From the NCBI GenBank assembly GCA_030427885.1, contig JAUICM010000003.1, positions 372,001 to 436,000 of the forward strand: a stretch of DNA of 64,000 bases, read 5' to 3'. Under the pieces are notes generated by a model. That model was not told the DNA's origin and did no database searches. It saw only the letters and a program-made list of their open reading frames with translations. Positions 1 to 64,000 of this stretch are shown here, piece after piece. Made by a program: the position numbers and the translations under genes. The stretch is from Rhodothermia bacterium. GTDB lineage: Bacteria > Bacteroidota > Rhodothermia > Balneolales > Balneolaceae. How positions within the stretch are numbered: position 1 is the stretch's first letter; every line of letters begins with the position of its first letter.

Positions 1-1
1 G

Positions 2-1594
2 ATGGACCGAATCTACAATCTCCCTGAAGATGAGATCGGGTATCATCACATTCTTTCACTTAAGCAGGATGGCAAAGCTGTTGACTATGAAGTGGACGGA
101 ACGATACTGGTTGTTGAACTTAATAAGCCTATCAAGCCGGGAAAGAAATCTACCTTCGAAATGGAATTCGAATCTCAGGTTCCTCGTCAGATCCGTCGTT
201 CCGGTTGGGATAATGCAACTGGTGTTGAATTTTCAATGAGTCAGTGGTACCCAAAAATGTCCGAATATGATGTTCGGGGATGGAATCCGAATCCATATAT
301 AGGTCGTGAATTTCATGGCGTATTTGGAAACTTTGACGTAAAGATCAGTATCGACAACAAATATGTTCTTGGTGGAACAGGAGTTGTGCAAAACCCAAAT
401 GAAGTGGGTCATGGCTATGAGAATGACGGCCATCAGATCAAGTATAAAAACGATAAGATCACCTGGCACTTCAAAGCCGAAAACGTACTCGATTTCTTCT
501 GGGCCGCTGACCCCGATTATATCCATACCACCGCACAGGTTCCTGGTGGAGCTACCATGCATTTCCTCTATCAGGAAAATCCCGACGAAAATGCTTCTAC
601 TCAGGAAAATGCCGTTTACCGTAAAGCCTGGGAAGATCTTCCTGAAATTGCTGTGCGGGCAATGACTTATGCTAACGAACATTTTGGCAAATACCCATAC
701 CCCCAGTTCTCAGTAATTCAGGGTGGCGATGGTGGAATGGAATACCCAATGGGTACTCTGATCAGTGGTGCAAGCCGAAGCGTTGTAGGAGTTACCGTAC
801 ACGAAATGTTCCACAGCTGGTACCAGAATGTATTGGGTACAAATGAATCTCTGTATGCATGGATGGATGAAGGTTTTACCAGTTTTGCCACTTCTGAAAC
901 GATCGCTGGTATCTCAGGAATAACCGGAAATCCTCATGGAGGTTCATACCGTGGCTACCGATTTATCGCAACTTCCGGAGACGAAGAGGCTCTAACCACA
1001 CACGCTGATCACTTCGTAACAAATCAGGCTTACAGTATTGCCTCTTATTCTAAAGGGGCAGTTTTCTTATACCAGCTGAGTTACATCATTGGTGATGAAG
1101 CTTTCAGAAAAGGCATGTTAGACTATCACAAAACATGGCAGCTTAAACACCCGACGGATCTGGATTTCATTCGTCTTATGGAAAGAGAATCTGGTATGAT
1201 CCTGGACTGGTACTACGAGTACTTCGTTCAAACCACAAAAACCATTGATTACGGAATCCATTCTGTTCTTGGAGATGGATCAAAAACCAAAGTAGAGATT
1301 GAGAAGATCGGATTGATGCCGATGCCACTCGATGTTGAAGTTGAATACACCGACGGCTCAAAAGAGATCTTTTATATTCCTCTTCGCATTATGAGAGGGG
1401 AAAAACCGGCTGAAAATGATACTAAAAGAACGGTCCTGGAAGACTGGCCATGGGTTCAGCCTTCTTATACCTTCACGATCCCTGCCGCTGCGTCATCTAT
1501 CAAAAGCATCACGATCGATGCAACAGAACGCCTTGCTGATGTTGAGCTTTCAAATAATACATTTGATGTTGCTGAACGTCTGATGCAGGACTAA
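2..1594 (+). CDS. M1 family metallopeptidase, C-terminal part (5' end outside window)
   Basis: Zinc aminopeptidase-type protein. The gluzincin motif is HEMFH (visible residues 267-271) followed after 18 residues by the third zinc ligand Glu290 (in AWMDEGF). A GGMEYP segment at 244-249 stands where M1 enzymes have GxMEN. The M1 family removes N-terminal residues from peptides; here a periplasmic or envelope place is likely, but the N-terminus that would show a signal peptide is missing. The frame is open to the left edge, so the first visible Met is probably internal. The C-terminal ~120 residues look like a beta-rich domain. A hairpin terminator follows directly. Function as an active peptidase is well supported; substrate is unknown. 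Confidence 0.88.
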   Translation: MDRIYNLPEDEIGYHHILSLKQDGKAVDYEVDGTILVVELNKPIKPGKKSTFEMEFESQVPRQIRRSGWDNATGVEFSMSQWYPKMSEYDVRGWNPNPYIGREFHGVFGNFDVKISIDNKYVLGGTGVVQNPNEVGHGYENDGHQIKYKNDKITWHFKAENVLDFFWAADPDYIHTTAQVPGGATMHFLYQENPDENASTQENAVYRKAWEDLPEIAVRAMTYANEHFGKYPYPQFSVIQGGDGGMEYPMGTLISGASRSVVGVTVHEMFHSWYQNVLGTNESLYAWMDEGFTSFATSETIAGISGITGNPHGGSYRGYRFIATSGDEEALTTHADHFVTNQAYSIASYSKGAVFLYQLSYIIGDEAFRKGMLDYHKTWQLKHPTDLDFIRLMERESGMILDWYYEYFVQTTKTIDYGIHSVLGDGSKTKVEIEKIGLMPMPLDVEVEYTDGSKEIFYIPLRIMRGEKPAENDTKRTVLEDWPWVQPSYTFTIPAAASSIKSITIDATERLADVELSNNTFDVAERLMQD

Positions 1595-1612
1595 TTGATC
1601 TTTTTAACAGAT

Positions 1613-1646
1613 AAAGGTGTAGGAGTAAAATTCTACACCTTTTTTT
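1613..1646 (+). terminator. Rho-independent terminator after the M1 peptidase gene
   Basis: A 10-bp stem, AAAGGTGTAG (1613-1622) with CTACACCTTT (1633-1642), is followed by a T run to 1646. It lies 18 bases after the peptidase stop codon. Confidence 0.85.
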
Positions 1647-1673
1647 ATTTACGCTGCTTCTGCCGTCAGTATT

Positions 1674-2240
1674 TTAGAACAAACTTGTCTGTTCTTTATC
1701 TCTCTTCTGTGCCTGCTCGATCTTCGGCTCTTCGCGAACGGGTTCGTCACTGATCATTTCGGGAAGGAATCTCTTTTCATATATCCTTCTGGCTATCCCA
1801 TGCAGTGCTTTTTCTCCACGTGGTGTTATCCTGAGAAATCCACTGTCATCTTCTGAAAGGAAACCAAAGGTTCTTAAATCGCTAACGATGAGGTAGGCCA
1901 GTTTTTCAGTTACACCAGCATTCTTCTCAACAAACTCGCGATGGGGTACATCCTCCTCACTCATATAAACAACACCGAGCACATTAAGCTCTATATCGGT
2001 AAGTGGGAAGCCTTCACTGCCTTTGGTAAGCAGCTCATCCCACACCTCCTGAGAGTAGTACAAACCAAACCACCATTTTGCTTCACGGAGTAATTCCTGA
2101 GAGATCGCACAAGCGATATATTCACCGGCCGGAGCTTTGCGTGGTTCTCCCCGGCTGCGGTACATATTCACCATTGTAGCCAGATCCAGCTCGTGGATAT
2201 TGGGCGGATACTTAAAGTGGAACTCGGTTCTTTTTTGCAT
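1674..2240 (-). CDS. Hypothetical protein with winged-helix-like C-terminal half and QTSLF tail
   Basis: 188 residues; I do not recognise the family. The second half (about 85-160) reads like a winged helix: helices with 'LTDIELNVLGVVYMSEED', then a turn and helix, and 'GFLRITPRGEKALHGIARR', the usual pattern of a wing plus last helix. The last five residues are QTSLF, which matches the beta-clamp-binding consensus QL(S/D)LF at four of five positions and sits at the very C-terminus, where such motifs are often found. No signal peptide, so cytoplasmic. It lies 107 bases downstream of topA on the same strand. A small hairpin (GGCGAAA/TTTCGCC, 2262-2278) lies in its upstream region. A role in DNA replication or repair is inference only. 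Confidence 0.7.
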   Translation of the reverse strand: MQKRTEFHFKYPPNIHELDLATMVNMYRSRGEPRKAPAGEYIACAISQELLREAKWWFGLYYSQEVWDELLTKGSEGFPLTDIELNVLGVVYMSEEDVPHREFVEKNAGVTEKLAYLIVSDLRTFGFLSEDDSGFLRITPRGEKALHGIARRIYEKRFLPEMISDEPVREEPKIEQAQKRDKEQTSLF

Positions 2241-2347
2241 GGTGAATGGTTTTGATCATCGGGCGAAAAGCTTTCGCCATAAATCACTTAAACAAAATAC
2301 TTCCAAGAATTGGTGCTGTCAACCCCACCGCAATAGAGTTGTTACTT

Positions 2348-4888
2348 TTACCCTTTTGAGGCAATTAACTCAACCGCTTGTTCCAGCGTGAATGCCTGAG
2401 GATCAGTTCCTTTAGGCAAACCAATATTCTTCTTTCCGTGCTTTATATATGGACCATACCTTCCATCCATTACTCGAATCTGCTGATCTGTATCCGGATG
2501 TTTTCCAAGATCCTTCAACTCTGAGCTTTTCTTAGGAGTCTTCTTCATCGCCAGCAATTCAATGGCCCGCTTCAGATCAACGGTAAGAACATTATCATCT
2601 TTAGTGAGTGACTTGAATTTTCCATCATGAACCACAAACGGACCAAACCGTCCCACTCCTGCTTTTACCACTTTTCCATCTTCAGGATGCTCACCTAAGG
2701 TTCTTGGGAGTTCAAGCAGCTTAAGCGCTGTCTCAAAATCCATGGATTCCGGGGTCATTCCCTTCAGCAGCGAAACACGTTTCGGCTTTTTATTGGTATC
2801 CGATACTTCACCCAGTTGCACATATGGTCCATACCGGCCAGATAGCAAGAACACTGGCAGCCCTTCTTCAGGGTGTATCCCTAATGGTTTATCCTGTTCC
2901 TCGGATAGTTTGATTAACTGATCTAATTTTTCAACCGTCAGATCACTTGGGTCCATATCTTCAGGAAGTGAAGTTGACACTTCTTCCCCATTCTTTTGCA
3001 TCTTTGCATAAGGACCAAATCGACCTACAGCCACCGAAATTCCCTCAAGTCCATCCAGAGGAAGATCCAGTAACTTCGCTTTTTGCGGATCAATTTTATC
3101 CTCCTGACGATCTACCTTAGCTTTGAGACCATTTTCTCCTTTATAATAGTCGTCCAGGTATTTTACCGGATCTTCCGTTCCGGCAGCAACGCCGTCCAGT
3201 TTATCCTCAAGCGCTGAGGTGAATTCACTATTTACCAGATCCGGGAAATGCTCCTCTAAAAGAGCTGTTACTGCAAATGCCGTAAAGGTTGGAACCAATG
3301 CCTTCCCTTCCGCTCGGCAATAATTCCGTGACTGTATTGTAGAGATAACTGCAGCATAGGTACTTGGCCGACCTACCCCACTTTTCTCCAATTCTTTAAC
3401 CAGGGTAGCTTCTGTATATCTCGCTGGTGGCTTGGTTTCATGCGCATTGAAATTCAGATCCTGAAGATCCGTGGAATCGCCTTCAGCTAATGGCGGAAGG
3501 AAATTCTCCTGATTTTCGAGCGCAGCATCCGGGTCGTCGCTGCCTTCCACATAGGCGCGGAAGAATCCCGGGAATAAAATCTTCTTCCCACCCGCTCTGA
3601 AATCTGCTGATGTTCCATTATTCTTAGCAGTAATAGTGGCATTGGTAAATTCAAGTTCAGCCTCAGCCATCTGGGTTGCTATGGTCCGCTTCCAGATGAG
3701 ATCATAAAGTTTGAATTCTCTATCCTTCAGGCCAGACTTCTCGGGCTGAACAAATCTGGAGCCCGACGGGCGAATAGCCTCGTGTGCTTCCTGAGCTGCT
3801 TTACCACTGGCTTTATAATTTCTTACCCGTTCGAACAGATAGTCTTCTCCATATTGACTAACGATCGCATCCCGGGCTGCATCTATCGCCTGATTTGAGA
3901 GTCGGGTTGAATCCGTTCTCATATAGGTGATAAAACCTTTCTCATATAATTTCTGTGCCACACTCATCGTATCACGTGCCGACATCCCAAACTTCCTGTT
4001 CGCTTCCTGCTGCAGGGTAGATGTGATAAACGGAGGTGCCGGATTACGTTTTTGGGTCTTAACCTCAACATTGTTAACCGACCAATCAGCCCCTTTAAGA
4101 TCATCAACGAGAGCTTTGGCCATTTCTTCATCCAGAAGTACGACTGAATCTGGTTTCTTTAGTTTACCTGTATTCTCATCAAAATCTTTACCACTGGCTA
4201 AACGCTTTTCATTCAGGTGTGTGAGATCGGCTTTGAATTCATTGTTATCACCTGACTTTTGTAAAGCTGCCTGCAGATCGTAATACGTACCACTTCTGAA
4301 TTTCATACGCTCGCGCTCGCGCTCTACCAGAAACTCTACTGCAACCGACTGTACACGTCCAGCCGAAAGGCCCGGAGAGATCTTTTTCCAAAGCAGGGGT
4401 GATACCGTGTATCCAGCAAGGCGATCCAGAATACGGCGTGTTTCCTGCGCAAACACCAGGTTCATATCAATATCACGGGTGTTCTCTAGTGCATTTTGAA
4501 CAGCCTCTTTGGTAATCTCTCGGAAAACCATTCTTTTTACTGGTACTTTTGGCTTCAATACTTCCAGTAAATGCCAGGAAATAGCTTCCCCTTCACGGTC
4601 CTCATCCGTAGCGAGGATAAGTTCATCTGCATCTTTCAATTTATCCTTGAGCCGCTTTACGATCTTTTTCTTATCTGGCGGAGTTACATAGATCGCGAAA
4701 TACCTGTCATCAGGATTGATCCCCAAGGTAGCCCAGGATTCTTTTTTATACTTGGCAGGAATTTGTTTTGCTGATGAAGGCAGGTCACGAATGTGACCCA
4801 TTGACGAATCTACATCATAACCCTTCGGCAAATATTTGCTTATGGTCTTGGTCTTCGTGGGAGACTCAACTATTACAAGACTTTTCAT
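2348..4888 (-). CDS. topA: DNA topoisomerase I
   Basis: Type IA topoisomerase, 846 residues; relaxes negative supercoils by cutting one strand through a 5'-phosphotyrosine. The Toprim domain begins at the N-terminus (LVIVESPTK with catalytic Glu8/9) and has the acidic TDEDREGE segment near 94-101. The active-site Tyr322 lies in ITYMRTDSTR. After about residue 600 there are at least four C-terminal topoisomerase repeats with GRFGPY or GRYGPY cores instead of an obvious row of Cys4 zinc fingers, as in Bacteroidota-type and several other TopA proteins. Followed by a peroxiredoxin gene only 12 bases upstream in the transcriptional sense, so the two may be cotranscribed. Confidence 0.97.
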   Translation of the reverse strand: MKSLVIVESPTKTKTISKYLPKGYDVDSSMGHIRDLPSSAKQIPAKYKKESWATLGINPDDRYFAIYVTPPDKKKIVKRLKDKLKDADELILATDEDREGEAISWHLLEVLKPKVPVKRMVFREITKEAVQNALENTRDIDMNLVFAQETRRILDRLAGYTVSPLLWKKISPGLSAGRVQSVAVEFLVERERERMKFRSGTYYDLQAALQKSGDNNEFKADLTHLNEKRLASGKDFDENTGKLKKPDSVVLLDEEMAKALVDDLKGADWSVNNVEVKTQKRNPAPPFITSTLQQEANRKFGMSARDTMSVAQKLYEKGFITYMRTDSTRLSNQAIDAARDAIVSQYGEDYLFERVRNYKASGKAAQEAHEAIRPSGSRFVQPEKSGLKDREFKLYDLIWKRTIATQMAEAELEFTNATITAKNNGTSADFRAGGKKILFPGFFRAYVEGSDDPDAALENQENFLPPLAEGDSTDLQDLNFNAHETKPPARYTEATLVKELEKSGVGRPSTYAAVISTIQSRNYCRAEGKALVPTFTAFAVTALLEEHFPDLVNSEFTSALEDKLDGVAAGTEDPVKYLDDYYKGENGLKAKVDRQEDKIDPQKAKLLDLPLDGLEGISVAVGRFGPYAKMQKNGEEVSTSLPEDMDPSDLTVEKLDQLIKLSEEQDKPLGIHPEEGLPVFLLSGRYGPYVQLGEVSDTNKKPKRVSLLKGMTPESMDFETALKLLELPRTLGEHPEDGKVVKAGVGRFGPFVVHDGKFKSLTKDDNVLTVDLKRAIELLAMKKTPKKSSELKDLGKHPDTDQQIRVMDGRYGPYIKHGKKNIGLPKGTDPQAFTLEQAVELIASKG

Positions 4889-4900
4889 GAATAATACTTT

Positions 4901-5377
4901 TTACTTCAGATCACGGATCAGGTCTTTCAACTCCTCTGCATGCTCTTTTGTACGAACTTTTTTAATGGATGCCAAAATAGTACCATCCGTATCAATAACA
5001 AAGGCCGAACGTGAAGGGTCGTGAAATGTTCGTCCAAACATATTTTTTTCAATAATAGAATCGGTCGCCTTTGCAAACTTCTGATCCGGGTCGGAAATAA
5101 GCGTATGTTTGATATTATGCTTTTTCGTGTAGTTTTTATGCGATCTGCAGCTGTCCTTACTGAGAGTGTAGATATTATACCCCTGCTTTCTGAACCACTC
5201 GGCATTCTCGCTTACACTCAGCGCCTGCCTGTCACAGCTCGATGAATTATTCGACATATACACCGACACTATTGTTGGTTTATCCAGCAGTTCTGAGAAT
5301 TCCACTTCCTTTTCCTCCCCATCCTCAACAACTTTGATGCTGAATGAGGTATCCATTTTCTTTCCGGTTTCTATCAT
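4901..5377 (-). CDS. Peroxiredoxin, Bcp/AhpC-TSA-like
   Basis: 158 residues with a thioredoxin-like fold. The candidate peroxidatic Cys48 is in MSNNSSSCDRQ; the usual Bcp motif is PxDxTPGC, so the conserved Pro is a Met here and Thr is a Ser. The supporting Arg is present in DPSRSAFVIDTDG. A second Cys is in LSKDSCRSHKNY, in the right area for a Bcp resolving residue or for the PrxQ spacing. The reaction in the family is reduction of hydrogen peroxide or organic peroxides. The start is uncertain: Met1 (5377) has almost no space for a ribosome site, while Met8 (5356) is preceded by GGAAAG. It lies just upstream of topA. The altered motif lowers certainty about activity. Confidence 0.78.
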   Translation of the reverse strand: MIETGKKMDTSFSIKVVEDGEEKEVEFSELLDKPTIVSVYMSNNSSSCDRQALSVSENAEWFRKQGYNIYTLSKDSCRSHKNYTKKHNIKHTLISDPDQKFAKATDSIIEKNMFGRTFHDPSRSAFVIDTDGTILASIKKVRTKEHAEELKDLIRDLK

Positions 5378-5440
5378 CCTTTAAATTTTATTACGCTAAA
5401 GATAGTACTCTCTTAGTTAGTGTTGCAGTTTATAGTTCCT

Positions 5441-5905
5441 TTATACTTTGCCAGTGGCCTCATGCTTCACTTCAAAGTTGCAGGAGTTTGCAATAAAGCA
5501 CATGGTATTTGCTCTCTGATGAATGGAATTCAATTTGGCTATCATTCGTTCCTCCGTTACCGTTATTTCGGGTTTTAAGATCACTTCTGTAAATCTGCCG
5601 CTTCCGTCTTTGGCTTCCTCCATAGTTCCCTCCGCATAGTCTTTATAACTCTTTATAATTACACCCTCAACCGATGCCAGGTGCAATACCCAAAGCATAT
5701 GGCATGAAGACAACGAAGCCAAAAACAGCTCTTCAGGATTATACTTCTCCGGGTCTCCTCTGAAGGATGGGTCAGAAGAAGCAAGGATTTCCGCTTTTCC
5801 ATTTACTTTAATCGAATGTGCCCGTTCATAATCACGATAACCAGAAGTTCCGGAACCCTGATTTCCCGTCCATTCAACTTTGGATTGATACTTGTGCAGT
5901 TTCAT
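5441..5905 (-). CDS. OsmC family peroxidase-like protein
   Basis: 154 residues of the OsmC/Ohr fold. The first redox Cys68 is in LASLSSCHMLW and the second, Cys136, in ANTMCFIANSC, the spacing and context expected for OsmC-type thiol peroxidases, which reduce organic hydroperoxides with a two-cysteine mechanism. The conserved EEL segment before the first Cys (YNPEELFLAS) is also present. No signal peptide, so cytoplasmic. It lies 63 bases upstream of the peroxiredoxin gene on the same strand, suggesting a small peroxide-defence cluster with it. The specific subfamily (OsmC, YhfA-like or Ohr-like) cannot be settled by eye. Confidence 0.9.
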   Translation of the reverse strand: MKLHKYQSKVEWTGNQGSGTSGYRDYERAHSIKVNGKAEILASSDPSFRGDPEKYNPEELFLASLSSCHMLWVLHLASVEGVIIKSYKDYAEGTMEEAKDGSGRFTEVILKPEITVTEERMIAKLNSIHQRANTMCFIANSCNFEVKHEATGKV

Positions 5906-5938
5906 CTTTTATTTGAGGAGTTAAGCTTTATAACAACT

Positions 5939-6130
5939 ATGAAAGACTACTCAAAATACAGCTTCACAGAATTGTATGATATGGTAAATCATATTAATCA
6001 ATTTAAGTACCCTGAAATGATCGAAGAAGTAGAAGCTGAGATCGAAAAAAGAAAAAGCAGAGGAGAGGTTCCTACCCTGCTAATTCCTAAAACTGACTGG
6101 AGTCCCTTTAAATTCTGGAAAAAGGACTAA
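5939..6130 (+). CDS. Small hypothetical protein (63 aa)
   Basis: 63 residues beginning MKDYSKYSFTELYDMVNHIN; highly charged and probably helical (SFTELYDMVNHINQF ... EMIEEVEAEIEKRKSRGE), ending in an aromatic tail SPFKFWKKD. I do not recognise it. It is read divergently from the OsmC gene with only 33 bases between starts; the frame is open further upstream, but that extension would overlap the OsmC gene and has a poor composition, so the ATG at 5939 is preferred. Its stop TAA overlaps the stop TAG of the Nudix gene on the other strand. Confidence 0.6.
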   Translation: MKDYSKYSFTELYDMVNHINQFKYPEMIEEVEAEIEKRKSRGEVPTLLIPKTDWSPFKFWKKD

Positions 6131-6693
6131 CTATACTCACTCAATAAAAATCTTCCGATCGCTGCCATAACCAGTGAGTGCTCGATCTCTCCACGACCTG
6201 CCATATCCAGAAATTCGATAATTGGCATTACATGAACATGAATACGTTCATTGCCATCCAGTTGCTGGGTTGATGTCTTCACACAATCCCGAGCTATAAA
6301 GGTATGGGTATAATTGCTTTGCATTGCAGGATTAGAACTCACCTTTCCCAGATAGATCCATTCCTCAGAACTAAACCCTGTTTCTTCCATTAATTCCCGC
6401 TTTGATGTTTCCAGCGGGTCTTCACCCGAATCACAAACTCCACCTGCCAGCTCCAGGGTCGGTTTTTCGATTCCATAACGGTATTGTTCCACCAACACGA
6501 TCTCTTTTTCAGGCGTGAGCGCGATCACATTAATCCAGTCGGGACATTCCAATACACTGAACGTGGCCTTATGACCTTCCGACTGAATCTCCATATCTCT
6601 CTTTAATACCTTGAAGATATTCGTTGTATATTCCTCCCGTTCACCCGTGGTGATCCATGGTTCAATGGTATAATTAAATGGTGTCTTACTCAT
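6127..6693 (-). CDS. Nudix hydrolase, ADP-ribose pyrophosphatase-like
   Basis: 188 residues with a perfect Nudix box: GVCDSGE, seven residues, then RELMEETGF, matching GX5EX7REUXEEXGU. Flanking features (VEQYRYGIEKPTLELAGG before the box, SNPAMQSNYTHTF after it) are typical of the ADP-ribose/NDP-sugar pyrophosphatase branch, which splits ADP-ribose into AMP and ribose 5-phosphate using Mg2+. The ATG directly abuts the ATG of the AMP nucleosidase gene on the opposite strand (CATATG at 6691-6696). The product AMP would be the substrate of that neighbour, so a shared salvage role is plausible but inferred. Confidence 0.92.
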   Translation of the reverse strand: MSKTPFNYTIEPWITTGEREEYTTNIFKVLKRDMEIQSEGHKATFSVLECPDWINVIALTPEKEIVLVEQYRYGIEKPTLELAGGVCDSGEDPLETSKRELMEETGFSSEEWIYLGKVSSNPAMQSNYTHTFIARDCVKTSTQQLDGNERIHVHVMPIIEFLDMAGRGEIEHSLVMAAIGRFLLSEYS

Positions 6694-7878
6694 ATGCCTG
6701 ATTCAATGCGATTAATTCATTCTGAACTCACTTCTCCGGAAGCCCTTGCCAAAGCTACGGAAAAAGCCTGCGACCTGATGGAGGAAATTTATTCTAAGGG
6801 TATGTACCCAAAGATGATCGTTCACCGGGAATACTCAGAACACAACCCAAAGATCAAAGGGGAACTGGCACAACCAAAGGCATTCCGGTGGTATCTGCTG
6901 CGTGAAATGAATCGGCTGCTTTCCAAGAATGCGGATATTGAGATCACTGCTTCGCGACCTGTTATTCCTCTGAACGACCCAAAACTTCTTGATCACACAG
7001 ATGAAGAAGAATGGGATTTCACCAAAAAGAAGATGTTCCTCTTCAGTCCGGAACGAACCGATATTTCACTGAATCGTCTTTCACATTATACCGGAACTGA
7101 TCCCTGTGATTTTCAGCGATATATCCTGTTTACCAATTATGCTATGCATGTGGAGGTATTTCTGGATAAATATCCTGATTGTGTAAAACCAGCTCGTGAT
7201 GGTGTTCAAATGCCAGCCTATCACCACAAACTTCCCGACAACAAGGGACTTACACTCATCAACATTGGAGTGGGTCCTTCTAACGCCAAAACCATTACCG
7301 ACCACGTGTGTGTACTTCGCCCTGATGCCATGGTAATGGTGGGACATTGCGGCGGGTTACGAAACCACCAGGAGATCGGAGACTTTGTACTCGCCAGCAG
7401 CTATTACCGCGATGATAAAGTGCTGGATGAACTGTTCCCAATAGGCAATCCGGTCATTCCGAACTACCTGCTCAATATTTATCTGAAGGAAGTATTGGAT
7501 AATCACGGCTTGAAACACCGAATCGGACCTGTATATACCACAGCCAATCGTAACTGGGAGTTCTCAGCTAAAGATACAGTACAGAAGATACACCAAAGCA
7601 GGAGCCTGGCTATTGATATGGAATCCTCTACGGTAGCCACCAACGGATTCCGTTATCGGGTTCCGCACGCTACACTGCTTTGTGTGAGCGACAAGCCACT
7701 ACATGGAAAACCTAAACTTTCTGAGGCCGCCCAGACCTTCTATCAAAACTCGAAAGAGATGCACCTGCAGATCGTCATCGAGACCATTGAAATGGTTAAG
7801 GACTCCTATCCTGATGGACTGCCTAATTCCAGCATCCGCGCCTTCAACGAACCACTAATGGGCGGCGGCGAGGAATAA
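6694..7878 (+). CDS. amn: AMP nucleosidase
   Basis: 394 residues; hydrolyses AMP to adenine and ribose 5-phosphate. Strong resemblance to E. coli Amn in the catalytic domain: the stretches 'NIGVGPSNAKTI', 'GHCGGLRNHQEIGDFVLAS', 'YRDDKVLDE', 'NRNWEF', 'AIDMESSTVA', 'CVSDKPLHG' and the tail 'RAFNEP'. It is shorter than the 484-residue E. coli enzyme, with a reduced N-terminal regulatory domain. The start codon touches that of the Nudix gene; Met5 at 6706 is an alternative start. No clear Shine-Dalgarno is visible, and any promoter must lie inside the Nudix coding sequence. Confidence 0.95.
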   Translation: MPDSMRLIHSELTSPEALAKATEKACDLMEEIYSKGMYPKMIVHREYSEHNPKIKGELAQPKAFRWYLLREMNRLLSKNADIEITASRPVIPLNDPKLLDHTDEEEWDFTKKKMFLFSPERTDISLNRLSHYTGTDPCDFQRYILFTNYAMHVEVFLDKYPDCVKPARDGVQMPAYHHKLPDNKGLTLINIGVGPSNAKTITDHVCVLRPDAMVMVGHCGGLRNHQEIGDFVLASSYYRDDKVLDELFPIGNPVIPNYLLNIYLKEVLDNHGLKHRIGPVYTTANRNWEFSAKDTVQKIHQSRSLAIDMESSTVATNGFRYRVPHATLLCVSDKPLHGKPKLSEAAQTFYQNSKEMHLQIVIETIEMVKDSYPDGLPNSSIRAFNEPLMGGGEE

Positions 7879-7890
7879 GAATCCTCCAAT

Positions 7891-8084
7891 GTTGTCATTT
7901 CGACTGTACATGAGAGATCTATAGAGTTCTATTATCGTTCAGTATTTTTCCTCACATCCGTTCGGGTTAACAAAATATAGTGTCTTTGCGAGGAGGCTGT
8001 TTTTATTCAATAAACCTGGGTTTCCCGACGAAGCAATCTCAGGTAAAAGCATCGATTTTGGGGATTGCTTCGCTCCGCTCGCAA
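7891..8084. repeat. Palindromic intergenic repeat, copy A
   Basis: This lies in the 317-base gap between amn and the DUF2975 genes, which holds no gene. The unit starts GTTGTCATTTCGA, contains GAGAGATCT, then TGTCTTTGCGAGGAGGCTG (7981-7999), and ends with ATTGCTTCGCTCCGCTCGCAA. Internal inverted pairs are TTTGCGAG with CTCGCAAA and GAAGCAATC with GATTGCTTC, so it can fold as a nested hairpin of the REP/BIME kind. A second direct copy is at 9684-9886. The remaining bases to 8195 are AT-rich and probably hold the promoter of the next operon. Confidence 0.8.
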
Positions 8085-8195
8085 ATAATAATGAATCGTT
8101 TTACGGGTATTGTTTATTGTTTATCAATAAATAATTATTGCTTTTCATAAATTCGTTTTATTTATTTGTCCTGAACTTCAATAAAAATCAGGGTT

Positions 8196-8828
8196 ATGAA
8201 ACTTAAGAAAGATTGGTCGTTACGGCACACCTTACATTACCTCACCTGGCTTTTCACTATTGGTTTGGTATTAAATTTTTTCACGGTACTCAGTATGTAC
8301 TTTATTTCAGGAACAGACATTTTTATGAGCGTTCCGGGAATCGACCCTCTGGTGGGAATTGATTCCAGAGGAATGGACCTTCCGGATTATGAAACTGCAG
8401 AGAATAATTTCCTGATGATATTTGATGTCTATGTACAACCGGTTCTACTGTCAGATGGCGAGAATTTTGAATCATGGAATTATGCCATACTTGGTGCCCG
8501 GACTTTAAAATTCTCCGTTCTTTTCTCATTCTTTTTTCTACTGTCGCGAATTCTTCGATCTATTGCTGAACAAAATCCATTCGATGGTAAAAACCCAAGA
8601 CGACTTTACATCATGGGTATTTTGCTTCTGCTTTATCCTTTATTAAACTTTCTCCATAGCTGGACAATTATTGAATTACTAAATACTCAAACATATTCAT
8701 CCGACCTTGTCTTTAAGCATCATTTCAATCTCGACTTCCACCTTTTTATTGGGATGGTAATACTTTTGCTAGGATATGTATTCAAAGAAGGAGCCCGTAT
8801 CCATGAAGAACAAAAACTAACGGTGTAA
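8196..8828 (+). CDS. DUF2975 family membrane protein (first of pair)
   Basis: 210 residues with four predicted membrane helices: an N-terminal one near 15-38, two in the middle (about 100-118 and 135-155) and one near the C-terminus (about 180-200). The segment 'AEQNPFDGKNPRRLYIMG' between helices 2 and 3 is the typical DUF2975 signature (NPF followed by basic residues). The function of DUF2975 is not known; in Bacillus and other genera such genes sit beside a YozG-type HTH gene, exactly as here. It ends in EEQKLTV, as does its neighbour, which starts only 3 bases downstream, pointing to a tandem duplication. Confidence 0.8.
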   Translation: MKLKKDWSLRHTLHYLTWLFTIGLVLNFFTVLSMYFISGTDIFMSVPGIDPLVGIDSRGMDLPDYETAENNFLMIFDVYVQPVLLSDGENFESWNYAILGARTLKFSVLFSFFFLLSRILRSIAEQNPFDGKNPRRLYIMGILLLLYPLLNFLHSWTIIELLNTQTYSSDLVFKHHFNLDFHLFIGMVILLLGYVFKEGARIHEEQKLTV

Positions 8829-8831
8829 AAA

Positions 8832-9452
8832 ATGGACAGCTTGAAAAATAATACTTCCCTTTCCTTTAGTTTATTCCTTATCAATTGCTTTTTCTATTTT
8901 TCTCTACTATCAGCAATTGCTTATCCGGTTTATCTCACATTTGGTTTGATCTATCCCGAATCTGACGCTCCACTTCTACGGACATCTATACAATTGAATG
9001 AAGATGAGCTTTCACTTTCTCACGATAAATTACCGACAGAATTTGAAGTTGAAAGTGGAACCGTATCTGTTCCTTTATCCTACCTGGCAAAAAATCATAC
9101 CTCAGAGTTTGTGATACTGGGTATCACTGGCTTAGCTTTTTTGGGAGTTACTATATATGGATTGTGGCTATTTCTAAAAGTGCTTAAATCTGTTGAACGT
9201 GGACATGTTTTTGAAGAAAATAATGCCGATCATATCTATACTATTTCTATCATGCTTCTTATCGCATTTGCCTTAAAAGCTGTTGAAAACTTCACTAATC
9301 TATTTACATTTGCAGATTATTTCGGGATGAGGTTCTCTTTCTTCTTCGAAGTAAAATTCGGTTTACTATTGGGCTCAGCATTGACTTATATCCTTTCCAT
9401 TATTTTGAGAAAAGCGCAGGAACAATACGAAGAACAAAAACTCACCGTTTGA
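8832..9452 (+). CDS. DUF2975-like membrane protein (second of pair)
   Basis: 206 residues with the same four-helix plan as the preceding protein and the same last seven residues (EEQKLTV). The inter-helix loop 'VERGHVFEENNADHIYTIS' is the counterpart of the NPF loop. The extracellular loop between helices 1 and 2 (about 40-90) is hydrophilic and unlike that of the first copy, so the two copies have diverged most in their exposed part. Translation is probably coupled to the genes on both sides (3-base gaps). No biochemical role can be assigned. Confidence 0.75.
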   Translation: MDSLKNNTSLSFSLFLINCFFYFSLLSAIAYPVYLTFGLIYPESDAPLLRTSIQLNEDELSLSHDKLPTEFEVESGTVSVPLSYLAKNHTSEFVILGITGLAFLGVTIYGLWLFLKVLKSVERGHVFEENNADHIYTISIMLLIAFALKAVENFTNLFTFADYFGMRFSFFFEVKFGLLLGSALTYILSIILRKAQEQYEEQKLTV

Positions 9453-9455
9453 TCT

Positions 9456-9662
9456 ATGGCTATCATTGTAAACCTGGATGTCGTGCTGGCCAAGCGGAAA
9501 ATGAGCCTCACCGAACTTTCTGAAAAAGTGGGGGTGACCATGAGTAATCTATCCATTCTTAAAACCGGGAAAGCCAAAGCCATTCGTTTCTCAACACTGG
9601 AAGCGATCTGTGAAGTGCTGGATTGCCAGCCCGGAGACATACTGGAATACACTGAAGATTAA
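9456..9662 (+). CDS. Cro/C1-type HTH regulator, YozG-like
   Basis: 68 residues consisting of one helix-turn-helix domain: 'MSLTELSEKVGVTMSNLSIL' followed by 'FSTLEAICEVLDCQPGDILEY', the signature of the short YozG/Cro-C1 regulators. It starts 3 bases after the second DUF2975 gene. Such small regulators are assumed to control the membrane-protein genes they travel with; that is inference here. Nothing else is encoded before the second repeat copy. Confidence 0.9.
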   Translation: MAIIVNLDVVLAKRKMSLTELSEKVGVTMSNLSILKTGKAKAIRFSTLEAICEVLDCQPGDILEYTED

Positions 9663-9683
9663 GTATTGACTGTGATCCCTCTT

Positions 9684-9886
9684 GTTGTCATCTCGAATGA
9701 ATATGAGAGATCTAAAGAGTCTAAGTAACGTTCAGTATTTTTTTCCATATCCCTTTTGGATGACAGAATAAGATGTCTTTGCGAGGAGGCTGGGGTTTTT
9801 CAATGATTTGGGGATTTCCCACGAAGCAATCTCTCTCAAAACTGACCCCCTTTATTTTGAGATTGCTTCGCTCTGCTCGCAATGAC
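9684..9886. repeat. Palindromic intergenic repeat, copy B
   Basis: Direct copy of the repeat at 7891-8084. Exact shared blocks include TGTCTTTGCGAGGAGGCTG (9774-9792 here) and ACGAAGCAATCTC (9821-9833 here, 8028-8040 in copy A). This copy ends in the fuller form GCTCGCAATGAC and has GGATGACA in the middle, which pairs with the TGTCATC at its left end, so it appears to be two hairpin units in series. It fills most of the space between the HTH gene and radC. Confidence 0.8.
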
Positions 9887-9941
9887 CCAAAACTTTCTTG
9901 TAAGGAATGGCTTCTGTTCTGGTCTAACATATTAAAAAACA

Positions 9942-10667
9942 ATGTTAGCTATGAATACTGAAACTTTCTCAACTACCGATTTCCTTAACCGATCTGTTAA
10001 AGACATGCGTCCTGATGAGCAACCCCGCGAAAAGCTTATGAAATACGGAGCAGGTTCTCTTTCCGATTCTGAGTTACTTGCCATTCTCCTCAGAACCGGA
10101 ACCAAAAAGCTTAATGTGATCGAAACTTCGCGGGCTTTACTGGATCACTTTGGCGGACTTCATTCCCTCCTCAAAAAACAATGGAATGAGCTGGGTGTGA
10201 TACCTGGAATCGCTAAAGTAAAAGCAGTTACTCTCGAAGCGTCGTTCGAACTTGCCCGGAGGATACAGGTCGCAGGATTAGGAGAGGAAATTCAAATAAC
10301 ATCCCCTGAAAATGCCGTTGCTTTCTTTGGACCTAAACTCCGTCATCTAACCAAAGAAGTCTTCATCGTTGCCTTCCTGAATAACAAAAAAGTGATGACA
10401 GGCTTCCATCAGGTGAGCTCAGGAGGAAGCAATGCCACCATCGTGGAACCAGCTGAAGTAATAAGACAAGCCATTCTGAACCAAGCCAACTCCATCATTC
10501 TACTTCACAATCATCCTTCAGGAAGATCAGAAGCATCAACTGCAGACGTCAACCTGACCAAACGAATCGCCGAATCCGGAAAACTACTCGGCATCCCTGT
10601 CGACGACCATATCATCATCGCGGGCTATGAATTTGTTTCCCTAAGAGCTGAAAAGCTCTTCAATTAA
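9942..10667 (+). CDS. radC: RadC family (JAB/MPN domain) protein
   Basis: 241 residues of the RadC/UPF0758 family. N-terminal helix-hairpin-helix-like part with 'REKLMKYGAGSLSDSELLAILLRTG', then the JAB/MPN domain with the metal-binding JAMM motif HNHPSG followed by S and D ('LHNHPSGRSEASTADVNL'). Historically linked to DNA repair, but the true activity is unresolved. Two start codons are possible (9942 and 9951, MNTETF); neither has a clear ribosome site. The gene follows the second repeat copy. Confidence 0.93.
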   Translation: MLAMNTETFSTTDFLNRSVKDMRPDEQPREKLMKYGAGSLSDSELLAILLRTGTKKLNVIETSRALLDHFGGLHSLLKKQWNELGVIPGIAKVKAVTLEASFELARRIQVAGLGEEIQITSPENAVAFFGPKLRHLTKEVFIVAFLNNKKVMTGFHQVSSGGSNATIVEPAEVIRQAILNQANSIILLHNHPSGRSEASTADVNLTKRIAESGKLLGIPVDDHIIIAGYEFVSLRAEKLFN

Positions 10668-11073
10668 GAATTACTCAATGATCAATTAACGATGAAAGAA
10701 AATATTATCCTCATTAAGACTTTCGATTTCGCTATCAGAATTGTTAAGCTTAATAAGATGCTTTGTGATTCTACTAATCAATTCGACATAGCACGACAAA
10801 TTTTAAGAAGCGGAACATCGATAGGAGCAAATACTGAAGAGGCAATTGGTGGAGAATCTAAGAAAGACTTTATCCACAAAATTTCTATTGCTTACAAAGA
10901 AGCCCGTGAAACTAAATTTTGGCTTAGAGTTCTTCAAGGGGCAGAGATTATCAATACAAAATTGGCTGAATCTCTTCTTCAGGATATTGAAGAGATATTG
11001 GCAATCCTTGGCAAGATCAAAATCTCATCAACTAAGTCTAATTCTTAATTGAATAATTCTTAATTCTTAATTG
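10661..11073. repeat. AT-rich inverted repeats bounding the four-helix-bundle gene
   Basis: The 13-mer CAATTAAGAATTA at 10661-10673 recurs as its exact reverse complement TAATTCTTAATTG at 11039-11051 and again at 11061-11073. The left copy covers the radC stop codon; the right copies cover and follow the stop of the four-helix gene. The repeats enclose that gene almost exactly. Confidence 0.75.
10692..11048 (+). CDS. Four-helix bundle protein (S23/23S rRNA IVS-type)
   Basis: 118 residues, all helical. The family signature is visible: 'FDIARQILRSGTSIGANTEEA', then 'SKKDFIHKISIAYKEARETKFWLRVL' and a last helix 'SLLQDIEEILAILGKI'. Relatives are encoded in intervening sequences of 23S rRNA genes in some bacteria and as scattered single genes in Bacteroidota; the diversity-generating-retroelement accessory protein Avd has a similar fold. 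No rRNA or reverse transcriptase gene is nearby. Cellular role is unknown. The surrounding inverted repeats suggest that it may have moved as a unit. Confidence 0.88.
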   Translation: MKENIILIKTFDFAIRIVKLNKMLCDSTNQFDIARQILRSGTSIGANTEEAIGGESKKDFIHKISIAYKEARETKFWLRVLQGAEIINTKLAESLLQDIEEILAILGKIKISSTKSNS

Positions 11074-11115
11074 TCACACTCTTATCTTTGACTGAATTTT
11101 GAAACGACTACACGA

Positions 11116-12744
11116 ATGAACGACTACCTCGAAAAGATCTTAAAAGCGTCTCTTGCTCAGTTTGAACTGGAAGAAATTCCATCTATCCATTTAGAAGCTC
11201 CAAAGGTGGCCAGTCATGGCGATGCCTCCACAAACCTTGCTATGATGCTCGCTAAGCCACTCAGAAATAACCCTCGGGCAATAGCGCAACAGATCGTGGA
11301 AGGACTGGATTACGACGAATCTAAAATTTCTGCTGTCGAGATTGCCGGACCAGGTTTTATAAATTTCCGGTTCGCTGAAGATTATCTGTATGACGAACTC
11401 TCTTCAGTGATCGAGGCTGGTGATGAGTATGGTAAAACCACGGCTAACTCCGGCAAGAAGATCCAGATCGAGTTTGTGAGTGCCAACCCAACCGGACCGC
11501 TTACCGTGGGTCACGGACGAAATGCCGTTCTCGGTGATACCATTTCCAGACTGATGGAATGGACCGGTGCCGAAGTAGAGCGTGAGTACTATTTCAATGA
11601 TGCGGGCCGACAGATGCGCGTGCTTGGACAAAGTGTTCAGGCACGATACCTGGAACAATTGGGGAAAGATTTTGAATTTCCCGAAGGTGGTTATGAAGGC
11701 GAATACATCAAAGACATAGCCGCCGAGCTGATCGAAGAAAAAGGTGATTCGCTGGCAGAATCTGACGAATGGAAGCCATTTAAAGAAAAAGCCCAGGCTG
11801 AGATCTTTGCCGATATCAACAGCACACTGGAAAGGCTTAAGATATTGATGGACTCCAATTTCAACGAGCACAGTCTTTATGAAAATGGAGATATCGATTC
11901 TGTTGTATCCCGTTTGAGAGAGAAAGGATTGGTATATGAAGCCGACGGAGCTACTTGGTTCAAAACCACGGAATTCGGTAAAGAAAAAGACACTGTACTC
12001 ATCAAAAGCACTGGTGAACCAACCTACCGTTTACCAGATATCGCGTATCATGCAAACAAACTGGATCGCGGCTACGACTTATGCATCGATATCTTCGGCG
12101 CTGATCATATCGCCACTTATCCGGATGTATTATCCGGACTCACTGCACTCGGATATGATGCCGACAAAGTAGACGTGATCGTTTATCAGTTCGTGACTAT
12201 TGTAAAGGACGGCCAGCCATTTAAGATGAGCACCCGTAAAGCAAATTTTGTAACGCTGGATGAATTGATGGATGAAGTAGGTGCGGATGTGACCCGGTTC
12301 TTCTTCCTCATGCGCTCTCCAAATACACACCTTGAATTTGATATCGCACAAGCCAAAGAAGCTGGTGAGAAAAATCCCGTGTTCTATCTGCAATATGCTC
12401 ATGCACGTATTTGCAGTATCCTCAGAAAAGCCAAAGAGGAATATTCATTTGATAGCGAAGTAAAACTCAATCTTCTAAAAGAGGATGCTGAGGCAGCGCT
12501 CATCAAAACGATCTTCAAATTCCCTGATGCCGTTCAAAGTGCGGCCGATGCCAAAGAACCTCATCGGGTGATCAACTACCTGAATGATGTCGCTTCAGCT
12601 TTCACCACCTTCTATCACGATTGCCGCATTATTGGTGTTGATACGGAACTAGCTCAGGCAAGAATTATATTGGCATCAACCACTGCACAGGTTCTTAAAA
12701 ATGGGTTGACTATTTTGGGAATAACTGCTCCCGAAAGGATGTAG
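11116..12744 (+). CDS. argS: Arginyl-tRNA synthetase
   Basis: Class I aminoacyl-tRNA synthetase of 542 residues, charging tRNA-Arg with arginine. The N-terminal Add1 domain is followed by 'VSANPTGPLTVGHGRN' (the HIGH-type signature) and 'FKMSTRKAN' (KMSKS-type). The DALR anticodon-binding domain forms the C-terminus, ending 'GLTILGITAPERM' as usual. The next gene starts one base after the stop codon, so translational coupling with the TonB-domain lipoprotein is likely. Confidence 0.97.
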   Translation: MNDYLEKILKASLAQFELEEIPSIHLEAPKVASHGDASTNLAMMLAKPLRNNPRAIAQQIVEGLDYDESKISAVEIAGPGFINFRFAEDYLYDELSSVIEAGDEYGKTTANSGKKIQIEFVSANPTGPLTVGHGRNAVLGDTISRLMEWTGAEVEREYYFNDAGRQMRVLGQSVQARYLEQLGKDFEFPEGGYEGEYIKDIAAELIEEKGDSLAESDEWKPFKEKAQAEIFADINSTLERLKILMDSNFNEHSLYENGDIDSVVSRLREKGLVYEADGATWFKTTEFGKEKDTVLIKSTGEPTYRLPDIAYHANKLDRGYDLCIDIFGADHIATYPDVLSGLTALGYDADKVDVIVYQFVTIVKDGQPFKMSTRKANFVTLDELMDEVGADVTRFFFLMRSPNTHLEFDIAQAKEAGEKNPVFYLQYAHARICSILRKAKEEYSFDSEVKLNLLKEDAEAALIKTIFKFPDAVQSAADAKEPHRVINYLNDVASAFTTFYHDCRIIGVDTELAQARIILASTTAQVLKNGLTILGITAPERM

Positions 12745-12745
12745 T

Positions 12746-13168
12746 GTGAAAAACCTGTTCCTCATACTTATTCTGGGTTTCCTGTATCAGGGGTGCGGAG
12801 TATTTGAGAATGAACAGGATCTGGATAAGTCTGATGTCGAATATGTTTGGCTACCAAATTGTGACTATGCTTACATAGTAGCTGAACAAATGCCAGTATT
12901 ACAAGGTGGACTTGCAGCTCTTCAGGCCACTGTAGAATTTCCACCATCAGCTTACGAAGCCGGAAAAGAAGGACGAGTGACTGTTCGTTTTTATGTAAAT
13001 GCAAAAGGCAGTGTGGTTGGCCCTGAAGTAATTCGAGGGGTGGAAACTAGCGTTGATCAGGCCGCATTGGAGGCGGTTGCAAAGGCCGTATTTACTCCTG
13101 GAGAGATAAATAGAAAACCCGTATGTGTACAATACAGTGTACCAATTATCTTTCGGATACCTGACTGA
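12746..13168 (+). CDS. Lipoprotein with TonB C-terminal domain
   Basis: 140 residues, GTG start one base after argS. A short signal ends in a lipobox (LYQGC, Cys17). The rest is one TonB C-terminal domain: 'PVLQGGLAALQATVEFPPSAYEAGKEGRVTVRFYVNAKGSV' (split: about 49-90) and 'VDQAALEAVAKAVFTPGEINRKP', ending 'YSVPIIFRI'. Ordinary TonB has a membrane helix and a Pro-rich spacer; both are missing, so this protein cannot receive force from ExbBD in the usual way. Such free TonB-CTD proteins occur in Bacteroidota, function unknown. Its stop codon abuts that of the protease gene on the other strand. Confidence 0.82.
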   Translation: MKNLFLILILGFLYQGCGVFENEQDLDKSDVEYVWLPNCDYAYIVAEQMPVLQGGLAALQATVEFPPSAYEAGKEGRVTVRFYVNAKGSVVGPEVIRGVETSVDQAALEAVAKAVFTPGEINRKPVCVQYSVPIIFRIPD

Positions 13169-16100
13169 TTATTTGATCAGCAACATAGATCTGGTTTCAA
13201 TAAAAGCCCCTGCTTTTAACTGATAAAAATAGACTCCACTGGCAAGTGATGAAGCATCAAAACTAACCTGATATTTCCCGGTAGCTTTCTGCTCTTTCAC
13301 CAATACCGCAACTTCCCTTCCAAGCATATCAAACACTTTCAGGGATACATCACTGTTCACTGCCAACTGATAACTGATCACTGTAACCGGGTTGAATGGA
13401 TTCGGATAGTTCTGACTCAATCCAAACTCGATGGGATTATCATTTTCTGTATTGTTTATGACACCCTTCTGAACTTCGATCACAAAAAACAGACTATCAC
13501 CTGCTTCATAAGTAAACTTGATAGCTGAGTTTTCTCTCATATCCACTCTATTTCCCGAATGTTGATCTTCTATAAAAACAGCCCAATCATCTGGAATACT
13601 TACGGTATTAACCCACTCCAATTTGTATTCTCCAGAATCATTCAGTTCCACAGATGACTTTATAACTTCAACCGTTCCTTCTGTTGATCGCCCCTCGAAC
13701 ACAGTTTTCTTTCCATCAGATCTCAGGAATGAAAAATTATTCTCTAGTCCACTCAGGGAACTCAACCTCAATACGTCAAATGGGTCAGAGCCTTCTTTTC
13801 CGGATTCATGAAAGATCAGTTTAGCCTGACTATCAAGAACCTTCCCTTCTTTAGTCAGCGTAAACTCCAGATAGGATAGTTGGCCTGCAGTATTTGCCTT
13901 CCCATATTTTACTGGTGTATTTGTGGACTTCTGATTCTGCCTGAATCTCAAAACCGCCTCATTATCTATAGCCTGAACAAAGAAGCCCTGCATTGGGGGA
14001 ATGTATCTGCCCGCATCACCTAATCCGGAGCTTTCACTGTAGTATTTAAAACCAGCGCTGCCTCCTCCGGATGTTAGTAAAGGGTCCCAAACCGCATAGC
14101 TTGACCCCAAAGAGGTTCCATCGCTCACAATCTCGTGCCAGTCGATGGTGCCTGCAAAAGGATTCCCAACCAAATTATAACTCGAAGCATCATCTACACC
14201 GCGGTACAGGTCTATTATCACCGAATCCGGTTCACTACCACTAAATACCATTGATCCCGGTAATATTGAATTTCCGCTCGGCTCCTCATCAAAAATATAA
14301 AACAGATAGCCATGTCCGGGAGTAAAGAGAGTATCATTTCCGGCATATCCTGAAAAACTCTGACTATCCTCATTGAACAACCAATAAGTTGATTCGTTTT
14401 CTGAAACAGACTGGTCTGCCCAGCTTCCGGCCTGTGTGAAAAAGGGATCATTCAAGTCGCTGAACATGGAACTATCGAAAGGAGAGGAGATGACCCTCCA
14501 GCCCGAACCTGAATGACTGAAGAATCTGGAGTATTTCAGATCCCCTAATATTAGCCCATCACTTTTCTCAAGGTAGGCCGTATTGGAATTATTACTGATC
14601 AGTGTCAGTGCCTTGTTTGCCGGATTTAAAAATCCTGAATTAAGACTCAATTGTGTGTATAGTTCAAGGTCAGAGGCAAGTGTCACTGTATCCTCATTGA
14701 TATCGATGATCAAAGAACTTAGGTACTGGCTACCAGTTACAAATTTCAGGGCACCCGAACCCATTTCCCAATCATTAATTGTCAGGCTTGAACTGGTATC
14801 CCCTGCAAAACCTAACCCTCCCGAGCTGTGATAAATACCACCATATAATGAAATATCATTCCCGTTTAATCCGAGTTCAGCTGTAGCTCCATCAAAACTT
14901 AACCCTCTTATAGAAATATCCTGATCAAGTACCACATCATGTTTTATTACTCCTCTGTAGAATGAAGAGGACGGTACCGAACCCCCATTCCAGGTTGAAG
15001 CTTCCGACCAATTCCCATCTGCAATGGTCTCCACCAGCACTTCTGGTTCTGTCTCACTTATAAGAATGGATACCCGCTGGCTGCCGGATTGCAATGAGCC
15101 TTCGTTTGAAACAGTAACCGTATATGTTCCTGCTGATGCATTTGAAATATAGACCTGTTCGATATTATCTACGTCATTATCCCCAAATGTGGCCGCATTA
15201 TCAGGATTGTTTCTGTCCAGAACCCAGGGCTGATGTACTGACATCTCAGGATCAGTTACTTCCAAATCCAGATCATTTATCAGGATCACATCGCTTGGAT
15301 CATCCCCTGTGATTGGTGAAGTTCCTTTTGGATCCGTCCAGGCTATTGTTATGATCAGCGGACGTTCTGAAGTATGATCATACTCAATACTGATACTGTT
15401 TCCATCAACAAGAGTGGTGTCTTTAAAAACAGATAAGCCCGGGTCTGAATTTTGTGATGAAAGAAAACGAACTGCACGCTCAGTATTCAGCAAACCCCAG
15501 CCTGTTTTATAGTCAGGACCTTCATTGCCGATATCATCTGCGGTATGTGCCAATAAAGCTCTTAGAGAAGCCGAAGACAACGTATCGGAATACAGGCTTT
15601 GATAGTGTTCTCTTATCAACGCTACTGAGCCTGTTACTACCGCTGTGGCTGCGGAGGTCTGGCTTGAAGTAGCATATGCAGAATTTGACGATGATGTGGA
15701 TGTATACAAACCTGAACCAGGCGCTACGATATCCGGTTTGATACGACCATCATCCGTCGGGCCAAACCCTGAAAATGAAAGTGGAGTAACTGAACTCAGG
15801 TCATCGAAATTTCCTGTTGAACTTTGAACTGCTCCTACCACAAGAACATTTTTTGCTACTGAAGCCGCATTCACGGTCTCAAAGCCAGAAGCACCACCAT
15901 TTACTTCCCGGGTAACGGATTCTTCGATGCAAACAAAACTATCATTCAGTGTATAGTGGGTGAGCGGTTGTGTTGTAGGTCCAGTTCCTCTTTGATTCCC
16001 CGCAGCTTTTATGATGAGGTAATCCGGGGCCATATATGCCACACTATCCCAGTGTTGAGCCTGCGAATCATAGTACCCAAATTGATATGCCTTTGAGCTA

Positions 16101-16699
16101 TTTACTGAAGGTAAAGTGTACCAGGTCCAGCCAGATCCACAAATACTGCTATTAGTCGTCCAGCCTGCTATCTCGGTATAAGGATGAGCCGATGTCAGCA
16201 ACCCTCCAGCAGCTGATATCGCCATTTCTGAAATATCATCGGTCCAGTTCCACGCTTCAACGAGTGCTCCGTTCGCCATTCCCCGGGCATCAGAATCAAC
16301 TCCTGTTGCAACCATAGTTCCAACCATTTGTGTAGCATGAGCATTATTGGCTCCAACCGAACTTTCCTCCCATGTCACCCGACCTGAATATTCCTGATGA
16401 GTTAGTAATGGCTGATTTGAATCCCAGTATCCAAGCGTTATTCCATTTCCTGATAAGCTTAATCCCGCAATTCCTCCGCTCCAAAGCTGATTGTTATTAA
16501 CGGCTGTGGCTGCCGCCAGATTCGCTGATTCATAAATGATCGGAAGTTGAGTGCTCAGCAGAACCTTTTTCTTTGATTGATTCTCCGCAAATCTCAATAA
16601 TGCTTCTTTGTCGAATGTCTGAGAAAATACTTCCCCGGTTCCCAAAACAAACAGGAGTAAAAACAGGAGTATCTTTTTAAATGACTTGGACGGGCTCAT
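13169..16699 (-). CDS. Secreted subtilisin-like (S8) protease with T9SS sorting domain
   Basis: 1176 residues. Signal peptide (hydrophobic 9-20, ending near VFSQ), then a peptidase S8 domain: Asp93 (GYWDSN), His121 (NAHATQMVG), oxyanion Asn235 (KAAGNQ) and Ser349. The serine motif is SQTSAAT rather than SGTSMAAP. A jelly-roll/proprotein-convertase-like segment follows (about 420-545), then long beta-sandwich regions and a type A sorting domain at the end (NYPNPFNP ... LGREVAVL ... SGVYFYQLKAG ... RSMLLIK). It should be exported by Sec and then by the type IX system, and be anchored or released with loss of the C-terminal domain. Convergent with the TonB-lipoprotein gene, stops touching. Confidence 0.92.
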   Translation of the reverse strand: MSPSKSFKKILLFLLLFVLGTGEVFSQTFDKEALLRFAENQSKKKVLLSTQLPIIYESANLAAATAVNNNQLWSGGIAGLSLSGNGITLGYWDSNQPLLTHQEYSGRVTWEESSVGANNAHATQMVGTMVATGVDSDARGMANGALVEAWNWTDDISEMAISAAGGLLTSAHPYTEIAGWTTNSSICGSGWTWYTLPSVNSSKAYQFGYYDSQAQHWDSVAYMAPDYLIIKAAGNQRGTGPTTQPLTHYTLNDSFVCIEESVTREVNGGASGFETVNAASVAKNVLVVGAVQSSTGNFDDLSSVTPLSFSGFGPTDDGRIKPDIVAPGSGLYTSTSSSNSAYATSSQTSAATAVVTGSVALIREHYQSLYSDTLSSASLRALLAHTADDIGNEGPDYKTGWGLLNTERAVRFLSSQNSDPGLSVFKDTTLVDGNSISIEYDHTSERPLIITIAWTDPKGTSPITGDDPSDVILINDLDLEVTDPEMSVHQPWVLDRNNPDNAATFGDNDVDNIEQVYISNASAGTYTVTVSNEGSLQSGSQRVSILISETEPEVLVETIADGNWSEASTWNGGSVPSSSFYRGVIKHDVVLDQDISIRGLSFDGATAELGLNGNDISLYGGIYHSSGGLGFAGDTSSSLTINDWEMGSGALKFVTGSQYLSSLIIDINEDTVTLASDLELYTQLSLNSGFLNPANKALTLISNNSNTAYLEKSDGLILGDLKYSRFFSHSGSGWRVISSPFDSSMFSDLNDPFFTQAGSWADQSVSENESTYWLFNEDSQSFSGYAGNDTLFTPGHGYLFYIFDEEPSGNSILPGSMVFSGSEPDSVIIDLYRGVDDASSYNLVGNPFAGTIDWHEIVSDGTSLGSSYAVWDPLLTSGGGSAGFKYYSESSGLGDAGRYIPPMQGFFVQAIDNEAVLRFRQNQKSTNTPVKYGKANTAGQLSYLEFTLTKEGKVLDSQAKLIFHESGKEGSDPFDVLRLSSLSGLENNFSFLRSDGKKTVFEGRSTEGTVEVIKSSVELNDSGEYKLEWVNTVSIPDDWAVFIEDQHSGNRVDMRENSAIKFTYEAGDSLFFVIEVQKGVINNTENDNPIEFGLSQNYPNPFNPVTVISYQLAVNSDVSLKVFDMLGREVAVLVKEQKATGKYQVSFDASSLASGVYFYQLKAGAFIETRSMLLIK

Positions 16700-16748
16700 T
16701 GAATATGATTTAAAGCCCTAAGATAACAGAAGTGAAATCAGGATAAAA

Positions 16749-17555
16749 TCAGGCAGGTGTTAATTTAGTGAAGCAGACGATCCCTCTTACTATTTGCTCG
16801 GTTATTTTAAATCCAGCCTGTTCAAACAGTTTGTTGCTTTCATCCTTCGACCAGAACTTGATCCCTCCCAGAGCAATAGATTCCTGAAGCAACCTTCCGT
16901 ACCAGGCATCACTCTTAATGAGATGCATCACAAAAAACACCCCGTTTTCCTTGATCACCCTTCGGGCTTCGTAGAGTACTTTGATCTCCTCTGAAAGTTC
17001 ATTCAGTGTTCCACCCATGACAATACCGTCAAAGGTTTTGCTGAAAAAAGGAAGTTCACGTCCATCGGCCCGAAGAAATACCATATCGGTTTCGTCAGCT
17101 TCTGCTTTGAGTCTTGCTTCTTCCAGCATTTGAGAAGAAAAATCGAGCGCTACAATATTCGCCTTCTTTTGAGCAGCTTTCAGAGCTCTACCATACAAAG
17201 CTGTTGAACATCCCAGATCCAGATACAGTCCGTCTTCTTTGGGTGCGGTCCACTCAATCAGTAATTCATGTTCTTTTTCGATCGGAAAATCTTCCCCGGA
17301 CAAGAGGGAGAGTGAGCGTTTTCTCCATATATCTTCATAGATCGCAGCTGTTAGCTTCCAGTGATTGGAATAAGAAGCCAGCGAGGTAAACCCGGGTTCT
17401 TCGCCCAGCAGGTCGATGATGTTATTCTTTACGGGATACTCATCACCATCCTGCGAACAAATGGTGCCATTAAACGGAGTTAGCAGATTGGCCACTCCAT
17501 CCGGTACGTGAATACCTGCACGCTCATTTTCAGGTGATCGTAATTCTAAATTCAT
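16749..17555 (-). CDS. Class I SAM-dependent methyltransferase with Trm112-like N-terminus
   Basis: 268 residues. Motif I is LYLDLGCSTALYG, followed by the acidic strand end 'NIVALDFS' and 'VFLRADGRELPFFSKTFDGIVMGGTLNEL', the pattern of the UbiE/Methyltransf_11 group. The first ~60 residues ('LLTPFNGTICSQDGDEYPVKNNIIDLL') resemble a Trm112-like domain without obvious zinc cysteines, as found in several small-molecule methyltransferases. Substrate unknown. It lies 53 bases downstream of the SAM-hydroxide adenosyltransferase gene, so two SAM-binding enzymes are neighbours in a dnaN-led run. Confidence 0.85.
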   Translation of the reverse strand: MNLELRSPENERAGIHVPDGVANLLTPFNGTICSQDGDEYPVKNNIIDLLGEEPGFTSLASYSNHWKLTAAIYEDIWRKRSLSLLSGEDFPIEKEHELLIEWTAPKEDGLYLDLGCSTALYGRALKAAQKKANIVALDFSSQMLEEARLKAEADETDMVFLRADGRELPFFSKTFDGIVMGGTLNELSEEIKVLYEARRVIKENGVFFVMHLIKSDAWYGRLLQESIALGGIKFWSKDESNKLFEQAGFKITEQIVRGIVCFTKLTPA

Positions 17556-17608
17556 ATCCTTCTCTTTTAATGGGAGACTGCTTACGCCCTAATCGTACCA
17601 GTGTTTCG

Positions 17609-18397
17609 CTACTTTTGCAACACGAGAGATATCTGTGCGCCTTTATCAACACTTAACATCTTTGCAGCATTTCCTTTGTTGATCCCGATCTCCAACATAC
17701 CTGAACTTCCAATAAAAGCAGCTGGTTCACCAGGTAGAACATCTCCAAAAGTATTAACCAGATGATCGACCATAGTGTTCCCGACATAGATCCTGACCTT
17801 CCTTCTGCCGATGGTCTCCTCCAGCAGATCTTCAGATATATTGGTTATCAGATTCCCAAAACGATCTATATGAATTACCCAGCCTTGTAGTCCGTCCTTG
17901 TCTCCGATCGGCACTGCCCAGTGATAGGTCACCAGGTCTTTGACCGGATCTCCCAGTTCTTTTAACGAAACCCCGTTACTAAGATGAGCAGCAACCGGAG
18001 CGAAAATATCGCGACCATGAAACGTTCTTGACCGCTCTTCTCTCCAATATTTCTGATTGGTCAGCTTGATGGCTTTGTATTTGAATTCATCATATAACAA
18101 AGAAAAGATCCCGTTATCGGGACCTACGAAATACTGATCTTCTACTTTTAAGACAATGGGTTTTCGGTCTGTTCCCACACCCGGATCTACAACCACAAGG
18201 TGCACCGTTCCCGGTGGAAACATAAATGCTGCATTCCGGATCACCCATGCTCCTGCCATGATATCCTGAGCAGGAATTTCATGAGAAACATCAACAAGGC
18301 GCACTTCAGGGGATATTCCCAGGATCGCCGCCTTCATGGCGCTCACGTAATGATCCTGCAGCCCAAAATCAGAAGTAAGAGTGATTATTTGGCTCAT
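17609..18397 (-). CDS. SAM hydroxide adenosyltransferase (DUF62 / SAM hydrolase, adenosine-forming)
   Basis: 262 residues. N-terminal signature 'ITLTSDFGLQDHYVSAMKAAI', 'VDVSHEIPAQDI', 'VVVDPGVGTDRKPI', 'VGPDNGIFSLL' and 'FHGRDIFAPVAAHLSNG' define the DUF62 family. The family hydrolyses S-adenosylmethionine to adenosine and methionine using water activated by an Asp-Arg-His set, and is related to fluorinase and chlorinase, but without their extra loop. Why cells need it is unclear. Its ATG overlaps the dnaN stop (TAATG), so translation is probably coupled to the sliding clamp gene. Confidence 0.93.
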   Translation of the reverse strand: MSQIITLTSDFGLQDHYVSAMKAAILGISPEVRLVDVSHEIPAQDIMAGAWVIRNAAFMFPPGTVHLVVVDPGVGTDRKPIVLKVEDQYFVGPDNGIFSLLYDEFKYKAIKLTNQKYWREERSRTFHGRDIFAPVAAHLSNGVSLKELGDPVKDLVTYHWAVPIGDKDGLQGWVIHIDRFGNLITNISEDLLEETIGRRKVRIYVGNTMVDHLVNTFGDVLPGEPAAFIGSSGMLEIGINKGNAAKMLSVDKGAQISLVLQK

Positions 18398-19512
18398 TAA
18401 GCATAGCTATTGAGCATAACCGGCATCACGAGCATCAGGATGTCTTCGTTTTCATCATCTGATGAAGGTTTAACAATACCGGCACGATTCGGAGAAGAAA
18501 ACTCGAAGCTGACTTCCTCATCATCGATATTACTTAACACATCGCCCAGATACTTCGCATTAAAACCAATCTCCATGCCTTCATTCTGATATTCACACTC
18601 GATTGTTTCTTTCGCCTCGCTGCTCATATCAAGGTCTTCAGCGCGAATGGTAAGTTTATCCGTTTCCATCTGCAGACGGATCTGCCGAGTAGTTGAGCTC
18701 GAGAATATAGAAACCCTCTTTACAGTTGAGAGCATCTGATCTTTACTGATGGTAAGAAATTTGTCGTTGTCACGGGGAATTACAGAATCGTAATTCGGAT
18801 ATTGCTCATTTATAAGTCTTGTGATCAGAATGGTATTACCACTTTTGAACCGTGCATGATCCTGAGTAACTGTTACATCGCAATCATCACCTGAAATGGT
18901 TTTCTGTATCAGACTCAGCGCTTTATCCGGAATAATGAAGTTCACGGGGCTTTCGGAAGTGATCTCTTTGTTTGTGTACTTGACCAAACGGTGTCCATCG
19001 GTAGCTACAAATTTACTTTCTTCCGTCCCGATCTGAAAATACACACCCATCATTGCAGGACGGAGGTCATCACTTGAAACTGCAAACAAAGTTTTATTGA
19101 TCGCTTTATGAACCAACTCAGAAGTCGAAACAATATGGGTTCCGTCATCCAGATTTGGCACTTCTGGGAATTCCTCGGCTTCATCACCTACCAGCTTATA
19201 ATTACCTTTATCGGTGCGGAAGTTGATATTCTTGCGCTCATCCACATCAAAGAACACGGTAATGTTGGGCAGTTGTCTTAGTGTCTCGAGTAAGCGGCGT
19301 GCAGGAATTGCAACAGCGCCGTCATCCTCGATATCAGCATCTATATACTCAATGATAGAGATCTCAAGATCAGTGGCTGTAAGTTTAAGCCGCCCATCTT
19401 CACTTTCGAACAAGATGGTTTCCAAAATAGGAAGGGTTGCTTTCGACGGTACAGCACCGATCACCGCTGAAAGGCCTTTGTTAAGTTCGCTACTTGATAC
19501 AGAAAATTTCAT
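18397..19512 (-). CDS. dnaN: DNA polymerase III beta subunit (sliding clamp)
   Basis: 371 residues with the three-domain clamp pattern: 'MKFSVSSSELNKGLSAVIGAV', 'ILFESEDGRLKLTATDLEISI', 'FVATDGHRLVKY' and a C-terminus 'EDILMLVMPVML' close to the MPMRL ending of clamps. It tethers polymerase III and many repair proteins to DNA. dnaA is not adjacent here; the gene instead leads a run with the SAM hydrolase and a methyltransferase. A promoter of the Bacteroidota type can be seen upstream. Confidence 0.97.
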   Translation of the reverse strand: MKFSVSSSELNKGLSAVIGAVPSKATLPILETILFESEDGRLKLTATDLEISIIEYIDADIEDDGAVAIPARRLLETLRQLPNITVFFDVDERKNINFRTDKGNYKLVGDEAEEFPEVPNLDDGTHIVSTSELVHKAINKTLFAVSSDDLRPAMMGVYFQIGTEESKFVATDGHRLVKYTNKEITSESPVNFIIPDKALSLIQKTISGDDCDVTVTQDHARFKSGNTILITRLINEQYPNYDSVIPRDNDKFLTISKDQMLSTVKRVSIFSSSTTRQIRLQMETDKLTIRAEDLDMSSEAKETIECEYQNEGMEIGFNAKYLGDVLSNIDDEEVSFEFSSPNRAGIVKPSSDDENEDILMLVMPVMLNSYA

Positions 19513-19538
19513 GAATCCGTGTTTAATATGTTTTCAGG

Positions 19539-19570
19539 ACAATTTATTCCCCAATCTTGCCCTTTCAAAA
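19539..19570 (-). promoter_or_regulatory. Candidate Bacteroidota-type promoter of dnaN
   Basis: On the minus strand TTTTG (19570-19566) is separated by 19 bases from TAAATTGT (19546-19539). This fits the -33 TTTG / -7 TAnnTTTG pattern of the primary sigma factor in Bacteroidota, with one mismatch in the -7 box. The start codon is about 26 bases further on. Confidence 0.4.
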
Positions 19571-19599
19571 TGATGTGCTTATACTAAGAAATCCTCGTT

Positions 19600-19617
19600 C
19601 TCTCTGCAACCAGAGAG
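19600..19617. promoter_or_regulatory. Perfect inverted repeat between dnaN and the PorV-like gene
   Basis: CTCTCTG (19600-19606) and CAGAGAG (19611-19617) form a 7-bp palindrome with a 4-base loop, in the shared upstream region of two divergent genes. It could be an operator or a 5' UTR hairpin; no T run follows. Confidence 0.3.
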
Positions 19618-19697
19618 CGTGCAAAAAAACCACTCAAATAACCCTGTTTTCCTATCGTTAAAGCGCTACTGTTTTACCATTAATTTGCCTCTTTTTA

Positions 19698-20768
19698 ATG
19701 AAAAGGATCTTTTTAGCGCTATTTATTCTGAGTCTTACCTCTGGTTTTGCCTTCGCACAAAGCACAGTGGCCAAATATGGCAATGATTTCCTGAGTACGG
19801 GTGCCGGTGCAAGAGCATTGGGTATGGGAAGTGCTCATTCAGCACTCACATCTGATGTTACCTCAGGTTACTGGAATGTAGCTGGTCTGTCCTCATTAAA
19901 TACTCCGGAATTAATTTACATGCATTCTGAGCGCTTTGGTGGCATTGTTGGTTATGATTACGGAGCTGCTGCTATGCCGTTATCATCAGGTAAAGGTGTT
20001 ATAGGGGTGAGCTTTTTCCGGCAGGGTGTTGATAATATTGCTAACACGCTTAATGCATGGGACAAGGACCGCGGACCCAATGGCGGTCCAAAGGAAGACC
20101 CCGAAGCTTATATCACTAAGTTCAGTGCCGCAGATATGGCATTCTTCATTTCTTATGCCAGGCAGCATTCAGAACTTCTTTCATATGGAGCTTCCGTAAA
20201 GATCATCAATCAGCGCCTGGGACCATTTGCCAACGCCTGGGGGTATTCACTGGATGTGGGAGTTCAATACAAAACCGACATTGCTGATCTGGGCGCTTCA
20301 ATCCAGGATGTGACCACCATGCAGAAAATGTGGACAGTGAATGAAGATGAATTTGAGGGGTTTGAAGAAGCTTTCGGGGATTCCATCCCAACCGGACAAA
20401 ATGAATTTGTGTTACCTTCTGTCAGATTGGGAGCCTCTAAAACCTTCTCCGTTTCGGATTTTGATTTTGTTACTGCGCTGGATCTGAACCTTCTTTTTGA
20501 AAATCGCCGGGCGTACTATCTGAACATTTCCCGAATGAGTATAGAACCTCATGTGGGTGCAGAAGCTACTTATAAGAACCGGATTTCTCTTCGGGCAGGA
20601 CTAACAGATTTCATCGACGATCCTGAATCTGGTTTTACTGTCTCACCAACACTTGGTTTAGGTTTCCGGGTTTCAACATTCTACATCGACTATGGCTTTG
20701 CCAGCTTCGCCGGAACATCAAGTAATCTTGGGTACACGCACCGGATCTCTTTGAAGTTTAAGCTTTAA
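19698..20768 (+). CDS. PorV/PorQ family outer-membrane protein
   Basis: 356 residues with a signal peptide ending at AFAQ. The mature start 'FLSTGAGARALGMGSAHSALTSDV ... YWNVAGLSSL' is the hallmark of the PorV/PorQ/UPF0164 family (FadL-like beta barrels), and alternating-strand segments run to the C-terminal 'HRISLKFKL'. PorV is the shuttle that passes T9SS substrates from the translocon to the attachment complex; PorQ has a related role. Which of the two, or a third paralogue, cannot be told here. The two sorting-domain proteins of this window are plausible clients. Confidence 0.85.
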   Translation: MKRIFLALFILSLTSGFAFAQSTVAKYGNDFLSTGAGARALGMGSAHSALTSDVTSGYWNVAGLSSLNTPELIYMHSERFGGIVGYDYGAAAMPLSSGKGVIGVSFFRQGVDNIANTLNAWDKDRGPNGGPKEDPEAYITKFSAADMAFFISYARQHSELLSYGASVKIINQRLGPFANAWGYSLDVGVQYKTDIADLGASIQDVTTMQKMWTVNEDEFEGFEEAFGDSIPTGQNEFVLPSVRLGASKTFSVSDFDFVTALDLNLLFENRRAYYLNISRMSIEPHVGAEATYKNRISLRAGLTDFIDDPESGFTVSPTLGLGFRVSTFYIDYGFASFAGTSSNLGYTHRISLKFKL

Positions 20769-20793
20769 GCAACTGAACAGGAACAGCAAAACT

Positions 20794-23559
20794 TCACTTA
20801 TTCACCCACCGTTTCAGCATTTTAAACGTGCTATTGATTGTGATGGGCTTGGTTAGGAAATCATCCATTCCAGCTTCAAAGCACCGTTGCCTGTCTTCCA
20901 GCATCGCATTAGCAGTAAGGGCTATAATGGTTGAATCATTAGATGCGTTACCGAGATTTGATCGTATTTCTTTTGTGGCGCCAATACCATCCAGCAAGGG
21001 CATTTCCATATCCATCAATATCAGGTCGTAGTCATTGGCTGCAGACATTGCCACCGCTTCTTTACCGTTTTGCGCAAGATCAGCCTGTATGCTCAGCTTC
21101 TCCAGTATTTTCAGCGTCACCCGCTGATTAATGATATTATCTTCGGTAATTAGCACTTTTAGATCACTAAACAATTTTGCAGCCTCTTCCACCACCGCCT
21201 TGGTATCGATCAACGCTTCATCTTCTTCTACGGATTTATCTATAAGATGAATCAGATGATCCATTAACTGGGATTGCCGGACCGGTTTACTTAAGACCAG
21301 ATCAAAGATGGCTTTTTCATCCTTAGGAATGGTTTCATGAATGGAACTTAAGAGGATCAACCTGGGCTGTTCTTTTGCTTCTTCCCGGATGATCTTTGCC
21401 AGCTCCACTCCATTCATATTCGGCATCTGCATATCAAGAATACAAAAATCACTCGCGGAAAGCAGTTCAAGTTTAGCTGCTAAATCCTCCGGCCTTTCAT
21501 AAAGTCTGGATTCCATTTCAACCAGGTCACACTGCTTTTGAAGAATAATTCTATTTGGTTCATTATCGTCCACAATATGAGCTGTAAGGCCTTTTAATTT
21601 TTTATACCGTGCCGGCCGCTCAACACCATCACTCAAATCCTTCGCTTCAATAGTAAAGGAAAAGGTGGTACCCATTTCGAATTTACTTTTTACTGTTATT
21701 GAACCCCCAAGGGCTTCTACTATTTCTTTACTGATCACGAGTCCTAACCCAGTTCCACCGAAGCGACGGGTTGAACCTGTATCCACCTGAGAAAAGCGTT
21801 TAAATAAGAGTTGCAGGTGTTCTTCCTTTATTCCGATACCGGTATCCTTAACTTCAAACTTGACGTTTCCCGGTCGATCATATTCATCACTCAGGGAAAT
21901 CTGAACGAGTACCGATCCTTTTTCGGTAAACTTCACGGCATTACTAACCAGATTAATAAGTACTTGTTGTAAACGTGTTTTATCGGTCTGAATGAGCGAT
22001 GGAACATTCGGATCCATCGAATAAAGTAACTCGAGATCTTTTTTTCCCGCCAGTGACGAAAGTAATTCCAGTACATCCTCCGTAGTGGTCTGTATGTTCA
22101 CTTCTGAAAGTTGTACATCCAGGTTACCGGATTCAATCTTGGAGTAATCCAAAATGTTATTAATGATACCCAGCAGATTTTCTCCGCTTAATCTGATGGT
22201 TCGTACATATTCGGCTTTTTCACGATTCAGACTACCGTCATCCAGCAAACCGGAGAAGCCTATCACTGCATTCAGCGGAGTACGGATCTCATGGGACATG
22301 GTAGAAAGAAACTCCGTCTTAGCTCTGGATGCCGCTTCAGCATCTATCCGGGCTTCCTCAAGAGCCTTGGTAAATCGGTAACTTAGAATCAGGGACTGCA
22401 GGAAAACAAAAAGCAATTGCCCGGTGTAGCTGAGAATCAGCAATGGATTCACATATCCAAAATAATCCGCAATCTGATATAAAAACACGAATAAAACCAC
22501 GCCGGTACTGGCCAATGCAAAAGCGGATCCGGGTCTTTTGTTGATCGCCCCCCTCACATAGATATAAAAAGCATAGGCGATGTAAACACTCAGGATTACG
22601 AAAAAAGGTGTAATTGTCCGGGTAAATATCAGTGGCGATGTAAAAATAGTGAGGGCTACAAACAACAGGCAGATGCCACTTAGTATCTGCATTAATAATT
22701 TTGAAGTTTCTTTAGGATACAGGTTCCAGGTATACAAGCCAAAGAAGTAGACAGCCAGAAATAAACTGATATACTCCAGCCGGACCGTCATAAACCATGG
22801 TAAATCGGGTAACAGATCGTGTAAAGGGTAGTTACCAAACCCGATAACCCGATAGGTATAAATCAGACAGAAGAGAGCGAAGTATAGAATCGTCCGATCG
22901 TTACTGCTGAAAAAGAATAATCCTAAGAAAAAGAAGCCGGCCAGCAGCAGCCCCCCGGTTAACGCCCAGGCATACACGGTACTTTTCAGATTTTTAACCC
23001 GAAGCACTTCCGTATCACCCAGAATCAACTCCTGTGAAGTCCCTCCCTTGCTATGATCAAAATTGGTAATATGATAGACCAGCTCCAGCGTGTTACCTAG
23101 TACCGAATCCGGCAAAGCATCCAGTGGTTTGAGCACGTGACGCCATGCCGGAATATAATCTTGTTTTTCCTTAGCGGGAACCCCGTTCTGAGCAAATAAT
23201 ACTCCATTTATATACAGTCGATACGACGAATAGGCATCCGGTACTTCCAAAGAAAGTGGACCGGAATTATCCGGTAATAGTACTCTGAGATAGTACGTTG
23301 CTGCTCCGTAAGCAGGCTTTTGATCTGCGGACCATAAATAAGGAAAGTTCACTTTTTGTGGGACAATACCTGAAGAGTCGATCTCACCAGGTAACAACAA
23401 ATGATCCCAGTAAAAATCCCAGGTACCCTTAACAAAAACTATGGGTTCACTCTCAAAGTCATGCGCTCTCAGGTCTAATTCTGATGATTGAGCCATCAGC
23501 ATTCCCGGGATACCGAACAGTATCAGGCATACCCACATTAAAGCTTTTCTGAATAACAT
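20794..23559 (-). CDS. Hybrid sensor histidine kinase with 7TMR-DISM sensor and two receiver domains
   Basis: 921 residues. Signal peptide (1-24); 7TMR-DISMED2-like periplasmic sandwich (about 30-185); seven membrane helices (about 195-395); HisKA with phospho-acceptor His423 in STMSHEIRTPLN; HATPase with N540 box (NLVSNAVKF) and G boxes (DTGIGI, GGTGLGL); receiver 1 with acidic pocket DDNE and Asp709; receiver 2 with EDN and Asp850, ending with the invariant Lys in LTKPIT. The sensor class often binds carbohydrate-like ligands. No HPt domain or DNA-binding partner is adjacent, so the output must lie elsewhere. Convergent with the PorV-like gene, divergent from miaA. Confidence 0.95.
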   Translation of the reverse strand: MLFRKALMWVCLILFGIPGMLMAQSSELDLRAHDFESEPIVFVKGTWDFYWDHLLLPGEIDSSGIVPQKVNFPYLWSADQKPAYGAATYYLRVLLPDNSGPLSLEVPDAYSSYRLYINGVLFAQNGVPAKEKQDYIPAWRHVLKPLDALPDSVLGNTLELVYHITNFDHSKGGTSQELILGDTEVLRVKNLKSTVYAWALTGGLLLAGFFFLGLFFFSSNDRTILYFALFCLIYTYRVIGFGNYPLHDLLPDLPWFMTVRLEYISLFLAVYFFGLYTWNLYPKETSKLLMQILSGICLLFVALTIFTSPLIFTRTITPFFVILSVYIAYAFYIYVRGAINKRPGSAFALASTGVVLFVFLYQIADYFGYVNPLLILSYTGQLLFVFLQSLILSYRFTKALEEARIDAEAASRAKTEFLSTMSHEIRTPLNAVIGFSGLLDDGSLNREKAEYVRTIRLSGENLLGIINNILDYSKIESGNLDVQLSEVNIQTTTEDVLELLSSLAGKKDLELLYSMDPNVPSLIQTDKTRLQQVLINLVSNAVKFTEKGSVLVQISLSDEYDRPGNVKFEVKDTGIGIKEEHLQLLFKRFSQVDTGSTRRFGGTGLGLVISKEIVEALGGSITVKSKFEMGTTFSFTIEAKDLSDGVERPARYKKLKGLTAHIVDDNEPNRIILQKQCDLVEMESRLYERPEDLAAKLELLSASDFCILDMQMPNMNGVELAKIIREEAKEQPRLILLSSIHETIPKDEKAIFDLVLSKPVRQSQLMDHLIHLIDKSVEEDEALIDTKAVVEEAAKLFSDLKVLITEDNIINQRVTLKILEKLSIQADLAQNGKEAVAMSAANDYDLILMDMEMPLLDGIGATKEIRSNLGNASNDSTIIALTANAMLEDRQRCFEAGMDDFLTKPITINSTFKMLKRWVNK

Positions 23560-23628
23560 ATCCCAGCTATAAACTCAACATGGCAGGCAATGTACATAAA
23601 AATATATCCTGCTGTTTTAGAACTTTTT

Positions 23629-23660
23629 ATGCTAACGATTACCCATTAGCATATTAGCAA
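23629..23660. promoter_or_regulatory. Repeat of TTAGCAT in the miaA/kinase divergent region
   Basis: ATGCTAA (23629-23635) is the reverse complement of TTAGCAT (23646-23652), and TTAGCA occurs again at 23655-23660. Three sites of one heptamer within 32 bases of a divergent intergenic region look like an operator, but this AT-rich region could produce them by chance. Confidence 0.25.
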
Positions 23661-23738
23661 TTTATACAAGCATCCTATTCTTAGGAATTATTTATTTACC
23701 TTAGACTGAACCCAACCATCATTCCAAAACTTTACATT

Positions 23739-24653
23739 TTGAGAATCATACTTCTGGGACCAACTGCCTCTGGTAAAACCGCACTTTCTATTCAACTTGC
23801 TGAGGAACTGGGCACTTCAATAATTTCCGTGGATTCCCGGCAGTGTTATAAGCATCTGGATATCGGAACCGCCAAACCTTCAGAAGAAGAGCTCGCCCGC
23901 ATTCCACATTTCAACATTTCTAATCTGGATTTGGATCAGGATGATAGCGCCATTCAGTTTGTTCAACGGGCTGAGAAGTGGGAGAGTGAGATCCTGAAGA
24001 ACTCTGAACATGCGATTTACACTGGAGGAAGTACTCTACACCTCACAGGACTGATCCAGCCTTTTAATGATGTCCCCAATTCGAATGAAGCTAACATTGC
24101 GGAATTAAATCAACGAATCGAAAAGGAAGGGCTTGAGTCGCTCTTTGAACAACTCAAAGAAGTTGATCCCGAATACATTCCTAAAATGGATGGGATGAAC
24201 CGTCAGCGTATCATTCGGGCGCTGGATGTTTGGATGCAAACCGGTAAGCCGTTCAGCTCTTTCCATTCGGATGAGAAGGTCAAACCACCAAAGAATACTA
24301 TTGTTTTTGGATTGAATCACCCCCGCAAAGCTCTCCACAAACGCATCAATAAACGGGTAGACCTAATGATAGAACAGGGTTTGATAGATGAAGTTCGATC
24401 GATTCTGGATCGGGGATATTCCAAAAATCTTCAGGCCTTGCAAACGGTGGGTTACCGGGAAGTCACCAGCTATTTTGATGATGACTTCACCAAAGAAGAG
24501 ATGATTGCTAAGATAAAGACCAATACGCGCCGTTACGCCAAACGGCAGATCACCTGGTTTCGCCGATGGGATTTCATTCAGTGGATGGATGCTTCTGAGT
24601 TGAGCGTGGGGGAGATGAAGGAAAATATCATTTCAACGTTGAAATCTTCCTGA
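23739..24653 (+). CDS. miaA: tRNA dimethylallyltransferase
   Basis: 304 residues, TTG start. P-loop GPTASGKT at the N-terminus, 'SVDSRQCYKHLDIGTAKPS' (substrate-binding), 'YTGGSTLHLTGL' and 'LQTVGYREV ... NTRRYAKRQITWFRRW' are MiaA signatures. It adds a dimethylallyl group to A37 of tRNAs reading UNN codons. No ATG fits the conserved N-terminus, so TTG at 23739 is the natural start. A 170-base AT-rich region separates it from the following purS gene; it holds no gene. Confidence 0.96.
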   Translation: MRIILLGPTASGKTALSIQLAEELGTSIISVDSRQCYKHLDIGTAKPSEEELARIPHFNISNLDLDQDDSAIQFVQRAEKWESEILKNSEHAIYTGGSTLHLTGLIQPFNDVPNSNEANIAELNQRIEKEGLESLFEQLKEVDPEYIPKMDGMNRQRIIRALDVWMQTGKPFSSFHSDEKVKPPKNTIVFGLNHPRKALHKRINKRVDLMIEQGLIDEVRSILDRGYSKNLQALQTVGYREVTSYFDDDFTKEEMIAKIKTNTRRYAKRQITWFRRWDFIQWMDASELSVGEMKENIISTLKSS

Positions 24654-24826
24654 GTGAAAGAAGGACCTTTTCGATTATCCAATTTGGTTCTTTCTTCGCC
24701 AACTGTCGGATCAGAATGACAGTTCATTTTCTATCGTATCAAAACCCCAAAAAAAACCGGGTATCTAATAGCGGCTAAGTTATATAAGCCTTATTTTTGA
24801 ACTTCACTTTTAAACGAAGTCAAACC

Positions 24827-25069
24827 ATGTACAAAGCTAAAGTTAATGTAACTCTGCGCCCTTCCATATTAGACCCTAAGGGCAAGGCTGCACATCACGC
24901 ACTCCAGAATCTGGGATTGAATCAGGTTTCAAAAGTTCGAATTGGTAAGTTTATTGAGCTGGATGTGGAAGCAGATTCAGAATCTGCAGCGAAAGAAATT
25001 GTAGAATCGGCTTGCTCTAAATTGCTTGCCAATGAAGTAATGGAAGACTTCGAAATCGAGATCGAATAA
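24827..25069 (+). CDS. purS: Phosphoribosylformylglycinamidine synthase subunit PurS
   Basis: 80 residues: 'MYKAKVNVTLRPSILDPKG' at the start and 'KIGKF/RIGKFIELDVEAD' in the middle are typical. PurS is the small structural subunit that joins PurL and PurQ in the FGAR amidotransferase complex of purine synthesis. The ATG at 24827 is chosen because it matches the family's N-terminus; a TTG 30 bases earlier is in frame but overlaps a TATTTTTG (24792-24799) that looks like a -7 promoter element. Four bases separate it from clpS. Confidence 0.93.
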   Translation: MYKAKVNVTLRPSILDPKGKAAHHALQNLGLNQVSKVRIGKFIELDVEADSESAAKEIVESACSKLLANEVMEDFEIEIE

Positions 25070-25072
25070 CCC

Positions 25073-25402
25073 ATGATCTCCGAGGCTCTTTACAAGACAT
25101 ATCTTGAACCAGTGATGTCTGGTACGGAAGAGCTCACTGAGACTGAAACCGAGGAGAAGGTAGAAGAATCGATCCAATCTCCCTGGCGTTTGATCTTGTA
25201 TGATGATGATATTCACACATTTGATGAGGTCATCGAGCAACTAATGAAGGCAACGGGATGCGGTTTATCCCGGGCTGAAGAGATCACCTGGAAGGTGCAC
25301 AACGAAGGCAAAGCGATCGTTCACGAAGGTGAATTTGAAGAATGTCTTCGCATCGACAGCGTGCTTAAAGAAATTCAACTTGTTACCGAAATAAAAGGAT
25401 AA
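25073..25402 (+). CDS. clpS: ATP-dependent Clp protease adaptor ClpS-like protein
   Basis: 109 residues; a 35-residue acidic N-terminal tail is followed by the ClpS core 'WRLILYDDDIHTFDEVIEQL' and 'WKVHNEGKAIV'. ClpS hands N-end-rule substrates to ClpA/C. Against E. coli ClpS, the Asp pair 35/36 and His66 of the N-degron pocket are kept, but Asn34 is Asp and Met40 is about Phe, so specificity may differ. The gene sits between purS and purQ with gaps of 3 and 2 bases, a mixed operon. No clpA/clpC gene is in the window. Confidence 0.87.
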   Translation: MISEALYKTYLEPVMSGTEELTETETEEKVEESIQSPWRLILYDDDIHTFDEVIEQLMKATGCGLSRAEEITWKVHNEGKAIVHEGEFEECLRIDSVLKEIQLVTEIKG

Positions 25403-25404
25403 CC

Positions 25405-26103
25405 GTGGCAACATTCGGCGTAATCGTATTCCCTGGCTCTAACTGTGATCATGACGCATATCATGCAATGAAGCATGTAATGAATTGTGATGTAAAATTT
25501 CTATGGCATAAAGATACCGACCTTGCGGGCATCGACTTTCTGATCGTTCCAGGCGGCTTTTCTTATGGGGATTATCTTCGCTCAGGAGCTATTGCCCGCT
25601 TTTCTCCGATCATGCAGGAAGTGGTTAAGTTTGCCGAAAAGGGCGGTCCGGTAATGGGAATCTGTAATGGATTTCAAATTCTTTTGGAGGCGCATCTAAT
25701 TCCGGGCGCTATGATGCATAATCAGAAACTGCGCCATGTTTGTAAAGACATTTACATGAGATGTGAAACCACTGATAGTTTATATACTTCCGGATTGGAA
25801 AAAGGCCAGATCTTCAATATTCCTGTTTCTCATGGTGAAGGAAATTTCTTTATAAGTGATGACGGCCTTAAATCATTACAAGATAACGATCAGGTGCTGT
25901 TCCGATACTGTGATGCAAATGGTGATCTTACTGAAGAATCGAATTTTAATGGATCTATCGATAGTATTGCGGGGATCACAAACACTGGCCGTAATGTTCT
26001 TGGTATGATGCCTCACCCTGAACGTGCTATGGAGAAGATCCTGGGTTCGGAAGATGGTAAGCCTATCTTTGAATCTATTCTCAATTCCTTGTCGGTAGCG
26101 TAG
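25405..26103 (+). CDS. purQ: Phosphoribosylformylglycinamidine synthase subunit PurQ
   Basis: 232 residues, GTG start two bases after clpS. Class I glutamine amidotransferase: nucleophile Cys in GICNGFQIL, catalytic His in MMPHPERAME and N-terminal 'GVIVFPGSNCDHDAYH', with 'PGGFSYGDYLRSGAIA'. It supplies ammonia from glutamine for FGAM synthesis with PurL and PurS. purL itself is not in this window. Confidence 0.97.
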   Translation: MATFGVIVFPGSNCDHDAYHAMKHVMNCDVKFLWHKDTDLAGIDFLIVPGGFSYGDYLRSGAIARFSPIMQEVVKFAEKGGPVMGICNGFQILLEAHLIPGAMMHNQKLRHVCKDIYMRCETTDSLYTSGLEKGQIFNIPVSHGEGNFFISDDGLKSLQDNDQVLFRYCDANGDLTEESNFNGSIDSIAGITNTGRNVLGMMPHPERAMEKILGSEDGKPIFESILNSLSVA

Positions 26104-26122
26104 GATTTAGTACCTTCTCTGC

Positions 26123-26875
26123 ATGAGCAGTGAATCATCTACATTAACCCTACACAGCAGTGGCCTTGTTAAAAAGTATCGCAAGCGTACTGTTGTTGAT
26201 GATGTTTCCATAAATGTGAAGCAGGGTGAGATCGTGGGTTTGCTTGGTCCTAATGGTGCTGGTAAAACCACTACTTTTTATATGATGGTTGGCCTGGTTA
26301 CTCCAAATGCCGGTAAAATCTTCCTCAATGAAACTAACATCACCAAAACCCCAATGTACAAACGGGCCCGAATGGGTGTTGGGTATCTAGCACAGGAAGC
26401 CAGTGTATTCCGGAATCTTACTGTTCGCCAAAATCTTGAATCAGTGCTTCAATTCCATTCTTTTTCCAAAGCCGAGATCAAAAAACGCTGTGACCGCCTA
26501 ATAGAAGAGTTCTCCCTTCACAAAGTAGTAGACAGTAAGGGCTACAGCCTTTCAGGCGGAGAGCGCCGGAGAACCGAAATTGCACGCGCTCTAGTTACTG
26601 ATCCCAAATTCATTCTTCTTGACGAGCCTTTTGCGGGGGTGGATCCGATTGCTGTTGAGGATATTCAGGAGATCGTTTCAAAATTACGTCACCAAAATAT
26701 TGGTATTCTTATCACTGACCATAATGTACACGAAACTCTTGCTATCACCGACAGAGCTTACCTGATGTTCGAAGGTAAGATCCTTATGGAAGGTTCAGCT
26801 GATAAATTGGCTAATGACGAAAAAGCCCGAAAACTGTATCTTGGTGAGACCTTTAAATTAGACCGATATAACTAA
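26123..26875 (+). CDS. lptB: LPS export ABC transporter ATP-binding protein
   Basis: 250 residues. Walker [10 protein letters not shown], signature [15 protein letters not shown], Walker [14 protein letters not shown] and the LptB-specific tail 'LYLGETFKL'. It powers LptFG extraction of lipopolysaccharide from the inner membrane. LptF, LptG and LptC are not adjacent. The gene follows purQ by 19 bases and may be transcribed with it. Confidence 0.95.
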
Positions 26876-26890
26876 CTATTGCACTGAGAC

Positions 26891-27211
26891 ATGAAAGAAG
26901 TAACAGTTCAGGAACTGAAAGAAAAGAAAGAAACCGGAGAAGATTTTTACCTATTGGATGTACGGGAAGGCTTCGAATATATGGTTTCTAATCTGGAAGG
27001 AGAGAATATACCCCTTGGGGAAATTGACACACGGTTCTCTTCCATCGAAGACAAGAAAGACGAAGAAGTTATTGTAATGTGTCGCTCCGGCAATAGAAGT
27101 AGTAGGGTATGCTCATATCTGGAAAGCAAAGGCTTCAGTAATGTTGCCAATCTAAAAGGCGGAATTACAGCCTGGGCCAAAGAAATTGACCCTTCTATAC
27201 CAGTAGCATAG
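26891..27211 (+). CDS. Rhodanese-like domain protein
   Basis: 106 residues forming a single rhodanese domain: 'LLDVREGFEYMVSNLEG' and the active-site loop CRSGNRS with the persulfide-carrying Cys. Single-domain rhodaneses transfer sulfane sulfur, often to thiol acceptors; the true acceptor is unknown. Its stop TAG directly abuts the rho stop codon on the other strand. Confidence 0.92.
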   Translation: MKEVTVQELKEKKETGEDFYLLDVREGFEYMVSNLEGENIPLGEIDTRFSSIEDKKDEEVIVMCRSGNRSSRVCSYLESKGFSNVANLKGGITAWAKEIDPSIPVA

Positions 27212-28450
27212 TTAAACGATCGCTGCGATCTGGTTTAACAGCTCCTGATTGCTTTCGGTATTTTTAAGCACCTTTAGTAGTCCAAGCATCGATTCTTTTG
27301 GAGATTTCTTCAAAAGATATCTTCGAACCATATTTCGTTCTTCAAGGGAATCAGTGATGAACTTATCTTCATTTCTGGTTCCTGACGCGGTGATATTTAT
27401 AGCCGGATAAATACGGTCGTTCGCCAACTCACGGTCAAGTACCAGCTCCATATTTCCTGTTCCTTTGAACTCTTCAAAAATAAGGTCATCCATTCTGGAA
27501 TTGGTCTCGATCAGACAGGTTGCTATTATAGTAAGCGATCCACCGCCTTCGATCTTACGGGCTGAACCAAATATCTTCTTGGGTATTTCAAGAGCCCTGA
27601 TATCCAAACCACCCGATAAAGTTCTACCACTATTGGTTTGAACGGCGTTATAAGCACGGCCCAATCTGGTGAGTGAATCAATAAGCAGAACAGCATCTTC
27701 ACCCATTTCTGCCTTACGTTTTGCGTATCCAAGGGTCATCTCACAAATGCGGATATGGCTTTGAGTCTTTTTATCATTTGAAGATGCAAAAACTTCTGCG
27801 TCGGTAGAACGAATAAAATCGGTTACTTCTTCCGGACGCTCGTCGACAAGCAGTACACTCAGGTGAAGATCTTTGTGACTTTCCGAGATCGAATTCGCGA
27901 TCTGCTTCAACAATACCGTTTTACCTGTTCTTGGGGGGGCTACAATCAATGCACGCTGACCTTTTCCTATCGGAGCTACCAGGTCTATCACTCTCATTTC
28001 AGTGTCATCAGCACGTTCACCCATTTTGATCCAGTCAACAGGCATGATTGGTGTCTGGCGCTCAAATTTAGGACATCGGGTCCATGCTTCCACCGGCTGT
28101 CGATTTACTACATCTACGGAAAAGACGTGTTTGTTCCCTTGATTATCTTCTTCAAATTCTCCTTCCAGCACCAGTCCCTGACGAAGATCGAGTGCTTTAA
28201 CTTCTTCTGGTTTTAAGAACGGATCCTTTGGGCTGTAACTGAACTCGTAATCCAGTTTGCGGATAAAGCCCCAGCCTTTTTCATTTATTTCTAGAACTCC
28301 TGCATATCGTCCCGCTATACCCTGATTGTTATTCCAATAGAATTTGGGTATAAAAACATTACCACCTTTACTCTGGTTTCTGTTTTTCTTGTTGTTGTTA
28401 CGATTCTTGTTCTTGTTACGGTTCTTATAGTTTTTTCTATTCCGTGCCAT
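27212..28450 (-). CDS. rho: Transcription termination factor Rho
   Basis: 412 residues. RNA-binding cold-shock-like domain ('GVLEINEKGWGFIRK'), then the RecA-like ATPase with Walker A 'PPRTGKTVLLKQIA', 'LLVDERPEEVTDF' and 'LLIDSLTRLGRAYN', and the C-terminal 'GTRNEDKFI' segment. Rho is a hexameric helicase that ends transcripts. The first ~30 residues are almost only N, K and R (MARNRKNYKNRNKNKNRNNN and on), a disordered basic tail in place of the usual N-terminal helix bundle. In this window many convergent gene pairs have no room for hairpin terminators, so Rho may be important. Confidence 0.97.
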   Translation of the reverse strand: MARNRKNYKNRNKNKNRNNNKKNRNQSKGGNVFIPKFYWNNNQGIAGRYAGVLEINEKGWGFIRKLDYEFSYSPKDPFLKPEEVKALDLRQGLVLEGEFEEDNQGNKHVFSVDVVNRQPVEAWTRCPKFERQTPIMPVDWIKMGERADDTEMRVIDLVAPIGKGQRALIVAPPRTGKTVLLKQIANSISESHKDLHLSVLLVDERPEEVTDFIRSTDAEVFASSNDKKTQSHIRICEMTLGYAKRKAEMGEDAVLLIDSLTRLGRAYNAVQTNSGRTLSGGLDIRALEIPKKIFGSARKIEGGGSLTIIATCLIETNSRMDDLIFEEFKGTGNMELVLDRELANDRIYPAINITASGTRNEDKFITDSLEERNMVRRYLLKKSPKESMLGLLKVLKNTESNQELLNQIAAIV

Positions 28451-28542
28451 TCAAACGTTATAAAAGTTGCTTAGTCTCCTATCAATCGGGGTTCCCGAAA
28501 ACTCAATCAATAATGATGTGGATTAATATCTAAGGAGAGCTG

Positions 28543-28576
28543 AAAAAAAGGTGGTGCGGATTTTATTATCCGCACC
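28543..28576 (-). terminator. Terminator of the TPR-protein operon
   Basis: GGTGCGGAT (28553-28561) pairs with ATCCGCACC (28568-28576) over a 6-base loop; on the minus strand three bases separate it from a run of seven T (28549-28543). It lies after the TPR gene and before rho's upstream region. Confidence 0.7.
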
Positions 28577-28623
28577 AATTCTTGAAGATGAGAAAAGATA
28601 CAAATGTTTTGCTTGATAGCAAA

Positions 28624-29958
28624 TTATCTAACCGTGGTGGTCTCGTTGATCCAGCTGTAGCAGCTCATCAATGAACCATCCACTTTAACTTTTTGTCCTT
28701 GCTCATATCCTAATGTGAAAAACTTATCCTCGGTACTTGGTGTTACCGCTTCATAGGTTGCAAGCTGAGAAGTAACCGCATTAGATACGGAAGAATCTAC
28801 TTGTTTAGCTTTGTTCAGGTAATCAACCACTACCCAGTACACCACTTTGTCTTTTGCTTCCAGTTTTCTGTTCTCAGTACATTTTGAAACTGCCTGCCCG
28901 TAAATATTGGCCATCTTCAGGTAGGCCAGACCATAATTTGAATCTATCTTAAGTGCAGCATTAATGTAAGTTTTTGCTGTTTTCAGATCATCCATACTTG
29001 AATAAACATCTGCCAGGTCAAGATTGATCTCTTTTTTGTTTTTGTCATCCGGTGCACTGGCAAGTGCTTCTTTGTATAGTTTGGCAGCTTCTTTATAGCT
29101 GGCATTACCCTTCTCTATGTCAGCGAGTGAAAGAGCACTTTCAAAAGTAGGAGCCAGGCTATGGATCTTTCTTAAAGTCACAATCAACTCCTGTTGCATA
29201 TCCAGAGCTTCCTGAGCATCAGCCACACATTTCAGGTCTTCGATAGAATTTGGATCCGCTTCAAGTTTGTCGCTGCAAAAACCAAGTCTTTCTTCCGGAG
29301 AATCAAATACTTTATTCAATAATTCGTCGAAGTATGCAAGCTGCTCCTCATTCGCAAATGGTTTAGCTGTGTTGATCATGTCGACCACTTCCTGCTTTCG
29401 TGCATCATCGCGAACCATGTTATCGAGAGTAACTCTCAGATAATATCCTTTTGCGAGCTTGGTTGTCCTCTCAGCGTCCATCCTGAACATCGCCTCAAAG
29501 TCCTCATAGGCTCTTTGCAGGCCATTCTCGATGTTTCTGTAGTTTTCCAGAAAATATCTTCCGCGTCGCTGATGAAGTTCATATTTGTCTTGCTCCTGAT
29601 CGGTGAAAATCTCAAAGCTCATTTCAAAAATCATTAACGCACTGTCCAGATACGCCTCTCTTTCACTGGGATTCTGCTTCTCTAATCCAATCTCAGTATA
29701 GATCTTGATAAGTTTGCTGAACTGGGTAGATAGATTAAATCTTGGGTTACCCTCCATAGTTTTTGGCTTCTTACATAGCATCCATCTTCCATAATTCAGG
29801 GCAAATGGATAGTCTCCATTCTGATAGTTACCCCCAAAAATAGAATATGCAGCTATTTCGCTCATCCCATTTGGTGGGTTTGGATTACAATTCTCTTGCG
29901 CCTGTACAAACGACGAGCCTGCTAACAAAATCCCTGCTATTGTAGCTAATACTTTCAT
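28624..29958 (-). CDS. TPR repeat exported protein
   Basis: 444 residues with a signal peptide ending VQAQ and Cys-containing mature start ENCNPNPP. The body is helical, with TPR units clearest at about 270-375 ('SYKEAAKLYKEALASAPDD', 'DLADVYSSMDDLKTAKTYINAALKIDSNYGLAYLKMANIYG'; split across two helices pairs). The C-terminus, ending CYSWINETTTVR, is a conserved type of tail I associate with related envelope TPR proteins. Its role is probably scaffolding in the periplasm. It is the last gene of the glgB-led minus-strand run, 68 bases after the outer-membrane protein gene. Confidence 0.78.
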   Translation of the reverse strand: MKVLATIAGILLAGSSFVQAQENCNPNPPNGMSEIAAYSIFGGNYQNGDYPFALNYGRWMLCKKPKTMEGNPRFNLSTQFSKLIKIYTEIGLEKQNPSEREAYLDSALMIFEMSFEIFTDQEQDKYELHQRRGRYFLENYRNIENGLQRAYEDFEAMFRMDAERTTKLAKGYYLRVTLDNMVRDDARKQEVVDMINTAKPFANEEQLAYFDELLNKVFDSPEERLGFCSDKLEADPNSIEDLKCVADAQEALDMQQELIVTLRKIHSLAPTFESALSLADIEKGNASYKEAAKLYKEALASAPDDKNKKEINLDLADVYSSMDDLKTAKTYINAALKIDSNYGLAYLKMANIYGQAVSKCTENRKLEAKDKVVYWVVVDYLNKAKQVDSSVSNAVTSQLATYEAVTPSTEDKFFTLGYEQGQKVKVDGSLMSCYSWINETTTVR

Positions 29959-30026
29959 TGTATTCTTTAATTAGTTAATCATGTATTTATATAAACTTTC
30001 GAGTTTATATAATTATTACCTTAGAA

Positions 30027-31331
30027 TTATCTAAGCTTAGGTCTGACAAACATATTTTCGGTTAGGTTCACGGAGAAACCAAACGACCAAATACGCTCTT
30101 CTATTAAGTTGTTATTTGTTGTACCCCTGATTCCATATTGGATGCTCAGATCTATTGATGAAGCTGTTCTTGACAACAAGCCTATCCCTGCATTGAGCCA
30201 TAAGGTACTAATGTCATCCTCTTCGAATCTCAGATGACCGGTGTCATAAGATACTCCAGCAGAATATTTAAATCTTGAAAAAATTAACGTAGAATTTCTT
30301 TTGTATGGATGGTACTGAATACCGCCTCCGAACTTAAGTCTGTCCTTCAAATAAACCTCATCTCCCGGTCTCAGGTCATTCGAAAAGTCTCCCCATTTCT
30401 GAAGCATCCCTTCAGCTGAAAAATTGAGCACTGACGAAGGTGCGTAACCAAGTCCGAATACAGCCTCAAGAGGCATCTTGATATTACCTTCAGTCAGAGC
30501 CAGATCTGCAGAAAGGTCAACTTCCGTGCCTACTCCTTCCACACTTTTCTGGGATTTAAATTCTTCTTCTGCGTTAATTGAAAATGGTAGATTCAAGGTA
30601 GCTCCCAGAGAAATTACGTCACTTTTTCTGAAGACTCCTCCATATCCTATCGTCAATCCAAAACGATGCGCCAGGGTATTCCCAGTCATCGTTGCTTTTT
30701 GTGTCTGAGTAGAGAAGCTGGTAGAGCTGAATCTGAATTTCTCGCTATTCTCCAGGTTCATAAACACGAATGAAGGAGCATAACCGATAGAAATATTTTT
30801 TGTGAGCTTAAAACCGATACCAACCTCAAATTTGTTCAAACCACCAAAACTTCTCACTTCATTAGTATAGTAAACTGTATCTGTTGGTGAGGTATTGAAC
30901 GACTTCAGATCAATAATACTGTAATTAGACCTGGTTATAGGGAACATGCCTACAGAAAGTCCCAGTCTGTCTTTTTTGAGAGGAAATACGGCGTGGAGGT
31001 AATTTGCCTCAAGATTAGAATTCTTTTCTGAGGACAAGTCGGTTTTACTGCTGAATGAAGAAAACTGTATCCCGGATGAAGCCCTTGTCACAAGCGCTCT
31101 TCCCCACAATGCAGGGTTAGAGATATTCGAAGATTCTCTGTTTAAGCTTGAAACTCCAAAAACACCCTGAGATTTAAATACTGCGGAGGTAAGATCGATT
31201 GGATATCCAACACCTACGGCAGAATAAACTGACCCTGATCTTGATTCACTTGGGTCAGTAACCTGTCCAAATGCAGTTCCCGTTACTAATGCCAATACAA
31301 TCAGTAAAGATATTTTTTTAATGCTACTCAT
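30027..31331 (-). CDS. Outer-membrane beta-barrel protein, function unknown
   Basis: 434 residues. Signal peptide ending at AFGQ; then repeated amphipathic strands ('RLGLSVGMFPI', 'FEVGIGFKLTKNISIGYAPSFVF', 'HRFGLTIGYGGVF', 'LKFGGGIQYHP') and a C-terminal strand 'SFGFSVNLTENMFVRPKLR', the pattern of FadL/PorV-like barrels. 'SNISNPALWGRA' near 70 is like the 'NPAG/NPAL' motif of that group. Its ATG overlaps the stop of the DUF4270 lipoprotein (TGATG), so the two are translated together and may form an outer-membrane complex. Confidence 0.75.
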   Translation of the reverse strand: MSSIKKISLLIVLALVTGTAFGQVTDPSESRSGSVYSAVGVGYPIDLTSAVFKSQGVFGVSSLNRESSNISNPALWGRALVTRASSGIQFSSFSSKTDLSSEKNSNLEANYLHAVFPLKKDRLGLSVGMFPITRSNYSIIDLKSFNTSPTDTVYYTNEVRSFGGLNKFEVGIGFKLTKNISIGYAPSFVFMNLENSEKFRFSSTSFSTQTQKATMTGNTLAHRFGLTIGYGGVFRKSDVISLGATLNLPFSINAEEEFKSQKSVEGVGTEVDLSADLALTEGNIKMPLEAVFGLGYAPSSVLNFSAEGMLQKWGDFSNDLRPGDEVYLKDRLKFGGGIQYHPYKRNSTLIFSRFKYSAGVSYDTGHLRFEEDDISTLWLNAGIGLLSRTASSIDLSIQYGIRGTTNNNLIEERIWSFGFSVNLTENMFVRPKLR

Positions 31332-32548
31332 CAGTTTGTCTCCTTTACTAATCCATAAACGATCACTTTAGGAGCCAGGGCTTTATCAGCGACATTAACT
31401 CCGTAAATAGAACTGTATGCCATCAGGCCTTCGCTTGCAAACGGATAAATATAAACCTCATCAAGTGCTGTACTACCAAATAGATTTGCATTAAATAATG
31501 CGGTAAGATTGAATGTATACTTTCCTTTAGAATATGGACCGCTCAGACCCGATCCTTCAAAGGCAAATGCATACGCTTTATCCTCAGTTGGCCCTGGGGA
31601 TAACACATAGAGTGACGGCCTGGGCCTTATCTCATTAGTACCTAGGCTGGTATGCTTCATCAAGGTAGTGTCCTCTGAAAAAACAAGTTCTGCACGTAAG
31701 AAATTCTGGTTAGGAAGCTGAGCAACAATATCCTCCAGATTCAGGGTAATGAATCTCTCATAGGTATTAAACAAATTGAGATGATCGGCGGACTGATTAT
31801 CAGCACCTTTATCGTAATCATAGGCCCAGTCCAGCATTACTTTGTCAGAAGTATCAGCGGCTGTAATGATCCTGAGCCTGCTTGAGCTGATGCTGGTATA
31901 TACCAGCTTGTTATTGCCGCCATCGGGTACAATTGCCAAACCGAATTCATTTCTGCGGTAATTCTCATTTCTTACAGAGTCGCCATCCATGTTGAAATAC
32001 GATATATAATCGTCTACCCAGGAACCATTCAATGGAATTTCCACAAAACCAGCGGTGTCAATAGTGGTATTATTGATCTCAAACTGACCTATTAGCTCCG
32101 AACCCCATGTCACGGAATTACTTTTCTTGTAGGTAGTTCCCCTCCAAGAATCGTTGATTCGATATACTGAATACATGCCGGTAGCAGTTGTATCTCCGTA
32201 CCGTGCTTTTTCATGAATATTCAACCTAAGTGAAAAGGTATCCGATGTTGTAAGGTCTGGTGAACTTGCACTCTTCACTATGGATGGTTTAACCATTAAA
32301 AAAGAACTGATATCACCATATAATGGATCAGAAAACTCTCCCAGTGCACTATAGGCCAATCTGCCCAGATAAGGGTCAGTATTATCCGTCGGCAGGTTGT
32401 TGATGTAAATTGTGTCTACTTTTACTTCTGATTGCTCAACAAACTTTCCCCCTACAGAAGCGGGGTCGCTACATGAGATAAGTAATAGAATGGAGAATAC
32501 AGAAAAAGCAAGCCGCCGTGTCAGGGCAGCTTTGGATATGCTATTCAT
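31331..32548 (-). CDS. DUF4270 family lipoprotein
   Basis: 405 residues. The signal ends in lipobox LLISC (Cys27). The DUF4270 hallmarks are the early 'SVGGKFVEQSEVKVDTIYI' and 'YLGRLAYSALGEFSDPLYG' segments, then Ig-like beta-rich sequence. In flavobacteria DUF4270 genes commonly lie beside a short glycogen-synthase-like gene, and here that gene is 28 bases upstream. Function unknown; surface or periplasmic face of the outer membrane. Confidence 0.75.
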   Translation of the reverse strand: MNSISKAALTRRLAFSVFSILLLISCSDPASVGGKFVEQSEVKVDTIYINNLPTDNTDPYLGRLAYSALGEFSDPLYGDISSFLMVKPSIVKSASSPDLTTSDTFSLRLNIHEKARYGDTTATGMYSVYRINDSWRGTTYKKSNSVTWGSELIGQFEINNTTIDTAGFVEIPLNGSWVDDYISYFNMDGDSVRNENYRRNEFGLAIVPDGGNNKLVYTSISSSRLRIITAADTSDKVMLDWAYDYDKGADNQSADHLNLFNTYERFITLNLEDIVAQLPNQNFLRAELVFSEDTTLMKHTSLGTNEIRPRPSLYVLSPGPTEDKAYAFAFEGSGLSGPYSKGKYTFNLTALFNANLFGSTALDEVYIYPFASEGLMAYSSIYGVNVADKALAPKVIVYGLVKETN

Positions 32549-32576
32549 TAATTAATAAAATCTTGATGTTTTTGAT

Positions 32577-33374
32577 CTAATCAGCAATTGTTCTGTAATA
32601 ATCTGCGAATTTGCTTGAAACATCCTCAGGAGAACCCTGGATCTGTTCTGGTTTTACTCCTAATTCTTTGAAAACCTCATCAAATTCATCTTTCAGATAG
32701 TTGCCGGTTACTACATGGTCACTGTACATTAACCCAAGTTTAAGAAGGTCTACTTTGCCGTTGTCCGTTAATTTATTGATGTCAACATCCTCCGGCAGCC
32801 CAAGCAGCTCAAGTATTTTAGCTGTATCAGCAGTTCCTTCATTTTCTGGATGGTGAAGATTATAGATCACTTGTGTGTTCTTGAAGATCTCCTCATCCTT
32901 ATACTTGGTTTTAACAAGGAGCGGAATCAAACCAGCTGGCCAGTCATGGCAGTGGATAATATCCGGTTCCCAACCGAGCTTCATAACTGTTTCGAGTACC
33001 CCTTTATTGTAGAAGGCAAGTCTTTCAGCGTTATCAGGATAAAAATCATCCGTCTTAGGATCCTTAAACATCCCCTTTCTCTTGAAGTAAGTATCATTAT
33101 CAAGGAAGTAAACCTGCAGTTTAGCATTGGGTATACTTGCTACTTTGATCTTCATACTCTCTTTTTCTTCACCTACTTCCACTTCAATACCAGAAAGACG
33201 AATAACTTCATGAAGCCTGTTCCGGCGATCATTGATGGTTCCGTACTTCGGTAATAAAATCCGAATCTCAAACCCCTTATCCTGCAAAGAAGCTGGTAAA
33301 AACCGAAGCAAATCGGCTGTATAAGTCATTCGTGCAAATGGAGAAATTTCAGCCGCTGCGTATAATATTTTCAT
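32577..33374 (-). CDS. Short GT5 (glycogen/starch synthase catalytic domain)-like protein
   Basis: 265 residues, equal to only the N-terminal Rossmann domain of glycogen synthase: 'KILYAAAEISPFA', 'ILLPKYGTINDRRNRLHEV', 'VYFLDNDTYFKRK', 'PDIIHCHDWPAGLIPLL'. True GlgA proteins are about 480 residues. The ADP-glucose-binding KxGGL that should follow 'EISPFA' reads RMTYTADLL, so the motif is lost, and the whole C-terminal half with the second KTGGL and catalytic Glu is missing. It is not likely to make glycogen by itself; similar short proteins are a fixed family in Bacteroidota. It sits between comA and the DUF4270 lipoprotein gene. Confidence 0.82.
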   Translation of the reverse strand: MKILYAAAEISPFARMTYTADLLRFLPASLQDKGFEIRILLPKYGTINDRRNRLHEVIRLSGIEVEVGEEKESMKIKVASIPNAKLQVYFLDNDTYFKRKGMFKDPKTDDFYPDNAERLAFYNKGVLETVMKLGWEPDIIHCHDWPAGLIPLLVKTKYKDEEIFKNTQVIYNLHHPENEGTADTAKILELLGLPEDVDINKLTDNGKVDLLKLGLMYSDHVVTGNYLKDEFDEVFKELGVKPEQIQGSPEDVSSKFADYYRTIAD

Positions 33375-33385
33375 AGATTGTTTAC

Positions 33386-34204
33386 TTACTCTTTGTTCGA
33401 GATTGTATTCTCTTTTATAACTTTATCTAGTTCGTTGCCCTCATCCAGGGAATAGAAGTCCATCAATGTGTCGCTTCGAAGGCCAAGCCTCAAGGTTTCC
33501 AAAGGTATTACTTCTTCCGGCTGAATATTTCCGAGGTTTACATTACTGCCGTATTTACGAATGAACCAAACCTGCTGTTCTTTCTTTGGCGCTTCAAAGA
33601 TCAATTTATCAATCGAAATCTGATCGGTGATTTCTTCTATTAAACCTGACCGCACTTCTCCGTTAGGCCTGAACACACCTACTGTTCCGCTTTCACGTGC
33701 CTCACAAATAACCTTATCGGCACCTGCATTCAATTCCTGCTCGATCACTTTTACCCACTTGTATGGAGGTATAATCTCATTAGGGTTTTTACTTCCCACT
33801 TCTGAAAAGACCGTGAAATCCTGACTTAGTTCTTTTATGATCTTTTGTTTGCGTTCATCTGAAAGCCAGATCGTTCCATTCGATACTTCAACGTACTCAA
33901 TATTATACTTTTCCATCAGTTTACGATAATCATTCAACTGATCTCTGAGTACATATGCTTCAAAAAGGGTGCCTCCAAGGTAAACTGGTATTCCCGCTTC
34001 GGAATACACCTTTAATTTCTCATCCAAACTCTGAGTTACGTACGAAGTACCCCATCCCAGCTTGATCACATCAACATAATTTGAACAAACCTCACAAAAA
34101 TCTTCGGCTTGACGTACACTATACCCTTTATCGAGTACTAATGTGATTCCATGTTTTCTTGGTTTTTCTGACCTTTTTGGAAGATTGTTTAGAGAAAACG
34201 ACAT
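33386..34204 (-). CDS. comA: Phosphosulfolactate synthase
   Basis: About 272 residues from Met at 34204 (a longer frame begins at 34231 but the family starts near 'SLNNLPKRSEKPRKHG'). TIM-barrel enzyme adding sulfite to phosphoenolpyruvate; signatures are 'TLVLDKGYSVRQAEDF', 'VDVIKLGWGTSYV', 'YLGGTLFEAYVL', 'ISEVGSKNP'-like 'FSEVGSKNP' and 'VICEARESGTVGVFRPNGEVR'. In methanogens it starts coenzyme M synthesis; in bacteria the sulfolactate can be an end product or could lead to cysteate for sulfonolipids. comB and comC are not nearby. Eleven bases separate it from the GT5-like gene. Confidence 0.9.
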   Translation of the reverse strand: MSFSLNNLPKRSEKPRKHGITLVLDKGYSVRQAEDFCEVCSNYVDVIKLGWGTSYVTQSLDEKLKVYSEAGIPVYLGGTLFEAYVLRDQLNDYRKLMEKYNIEYVEVSNGTIWLSDERKQKIIKELSQDFTVFSEVGSKNPNEIIPPYKWVKVIEQELNAGADKVICEARESGTVGVFRPNGEVRSGLIEEITDQISIDKLIFEAPKKEQQVWFIRKYGSNVNLGNIQPEEVIPLETLRLGLRSDTLMDFYSLDEGNELDKVIKENTISNKE

Positions 34205-34269
34205 AATATAATTGTAAATCGAAGCATCCAATATACAAAAAAGGCCACTTCTTTTAAAGGTTCGGGTTT

Positions 34270-35766
34270 CTAAATGATCCTGCGATTGCTTAGCTCAACC
34301 AAAAACCGGATTTGCTCTCTGTCTACTTCTGCGAACATTTGGTTTGTATAACGCCATTGCCAGTTCCCTGACGGCTTTCCGGGGAAATTCATTCTGTGCT
34401 CTCCACCAAGACTCATGTAGTCCTGCAGCGGGAAAATAGCCTGATCTGCCACCGACATCATACCCAATCTGATAAACTCCCAACTAATATTTGAGCCATC
34501 TGAACGTGTATATGTTCTTGCATGATGCTTCTCTTGCTCAGGCGCTGAAAGAAACCAGCCTATCGTGGTATCGTTGTCATGCGTTCCGGTATAGGTAACA
34601 CAGTTTTGAGGATAATTGTGCGGCAGAAAACTATTCGATGAGTCTGAGTCGAAGGCAAACTGAATGATCTTCATTCCAGGAAACGAATATTTATCTCTCA
34701 GCTTTTCCACTCCCTCGGTTACAAAACCAAGGTCCTCCGCCAATATCGGCAGTTCCCCACATTTTTCTAATATCGTATCGAATAGTTTCTCACCCGGCCC
34801 TTTTACCCATCTGCCATTGATCGCCGTTTCTTCTTCGGCGGCTACTTCCCAATATTCATCAAAGCCCCTGAAGTGATCCACCCTAATGGCGTCACAGGTT
34901 TTGAACATATGCTTGAACCGGTCAACCCACCACGAGAATCCGTCTTTCTCCAGGGTTTCCCAGTTATATTGTGGATTTCCCCAAAGTTGTCCAGTTTCAC
35001 TAAAATAATCTGGTGGTACACCAGCTACCAGTTTACGATTTCCTTTATCGTCTACTTCAAAATATTCTGGATTTGCCCAGACATCAGAACTGTTGTGATC
35101 CACAAATATGGGTATGTCACCGATCACACGGATTCCATTATCATTCGCATATTTCTTGAGATCCATCCACTGATTATAGAACTCGTATTGCATCCAGTAG
35201 ATCCGCTTGATACGCTCAGTAAATTTGGCCTTATATGCTTTCATAGCAGCCGGTTTCCGTTGTGCTATATCTGCATCCCAGGTGTTCCAGGGTTGTTTGT
35301 TATAATGAATGGCACATGCCATGAAAAGCACGTAGTCGTCCAGCCATTTCTTGTTTTCTGATTTGAACGCTTTAAAATTCTTCTCTTCTTCTTTCGTCAG
35401 CCCTTCATAAAACCGATCACTTGCCAATTCAAGCAGCTGGTCTTTTTTAGTGAATGCTTCATCATAAAGCACAGTAGTTCCGGAAGGTAACTCGGCTTTC
35501 TTAGCTTCTGCAGGAGTTATCAGGCCCTTCTTTACAAGGATATCCGGACTTATTAAATACACATTACCAGCAAACGCAGAGTAACTGGCATAAGGGGAAT
35601 TACCATATCCAGTTGGAGTAAGTGGTAACATTTGCCAGATCGTCTGATGGGTATCCTTCAAAAAATCGATGAAAACTCGTGCTTCATTACCAAAGTCTCC
35701 GATGCCGTACTTTCCCGGAAAAGATGTAGGGTGCACCAGGGTACCACACGAACGAGGAAATCTCAT
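34270..35766 (-). CDS. malQ: 4-alpha-glucanotransferase (amylomaltase)
   Basis: About 498 residues, GH77. 'RSCGTLVHPTSFPGKYGIGDFG' opens the enzyme; 'DIPIFVDHNSSDVWA', nucleophile Asp in 'AIRVDHFRGFDEYW', acid Glu in 'ILAEDLGFVTEGV' and 'YTGTHDNDTTIGW' are the conserved regions. It transfers maltosyl and longer units between alpha-1,4-glucans. Start is the ATG at 35766, five bases after the glgB stop; a longer frame reaching into glgB has a non-enzyme-like N-terminus. Works with GlgB and GlgP in alpha-glucan turnover. Confidence 0.95.
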   Translation of the reverse strand: MRFPRSCGTLVHPTSFPGKYGIGDFGNEARVFIDFLKDTHQTIWQMLPLTPTGYGNSPYASYSAFAGNVYLISPDILVKKGLITPAEAKKAELPSGTTVLYDEAFTKKDQLLELASDRFYEGLTKEEEKNFKAFKSENKKWLDDYVLFMACAIHYNKQPWNTWDADIAQRKPAAMKAYKAKFTERIKRIYWMQYEFYNQWMDLKKYANDNGIRVIGDIPIFVDHNSSDVWANPEYFEVDDKGNRKLVAGVPPDYFSETGQLWGNPQYNWETLEKDGFSWWVDRFKHMFKTCDAIRVDHFRGFDEYWEVAAEEETAINGRWVKGPGEKLFDTILEKCGELPILAEDLGFVTEGVEKLRDKYSFPGMKIIQFAFDSDSSNSFLPHNYPQNCVTYTGTHDNDTTIGWFLSAPEQEKHHARTYTRSDGSNISWEFIRLGMMSVADQAIFPLQDYMSLGGEHRMNFPGKPSGNWQWRYTNQMFAEVDREQIRFLVELSNRRII

Positions 35767-35771
35767 ATACT

Positions 35772-37976
35772 TTATTTCTTGGGTTTTATAATGATTCCTG
35801 CCAAAGGAGGAACCGTGACCTGAACTTTGGCCGGTTGATTTTGCCATTCTCCCCATTCTGCATAAAGTGTGGCATCTCCCACATTGCTGCCGCCGTAATA
35901 TTCAGAGTCACTATTCATGATAATTTCATACTCTCCATCCTTCGGAACACCGATAGCATAGCCGTGATGAACAGTAGGCGTGAAATTTAACACAACTACA
36001 ACAAAATCTTCAGGATCTTTTGCTCTTCTTACAAAAGATATCACACTGTTATCTGCGTCATTAAAATCGATCCATTCAAATCCCTTCCAGTTAAAGTCTA
36101 CCTCATGCAGCGATGCCTCACTTTTGCTCAATAAATTCAGATCTTTAACTAATTTCTGCATGCCTATATGTTTCTCCCAGTCAAGCAGGTGCCAATCCAG
36201 CGATCTGGATTCACTCCATTCCTGCCACTGCCCGAATTCCGACCCCATAAACAAAAGTTTCTTTCCGGGATGTGCGTACATGTAAGTATAAATGAGCCTC
36301 AGGTTTGCAAACTTCTGCCAGTCATCTCCGGGCATTTTAGCCAGCATTGCCTGTTTCATATGCACCACTTCATCATGAGAAAACGGAAGGGTGAAATTCT
36401 CACTGAATGCATATATCAGGGAAAAAGTAAGTTCACCCTGATGATACTTTCTATAAATCGGATCTTTTTCAATATAGCTGAGAGTATCGTTCATCCAGCC
36501 CATATTCCATTTATAGTCGAACCCAAGCCCTCCTGTTTCGGTTGGGCGGGACACTCCACCCCATGAGGTAGATTCCTCCGCAAAGGTTATAACCCCCGGA
36601 AAATGATGATGAACGGAATCATTGAATTTTCTGAGGAAATCGATGGCTTCAATATTCTCCCGGCCTCCGTATTTATTTGGAATCCATTCTCCTTCTTTTC
36701 GGGAGTAATCTAAATATAACATGGATGCCACAGCATCAACCCGGAGCCCGTCGATATGGAATTTATCCATCCAGTAGAGCGCGTTTGATATCAAAAAGTT
36801 TTGCACTTCTGTGCGCCCGAAATTGAAAATACAGGTGCCCCAGTCCTTATGTTCACCCTGACGATCATCCTCATGCTCATATAATCCGGTACCATCAAAA
36901 CGGCGGAGACCATGGTCATCTTTCGCAAAATGAGCCGGAACCCAATCTACAATCACTCCCAGCCCGGCTTTATGGCACTCATCCACGAAGTACATGAAAT
37001 CGTGCGGGCTTCCAAACCTGCTTGTTGGTGCATAATACCCTGTGATCTGGTATCCCCATGACGGATCGTAAGGATGCTCTGCGATGGGTAACAATTCGAT
37101 ATGAGTATACCCCATGTCTGAAACATAGGGAACCAGCTCATCAGCCAGTTCGCGATAGCTCAGAAATCCCGGATCTTCATCCACTTTCCTTTTCCAGGAT
37201 CCGGCATGGATTTCATAAATAGATAATGGCCGGTCGTGAGCCTGAGTTTTTTCACGGGTATCAAGCCATTTTTTATCTCCCCATTTATATCCATCCAGTT
37301 CATATACTTTTGAGGCGGTACCGGGGCGCAACTCAGCACTAAATGCAAAGGGATCCGATTTTATCAGTGGCGGGTCCTGCACGGGAGTCTTGATCTCATA
37401 CTTATAAAAATCACCTTCATCAACGTGTGGGATAAATATCTCCCAAAGCCCCTGATCGTGATATTTTCTCATCCGATGAACACGGCCATCCCAATTATTG
37501 AACGAGCCAACTACACTTACCCGGCTTGCGCTGGGAGCAGAGACAACAAAATGCGTTCCTTCGACTGAGCCTACTTTCTTAATATGCGCGCCCATAAAAT
37601 GATACGCCTGCTTGTGATTTCCTTCTCCCCAAAGCTGAAGGTCAAAATCTTCCACCATTCTGTCAAAAGCATAGGCATCAGAAACAGTGAACTTATCCCC
37701 ATCATAGGGCTCTACTGTAATCGTATAATCAGCTTTTGTTTTGCGCCGGCTGAATACATGCTCAAATAATCCTTCTTGCGAAAGCCGGTCTAATTCTATT
37801 GGCTTTGCCTTACCAATATTGACGAATACTTTCTTTGCTTCAGGACGAAAAACCCGCAGCACAAGTTTTTCTTTTTTTTCAATGGTTTCCTGATGCATTC
37901 CCAGAACAGAGAATGGGTCTCCGTGTGATCCATCAGAAAGTGAATTAATTATTTCCGCCGCTAGTGTTGAACTCAT
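35772..37976 (-). CDS. glgB: 1,4-alpha-glucan branching enzyme
   Basis: About 734 residues from ATG 37976 (MSSTLAAEIINSLSDGSHGD); the open frame runs on to 38057 but that part is AT-rich upstream sequence. GH13 with N1 and CBM48 domains, 'IELLPIAEHPYDPSWGYQ', nucleophile Asp in 'GLRVDAVASMLYLDYSR', Glu in 'FAEESTSWGG', 'PFSHDEVVH' and 'KLLFMGSEFGQWQEW'. It makes alpha-1,6 branches in glycogen. First gene of a probable seven-gene minus-strand run with malQ, comA and envelope genes. Confidence 0.96.
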   Translation of the reverse strand: MSSTLAAEIINSLSDGSHGDPFSVLGMHQETIEKKEKLVLRVFRPEAKKVFVNIGKAKPIELDRLSQEGLFEHVFSRRKTKADYTITVEPYDGDKFTVSDAYAFDRMVEDFDLQLWGEGNHKQAYHFMGAHIKKVGSVEGTHFVVSAPSASRVSVVGSFNNWDGRVHRMRKYHDQGLWEIFIPHVDEGDFYKYEIKTPVQDPPLIKSDPFAFSAELRPGTASKVYELDGYKWGDKKWLDTREKTQAHDRPLSIYEIHAGSWKRKVDEDPGFLSYRELADELVPYVSDMGYTHIELLPIAEHPYDPSWGYQITGYYAPTSRFGSPHDFMYFVDECHKAGLGVIVDWVPAHFAKDDHGLRRFDGTGLYEHEDDRQGEHKDWGTCIFNFGRTEVQNFLISNALYWMDKFHIDGLRVDAVASMLYLDYSRKEGEWIPNKYGGRENIEAIDFLRKFNDSVHHHFPGVITFAEESTSWGGVSRPTETGGLGFDYKWNMGWMNDTLSYIEKDPIYRKYHQGELTFSLIYAFSENFTLPFSHDEVVHMKQAMLAKMPGDDWQKFANLRLIYTYMYAHPGKKLLFMGSEFGQWQEWSESRSLDWHLLDWEKHIGMQKLVKDLNLLSKSEASLHEVDFNWKGFEWIDFNDADNSVISFVRRAKDPEDFVVVVLNFTPTVHHGYAIGVPKDGEYEIIMNSDSEYYGGSNVGDATLYAEWGEWQNQPAKVQVTVPPLAGIIIKPKK

Positions 37977-38081
37977 AGGATCAGTTAGGTGTGAAGGACG
38001 AAAAAAGATACAAATTTTGACCAAAACCTTAAGGCAGGATTTGGCGTGTGTTTCCAATGTAGTGATTGTCTATTTTTGGGC

Positions 38082-39308
38082 ATGGACAACACCGGATTCA
38101 TTGCGAGGAGATACCTGTTTTCGAGAAAACATATCTCTTTGATCTCAACTCTTACCTATATCAGTATCATTGGCGTTACTATCGGAACGGCATTACTCAT
38201 TGTAGTGATGTCGATCCTTAACGGATTCTTTGATGTGGTTAAGAACATGTTGCTTTCCTACGATCCCGATGTGCGCATTGAAGCTTCAGGAACTCCCACA
38301 TTCAGCCAAAATGAAGCCCTGATGAATGAACTGGCTTCAATACCTGAGATCGTAATCGCCTCACCTTATATGGAAGGAAAAGCTATCCTTGCCAATGATA
38401 GCAAGAAAAATGAAGTGGTTGATGTGCGCGGAATAGATACCGAAAGCTTCTTCAAACTTGTGGATATCGAAGAAAGTGTGACCTCAGGCGTGTTTGATGT
38501 TTCAGTACGAAACCGGCAACCGGGCATTATTATTCATGAACAGATGAGATCAGATATGAGGCTTCGGGTTGGGGATGAGGTTGCGCTCTTAAGCCCCGCT
38601 GGAATGAAGCGGGCACTTACCCAGATAACCGTACCAAGAACCTATAGATTTGAAGTACGAGGCGCATATTTTCTCCAACAGATAGCAGACGCTCCTAAAG
38701 TCTTCGTTGATATTGAAGCAGCGCGGCGCCTTTTCGATGTGAGACGCGGAATTTCCGGGATTGATATTAAGCTTACCCGCAATGAGGACGCTGCACGCGT
38801 TAAAGAAATACTTGAATCGCGCCTTGGCGATGAATATAAAATATCAACCTGGTACGATCTTCAGAAACCATTGTATGATGTTATGTACCTGGAGAAGTGG
38901 GGCGCTTTTGTGATTCTTATGATCATCGTGATCGTTGCTGTATTGAATATTATCGGATCTCTCACCATGATAGTGATTCAGAAACGTCGCGACATCGGAA
39001 TCCTTATCTCAATGGGATATTCGAAATCATCGATCAAAACTATTTTCCGCAAGCAAGGTCTTTACATTGGGCTGATCGGCTGCGGAATTGGTGGTGTTCT
39101 TGGATTTGGCTTCTGCTGGATACAACAACAATTTGGAATACTGAAACTTTCTTCAGCTTTTGTGATCAATGCCTATCCCGTTGACGTTCAGTTACTGGAT
39201 ATCGTGATCATACTTACCGGAAGTCTTCTGTTATGTCTTGCTGCCAGCTGGTTTCCCTCTAAACGCGCCTCTGAGATCCAGCCAGCCGAAGCAGTACGAT
39301 TTGAATAA
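38082..39308 (+). CDS. LolC/LolE-type ABC transporter permease
   Basis: About 408 residues from ATG 38082 (MDNTGFIARRYLFSRKHIS); an upstream in-frame ATG at 38046 gives a Cys-rich non-membrane extension and is less likely. One N-terminal membrane helix ('ISIIGVTIGTALLIVVMSILNGF'-type, split), a periplasmic MacB-like domain (about 50-265) and three C-terminal helices of the FtsX domain, ending 'ASEIQPAEAVRFE'. Such permeases release lipoproteins from the inner membrane with LolD. The ATPase is not adjacent. TATTTTTG at 38071-38078 resembles a -7 box very near the start, so a very short leader is possible. Confidence 0.88.
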   Translation: MDNTGFIARRYLFSRKHISLISTLTYISIIGVTIGTALLIVVMSILNGFFDVVKNMLLSYDPDVRIEASGTPTFSQNEALMNELASIPEIVIASPYMEGKAILANDSKKNEVVDVRGIDTESFFKLVDIEESVTSGVFDVSVRNRQPGIIIHEQMRSDMRLRVGDEVALLSPAGMKRALTQITVPRTYRFEVRGAYFLQQIADAPKVFVDIEAARRLFDVRRGISGIDIKLTRNEDAARVKEILESRLGDEYKISTWYDLQKPLYDVMYLEKWGAFVILMIIVIVAVLNIIGSLTMIVIQKRRDIGILISMGYSKSSIKTIFRKQGLYIGLIGCGIGGVLGFGFCWIQQQFGILKLSSAFVINAYPVDVQLLDIVIILTGSLLLCLAASWFPSKRASEIQPAEAVRFE

Positions 39309-39357
39309 TGCCGTTTTCCAGTAGTTTCAGGCAACAACTATCAAGTTATAAAACAGG

Positions 39358-41043
39358 CTACTGCTCGTTATACACATCCGGGAGATCGTTCTCATAAAGT
39401 ATCACATCGCCAGGGGTGGCTATTTCTCTTACAATGTCATTTGCCTCGAACAAGCTGCTCACTACTCTCACATTTTCCATCGAATCTGACTCTTCTTCAA
39501 TTCCCTGTTTTATAGGAATTGCTCTTTCTTCGCCAACTAAAATGACAAGATCCAGCTTAGCTCTGGCTATGGCATTACCAAAGTTTTTGTTCTCTTCTGC
39601 TTCCAACTCCCCAAGCTCTATCATACCCGGTGTAATGATGATCCGCTTTCCTGAATTAAACTGTCCAAGGATCTCCACCGCATTTTTTGCGCCAACGGGA
39701 TTTGAATTAAAGGCATCGTCAATCACAAAAATATCCCCTTGCTGCTTTAATTCCAGCCTGTGTTCCACTGGTTCGATCGCTTTCGCTGCAATAGCCATTG
39801 TCTTTGGACGAATCCCCATATGATGAGCTACTCCTATAGCCAGAAGCATATTCTGAACATTATGAGCTCCCAGTAATCTGGTTTGAAACTGTTGCTTTTC
39901 GCCATTGAAATCTATTTCAAAATGAGATCCTGATGTATCATAGGAGATATCTCCAGCTTGTATGCTTCCCGAAGAAAGGCCCACTAATATCCGGGTTATT
40001 TCGGTGCGGCCTTCTCCCATCTTTGAAACCCGGGGGTCATCAGCATTCAAAACCGCAACCCCACCGGAATCCAGATTATCAACCAAGGTCCCTTTTTCTT
40101 TAGCAATCACATCCTGAGACCCGAAAGTTTCCAGATGTGCCACTCCTACATTCGTAACAATTGAGATGTCTGGTCTGGCGATATCACATAGTTCCTGAAT
40201 ATTACCTGCATAACGGGCTCCCATTTCCAGGATCAGGATCTGATGATGTGACTGAAGATCATTATTGATGACTTTACAGATTCCCATCGGGGTGTTAAAA
40301 CTGCCCGGAGTTGAACACACGCTGTACCGCTCCTTCAGAAGATCCCGGATCATGAACTTGGTACTGGTTTTACCATAGCTTCCGGTAATGGCGATTACTT
40401 TCAGGTGCGGCATGGAAGCCAGCTTCTTCCGGGCCTGTTTTTTAAAACCATTCTGTATGTATAGTTCGATTGGTTTGGTTAACCAGCTTCCGGCAAGTAC
40501 TGTAAATGGAATAATGATCGCTCCGAAAATCCATCCGAAAACCAGAAGCACCACATCAAAAGAAAGGAGTCCGGAGTCGTAGGTCGGGACGTGCTTCCAA
40601 AGAAAGGGAAGAATTCCAGTATATGACCAGACGGTAAAGTATAAAGGAGAGAAAAAACAGAAGATCAGAACCGGGATCATCAAGCGTTTAACCCGGGCGG
40701 TAAAAACCAGAGGCTTCTTAACTTTATCAGCCTTGTACCGGCCTACCGGACCAAACCAGAAAAACGCCCAGGAAAATAAACCTACTGCAAGTGCCGAGTT
40801 AGTGATCTCAACTTCAAGCCAGTCAAAACCTACTACAACAACGAATAGTAAAATATTATAGAGAGCCAGATCGCCCGGAATTACTTTGTCTTCCCAATGA
40901 TCCCTAAGCCAATGTCGGTACTCATTGTGTTTGTAGCCTACTTGCTGGAATACATGAAGAAAAAACCGAATCCGGTACCAGAAAAAACGCAGCAGAACCA
41001 GACAAAACAGAAATGATACGTAGTCAATAATAGAGTGATACAA
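39358..41043 (-). CDS. MurF-like Mur ligase fused to N-terminal membrane helices
   Basis: 561 residues. Residues 1-205 hold about five hydrophobic segments (near 5-22, 62-78, 84-100, 121-142, 160-188). After a basic stretch the Mur ligase core begins: P-loop ITGSYGKTSTK (219-229), 'ILEMGARYAGNIQEL', 'NVGVAHLETFGS', 'AVLNADDPRV', 'LLGAHNVQNMLLAIGVA', 'IDDAFNSNP' and 'ITPGMIELG', all typical of MurF. The ordinary MurF N-terminal UDP-MurNAc-binding domain is absent, replaced by the membrane part. The substrate may be a lipid-linked or otherwise different precursor; that is inference. Confidence 0.88.
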   Translation of the reverse strand: MYHSIIDYVSFLFCLVLLRFFWYRIRFFLHVFQQVGYKHNEYRHWLRDHWEDKVIPGDLALYNILLFVVVVGFDWLEVEITNSALAVGLFSWAFFWFGPVGRYKADKVKKPLVFTARVKRLMIPVLIFCFFSPLYFTVWSYTGILPFLWKHVPTYDSGLLSFDVVLLVFGWIFGAIIIPFTVLAGSWLTKPIELYIQNGFKKQARKKLASMPHLKVIAITGSYGKTSTKFMIRDLLKERYSVCSTPGSFNTPMGICKVINNDLQSHHQILILEMGARYAGNIQELCDIARPDISIVTNVGVAHLETFGSQDVIAKEKGTLVDNLDSGGVAVLNADDPRVSKMGEGRTEITRILVGLSSGSIQAGDISYDTSGSHFEIDFNGEKQQFQTRLLGAHNVQNMLLAIGVAHHMGIRPKTMAIAAKAIEPVEHRLELKQQGDIFVIDDAFNSNPVGAKNAVEILGQFNSGKRIIITPGMIELGELEAEENKNFGNAIARAKLDLVILVGEERAIPIKQGIEEESDSMENVRVVSSLFEANDIVREIATPGDVILYENDLPDVYNEQ

Positions 41044-41248
41044 GGTTCAGCCGATTCTTTTATTTGTTGAGGTAAGTCTGGGTGTCATATTCACCCATTG
41101 CCTATAATTTTGTTCCAATATTAAAACGAATATATGAAATATATCAACGGATGGCTGTTACCAACTCTGACTGAAATATTCCTGCTTACAGCCTGTTAAT
41201 TCTCACCCGATATTTTGATAAACCATTGCCTCCTTATACTTTATTCTT

Positions 41249-42109
41249 ATGAAATTTCAGTCAATGATACTTCTTCCCCTGTTAACCCTATTATTACAAT
41301 GTGATTCGCATAGTAAAATTACCAGTCCCAGAACTATTGATCTGTGGCCAGGCCGTGATCATACTATCCCGAATAATGAAGTCCCGGAACCTTCCCGCGG
41401 TGATAGTGTGATCCGGATTTCAGTGAAGAATCCCTCTTTAACCATTTATCCGGTTACTGACTCAGATGCTCCCACACCAGCAGTATTGATCTTCCCGGGA
41501 GGCGGATATGCTTACATGGCAGTGAATAAAGAAGGCACAGACGTAGCAAAGTGGTTGAATACCCTTGGTATCACTGCCGTTTTGGTGAAATACTCCACCC
41601 CTGATAAACGGACAGAAGCATTTCACGATGGTCAGCGAGCAATCCGTTTGGTCCGAAGTCACTCAAAAGAATGGAATATTGATCCTGACAGGATAGGGGT
41701 GATTGGATTCTCAGCTGGCGGTCACCTGGCTGCTCGTCTCAGTTCCGACTTCAATAATGAATCTTACTCAAAGATCGATGATGCTGACCTGTTAAGTTCC
41801 CGCCCTGATTTTTCCATACTGATGTATCCTGCTTATCTGGATAACAAAGAGAAAAGTGCTGTTGCAGACGAAATTCCTGTCTCAGCAAATATTCCACCCA
41901 CTTTCATAGTTCAAACAAGGGATGACATCAATTTTGTGGATGGGACCATTTTATACGATAAAGAACTGGAGAATGCAGGAGTATCGGTTGAGTTCCAACT
42001 ATACGAAAGTGGCGGTCATGGTTATGGGATTTGGCAAAATGAATATGCGGTTTCTAACTGGCCTGACAGTGCTGCCTCATGGCTTGGCGGTATTGATGTT
42101 ATTCAATAA
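41249..42109 (+). CDS. Lipoprotein alpha/beta hydrolase (BD-FAE/acetyl-esterase-like)
   Basis: 286 residues, signal with lipobox LLLQC (Cys18). 'VLIFPGGGYAYMAVNKEG' is the oxyanion HGGG-type region, the nucleophile elbow is GFSAGGH, and the acid and His are likely in 'RDDINFVDG' and 'ESGGHGYG'. The arrangement matches esterases of the xylanase-linked acetyl/feruloyl esterase group. The window upstream (41044-41248) is AT-rich and holds no gene. Anchored in the envelope; substrate unknown, perhaps plant or microbial polysaccharide esters. Confidence 0.83.
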   Translation: MKFQSMILLPLLTLLLQCDSHSKITSPRTIDLWPGRDHTIPNNEVPEPSRGDSVIRISVKNPSLTIYPVTDSDAPTPAVLIFPGGGYAYMAVNKEGTDVAKWLNTLGITAVLVKYSTPDKRTEAFHDGQRAIRLVRSHSKEWNIDPDRIGVIGFSAGGHLAARLSSDFNNESYSKIDDADLLSSRPDFSILMYPAYLDNKEKSAVADEIPVSANIPPTFIVQTRDDINFVDGTILYDKELENAGVSVEFQLYESGGHGYGIWQNEYAVSNWPDSAASWLGGIDVIQ

Positions 42110-42122
42110 TAATGAGATTGAT

Positions 42123-43085
42123 ATGAGAACTATACCTGTTTCAATATTATGCTCTATCATGTTGTTTCTCCTTCTGACAAAATGTAATAATAGCCCAGGA
42201 GATTTTACCAGTAGATATATTGACACTCCGGATAACGAATACCTGCATTTTGAAATTTATGGTGATTCTCAGGATACTTTAGTTGTTGTTCATGGCGGAC
42301 CAGGAGCCGGGATCCAATCTATATTACCTTCTGTTAAACCCCTGTCAAAGGATTTTACTCTTATTTTGTATGACCAGCGTGGAGGAGGACTTTCTGCATT
42401 ACCAGAGGATACCACTAAACTATCCGCTGAATTTTTCACCAGCGATCTTGAATCAGTAAGAAGTCACTTTGGGATTTCCAAAATGAACATACTGGCACAT
42501 TCCTTTGGAGCGATAATTGTAGCAGAATATTTAAAAAAATACCCTGAAAGAATAAGCAAACTGGTTTTACACGCAGCTACTGGCCCTTCCAGAAAACTGG
42601 CTGCTCAATATTATTCAGAGTCCCAAAAAGCCTTCAACCCAAATATCGATCTTGAACTAGATAGAAAGGCCGGAGAGTTATTATTCGGTTTATTGGACGG
42701 CACTTCTGAATCCCCAATGGCAGATTGCATTGAATTTGAAAGGATCAGCAAGGTAATTGCAGAGATTAATGGTGAACCGACCAGTTATCAGGGAACCACG
42801 TGTAGTGGGACTGACAACTCTGTAAAATATTATTACCAATACACTGCCCAATATTCTTCCGATAGTTACGGACCCTGGGATTATACCTCCACACTTAAAC
42901 ATCTTAACACCAAAGTATTGGTGCTTTTTGGAGAACAGGATTCTTCAGGACTGAGTATGCAGGAACAATGGGTAAATAGCTTTTCAAAAAGTTCTCTTGA
43001 GAGAATCCCGGATTCCGGTAAGGATGTTTTATCGGGAAATCCACAGCAATCTATTCCTTTGATTACAGAATTTCTTAGGAATTAA
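42123..43085 (+). CDS. Lipoprotein alpha/beta hydrolase (proline iminopeptidase-like), His missing
   Basis: 320 residues from ATG 42123 (MRTIPVSILCS); the frame is open far upstream but inside the previous gene. Lipobox LLLTKC (Cys21). 'VVVHGGPGAGIQSILP' and 'LILYDQRGGGLS' are typical of the S33 prolyl aminopeptidase branch; nucleophile elbow is AHSFGA, with Ala for the first Gly. 'VLVLFGEQDSSG' gives the Asp. Where a GH with catalytic His is expected, the sequence is IPDSGKDVLSGNPQQS, with Lys. It may be inactive or use another residue. 13 bases after the preceding esterase gene. Confidence 0.8.
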   Translation: MRTIPVSILCSIMLFLLLTKCNNSPGDFTSRYIDTPDNEYLHFEIYGDSQDTLVVVHGGPGAGIQSILPSVKPLSKDFTLILYDQRGGGLSALPEDTTKLSAEFFTSDLESVRSHFGISKMNILAHSFGAIIVAEYLKKYPERISKLVLHAATGPSRKLAAQYYSESQKAFNPNIDLELDRKAGELLFGLLDGTSESPMADCIEFERISKVIAEINGEPTSYQGTTCSGTDNSVKYYYQYTAQYSSDSYGPWDYTSTLKHLNTKVLVLFGEQDSSGLSMQEQWVNSFSKSSLERIPDSGKDVLSGNPQQSIPLITEFLRN

Positions 43086-43173
43086 GCCTTTCATAATACC
43101 CATATCCGGGGGCTTCCTGTTTTGAATGCGGTTACCTATATTAAGCCATAATTGGCAAAAAAATCGGGGAAAT

Positions 43174-44346
43174 ATGAGATACAGTTTACTTTTAATTGTG
43201 TGGCTAGCTTTAGGTATTAATTCTGTTCAGGCGCAAGAAGATTATGAGGTATATCGTGATTCTATGAATGCTGCACTGGAAGGCTTTAAAGCTAATTTCG
43301 GAAAAGAGATAGCAGACACCGAAGGAGAATACAAAGCCTATGCTGCTATGATGAAACAAGAGTTTCAAAATTATAAAGATGAAATGGAGCGTATGTGGGG
43401 AGATTTTAAAGAGCGCTCCAAAACTGAATGGGTCGAGTATATGAATGGGGGCACTACCCGTGTACAAACCAATTTTGAGACCGGACAGGTTACTGTTGAA
43501 GTAATTGTGGAAGAACCCGAAGATGTAGAAGAAGAAATTGAGGATCTTCCTGAAAAAGTAGTTCAAACCATACAGTCTCAGGGTACACAGATGGGATTTG
43601 AGTCTGATGACACACCTGATGAAGCTCCTGCTCTGGAAGAACCTGTCTTAAAAGATCAGGTTGATAAAGAACCTGAAGAAACTAATGAAGATTTTGCTGA
43701 GCGTATTACCGAAAATAATGTTCAGCAGACTACCGTAACAGGTCTTGATGGCGTTAAAAGAACAGTTTTAACCGTCAATTTTGCATTGGCTCCTAACCAT
43801 ATTCAAACAAGAGCGGAAAAAGTCTCCAGTCATGTGTATGATTTTTCGGAGGAGTATGAGCTCGATCCGCCTTTGGTATTTGCCATCATACACACAGAGT
43901 CCTACTTCAATCCGATGGCAGCCTCTGCTGCAAATGCATATGGATTAATGCAGTTGGTTCCGACAAGCGGAGGTCGGGACGCCTATCGCAAAGTGTTTAA
44001 GAAAGATGGTATCCCAACGAAAAAATTCCTTTTCGAGCCTGATAATAATGTAAAGCTTGGGTGTGCATATGTGAACATTCTTATCAATGATTACCTGAAA
44101 GATGTGAAATCCAGCAAGACTAAATTGTACATGGCTATTTCCGCCTATAACACCGGAGTAGGAAATGTTTATAAAGCTTATGACCCCAGCAGAAGCAAAT
44201 CAAAAGCCATGAGAAAACTGGAAACAATGAGTGATCAGGAGAACTATGATTTCCTGATCGCAAATCTTCCTTATGAAGAAACCCGCGGATACCTGGAGAA
44301 AGTGGTGAGCCGCTCTAAGCTCTATGAAGGCTGGAGTAATAAGTAA
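43174..44346 (+). CDS. MltC-like lytic murein transglycosylase
   Basis: About 390 residues from ATG 43174, which has GGGGAAAT just upstream; a Met 48 bases earlier is in frame. Signal peptide ends at VQAQ, with no lipobox (E. coli MltC is a lipoprotein). Part 1 is a helical, acidic DUF3393-like region (about 20-190); part 2 is an SLT domain: catalytic Glu in 'FAIIHTESYFNPMAAS', 'NAYGLMQLVPTSGGRDAY' and 'AISAYNTGVGNVYKAY'. It cleaves the glycan strands of peptidoglycan, leaving 1,6-anhydro ends. Two bases separate it from the zinc-ribbon gene. Confidence 0.9.
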   Translation: MRYSLLLIVWLALGINSVQAQEDYEVYRDSMNAALEGFKANFGKEIADTEGEYKAYAAMMKQEFQNYKDEMERMWGDFKERSKTEWVEYMNGGTTRVQTNFETGQVTVEVIVEEPEDVEEEIEDLPEKVVQTIQSQGTQMGFESDDTPDEAPALEEPVLKDQVDKEPEETNEDFAERITENNVQQTTVTGLDGVKRTVLTVNFALAPNHIQTRAEKVSSHVYDFSEEYELDPPLVFAIIHTESYFNPMAASAANAYGLMQLVPTSGGRDAYRKVFKKDGIPTKKFLFEPDNNVKLGCAYVNILINDYLKDVKSSKTKLYMAISAYNTGVGNVYKAYDPSRSKSKAMRKLETMSDQENYDFLIANLPYEETRGYLEKVVSRSKLYEGWSNK

Positions 44347-44348
44347 TA

Positions 44349-44591
44349 ATGGTTAAATCTCTTATTCTTATTCTGGCATTCGGTGTGATCATTGGGCTAT
44401 TAATTTTAAAAATATGGCCTAAATCCGGCAAGTTTGGTATCAACACTAAGGAGGTTGTATGCCCTTCATGTAGCGAAACAATGCCTCGGGTTCGTAAACC
44501 CGCAAATTTGCAGCAAGCCTTATGGGGTGGATGGACTTGTCCTAATTGTGGTGCTGAGCTTGATAAATATGGGAAGGTGAGAGAATTATGA
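44349..44591 (+). CDS. Small membrane protein with a zinc ribbon
   Basis: 80 residues: one N-terminal membrane helix (about 4-23), then CPSC (38-41) and CPNC (66-69), a two-knuckle zinc ribbon, with a tail DKYGKVREL. Zinc ribbon faces the cytoplasm if the N-terminus is outside, not decided here. Not a recognised family. It begins two bases after the transglycosylase stop and may help that enzyme or simply share its transcript. Its TGA abuts the stop of the universal stress gene. Confidence 0.78.
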   Translation: MVKSLILILAFGVIIGLLILKIWPKSGKFGINTKEVVCPSCSETMPRVRKPANLQQALWGGWTCPNCGAELDKYGKVREL

Positions 44592-44993
44592 TCACTTCAC
44601 AACCGTGATCACGCCATCAAAATTAGCGATGATATAATTACTGACCCCACCGGGTTTGCCGTCATTGATATCCCATTTGAAGTCCGCCCCTCCGATCAGA
44701 ATATGATCGCAACCCAAATCATTAGCTGTATTTACAATAGTTTCCCCGGGTGGGCCAATTCGCACTTCCAGATGAGGTTCAACCGATTTCTTACCTTCAT
44801 CTTCAAACAAAAACTTAGCCATTTCTACTATCCCCAGAGCTATTTCTTCGGTCTCTTTCTCACTTGCGACAACCAGAATTGTTACTTCCGGTTTTTCGGT
44901 GAGGACAGAACTTAATAACCCAGCCTGTTTAACTGCTTCGCTGGCATATCTGCTGCCATTTGTTGCGATCAACCACTTAGATGGAAAACTCAT
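44592..44993 (-). CDS. Universal stress protein family
   Basis: 133 residues of the UspA fold: 'KWLIATNGSRYASEAVKQA' at the start (normally DGS after the first strand; here NGS), 'VRIGPPGETIVNTANDLGCDHILIGG' in the middle and a C-terminal 'VSNYIIANFDGVITVVK'. The GxxG-9x-GS/T nucleotide motif is only partly visible (GGADFKWDINDGKPGGVSN). ATP binding is therefore unsure. Cytoplasmic; role in stress survival by family only. Confidence 0.85.
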   Translation of the reverse strand: MSFPSKWLIATNGSRYASEAVKQAGLLSSVLTEKPEVTILVVASEKETEEIALGIVEMAKFLFEDEGKKSVEPHLEVRIGPPGETIVNTANDLGCDHILIGGADFKWDINDGKPGGVSNYIIANFDGVITVVK

Positions 44994-45099
44994 GATCTTA
45001 TTTTTAATTCGAGGGATTTTAAGACATCTCCCCCAGATTTGAAACTAAAATTAAAAAACTACCGCTGAAAGCTACTTCGAACATTCATATCTTCGTGCC

Positions 45100-46515
45100 A
45101 TGAATTTTGAGCACCAAATACCTGATCTCCATAAATCTGTATTCCGGGTCATAAGTAAGACCGCGTCCTCACTCGATCAGCCGGTTTACGTAGTCGGCGG
45201 ATATGTCCGTGATTACTACCTGGATCGTCTGAAAGAAGAACCTGATATAGACTTTGTTACACTTGGCTCGGGAATTAAACTGGCAGAACAGCTTCAGAAA
45301 AATATTCCTGATTCCCATCTTTCTGTTTTTAAGCAGTTTGGAACTGCACAGGTAAAAACGGGAGCACTTGAGCTCGAATTTGTTGGTGCCCGTAAAGAAA
45401 GCTACCGCCGAAACTCCCGGAAGCCCCTTGTTGAAGACGGAACGCTGGAGGATGATCAGCTTCGTCGTGACTTTACCATCAATGCTCTTTCATGGTCTTT
45501 AAATGAGGGTAGTTTCGGAGTACTAAATGATCCATTTGGGGGCCTGGCCGATCTTAAAGCCAAACTGATCAGAACACCAGTTGACCCAGAACAGACTTTT
45601 GATGACGACCCTTTGAGAATGATGCGAGCTATTCGCTTTGCTTCACAGCTCCAATTCGAGATCGAGGAAAAGACATTTAAAGCGATTCAAAAAATGGCTC
45701 CACGTCTGGAGATCATTTCCAAAGAACGTATCATTGACGAACTCAATAAGATCGTTCTGTCTCCAAAGCCATCTGTTGGTTTCGCGCTTCTGTTCTCGAG
45801 TGGGCTGCTCAAGGAATTCTTCCATGAAATGCATAATCTGCACGGGGTTAAAGAAAAGAACGGTCACCGGCATAAGGACAACTTCTGGCACACCCTTCAG
45901 GTTCTGGATAATGTAGCGGAGGTCAGTGACGATCTCTGGCTCAGATGGGCCGCCATAATGCATGACATTGCAAAGCCTCCTACTCAAAAATTTGACAGGG
46001 AAGCCGGTTGGACCTTCCACGGGCATGATGCTCTCGGTGCCAAATGGACCAAAAGTATTTTCAGAAGACTTGGGCTTCCTCTAGACGAACGAATGCATTA
46101 TGTACGAAAGCTGGTACGTCTGCACTTACGCCCAATTGCCCTGGTTTCGGATATCGTGAGCGATAGTGCGGTTAGAAGACTTATTTTTGATGCAGGGGAT
46201 GATATTGATGACCTGATGACCTTATGCCGTGCTGACATTACCAGTAAGAATGAGTCGAAAGTGAAGCGGTATATGGAGAACTTCAATAAGGTCGAGGAAA
46301 AGATCGAAGAAGTAGAGAAAAAAGACCGGCTTCGTAAATGGAAGAATCCACTAAGTGGGGAAGAGATCATGAACGCCCTCGATCTGGAACCCTGTAAAAC
46401 TGTGGGCGATATCAAAGATGCGGTTAAGGAAGCCATCCTTAATGGCGATATCCCAAATGACCACGATGCCGCGTTTGACTTCATGATGAAGAATAAGGAA
46501 GAATTCTTAAACTAA
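45100..46515 (+). CDS. CCA tRNA nucleotidyltransferase / poly(A) polymerase family, with HD domain
   Basis: 471 residues. Nucleotidyltransferase head: 'VYVVGGYVRDYYLD', catalytic 'PDIDFVTLG', 'RRDFTINALSWSL' and 'DPEQTFDDDPLRMMRAIRFASQL'. HD phosphohydrolase domain: 'HRHKDNFWHTLQVLDNV' and 'WAAIMHDIAKPPTQKF'. The size and HD domain fit the long CCA-adding enzymes of Bacteroidota, which add or repair the 3' CCA of tRNA. A head-only A-adding enzyme cannot be excluded. Upstream of ispE by 30 bases, same strand. Confidence 0.93.
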   Translation: MNFEHQIPDLHKSVFRVISKTASSLDQPVYVVGGYVRDYYLDRLKEEPDIDFVTLGSGIKLAEQLQKNIPDSHLSVFKQFGTAQVKTGALELEFVGARKESYRRNSRKPLVEDGTLEDDQLRRDFTINALSWSLNEGSFGVLNDPFGGLADLKAKLIRTPVDPEQTFDDDPLRMMRAIRFASQLQFEIEEKTFKAIQKMAPRLEIISKERIIDELNKIVLSPKPSVGFALLFSSGLLKEFFHEMHNLHGVKEKNGHRHKDNFWHTLQVLDNVAEVSDDLWLRWAAIMHDIAKPPTQKFDREAGWTFHGHDALGAKWTKSIFRRLGLPLDERMHYVRKLVRLHLRPIALVSDIVSDSAVRRLIFDAGDDIDDLMTLCRADITSKNESKVKRYMENFNKVEEKIEEVEKKDRLRKWKNPLSGEEIMNALDLEPCKTVGDIKDAVKEAILNGDIPNDHDAAFDFMMKNKEEFLN

Positions 46516-46545
46516 TATAAAACTGACGGGCAAAGAGGCTCTTAT

Positions 46546-47427
46546 ATGAACGAACTCTGGATCTCTAATTCTTATGCTAAGATAAACCTGGGGCTCAATA
46601 TTCTGGAGAAGCTTCCGAATGGCTATCATACTATTGAAACCGGGTTTTGCTTTATAGAATGGAACGACCGTTTTGAGATACGCCCTTCTGGAATGATGGA
46701 ACTCATAATGAGTGATGAGAAGATCCCTGTTGATGATTCAAACCTGATCGTTAAAGCCATTAATCTTCTTCAGGAAGAAGCCGGACTGAGAGATAACTTC
46801 ACCATTAATGTTGAGAAGAATATTCCCGCCGGTGCTGGTCTCGGAGGAGGTAGCAGTAATGCCGCCACTACTTTGCGGATGATCAATAAGATCGCCAATC
46901 TTGGGCTCTCTGTTGATGACCTCGCTAAGCTTGGAAAACGTCTGGGGGCAGACGTTCCTTTCTTCGTTCATGGAAAACCTGGTTTCGGAACTGGCCTCGG
47001 GGATGAGATCGAGTTTCTGGACATTCAACCGGATGCATACATTGTTACCACTTTCCCGGGCATTGAAAGCAAAACTCCGGAAGCATATCAATACTGTGAA
47101 CCAAACCCTGAACCTGAGTTCTCGCTCCGGAATGTACTCCTGGAAGATGACATCGAAGAGTGGCATTATCTGCTTATGAATCACCTTGAACCAGCCGTCT
47201 TTCCCCGTCTCGAACTTGTTGGAAATCTTAAAGATCAATTCTATGAATTTGGTGCTTCATACGCCTCGATGAGCGGAAGCGGTTCCAGCGTATTTGGCGT
47301 TTTTGAGCAAGATTTTGTTGCTATTCATGCGTATGAGTCGTTTCATAATCTTGGTTTTAAAGCGAACCTGACCCGTCCGCTTTTTAACCCAGATAATGGA
47401 GTTTACAAAAAAGAAACTGAGTACTAG
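46546..47427 (+). CDS. ispE: 4-diphosphocytidyl-2-C-methyl-D-erythritol kinase
   Basis: 293 residues, GHMP kinase family: 'SYAKINLGLNILEKLPNGYH' and the ATP loop 'PAGAGLGGGSSNAAT', with 'MSGSGSSVFGVF' near the end. It phosphorylates CDP-methylerythritol in the MEP route of isoprenoid synthesis. Its presence shows the non-mevalonate pathway in this organism. Downstream of the CCA-type gene and upstream of glgP. Confidence 0.95.
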   Translation: MNELWISNSYAKINLGLNILEKLPNGYHTIETGFCFIEWNDRFEIRPSGMMELIMSDEKIPVDDSNLIVKAINLLQEEAGLRDNFTINVEKNIPAGAGLGGGSSNAATTLRMINKIANLGLSVDDLAKLGKRLGADVPFFVHGKPGFGTGLGDEIEFLDIQPDAYIVTTFPGIESKTPEAYQYCEPNPEPEFSLRNVLLEDDIEEWHYLLMNHLEPAVFPRLELVGNLKDQFYEFGASYASMSGSGSSVFGVFEQDFVAIHAYESFHNLGFKANLTRPLFNPDNGVYKKETEY

Positions 47428-47480
47428 TACATTATTAATAAATATCCGATTTCATAGGACCTCACTAACCTTTTTGCAGG

Positions 47481-49961
47481 ATGACTAAAAATAAAAACAA
47501 CGATGAGATTGTAGTCCGATCCGGACTAAACAAGGACTCGCTGCGCGAGGACATTAAATTACACCTACGCCATACACTGGCTAAAGACGAATATTCCCGA
47601 ACTAACTGGGATAACTACCGCAGTGTAGTTTTAACGCTGATGGACCGGCTTCACGATCGGTGGCTGAATACTCAACAGCAATATCACACCTCTGGCGTAA
47701 AACGGGTTTATTATTTATCGATGGAATACCTGATCGGCCGCCTTCTGGACAACATGGTGGTAAACCTGGATGTTCAGCAGGAAGTTGCTGATGCCTGTGC
47801 TGACCTTGGACTCGACTACGATGATATCAGAGATGCTGAATGGGATGCAGGACTTGGTAATGGTGGTCTTGGCCGTCTTGCTGCCTGCTTTCTTGATTCA
47901 ATGGCCACTATCGGAATTCCAGCCACAGGCTATGGCCTTCGATACGATTATGGAATGTTCTACCAGAAAGTGATTAATGGCTTTCAGATCGAAAAACCTG
48001 ATCTCTGGCTGCGATATGGAAATCCATGGGATGTAGTTCGTCCCAAGATCCAGTATCCGGTTGAGTTTTACGGTCACCAGGAGATGTTCAGCAAACCTTC
48101 AGGTGAGATCGAATATCAATGGAAGAATACCGATAAGGTATTGGCTGTAGCATACGACACCCCTATTCCTGGTTACGACAATGGCATTGTGAACAATCTG
48201 CGCCTCTGGAAAGCTGAATCTGATACTGCGTTGGATCTTCAGAGTTTTAACCAGGGTCAATACATTGACGCCGTTCGTGATAATCAGCTTGAGCAAAACA
48301 TCACCCGGGTACTCTATCCGAATGATAAAATGTTCGTTGGTCAGGAACTTCGACTGAAGCAGGAGTACTTCCTTGTATCAGCATCCATGCAGGATATCCT
48401 TCGTCGGTTTAAAAACCAGACAGATGACTGGACCAAGCTTCCCGAGAAAGTAGCTATTCAGTGTAATGATACCCATCCAAATCTGGCTATTCCTGAGTTA
48501 ATGCGTGTTCTGCTGGATGAAGTGGATATGACCTGGGAAAAAGCCTGGGATATCACCGTGAATACCATGGCTTACACTAACCACACACTTCTGCCTGAAG
48601 CTTTGGAAAAATGGCCGATATCACTGGTTCGGAACCTGCTTCCGCGACACCTCAATATTATTTACGAGATCAACCGTCGTTTCATGGACAGTATTAAAGT
48701 GAAGTTTGGGGACGATCGTAATCGAATGAGCCGCATGAGTATTGTCAGCGAAGGCGAACATCCGGTAGTGCATATGGCTCACCTTGGTATTGTAGGATCC
48801 AAAAAAGTTAATGGTGTTGCTGCGCTGCACTCCAGACTACTTAAAGAATCAATGTTCCGTGATTTTGATGAGATGTATCCGGATAAATTCACCAATAAAA
48901 CGAACGGAATCACACCACGTCGCTGGCTGAAGCAATGTAACGTCGATCTTTCCGCTCTTATAACCGAGAATATCGGCAATGACTGGATCACTGATCTGGG
49001 TGAGCTTCACAAGCTTGAAAAGCTGGCTGATGACAAGAAATTCCAGAAGAAGTTTGCTGACATAAAACTGGCAAATAAGAAAAAGCTGGCTGATTACATC
49101 AAAATGAAAATGGATATTGATGTTGATCCGAAATCACTTTTTGATATTCAGATCAAGCGTATTCATGAGTACAAACGTCAATTGATGGCAGCCCTGCATG
49201 TGATCACTTTATACAATCGCATTAAGGAAAATCCTGATCTCGATGTAGTACCAAGAACAGTCATTTTCGGTGGAAAAGCTGCTCCGGGTTATACCATGGC
49301 TAAATTGCACATCAAACTCATAAATGCCATTGGAGATGTAGTTAATAACGACCCCGATGTTAAGGATAAACTAAAGTGTGTATTCCTGGAAAACTACCGT
49401 GTGACCCTGGCTGAAACCATGATCCCTGCTGCCGATCTGTCGGAGCAGATCTCAACTGCCGGAATGGAGGCTTCAGGAACAGGTAATATGAAATTTACCC
49501 TAAACGGAGCCCTGACCATAGGTACCCTTGATGGCGCCAATGTTGAGATCAAAGAAGAAGTGGGTGATGATAACATCTTCATCTTCGGTCTTACTGTTGA
49601 GGAAGTGGATGAGCTTCGCAGAGCGGGCTACAATCCGCAAACCTACTACCATGGTAATGCAGAACTCAAAAGAGCGCTGGATCAGATCAGGGAAGGATTT
49701 TTCTCACCTGATAACAAATCGCTGTTTGAACCTATCATCAATGCATTGCTCTATGAAGGCGATTACTTTATGGTGCTCGCTGATTACGAAGCTTATGTGA
49801 AAGAGCAGGAAAACGTTGAGAAGGTGTTTCGTAAACCAGCCGAATGGAATAAAAAAGCCATTATAAATGTGGCTAATGTCGGCAAGTTCTCAAGCGACAG
49901 AACCATCAAAGACTACAATGATGAGATCTGGCAAACTGAACTCTTCGAGTTAAAGAAATAA
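47481..49961 (+). CDS. glgP: Glycogen phosphorylase
   Basis: 826 residues of GT35. 'YYLSMEYLIGRLLDNMVVNL', 'GLGNGGLGRLAACFLDS', 'RIHEYKRQLM', 'FGGKAAPGY' and the PLP-lysine region 'EASGTGNMKFTLNGA ... LDGANVEI' are all conserved. It releases glucose 1-phosphate from alpha-glucans with phosphate. Together with GlgB and MalQ at 34-38 kb it makes a near-complete alpha-glucan cycle. A clear hairpin terminator follows. Confidence 0.97.
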   Translation: MTKNKNNDEIVVRSGLNKDSLREDIKLHLRHTLAKDEYSRTNWDNYRSVVLTLMDRLHDRWLNTQQQYHTSGVKRVYYLSMEYLIGRLLDNMVVNLDVQQEVADACADLGLDYDDIRDAEWDAGLGNGGLGRLAACFLDSMATIGIPATGYGLRYDYGMFYQKVINGFQIEKPDLWLRYGNPWDVVRPKIQYPVEFYGHQEMFSKPSGEIEYQWKNTDKVLAVAYDTPIPGYDNGIVNNLRLWKAESDTALDLQSFNQGQYIDAVRDNQLEQNITRVLYPNDKMFVGQELRLKQEYFLVSASMQDILRRFKNQTDDWTKLPEKVAIQCNDTHPNLAIPELMRVLLDEVDMTWEKAWDITVNTMAYTNHTLLPEALEKWPISLVRNLLPRHLNIIYEINRRFMDSIKVKFGDDRNRMSRMSIVSEGEHPVVHMAHLGIVGSKKVNGVAALHSRLLKESMFRDFDEMYPDKFTNKTNGITPRRWLKQCNVDLSALITENIGNDWITDLGELHKLEKLADDKKFQKKFADIKLANKKKLADYIKMKMDIDVDPKSLFDIQIKRIHEYKRQLMAALHVITLYNRIKENPDLDVVPRTVIFGGKAAPGYTMAKLHIKLINAIGDVVNNDPDVKDKLKCVFLENYRVTLAETMIPAADLSEQISTAGMEASGTGNMKFTLNGALTIGTLDGANVEIKEEVGDDNIFIFGLTVEEVDELRRAGYNPQTYYHGNAELKRALDQIREGFFSPDNKSLFEPIINALLYEGDYFMVLADYEAYVKEQENVEKVFRKPAEWNKKAIINVANVGKFSSDRTIKDYNDEIWQTELFELKK

Positions 49962-49976
49962 CATACTACTGATTCT

Positions 49977-50010
49977 AAAGCCGGATGGTTCATTCCTTCC
50001 GGCTTTTTTT
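49977..50010 (+). terminator. Rho-independent terminator after glgP
   Basis: AAAGCCGGA (49977-49985) pairs with TCCGGCTTT (49998-50006) around a 12-base loop, and the T run continues to 50010. It starts 15 bases after the glgP stop. Confidence 0.9.
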
Positions 50011-50109
50011 ATATGCTCTTTTTTGATTTGGAACAATTCCCCCTTTTTTAATGTAGCTTTTACTGGAAACTCATAACGATTTTGTACATTCGGGATACAT
50101 TTTAAGATT

Positions 50110-51135
50110 ATGGCCTACTTACAATTTTCTCTTTTACAAGGCATTGGCAGGGCGCTGCAACAACAAACCGATTCAGTTCAAACTGATTCCGCAATCATCA
50201 GTGCCGATTCTACATTGAATATTCCTAATCCCACTGATTATTCTGTGTCTGAGACCTTCCAGTATATTCAGGATCTTCTTACCGTTACCTTGTTCCGGAT
50301 TCAGGATACCCCTGTTACTTTTCTTTCCCTCATTATTTTTGTTCTGTTCATAGTAGGGTTCAGTTACCTGGCTTCTTTCGTAAAAAGACTTCTCAATCAC
50401 AGGATCCTGCCACGGTTTATCAAAGATAGTGGCTTGCGCTACACGCTTGCCCGGATGTCTCAGTATGTGATTGTGATAATCGGGATCTTTATTTCATTTC
50501 AGTTTTTAGGAATCGATCTCACCGGACTGGCCGTGATATTTGGTTTTCTCTCTGTTGGTATTGGTTTTGGCCTTCAGAATGTAACCTCCAATTTCATCTC
50601 AGGCCTGATCGTTTTATTTGAACGACCTATAAGTGTCGGGGATCGTGTTTCTGTGAATGACGTGGAAGGGGATGTCCAGGAGATCAACATCCGTTCTACC
50701 AAAGTTAAAACACTGGATAACATCTCGATCATTGTTCCAAACTCTGAGTTCGTATCGAAAGATGTGATCAATTTCTCCCATGGTGACCCAACTTATCGTT
50801 TAGGTATCAATGTGGGCGTGTCTTACAACTCTGATCTTGATAAAGTTCTGAAGGCACTTAACGAAGTTGCTGAGGAATGTGATAATGTACTGAAAGATCC
50901 TCCTCATGATGTTCATTTACGGAATTTTGGAGATTCATCCTGGGATATGAAACTGCTGGTATGGATACCCGATGTTAAGCAGCGCTATAATATCCAGAAT
51001 GAGTTGAACCAGGCGATCGTTCGTAAGTTTGATGAGTACGATATCGAAATACCATTTCCACAGCGGGATATCAATTTCCGGAATGCATTACCTTCAGCAA
51101 ATTCTGAAAAGGATCCGGATGAAAATGAATCGTAA
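50110..51135 (+). CDS. Small-conductance mechanosensitive channel (MscS family)
   Basis: 341 residues. An N-terminal segment rich in Asp/Ser/Thr after Met1, then helices near 65-85, 107-126 and the pore helix TM3 'VGIGFGLQNVTSNFISGLIVLFERPISVGDRV', here in two parts, with the beta domain 'VEGDVQEINIRSTKVKTLDN' and an alpha/beta C-terminal domain. It opens on membrane tension to relieve osmotic downshock. Extra N-terminal helices are few, so this is a short, single-unit MscS. Confidence 0.94.
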   Translation: MAYLQFSLLQGIGRALQQQTDSVQTDSAIISADSTLNIPNPTDYSVSETFQYIQDLLTVTLFRIQDTPVTFLSLIIFVLFIVGFSYLASFVKRLLNHRILPRFIKDSGLRYTLARMSQYVIVIIGIFISFQFLGIDLTGLAVIFGFLSVGIGFGLQNVTSNFISGLIVLFERPISVGDRVSVNDVEGDVQEINIRSTKVKTLDNISIIVPNSEFVSKDVINFSHGDPTYRLGINVGVSYNSDLDKVLKALNEVAEECDNVLKDPPHDVHLRNFGDSSWDMKLLVWIPDVKQRYNIQNELNQAIVRKFDEYDIEIPFPQRDINFRNALPSANSEKDPDENES

Positions 51136-51211
51136 CCCATTGCTCTGAAAAGGGGACATTTTCTTTTTTAGCTCTGATTTATTTCATTACTCTTTAATTA
51201 ATGATCAGGGT

Positions 51212-51757
51212 ATGAAAATTTTTAAGGCTGCACTTACACTTGCCACCATATACTTTCTCTTTATTCCGGTTAATTTATGGGCCCAATCGGATTCCGAATC
51301 CACTTCTTTTGATGGAGAGTTGATATATCAATTTTTCATTACAAGCCTGATGGCTCTCATTGCCATTTATGCGTTATACAAATTGTTCTCCAATACAGAC
51401 CCTCACTCCGAAAATGCAGTGATCATGAAATGTCCTGAATGTGGAAAAGAGCCATTCAGTGTTTTAAAATGGTCGGGTACAGGAATAAAATTTAAAGATC
51501 GAATGCTTGGTCTTGTAGGGTGCATAAATTGTGGAACCGTGTTAAAACGTCATCATAACAAACTGATGTACCTGGGCCTCTTTGCCTTTTCATTCGGTTA
51601 TGCTTTCTCTTTCATCATGTTATACATGCTATCTGGGCCACAATTTATTGACCTGGCCTGGTTATTTTCTACGGTAGCTATTCTTATGATCGTTGCCTTT
51701 TTCCTGATGTTCTACCTATTCCTCTTCAGAACTTCTTTCTATAAAGTAGAACAATGA
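51212..51757 (+). CDS. Membrane protein with internal zinc ribbon
   Basis: 181 residues. A first hydrophobic segment ends in LWAQ and may be a signal peptide; a helix follows at about 42-60, then a cytoplasmic ribbon CPECGKEPF ... GCINCGTVL (CxxC-CxxC), then two C-terminal helices (about 123-145 and 150-172). I do not recognise the family. It recalls the 80-residue zinc-ribbon membrane protein at 44.3 kb in layout only. A hairpin lies after the stop. Confidence 0.75.
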   Translation: MKIFKAALTLATIYFLFIPVNLWAQSDSESTSFDGELIYQFFITSLMALIAIYALYKLFSNTDPHSENAVIMKCPECGKEPFSVLKWSGTGIKFKDRMLGLVGCINCGTVLKRHHNKLMYLGLFAFSFGYAFSFIMLYMLSGPQFIDLAWLFSTVAILMIVAFFLMFYLFLFRTSFYKVEQ

Positions 51758-51780
51758 TCCGGCTTTGATATCAGCCGGAT
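51757..51780. terminator. Inverted repeat between convergent genes, possible two-way terminator
   Basis: ATCCGGCT (51757-51764) and AGCCGGAT (51773-51780) form an 8-bp stem with an 8-base loop, between the ends of the zinc-ribbon gene and the minus-strand outer-membrane gene. The T run is weak on both strands, so efficiency is doubtful. Confidence 0.5.
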
Positions 51781-51799
51781 TCATTATCCTAGTATTTTA

Positions 51800-52444
51800 T
51801 CACTTGTTCTTTACACCCCAACCCAATTTGAGTGAAACCTGAAGTCCTTCCGGTTCATATTCCCGGAAGTATATGTTACTGCCATTTTCACCTGTCCATC
51901 CTGACCCTAACATATTCCATTGGTACCCTACGGAAATACCCAGCACTAATCCGCCATTTTTGTTCCCCGGCCTTAAGAACAGGTCTGAATTCAACATAAT
52001 ACCACCTTTCATATAGTGTGATCGTAATTCCGAGCCAGAATCCGTACTCAACATTGAACCGCCAACTCCAAGTCCAATGGTCGGATAAACAATAAAGCCC
52101 CGGCCTTTCAGGACCTGATAACCTGTTGTTACCATAGCATTCCCTGAACTGGCTTTGGTCTTGTCTTCGTTTATGGTATAGCTACTACCAAAACCTACAT
52201 TTCCTACCCCTCCGAAATACCATTTATCAAAAAATACTCCGCCTTCAAAACCAAGATTGAACTGCTTATTTGCGAATTCTGAATAGGAAACCACATCGAA
52301 CGACTGTTCGATACCGTGATTGTTTACTGCATCAATGCCAATATTAAACGACGCCTTTACCGCCGTCAGGTCCTGTTTTTGTGAAAACCCTTGATCTACT
52401 ATCAGCATTGCTATTAACAGTGCTATTACTCTCCATTCTTTCAT
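51800..52444 (-). CDS. Predicted outer-membrane beta-barrel protein
   Basis: 214 residues, signal peptide ending near GFSQ. Alternating strands with aromatic girdle residues ('FNLGFEGGVFFDKWYFGGVGNVGFG', seen as three strands, and 'GLVLGISVGYQWNM', 'LQVSLKLGWGVKNK' at the end) point to an eight-strand OmpA/OmpX-like barrel. No close family recognised. Twelve bases separate it from the RDD gene, so they are probably cotranscribed. Confidence 0.68.
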   Translation of the reverse strand: MKEWRVIALLIAMLIVDQGFSQKQDLTAVKASFNIGIDAVNNHGIEQSFDVVSYSEFANKQFNLGFEGGVFFDKWYFGGVGNVGFGSSYTINEDKTKASSGNAMVTTGYQVLKGRGFIVYPTIGLGVGGSMLSTDSGSELRSHYMKGGIMLNSDLFLRPGNKNGGLVLGISVGYQWNMLGSGWTGENGSNIYFREYEPEGLQVSLKLGWGVKNK

Positions 52445-52455
52445 GATACTACCTC

Positions 52456-52992
52456 TTAATTTTTGATTACTTGTGTGCCACTGATCAGGTCATGTGGTGC
52501 TTTTTTATCCCTCCGAAATAGTACTGTCGCTATATAAATCAGCATTAAGAGATAGGAAAGAGAGATGCCAAATACCTCGCCAATGCCTGTAATTTCTCCT
52601 GTCAGAAAAAAATCAGGGTACAGGTGATACGTTGTATGTGCAATTTCCCATGGTAAAAACTTCAGGATATTTCTCAGCAGGCAGGATGATCGCTCCCCTG
52701 TTTCACTGAGCTTTATTTCCATCCATTTTTTCCCTGGAGTAGCCCGATGTTTCCCTTTCTCCAAAGCTGTGAAAAACAATATCACCGGAAGGGTAAGAGT
52801 GACCAAAGAAATAGCATGCCTGAACAAATAACTCTGTTCCATTTTCGCGTGAAACGGAATGATAGAATCTACTCCTATAGAAAGCAGGAGTACAAACAGT
52901 GCAAATACGAGTATCAGCAGACTATCCAGCAGGAATGCTGCTCCTCTTCTTATTATATTTGCCGGTTCCAATTCTGACCTTGATCTATTCAT
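52456..52992 (-). CDS. RDD family membrane protein
   Basis: 178 residues with an N-terminal 'RRGAAFLLDSLLI', the RDD-type start with Arg, Asp and a membrane helix, then 'HRATPGKKWMEIKLSETG' (usual TPGKxxxgikv motif) and two more helices, ending 'KAPHDLISGTQVI', typical of RDD domains ('HDxxsgT'). Members act as membrane proteins of varied or unknown role, some as sodium/proton antiporters. Between the AraC gene and a barrel protein, same strand. Confidence 0.87.
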   Translation of the reverse strand: MNRSRSELEPANIIRRGAAFLLDSLLILVFALFVLLLSIGVDSIIPFHAKMEQSYLFRHAISLVTLTLPVILFFTALEKGKHRATPGKKWMEIKLSETGERSSCLLRNILKFLPWEIAHTTYHLYPDFFLTGEITGIGEVFGISLSYLLMLIYIATVLFRRDKKAPHDLISGTQVIKN

Positions 52993-53042
52993 AGCTTGTT
53001 TATCCTTTCATCAACTGGGCCTAATTTCCGGATCTCTTTAGC

Positions 53043-53792
53043 CTATGAATTGTATAAATCGGACACGATCCTGAAATATTCTTCGGGAGTGATACCTGTA
53101 AACTCCCTGAATTCTTTTATGAAGTGTGCCTGATCAAAATAACCGCAATCGTAGTAGAAGCCGGGCTCCTTGTTCGTATGAAGTCCGCTCAATGCCTGGT
53201 GGAATCTCGCAATTCGAACTAACCGCTTAGGTGGAATTCCGATGTTGTTACTGAACCATCGGTGTATAGTTCGTGTGGAAAAGCCGGATCTTTCAGAATA
53301 TTCTTTGATCAAATTCGGAGAACGGTATTCTTTAACCAGATATTGAAACGCCTCGGAGATATTCTCTTGCTGCCCGGAGATTGGGGTTTCAGTTTTTGAA
53401 TCAAAATAATCTCTGAATATCCGTACCCTTTCATCAAAAGATGCAGCCTTAGCTATGCTTCTAGCTAATTCCGTTTCTTTATCTCCTGAAATCACTTCGA
53501 GATCCGTTATACTATCACTTATCCCGGATGCAGCACCAAGCCCCAGTTGATAAAACCCTTTCAGAAAAAACCGGACTCCAAATAATTTTGATCGCATCTC
53601 AAAGAAATCACTCTTTGAGGAGATTCCCTTTATCCTTGCCTTCTCTTCAGAATCGACTGGAAAGTACAAATTGATATATGGCTCAGGAACCGATGGATAT
53701 ACATATGATTGCTCCCCAGCCATATCATGAGATTCCCAATAACAGTCTATGTACGATTCCCGGTCATTCCCTTTTTCTTCGAGATAATCCAT
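53043..53792 (-). CDS. AraC family transcriptional regulator
   Basis: 249 residues. The N-terminal half (about 15-110, 'VYPSVPEPYINLYFPVDS') resembles the DUF6597-type sensor domain. C-terminal AraC DNA-binding domain: first HTH 'SERSGFSTRTIHRWFSNNIG', second 'YDCGYFDQAHFIKEFREFTG' with 'ITPEEY'. 50 bases upstream of the RDD gene and in the same direction, so it may control RDD and barrel genes. Ligand unknown. Confidence 0.9.
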   Translation of the reverse strand: MDYLEEKGNDRESYIDCYWESHDMAGEQSYVYPSVPEPYINLYFPVDSEEKARIKGISSKSDFFEMRSKLFGVRFFLKGFYQLGLGAASGISDSITDLEVISGDKETELARSIAKAASFDERVRIFRDYFDSKTETPISGQQENISEAFQYLVKEYRSPNLIKEYSERSGFSTRTIHRWFSNNIGIPPKRLVRIARFHQALSGLHTNKEPGFYYDCGYFDQAHFIKEFREFTGITPEEYFRIVSDLYNS

Positions 53793-53918
53793 AACTCTTA
53801 ATTAATACCTTTAATAGCTTTACGCAACAAATATGAGCTTTTTTTGTTTCTAACAATATGTCCATTTCTAAGGGTTTGCTATTTTGATATTTTAAAACTT
53901 TCTCTAAGGGTATTGTAA

Positions 53919-54992
53919 ATGAATATCAGGGTCTTCTCTTTTATAGTTGTAGTTGCAATGGTTGGTTGTACACCAAATTCCAATAACTGTGCGGACGAAG
54001 GAGACCGCTATGAGATCGAAATCTGGTCTGCCACTATTTCAACCAAACAGATTCAGGCGGAGTACTCTGGTTGGGAAGATTCTGATATCAGCCTGAATTA
54101 CCTGCTTTTTGGAATAACACCAGACAACTCGAACCTGTATTATGTCGACGACCTAACCTTTTCTGCTGTTAATAAGGTCAATCTAACCACCAAAACAGAT
54201 TCATCGATCGGTGTTACCTCACGGGACTGGAGAGTTGCTCTTTCTCCTGATGGTCAAACTCTTGTTTACCAGGATTCAGACAAAGAAGGAAAGATCGGAT
54301 ATTCAACTTCTTTGGGGCAGAATAAATCCACTTTTCCTTTTACCCCAAACTTTCAATCCACCTGGAGTCCGGTTTGGTTAGGAGATAGTCAACGGGTTCT
54401 TTTTACCGCTTACGGCGACATAAATTCCGGTTCCGGGCTTTTCATATATAATTTCAGTGACCAAAGCCTTTCTCATCAAACCAGCTATACCCCCCGATGG
54501 CGAGGCTCTGATATCAGCCCCGATGGAATCCACCTTGTTTTCATAAAAGACAGTACTGATTTCAACGGCGACCGATTTACCTCTCTTTATCTGAAGAACA
54601 CTACAACCAACGACAGCACCTGGATCGGGCTTGCAGACCGGCCGGTAAAGGTTTCCGGGAACGGGAAGTTTGTTTCCTATATGTCTGGTCCGCAACTCAT
54701 TATCTTTGATGTGGAAAAGCATCAAAAGACCATTTTGTCCAACTCCCTTTCTAACGACACTAGTATTCGTTTTTCAAATGCAGGAGATCTATTTCTTTTT
54801 GAAAGTGAGGAAGGCCTTGTACTTGTTGAGCTTGAAACCATGAACAAAACTACTTTGGTTCCGGTGGGAACGGTCTCTGGTGAGGCACGATCAAACGATG
54901 AAATAGTCATTAATACTCCTATTTTCTCTTCCGATGATTCAATAGTATACTTTCTCGTTTCACGACATATTCTTGCTTCCGGCTGTAATTAG
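53919..54992 (+). CDS. Beta-propeller (PD40/TolB-like) lipoprotein
   Basis: 357 residues with signal and lipobox AMVGC (Cys17). Repeated units typical of WD40-like/PD40 propellers are visible: 'DWRVALSPDGQTLVYQDSD', 'WSPVWLGDSQRVLFTAYGD', 'GSDISPDGIHLVFIKDSTD', 'VSGNGKFVSYMSGPQL', 'IRFSNAGDLFLFES', each an 'SPDG'-like turn followed by a strand. Probably a six- or seven-bladed periplasmic propeller; function unknown. Upstream of the amylase by 68 bases with no ATG in between. Confidence 0.77.
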   Translation: MNIRVFSFIVVVAMVGCTPNSNNCADEGDRYEIEIWSATISTKQIQAEYSGWEDSDISLNYLLFGITPDNSNLYYVDDLTFSAVNKVNLTTKTDSSIGVTSRDWRVALSPDGQTLVYQDSDKEGKIGYSTSLGQNKSTFPFTPNFQSTWSPVWLGDSQRVLFTAYGDINSGSGLFIYNFSDQSLSHQTSYTPRWRGSDISPDGIHLVFIKDSTDFNGDRFTSLYLKNTTTNDSTWIGLADRPVKVSGNGKFVSYMSGPQLIIFDVEKHQKTILSNSLSNDTSIRFSNAGDLFLFESEEGLVLVELETMNKTTLVPVGTVSGEARSNDEIVINTPIFSSDDSIVYFLVSRHILASGCN

Positions 54993-55060
54993 TACCCCCA
55001 GAACTCACCCCTTCTTTTTTTATATTCAGTGTAATTCCCTCATAAGTAAACCTGACTTCT

Positions 55061-56734
55061 TTGCAATTTTTTTTAAAACACTATCCATTAAGACTTTCAC
55101 TGTTGACTTTACTCTTTCTGCTTTTGTTTGCCGGATCTGCTACCGCACAAACACATCAGGACTGGAGCTATAACCTTGGCATTTACGAAGTTAATGTTCG
55201 TCAGTATACCGAAGAAGGAACTTTCACCGCTTTTCGTACACATCTTCAAAGGCTGGAAGCAATGAATGTTGGCATACTGTGGTTCATGCCCATAAACCCC
55301 ATTGGCCAGCAAAACCGGATAGGATCTCTGGGCAGCTATTATTCTGTTCAGGATTATTATGGGATAAACCCTGAGTTTGGTGATATGGAGGATTTTAAAG
55401 CTGTGGTTAACGATGCGCACTCCCGCGGCATGTATGTGATCATCGATTGGGTGGCGAATCATACTTCATGGGACAATGTACTCACCGAAAGTCACCCGGA
55501 ATGGTATGTAAAAGACAATCAGGGGAATTTTATTCCACCTCCTGGCACTAACTGGTCGGATGTGATCGAACTTGATTATTCTAAGCAGGGATTGCGCGAC
55601 TACATGATTGATGCTTTAAAATTCTGGGTAGACAGTGCCGGAGTAGACGGCTTCCGCTTTGATGCCGTTTCTTTCGTTCCTGATGATTTCTGGACCGAAG
55701 CTCTTTCTGCTTTAAAAGCTCATAAACCAGACATTTTTCTACTTGCTGAAGGAGATGATCCCAAACTTACCAGCCTTGGTTTTGATATGAGTTTTGGCTG
55801 GGGCCTTTATGGTTTTGAAAGCGGGGTTTTCCATGACATTGCAAACGGCGGTGGCAACAGTAATTCGCTGAATTCTTATGCTGAAGACGAAACCAAAAAG
55901 AATTATCCGAATGGTGAATACCGAATGTACTTCACCTCCAATCACGATATTAATTCATGGGAAGGAACTACATATACTCTTTTTGGTGCTGCTGCAGATG
56001 TATTTGCCGTTCTAACTGCTACCCTCAACGGAATGCCTCTTATTTACAGTGGGCAAGAGGCGGGGCTGGATAAACAACTTCAGTTTTTCGAGAAAGATGA
56101 GATCGAATGGAAGCTGGATGATAATCTGCAAATGTATACCACTCTTCTGGAGCTGAAAAAAAGAAACAAGGCCCTATGGAATGGAAATCCTGAAAACTAT
56201 TTCCGCCGTTTCCTTTCCTCTAATAACACTTCCATTTTTGCATTCCGCCGTAGCTTTGAAGGAGATACCATTCTCGTTCTCACTAATCTTTCTGATCAGG
56301 AGAAAACATTCACGCTTTGGGGAAGTTCATGGACCGGTAACTACAAAAATGTATTCACGGACGAGGACGTAACATTGACCGAAGACTCTGAATTTACCCT
56401 CCCAGCCTGGGGTTATCTGGTGTATGAGGGTGATGGAACCCAAGTTGGAATTGAAGAAGGTCAAACTCCTTCGGGGTTCAGGCTGGATCAGAACTATCCA
56501 AACCCGTTTAATCCAAGTACTGTTATCAGTTATCAGTTGGCCGTGAACAGTATGGTTCAGTTAAAAGTTTTCGATACTCTGGGACGAGAAGTTGCTGCTT
56601 TGGTCGATGGATTTAAAAGTGCCGGTAAACACACGATCGAATTCAAAGGCGACAATATCCCTAGCGGGGTATATATTTATAAGCTCGATACGGAACATAC
56701 GTCGCTTACCAAGAGCATGACTTTGATCAAATAG
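55061..56734 (+). CDS. Secreted GH13 alpha-amylase with T9SS sorting domain
   Basis: About 557 residues. Signal peptide (LSLLTLLFLLLFAGSATAQ) followed by a GH13 barrel: DWVANHTS, nucleophile Asp in GFRFDAVSF, acid Glu in LLAEGDDP and FTSNHDINS. A C-terminal beta domain follows (to about 470), then the type A sorting domain (NYPNPFNP ... LGREVAAL ... SGVYIYKL ... SMTLIK). It should break starch-like polymers outside the cell, feeding MalQ/GlgP inside. There is no ATG from the previous stop to the signal peptide; TTG at 55061 is the first start, just before a T8 run, and other TTG/CTG codons follow in frame. Confidence 0.93.
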   Translation: MQFFLKHYPLRLSLLTLLFLLLFAGSATAQTHQDWSYNLGIYEVNVRQYTEEGTFTAFRTHLQRLEAMNVGILWFMPINPIGQQNRIGSLGSYYSVQDYYGINPEFGDMEDFKAVVNDAHSRGMYVIIDWVANHTSWDNVLTESHPEWYVKDNQGNFIPPPGTNWSDVIELDYSKQGLRDYMIDALKFWVDSAGVDGFRFDAVSFVPDDFWTEALSALKAHKPDIFLLAEGDDPKLTSLGFDMSFGWGLYGFESGVFHDIANGGGNSNSLNSYAEDETKKNYPNGEYRMYFTSNHDINSWEGTTYTLFGAAADVFAVLTATLNGMPLIYSGQEAGLDKQLQFFEKDEIEWKLDDNLQMYTTLLELKKRNKALWNGNPENYFRRFLSSNNTSIFAFRRSFEGDTILVLTNLSDQEKTFTLWGSSWTGNYKNVFTDEDVTLTEDSEFTLPAWGYLVYEGDGTQVGIEEGQTPSGFRLDQNYPNPFNPSTVISYQLAVNSMVQLKVFDTLGREVAALVDGFKSAGKHTIEFKGDNIPSGVYIYKLDTEHTSLTKSMTLIK

Positions 56735-56832
56735 AGGCAACTGTAAAAGGTTTTTTAGCTATTCTATCAATATGGTATTTCTCTGAGAATGCACTTATAA
56801 TAGGGTTCTTTAATAAATATCCTATTTTTAAC

Positions 56833-57600
56833 GTGAATAAAAGAGATTTATCTGTGATCCAACTCAAAAATAGAACCTCGGTTACTTTCCGGGCACTTTC
56901 TGTTTTAATGCTTCTCACTACAGTTTTCGCCTGTAAAAGCACCGAACCCTTCCAATCTGAATCAGATTCTGAAAATTCTACTGCTACGGTAACCAAAACC
57001 CCGGCCCCTGATAATGCTGAAGAACTGGAGGCCAAATATTGGGCAAAGAAAAAAGAAAGTCGTACCCATTTTACTCAAGCTGATGTTGAATTTATGGACG
57101 GCATGATAGCCCACCACGCACAAGCATTGATCATGTCAGACCTTGCTCCAAAAAATGGTGCCAGTCCTGAAATTCAGATTTTGGCCAGCCGTATCATCAA
57201 TGCTCAAAATGATGAGATCGCCCTTATGCAACGATGGCTTCGGCTTAGAGACCAACCGGTACCAGAAGTACACGTTGATGGTTTAAAGCTCATGATACAC
57301 GGCGGCGGAGAACACAGCCACATGGATCATACAAAAATGGCCGGTATGCTGAGTCCGGAACAAATGCTTGAGCTTAGTGAAGCAAAAGGAAAGGAATTTG
57401 ATAAATTGTATCTGAAATATATGATCCAGCATCATTCCGGCGCCATAACCATGGTGGACAAACTTGTTAATACTGACGGAGCCGTTCAAGACGAAGATGC
57501 CTTCCGCCTGTCCGCTGATATCCGGGTTGATCAGGTAACTGAGATCAACAGAATGAAACTTATGCTTGCAGAACTCGAAGGCGACCCCCAGAGTCCATAA
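56833..57600 (+). CDS. DUF305 family lipoprotein, probable metal binding
   Basis: 255 residues, GTG start; signal ends in lipobox VFAC (Cys34). Ferritin-like four-helix DUF305 domain with HH pairs in 'MDGMIAHHAQALIMSD' and 'YMIQHHSGAITMVDKL' and Met residues near them. Between them is an insertion with 'IHGGGEHSHMDHTKMAGM', very rich in His and Met, that looks like a copper or other soft-metal site. DUF305 proteins such as CopM of Synechocystis bind copper. 50 bases upstream of the LVIVD gene, probably one transcript. Confidence 0.88.
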   Translation: MNKRDLSVIQLKNRTSVTFRALSVLMLLTTVFACKSTEPFQSESDSENSTATVTKTPAPDNAEELEAKYWAKKKESRTHFTQADVEFMDGMIAHHAQALIMSDLAPKNGASPEIQILASRIINAQNDEIALMQRWLRLRDQPVPEVHVDGLKLMIHGGGEHSHMDHTKMAGMLSPEQMLELSEAKGKEFDKLYLKYMIQHHSGAITMVDKLVNTDGAVQDEDAFRLSADIRVDQVTEINRMKLMLAELEGDPQSP

Positions 57601-57650
57601 ACATTTTATACTCAACACACAGCAAATCTAACAACAATCGAATAGTACAT

Positions 57651-59687
57651 ATGAAAAAAACTACTACTACTGTCAGCAATCCTGCTGCCCGAACCAAGGG
57701 GATAGGTTCCGGCTTCACATGGATGTTACTACTGGCTTCAATCCTTATGGGCGCTTATGCCTGTTCCCCGAAACCGGTAGCTGATGTTCCTGTCAGCTCA
57801 CCAAGTCTGACTCCAATTTCTGAGCTTTCTGCCCCATCACCTGACCCTCGCGTAGGTTTAGGTGCTGGTCTTTTTGATGCAGAAGAAGCTTACTGGAATT
57901 TGAGCCGTGTATCACACACCCCTCCACCAGAAGATTTCTTAGGCGTAACCAACTCTGACCTTGCCTTCAAAGACAATTATGTTTTTCAGGGTAACTACAA
58001 CGGAGTGATCGTGTGGGATATCTCTGATCCAGCAAATCCTTCTCTTGTAGTAGACTACTTATGTCCTGCTTCACAAAGTGATGTTTCTGTTTATGGTAAT
58101 ATCATGACTGTTTCCGGTGAAGGGTACGGGGGACGGCTTGACTGTGGTTCTGAGCCAATCCAGGAAGCCGTTAGCGATATCCGTTTAAGAGGTATTCGTA
58201 TTTTTGATATCAGTGATGTTAAGAACCCGGAATACATTGCTAACGTTCAAACCTGCCGTGGTTCTCATACCCATTCTTTGATGAAAGACCCTAACGACGA
58301 TGAGAACATCTACGTATATGTTTCTGGTTCTGCTGGCGTACGTCCTGAAGCAGAGCTTCCAGGATGTTCTGATGTTTCTCCGGATGATGATCCGAACTCT
58401 GCTCTGTTCAGAATTGAGGTTATTAAGATTCCTCTGGCTAACCCAGCTGATGCAGCTATCGTAAGTTCACCAAGAATCTTTGAAGATCTTGAAGAAGCTC
58501 CTTCTCATGGTCTTGCACCTGCTGATAAACGAGCTAATGAAGAAGCAAAAGCAAGAGGTGCTTACACCTTCATGCTTGGTGGCGAAGAGCGTGTGCTAAA
58601 TGATCGTTTTGCCCGAGGACTTCTCCAGCGAATGGTAGCAGAACGAGGTGGTACTGCTGATGAAGCTCCAACTGCCGCTGATAGTGCTGCACTACGTGAG
58701 AACATTCAGGGTATAATTGACGAGATGATTGGTGCTGGAGATGACGATGAAAGTTCTCGTAAAGGACCTAACCAGTGTCACGATATCACGCTGTATCCTG
58801 AGATCGGATTAGCCGGTGGTGCCTGTGAAGGTTACGGTCTGCTTCTTGATATTACAGATCCTGTAAATCCGGTTCGTATTGATGCCGTAGCTGATTCTAA
58901 CTTCTCTTACTGGCACTCTGCAACCTTCAGTAATGACGGTTCCAAAATCCTGTTTACTGATGAGTGGGGCGGTGGCGGCGGACCTAAATGCCGTGTTGAT
59001 GATCCTTATGAGTGGGGTGCTGATGCATTGTTCACTCTGGAAGACGGTAAAATGGAATTCAAGAGCTACTACAAAATGTCGGCTCCTCAAACTTCACTTG
59101 AAAACTGTGTGGCACATAACGGTTCTCTGATTCCTGTTCCTGGTCGTGAGATCATGGTTCAGTCATGGTATCAGGGTGGTATCTCAATTTTCGACTGGAC
59201 TGATATTAACAATCCGATCGAGATTGCATTCCAGGATTACGGCCCGATCAATGGCGAAAGCTATGGAAACGGTGGTAGCTGGTCTGTGTACTGGTACAAC
59301 GGTTCTATCGTAAGTTCTGAGATCGCTCGTGGTCTTGATATCTTCGAGCTCACTCCAAGTGACTACCTCACTGAAAATGAGATCGCAGCTGCTAATACGG
59401 TAAAACTTGATTACCTCAACGCTCAGGGGCAGCCAATGTTCAAATGGCCTTCTACTTATGTGCTTGCTAAAGCATACGTTGATCAGCTTGATCGTGATGG
59501 TGACCTTCCTTCAACTGGCGTAATGGCCATCCGTCAGGGTATCGCCAATGCTGAAGCATACCCGGACAGAAGCAGTGAGATCCTGAAAGGCCTTGCATCA
59601 GAAGTAAGCAGCATGGCTGCCTCTTCTTCTAACTCTGACAAAGTTCAGAAGCTTGCAAGCACCATCAGCGACCTTGCCAGCATGTAA
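57651..59687 (+). CDS. LVIVD repeat lipoprotein
   Basis: 678 residues with lipobox GAYAC (Cys38). Several LVIVD units ('GVIVWDISDPANPSLVVDYL', 'IRIFDISDVKNPEYIANV', 'LLLDITDPVNPVRIDAV', 'ISIFDWTDINNPIEIAFQ', 'GLDIFELTPSDYL') suggest a seven-bladed propeller. Two long insertions: a Glu/Asp-rich section at about 285-355 and a His/Cys-bearing stretch 'SRKGPNQCHDITLYPEIGLAGGACEG'-like area (about 365-395). Such proteins lie in the outer membrane or periplasm; no catalytic role is known. Strong terminator follows. Confidence 0.88.
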   Translation: MKKTTTTVSNPAARTKGIGSGFTWMLLLASILMGAYACSPKPVADVPVSSPSLTPISELSAPSPDPRVGLGAGLFDAEEAYWNLSRVSHTPPPEDFLGVTNSDLAFKDNYVFQGNYNGVIVWDISDPANPSLVVDYLCPASQSDVSVYGNIMTVSGEGYGGRLDCGSEPIQEAVSDIRLRGIRIFDISDVKNPEYIANVQTCRGSHTHSLMKDPNDDENIYVYVSGSAGVRPEAELPGCSDVSPDDDPNSALFRIEVIKIPLANPADAAIVSSPRIFEDLEEAPSHGLAPADKRANEEAKARGAYTFMLGGEERVLNDRFARGLLQRMVAERGGTADEAPTAADSAALRENIQGIIDEMIGAGDDDESSRKGPNQCHDITLYPEIGLAGGACEGYGLLLDITDPVNPVRIDAVADSNFSYWHSATFSNDGSKILFTDEWGGGGGPKCRVDDPYEWGADALFTLEDGKMEFKSYYKMSAPQTSLENCVAHNGSLIPVPGREIMVQSWYQGGISIFDWTDINNPIEIAFQDYGPINGESYGNGGSWSVYWYNGSIVSSEIARGLDIFELTPSDYLTENEIAAANTVKLDYLNAQGQPMFKWPSTYVLAKAYVDQLDRDGDLPSTGVMAIRQGIANAEAYPDRSSEILKGLASEVSSMAASSSNSDKVQKLASTISDLASM

Positions 59688-59710
59688 GAGGCTTTAGTCT
59701 TTTTAAAACA

Positions 59711-59750
59711 AAAGCCCCGCACATAGTTTATGTGCGGGGCTTTTTTTATG
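59711..59750 (+). terminator. Strong Rho-independent terminator after the LVIVD gene
   Basis: A 15-bp perfect stem, AAAGCCCCGCACATA (59711-59725) and TATGTGCGGGGCTTT (59729-59743), with a 3-base loop and a T run to 59747. Confidence 0.95.
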
Positions 59751-59952
59751 ATCTTCAAGTCGGTCTGGGCTTCGCTCCTACGCGGAGCATCGGAGCGAGG
59801 GAAGTGGGTAGCAAAGATAGTCAGATCTTGAATACTGGTAACGAGGCTCTGCGTCGTTACCCTTAGATCTCTCAAGTCTTTAACTTGAGAGAAGAAGCAA
59901 AGCAAGTCTCTGACTTGTATTAAGCTTCACTAAAGCAATGCGGGGCTTTTTA
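59744..59952. repeat. Hairpin-rich intergenic block between two GCGGGGCTTTTT motifs
   Basis: The 464-base gap 59688-60151 has no gene. After the terminator comes a block with CTCTCAAG/CTTGAGAG (59869-59876, 59884-59891), CAAGTC/GACTTG (59903-59908, 59912-59917) and CGCTCC ... GGAGCG, then AATGCGGGGCTTTTTATT at 59936-59953, a second copy of the terminator's right arm. The bases GAGAGATCT-like on the minus strand recall the 8-10 kb repeats. It looks like a repeat unit lying inside or beside a duplicated terminator. Confidence 0.55.
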
Positions 59953-59988
59953 TTGGATATATACTCTTCACCTCTTTGCCCACTTGTC

Positions 59989-60095
59989 GTCATTCTGAAT
60001 TTATTTCAGAATCTTTGTTGTGTTTCAAGGTGACTATCCAGATGAAATATTATTCAGAGCCACATCGTAAGATCCTGAAACAACTTCAGGATGAC
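59989..60095. repeat. Imperfect inverted repeat with 27-base arms
   Basis: GTCATTCTGAATTTATTTCA (start of arm 59989-60015) and the reverse complement of 60069-60095 match at 23 of 27 positions. The outer ends are GTCAT ... ATGAC. A hairpin element of about 107 bases of the kind scattered in Bacteroidota genomes; the end shared with the 8-10 kb repeats is only the GTCAT edge. Confidence 0.65.
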
Positions 60096-60151
60096 CTTTT
60101 AAAAACTGTTAATGCTGCTTTGTGTCGTTATTTGATTGACGGTAAGAACAA

Positions 60152-60973
60152 CTAATCAAAAACGAAGCGGAAGGTGATGACACCCCATTGGGATTGTTGG
60201 GGAACACCACCAGGAAGGCGGGAGAATCTCCAGGAACGCAGCGTTCGCATTACTTCCTGTTCCAGTTCCAGATTCATTTTCTTGATAGGGATGATACGTC
60301 CTACGGTTCCGTCCGGGCGCACTTCAAAACGTACGGTAATGACCGCTTCACTATTTGCAGTATTAACAGGGAGTGGCTGAACCATAGGTGCGCGCTCTAT
60401 ATCACCTTCCCATTGCAACTGGTATGGCGCTGACTTGTCCTCGTCGGTACCCACACCCTGATCGGCATTCATATCTCCAATAGCACCGTCAGGATCGCCA
60501 CTTTCGTCAGCGCCTTCGGTACTTTCTTCAGCTTCCACTGCTTTTGGGGGAACCTCAATAACTTCTTCTGTCTGTTGCTCATTGTTCTGGGTCGGATCGA
60601 TCACTTCTGTTTTTGGAGTCTCGATCGTTTCTTCAGCAGGAACATCTTCTACTTCGTCAGGAAGCTCTACAGGCTTTGTATTTTCGTCTAAAGGATTGGT
60701 CGGCTTTTCTTCAGGTTCGGGTACTTCTTCTACGGGTTTGGGGGTCTCCGTTTCTGATGGATTACGCCGTTGAGCAACCTGCTCGTTCTGTACTTCTGAA
60801 AATTGGGATAACCGTCCTGTCTGGAATTCACCGAACTCTACCTCAATAAAAGACGGGCGAAGGCTTCTTCCCATATCTATGGTAAACCAGATAGAAAATA
60901 GCAGCAGTACCGTAGCCATACTAACGGTGGCAATAAGCGCTCTGCGGTCGTCTTCTGTAAATTGAGGTTTCAT
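60152..60973 (-). CDS. TonB family energy transducer
   Basis: 273 residues. One N-terminal membrane helix (about 12-32); a long spacer rich in Pro, Glu and Val (about 65-150, PVEEVPEPEEKP and similar); C-terminal TonB/TolA-like domain 'EAVITVRFEVRPDGTVGRI' and 'VMRTLRSWRFSRLP' ending 'WGVITFRFVFD'. Carries proton-motive energy from the ExbB/ExbD motor to outer-membrane receptors; a TolA-like role is possible. Eight bases follow ExbD. Confidence 0.9.
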   Translation of the reverse strand: MKPQFTEDDRRALIATVSMATVLLLFSIWFTIDMGRSLRPSFIEVEFGEFQTGRLSQFSEVQNEQVAQRRNPSETETPKPVEEVPEPEEKPTNPLDENTKPVELPDEVEDVPAEETIETPKTEVIDPTQNNEQQTEEVIEVPPKAVEAEESTEGADESGDPDGAIGDMNADQGVGTDEDKSAPYQLQWEGDIERAPMVQPLPVNTANSEAVITVRFEVRPDGTVGRIIPIKKMNLELEQEVMRTLRSWRFSRLPGGVPQQSQWGVITFRFVFD

Positions 60974-60981
60974 ATTCTTAA

Positions 60982-61395
60982 CTATGAGCCTGGTTCAGTA
61001 GCCATTATTAAAGTCAGGTTCAGCGCTTTTCCGATATTCATCACGCGAACGGCATCGTCTACTTTAGCATCTTTATCTGCACGTATTACGATCGTGCCCT
61101 GAGGTTTAGTATTACGGGCTTCTCGAATAGCTCCGGCCAGTGAGCCTCTTGCAGTAAGTTCTCCCTCCACATAGAACTGGCTATCCTTGGTAATAGATAC
61201 CGATATATACTGAGGTTCATTATTCGAACCACTCTCAGCTTTAGGAATGTTAACCTTGATCCCGAAATTTGTTACAAAGGAAGAGGTTAACAGGAAGAAG
61301 ATGAGCAGCAACAATACAATATCCGTCAGTGACGACTGTGAAAACAGCGACAGGGGAGTAAGTCTTTTATCGCCTCGTCTGAAATCGCGGGCCAT
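60982..61395 (-). CDS. ExbD/TolR family protein
   Basis: 137 residues: one membrane helix with the proton-path Asp (SLTDIVLLLLIFFLL, about residue 25), then the periplasmic domain 'KVNIPKAESG', 'ISVSITKDSQFYVEGELTA' and 'VIRADKDAKVDDAVRVMNIGKALNL'. Forms the ExbB5-ExbD2 motor with the upstream gene, 3 bases away. Confidence 0.95.
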   Translation of the reverse strand: MARDFRRGDKRLTPLSLFSQSSLTDIVLLLLIFFLLTSSFVTNFGIKVNIPKAESGSNNEPQYISVSITKDSQFYVEGELTARGSLAGAIREARNTKPQGTIVIRADKDAKVDDAVRVMNIGKALNLTLIMATEPGS

Positions 61396-61398
61396 ATT

Positions 61399-62106
61399 CT
61401 ATGCCTGTTTTTTTGGTGCCGGTGATTGAAGCAGGTCTATGAAATCTGCTGATGCATTCTCAAGTTCAAAGATCGACCGGTTGATCTTGCCCAATAAGAA
61501 GTTATAGAACCCGAATGCGATCAAACCAACGATCAGTCCAGCTGCTGTGGTGATCAGCGCTTCCCAGATACCACCAGCCAGCTCGCTTGGGTTTACATTT
61601 CCCTGCAGCGATTGAATATCCATAAAGGCTTCGATCATACCTGTTACCGTTCCGGTGAATCCCAGTAACGGAGCCACTCCGGCAATAGTTGCAAGCCAGT
61701 TCATTCGCTTCTCAAGGAAGAAGATCTCTTTTTTACCTGCATTATCGATCGCGTCTTCAATATCACGGATAGGGCGTCCCAGGCGTTTAATCCCTGATTT
61801 AATGATTCGTGCCAGTGGTTTATCAAAATCATCACAGTAGTGAATGGCATCAGCTGATTTTCCATTTTTCAGCATTCCCTCTATGGTACCAAGAAAACGC
61901 CCTGTATCTGTATGGGATCTCGAAAGGGCACTCCATCTTTCCACGATCACATAAAAGGAGATCAAAAACAATACGAAGATGGGTATCATTAAGATACCAC
62001 CCTCTATCAGAAGGTCCAGAAAAGAGATGGTATCACCTTCCAATGATTGCGCCAGGGAGTCGGCCACCGCCGAAGTATCCTGCAATAGTAATAGAATAAA
62101 GCTCAT
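61399..62106 (-). CDS. ExbB/TolQ/MotA proton-channel family protein
   Basis: 235 residues with three membrane helices: about 30-52, 135-165 and 180-205. 'LATIAGVAPLLGFTGTVTGMI' and 'GGIWEALITTAAGLIVGLIAFGFYN' hold the conserved MotA/TolQ/ExbB features, with the key Thr and Ala in TM2/TM3. The N-terminal ten residues have a short amphipathic lead. Seven bases downstream of the HU/SPOR gene; operon with ExbD and TonB. Confidence 0.95.
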   Translation of the reverse strand: MSFILLLLQDTSAVADSLAQSLEGDTISFLDLLIEGGILMIPIFVLFLISFYVIVERWSALSRSHTDTGRFLGTIEGMLKNGKSADAIHYCDDFDKPLARIIKSGIKRLGRPIRDIEDAIDNAGKKEIFFLEKRMNWLATIAGVAPLLGFTGTVTGMIEAFMDIQSLQGNVNPSELAGGIWEALITTAAGLIVGLIAFGFYNFLLGKINRSIFELENASADFIDLLQSPAPKKQA

Positions 62107-62113
62107 GTAGATG

Positions 62114-63802
62114 TTATTTAATTTTCTTAATGAAGTAATTTTCCTTGAACGGATTTTCTAATTCTTCGCCCGCAATAGCCGCGTCAACAAGCGATCCAAA
62201 CTGACCGATACTTACACGCCATAACGTACCATATTGCTGTGATGGTATGGGCGTAACCAGTGCTCTGTAACCTTTTTCGGCAAGCTCTTTTTGTTTCACC
62301 GTTGCATTTTTCTGAACACTTAAAGAATAAACTACGATGGTATAGCCATCATTAGCAACTTCCGTTGCAATACCCATCAGGCCATATTTAGGCTGATCAG
62401 CATTTACTGGTACCTGAGTAGCCGGTGCTTGTTCCTGAACCGCTTCTTTTGTCTGTGTTTCCTGGGGTTGACCCTCCACAGCAGCCGGCTCCGGATCTGT
62501 CGGCGGCGGAGTTGGATTTGTCTGCTGTTGCTGAACAGGAGGTTTTACAACAGGCTGACTGGTAGCCACCTGTGGTGTTATTCCAGGGATGTTAAGAATC
62601 TTGAAATACGCCAGTCCAAATACAGCTCCGGTAATAACAACCAAAGCAACCACTATCAGTAACCAGACACTAACCGGTTGAGGATCTTTTTTAGGCTTTT
62701 TCTTCTTTTCCTTTTTTTCTTTCTCTTCTTTTGGCTTAGGCTCTATATCGGATGAAATATTGGTGATCACCGGAATGATCTCTTCCGGCTCTTCCTCATC
62801 GTCCTCCTCAATGGCATCAAAAGGATCATCAAAATCGTCCTCATCATCGTCACTATCATCAAATGGCTCATCTAACCCCAGGCTTGCAAACGGACTGGCT
62901 TTGGTTGATTCTTCAGTCATTCCGGCTTCAAGTTCTTCTGGTTTAATCACTTCACTGTCATCCGACATTATATCGCTTAGTTCCGCATCCAGTCCTGAAA
63001 CGGATTCTACCTCTTCCTCATTTTCTTTTTCAGCTACTGTTGGTTCATCATCATCATCCCCGAAAATATCTGCAAAACTATCCTCTTCTTCTGGCTCAAT
63101 AGCTGCTTCACCTGAAAGTTCTTCTTCAACATCGTTTACGGCTTCTTCCTCAGTTTCCTCTACCGGTTCGTCATCTTCGGGTGCTTCTTCGCCCATCAGA
63201 CTGGAAAACAGGCGGTTTACTCCGGTTTCTTTATGAGCCTCAACTCCCCATTCATCCGGACCTGGCTGCTCTTCCTCTTCGTCATCGCCTTCAATTGCTG
63301 GTTCTTCCTCAGGAGTCTCTGTTTCTTCCTCATCTAAATCATCAATATCTCCAAAAATATCTTCATCACTATAGTCGCCGGATGTTTTTGGTGGAGGTAC
63401 TTTTTCTTCCTCTTCTTCGTCATCTTCAACCACTAGTCCTGAAAAAGGATCTCGTCCTTCTGAAGAACTGTCATCATCAGCCATCTGCAAGCCCTCAAAA
63501 GGATCCTCATCGTCTTCTTGCTCGTCAGCTGCTACAACATCTTCGTCTACTTCAAGAGGCTCCATTCCGGCATACTTGAAATTTATCTCGGTCTCGAGTT
63601 CTTTCGAAGGAATAAACATGATCCGGTTACCAATACCGCTAAAGATCCCAAAATCCTCGATCTCATAAGCTTCATCATCTGCAATGGCCTGACGGATTTC
63701 TTCAGCCAATTCACCAAGTTGCTGCTCTACTTTTTCGGCATCAATACCAGATGCCTCGGCTAACAGTTCTACAAATTTTGGTTGATCTATATGCATTGCC
63801 AT
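62114..63802 (-). CDS. HU-like domain / acidic linker / TM / SPOR domain protein
   Basis: 562 residues. Residues 1-85 are an HU-CCDC81-type domain ('QPKFVELLAEASGIDAEKVEQ', seen in parts, and 'YEIEDFGIFSGIGNRIMFIPS'). A very acidic, low-complexity region fills about 86-355 (runs such as EEEETEE and DDDED). A Lys-rich patch and one membrane helix are at about 360-404, then a Pro/Gln-rich linker and a SPOR domain (about 480-562). Topology puts HU-like part in the cytoplasm and SPOR in the periplasm, where it binds denuded septal peptidoglycan. The start overlaps the HU stop as TAATG; the ATG for Met3 (63796) is an alternative. Confidence 0.9.
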   Translation of the reverse strand: MAMHIDQPKFVELLAEASGIDAEKVEQQLGELAEEIRQAIADDEAYEIEDFGIFSGIGNRIMFIPSKELETEINFKYAGMEPLEVDEDVVAADEQEDDEDPFEGLQMADDDSSSEGRDPFSGLVVEDDEEEEEKVPPPKTSGDYSDEDIFGDIDDLDEEETETPEEEPAIEGDDEEEEQPGPDEWGVEAHKETGVNRLFSSLMGEEAPEDDEPVEETEEEAVNDVEEELSGEAAIEPEEEDSFADIFGDDDDEPTVAEKENEEEVESVSGLDAELSDIMSDDSEVIKPEELEAGMTEESTKASPFASLGLDEPFDDSDDDEDDFDDPFDAIEEDDEEEPEEIIPVITNISSDIEPKPKEEKEKKEKKKKPKKDPQPVSVWLLIVVALVVITGAVFGLAYFKILNIPGITPQVATSQPVVKPPVQQQQTNPTPPPTDPEPAAVEGQPQETQTKEAVQEQAPATQVPVNADQPKYGLMGIATEVANDGYTIVVYSLSVQKNATVKQKELAEKGYRALVTPIPSQQYGTLWRVSIGQFGSLVDAAIAGEELENPFKENYFIKKIK

Positions 63803-63999
63803 TACCCCTTTTTCTCTGCTTCAAATTCGATGGAATCCCTTGGAGGCAGCATCACTGTAGTTCCGTCTGCTCTTTTTTCCTGTCGCTGGCTATGGTGCAT
63901 TGCTTTAAAAGTACCCAACCCTGATATCTCAACAGAGTTCTTCATGATCACCTGATCACGAACCACAATCCCAAATGCCTTTAAAAAATCTTTAGTCAT
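63802..63999 (-). CDS. HU family DNA-binding protein (5' end outside window)
   Basis: 65 visible residues of HU/IHF: 'VIMKNSVEISGLGTFKAMHH' (the KGEKVELRGFGTF region) and 'DGTTVMLPPRDSIEFEAEKKG' (PRTG.. arm-like region then C-terminal helix). The first visible Met is preceded by an open frame, and the usual N-terminal helix is missing, so the real start lies beyond 64000. Basic arm seen as 'SQRQEKRADG'. Followed by the HU/SPOR gene with a 1-base overlap. Confidence 0.85.
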   Translation of the reverse strand: MTKDFLKAFGIVVRDQVIMKNSVEISGLGTFKAMHHSQRQEKRADGTTVMLPPRDSIEFEAEKKG

Positions 64000-64000
64000 A

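Follow-up and report, generated by a model that had tools for sequence, protein, structure and literature searches.

The window (the whole stretch of 64,000 nucleotides of DNA that was analysed) encodes on its reverse strand a Mur ligase in which membrane helices stand at the place of the usual UDP-binding domain, and which we read as the MurF of its organism, acting at the membrane and most likely on a lipid-linked tripeptide (probability roughly 0.55). The genomic evidence gives good support to a role like that of MurF, and MurF activity itself is, judged from sequences, very probable. As its substrate we favour, tentatively, a tripeptide already carried by the lipid, as in lipid I or II, over UDP-MurNAc-tripeptide. 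The protein seems to be a real membrane variant of MurF which replaces the soluble enzyme in 161 of the 195 sampled genomes of its class.

Domain organization

The gene and its parts are located in the window as follows.

39358..41043, reverse strand: membrane MurF, whole gene (561 aa; it starts with TTG at 41043 and its stop codon is 39358-39360)
40426..41043, reverse strand: N-terminal membrane domain, aa 1-206, with five predicted transmembrane helices (AlphaFold and positive-inside count)
40684..40752, reverse strand: basic cytosolic loop, aa 98-120, putative diphosphate or substrate contact
39361..40425, reverse strand: MurF catalytic core, aa 207-561 (Mur_ligase_M and Mur_ligase_C; Pfam, NCBIfam, Foldseek)
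40360..40383, reverse strand: ATP P-loop GSYGKTST, aa 221-228 (motif)
39697..39720, reverse strand: MurF-type motif DDAFNSNP, aa 442-449 (soluble MurFs have, for example, DDTYNANP or DDTYNASP)
39610..39633, reverse strand: TPGMIELG (soluble MurFs have, for example, LGDMLELG)
39376..39393, reverse strand: C-terminal ENDLPD, present in 48 of 48 membrane forms, where KGS is the usual sequence of soluble MurFs

When Pfam matches up to an E-value of 10 are listed, the 561-aa protein contains solely Mur_ligase_M (PF08245, aa 219-406, 145 bits) and Mur_ligase_C (PF02875, aa 428-549), both over their cut-offs, and the N-terminal Mur_ligase domain (PF01225) has no match in this list. The best NCBIfam family for the core is MurF (TIGR01143) with 259 bits, compared with 77-87 bits for the MurE, MurC and MurD models. 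The score of 259.0-259.6 bits does not reach the cut-off of 288.6; the match starts at profile position 65, so that positions 1-64 are unmatched, and nothing matches before aa 204. A score below the cut-off is expected from the missing domain, but it is also consistent with a changed specificity. Compared with the family, the protein thus has the central and C-terminal domains, the P-loop, the DDxxNxxP and MxELG motifs, the fold and the tree position of MurF, while it differs in having a five-helix membrane domain and no UDP-binding N-terminal domain, in scoring below the family cut-off, and in carrying HRL, TPGM and ENDLPD at places which in soluble MurFs are mostly G/K-R, LGDM and KGS.

This organization agrees with an earlier note on the same DNA, which had described about five hydrophobic segments in the first 205 residues and a MurF-like core whose UDP-substrate domain is replaced by membrane helices; Pfam, NCBIfam and AlphaFold concur, and AlphaFold gives five helices of membrane length. 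The P-loop is intact as stated there, whereas the "NNP-like" pattern was loosely worded, since the actual asparagine motif is DDAFNSNP. With a strict threshold, a hydropathy analysis of the single sequence finds four non-overlapping segments in aa 1-206 and none in the core, a number which is reached by one of 2000 shuffles of the whole protein and by 81 of 2000 shuffles of the N-terminal domain's own residues. The same architecture is common to 45 other aligned sequences with 40-79% identity to the window protein, which rules out chance or a frame error. The alignment comprises 46 sequences including the window protein; 47 loci had passed a 90% identity filter, two near-duplicates were left out, and one locus (L088) was dropped because it lacks a usable start. 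A TTG start codon, chosen by script, is found in all 25 loci from L044 to L068, and a conserved TTG start may mean weak translation.

No second MurF found in the genome

The genome to which the window belongs (4.15 Mb, 98.7% complete) is from a relative of the Balneolaceae in the Bacteroidota. Searching it with PF08245 and with TIGR01143 gives five places each, namely a cluster with MurE, MurD and MurC, then FolC, and the membrane MurF (the names of MurC, MurD, MurE and FolC are by NCBIfam), and no second murF was found by these profile searches. The earlier note had proposed to look for a normal murF, for instance in the dcw cluster, and had held that its idea of a different envelope step would fall if no other murF existed and the protein complemented a murF mutant; no normal murF was found in the genome, including the dcw cluster, so the first half of that statement is what we find. 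We also considered a split MurF with its N-terminal domain on a separate protein and rejected it, because PF01225 matches MurC and MurE alone in this genome.

The other wall genes are in place. By open reading frames the order of the cluster is FtsI-like PBP, MurE, MraY, MurD, FtsW, MurG, MurC, FtsQ, FtsA, FtsZ, with MraY directly after MurE and no murF in between. MurE, MraY, MurD, MurG and MurC score over their NCBIfam cut-offs and FtsW, FtsA and FtsZ over their Pfam cut-offs, and FtsQ was assigned by eye. The FtsI-like PBP matched several PBP models and passed no NCBIfam cut-off, and its transpeptidase domain is over the Pfam cut-off. Ddl and Alr are both present over their cut-offs, and the cell is therefore expected to produce D-Ala-D-Ala and to use it.

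The membrane murF lies outside the dcw cluster. In the neighbourhood of 24 loci there is no recognisable wall ligase or synthase among the best-conserved groups that were read; this reading was done by eye except for one protein compared with NCBIfam, and much of the list is noise from antisense ORFs. In seven of these loci a divergent gene nearby encodes a sugar nucleotidyltransferase, which resembles RmlA or GlmU but stays under all the cut-offs shown. Elsewhere in the window, the ORF at 33386-34231 presumably encodes a phosphosulfolactate synthase, and the ORFs adjoining it are what we take to be genes for a 4-alpha-glucanotransferase and a glycogen-branching enzyme.

Distribution of the two MurF forms

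In the set of 195 genomes of the class, 161 have the membrane form (two of them as fragments), 31 have a soluble full-length MurF and three have neither. The membrane form was called at E<1e-50 (159 genomes) and the soluble MurF by a score over the murF cut-off (31 genomes). Five genomes fall in neither of these sets; two of them (G213, G217) carry fragments of the membrane form, and the other three (G129, G223, G282) have only matches like other Mur ligases. In no genome among the 195 were both forms found, the best E-value for the membrane form in the 31 soluble genomes being 1.3e-43 or weaker. The idea of an extra ligase beside an ordinary MurF is thus not supported in this sample.

A sample of the phylum with 118 genomes, 29 of them in the window's class by our own count, shows MurF over the cut-off in 88 of the 89 genomes outside the class, and the remaining one (G078) has no match. 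The membrane domain was searched for in 394 genomes of the phylum (98 in the class and 296 outside, again by our count), which gave 83 strong matches, all in the class, each with an E-value of 4.6e-43 or better and each in an open frame of at least 535 aa, as the fusion requires. Four further matches are weak (at most 26.9 bits): two in the class in genomes with soluble MurF (G013, G118) and two outside it (G055, G415). The two weak ones in the class (G013:C17:3871-4362 and G118:C4:28447-28914) score 26-27 bits and lie inside frames of 725 and 833 aa. The named relatives are eight Balneolaceae records, including Gracilimonas and Balneola, and one Rhodothermaceae MAG.

A tree of MraY from 30 genomes of the class (18 with the membrane form and 12 with the soluble form), which as a single-gene tree is a weak species tree, places the soluble genomes in four places among the membrane-form genomes, and the common ancestor of the 12 soluble genomes also holds nine membrane-form genomes. 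From this interleaving one MurF form seems to replace the other. Judged from these sequences, it seems that repeated displacement of one form by the other took place in the class, or else transfer between lineages. The soluble murF is not beside mraY in any of the 12 genomes compared, but on another contig in nine and more than 1 Mb away in three. That the membrane form does the job of MurF is argued most strongly by the two forms being interchangeable and mutually exclusive.

The distribution also bears on the reading proposed in the earlier note, in which the ligase would modify a different polymer and have no part in making peptidoglycan stems. Such a role would fit a membrane domain without known relative among the databases searched, a gene outside the dcw cluster and a sugar nucleotidyltransferase nearby in 7 of 24 loci. 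However, the searches found no other MurF homologue in this genome although the remaining wall genes are there, the protein was never found together with soluble MurF in the 195 genomes of the class, and just three of these show neither form. We therefore consider this reading very improbable, and this proposal of the earlier note finds no support. Its other proposal, a peptide ligated onto a lipid-linked intermediate, agrees with the substrate that we tentatively favour.

Relationship to soluble MurF

A Foldseek search with the whole model returns MurF structures as its ten best matches, and 38 conserved core positions are common to the membrane form and soluble MurFs. In the trees the organism's own MurC, MurD and MurE fall outside all MurFs and membrane forms. 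The membrane forms are one clade (48 of 48 sequences, support 0.88 to 0.95) and so are the soluble MurFs of the class (30 of 30, support 1.0). Two fuller trees, which contain 30 soluble MurFs from the class and, as a further 30, the best-scoring MurF loci of the 118-genome sample, place the soluble MurFs of the class and the membrane form as sisters with support 1.0, apart from the other MurFs. Two earlier trees, which were smaller or partly faulty (one had MurEs among the MurFs and 13 loci dropped, the other had 19 loci dropped), do not contain this sister group, and the grouping found instead has a support of 0.041 and 0.523, respectively.

A sequence signature points in the same direction as the fuller trees. 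The residues NT precede a conserved G in 48 of 48 membrane forms and in 30 of 30 soluble MurFs of the class, but in none of the 30 other soluble MurFs of the phylum, which have NN. The longer pattern NTPLG fits just 14 of the 30 soluble MurFs of the class. As far as can be judged from sequences, the sister position and the common NT make it most likely that the membrane form descends from MurF. By the core in these two trees and by the NT motif, its nearest relatives are the soluble MurFs which 31 of the 195 class genomes have, but they differ from it in being full-length with a UDP domain, in scoring over the murF cut-off and in having ddl adjoining in 25 of 30 loci.

Some residues of the core have changed. 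The G/K-R pair of soluble MurFs corresponds to HR(L) in the C-terminal part of the membrane form, and this change and the one from KGS to ENDLPD might reflect a different incoming substrate.

The membrane domain and the substrate

AlphaFold, run with the 46-sequence alignment, predicts for the whole protein five long helices followed by the ligase (pLDDT 88, pTM 0.74), and for the first 205 residues alone the values are pLDDT 92.8 and pTM 0.86. A structural prediction of the helices had been suggested in the earlier note, and its five helices before the ligase core span aa 3-34, 57-76, 82-97, 116-142 and 164-209, the fifth continuing into the core. These numbers refer to the full-length protein; the model is numbered one lower (2-33, 56-75, 81-96, 115-141 and 163-208). 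The mean net charge over the 46 sequences is +3.3, +7.1 and +3.5 for the predicted cytosolic segments and -0.4 and -0.8 for the outer loops. By this positive-inside count the predicted topology is one of five helices with the N-terminus outside and the ligase in the cytosol.

Eleven residues of the domain are invariant (R24, Q33, Y37, K109, K110, T115, R117, R120, P191, E193, A204). All of them, and 17 of the 19 residues that are invariant or nearly so, are on the predicted cytosolic side, which comprises 73 of 205 positions (hypergeometric p 5.5e-7, with the segment bounds set by us from the model). The loop of aa 98-120, which has the mean net charge of +7.1, holds five of them (K109, K110, T115, R117 and R120). 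Because of this conserved cytosolic face the membrane domain is probably more than a plain anchor. If there is a basic pocket where the domain meets the membrane surface, it could accommodate the diphosphate by which a sugar is linked to polyprenol.

The domain itself has no match in Pfam, NCBIfam (at 1e-20) or PHROG. A Foldseek search against the PDB gives nothing under an E-value of 2.7 and VIA a best Z of 3.8 among 121 chains, and with such values the domain may still have a known fold.

With a membrane domain in place of the UDP-binding domain, the reaction is expected at the inner face of the cytoplasmic membrane. There the enzyme would use ATP to join the dipeptide made by Ddl, expected to be D-Ala-D-Ala, to the MurNAc-tripeptide stem. 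A tripeptide on a polyprenyl carrier, as lipid I or lipid II, would be held at its pyrophosphate and MurNAc end by the invariant basic cytosolic loops, and D-Ala-D-Ala would be added after MraY rather than before.

A less likely alternative, and to our judgement a rather doubtful one, is a membrane-anchored textbook MurF, which would still use UDP-MurNAc-tripeptide and whose membrane domain would have taken over UDP binding and would sit beside MraY. The replacement of soluble and membrane forms by each other in one class is simplest if substrate and product are unchanged, and the 38 core positions common with soluble MurFs fit this as well. On the other hand, the uridine-binding domain is gone and no stand-alone copy of it was found in the genome. 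The invariant residues cluster at the predicted membrane interface, and the replacement domain has no PDB match by Foldseek under E 2.7, to a nucleotide-binding protein or any other, although this last point is weak evidence. The lipid-linked tripeptide has a price of its own: if the two MurFs were swapped, MraY and MurG would have had to cope with the other stem at each swap, and this may count against it.

The D-Ala-D-Ala ligase

The best Ddl match was compared in 20 genomes. It scores 335-358 bits in the nine genomes with soluble MurF and 241-286 bits in the 11 membrane-form genomes, where three of the scores are sums over two pieces, so that the kind of Ddl follows the kind of MurF in 20 of 20 genomes and all 11 membrane-form genomes have the divergent Ddl. 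Both kinds separate in a Ddl tree of 10 and 9 sequences with support 0.979 and 1.0 (without outgroup and with G125 dropped). The Ddls of membrane-form genomes carry NTIPG-S(F/L)(S/A)FY-LW in 10 of 10 aligned sequences (L217:4557-5750, 397 aa, on contig C5 of the window's own genome, and sequences from L218-L236), and those of soluble-MurF genomes carry NT(I/M)PGFTxxS(M/L)(Y/F)PxxW in 9 of 9, a motif which is four residues longer. A Ddl motif is found within 1.5 kb of the soluble murF in 25 of 30 loci (L102-L131; one of the five misses is at a contig end). Near the membrane-form gene one was found in none of 58 loci with flanks of 1.5 kb or larger, some of which come from near-identical genomes. 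In Clostridia there may be MurF-like proteins with membrane helices as well as Ddls that carry a comparable NTIPGSLAFYLW loop.

The co-occurrence suggests that the orthodox ddl-murF pair and the pair of divergent Ddl and membrane MurF were exchanged as units. However, shared ancestry alone, or transfer of the ddl-murF pair, may give the same pattern. The co-variation could also mean that MurF and its partner Ddl form a module which adds a different terminal unit, that is not D-Ala-D-Ala or one with a modified end. Both dipeptide-handling enzymes indeed depart from the orthodox forms, the Ddl in its loop and MurF in the change from KGS to ENDLPD, and the best Ddl tracks the MurF type in all 20 genomes. 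Nevertheless we regard a different terminal unit as unlikely, because the Ddl of the window's genome scores 293.9 bits with NF002528, the NCBIfam model for D-Ala-D-Ala ligase (cut-off 262), and has retained the motifs KY and EHEVS, the genome encodes an FtsI-like transpeptidase, and the co-variation may have the other sources just mentioned.

Returning to the reading with a lipid-linked tripeptide, an arrangement to which we give somewhat less than even odds is that most of the class has a changed order of precursor assembly, in which MraY, and perhaps MurG, use UDP-MurNAc-tripeptide and a matched module of polytopic MurF and divergent Ddl completes the lipid-linked stem with the terminal dipeptide, this module being swappable with the orthodox ddl-murF.

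Comparison with known systems

MurF is taken as a cytoplasmic step which is completed before the lipid carrier is loaded. If our reading is true, this step can move to the membrane, perhaps to a later point in the pathway than in textbook bacteria, and there is a MurF without the usual nucleotide-substrate domain. The timing of the terminal dipeptide addition could be tested in culturable organisms, as two named Gracilimonas strains have the membrane form.

A precedent for the work on lipid-linked stems is the Mur ligase homologue MurT, which together with GatD is reported to act on lipid I and lipid II and not on any of the soluble UDP precursors (PMC6085368). By sequence MurT is distant, as the membrane MurF reaches 25.6 and 29.9 bits with models whose cut-offs are 800 (NF045635, NF052464). 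MurT also differs in amidating D-Glu with GatD (lipid II isoglutaminyl synthase) and in being described as water-soluble (PMC6085368). In Staphylococcus aureus, low expression of murF is reported to put tripeptide into the wall, which makes up 19.9% of the peptidoglycan in a conditional mutant and 23.8% if rho is disrupted as well (PMC9603463), from which it would follow that the steps after MurF handle tripeptide precursors there. By analogy, the MurT precedent and the tolerance in S. aureus would make the lipid-linked reading possible, short of proof. We found no description of a membrane MurF in the literature searched, which was covered by titles and the beginnings of abstracts and included no preprints and few subscription journals; term searches in the accessible text of PMC11117252, PMC8614978, PMC6508672, PMC6243061 and PMC4790310 gave nothing on it either.

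Viral contigs and plasmids

Five stretches of viral contigs fit a peptide pattern, and no relative is among them. Among plasmids there are matches in 121 records of the collection, which in no case extend over 80% of the query. Of twelve plasmid records examined, the annotated MurFs are of ordinary length, with 432-466 codons, in Monoglobus, Streptomyces (two annotated), Anoxybacillus, Limosilactobacillus and Bacteroides, and five others are unannotated or list no gene under the match. A Sulfitobacter plasmid (L177:69-3134) encodes a "Mur ligase family protein" of 1021 aa whose C-terminal part matches the MurF core. On the Streptomyces and Anoxybacillus plasmids (L176, L189, L191) murF adjoins a gene for a D-Ala-D-Ala ligase, and one of these ligases is labelled Van-like by the database.
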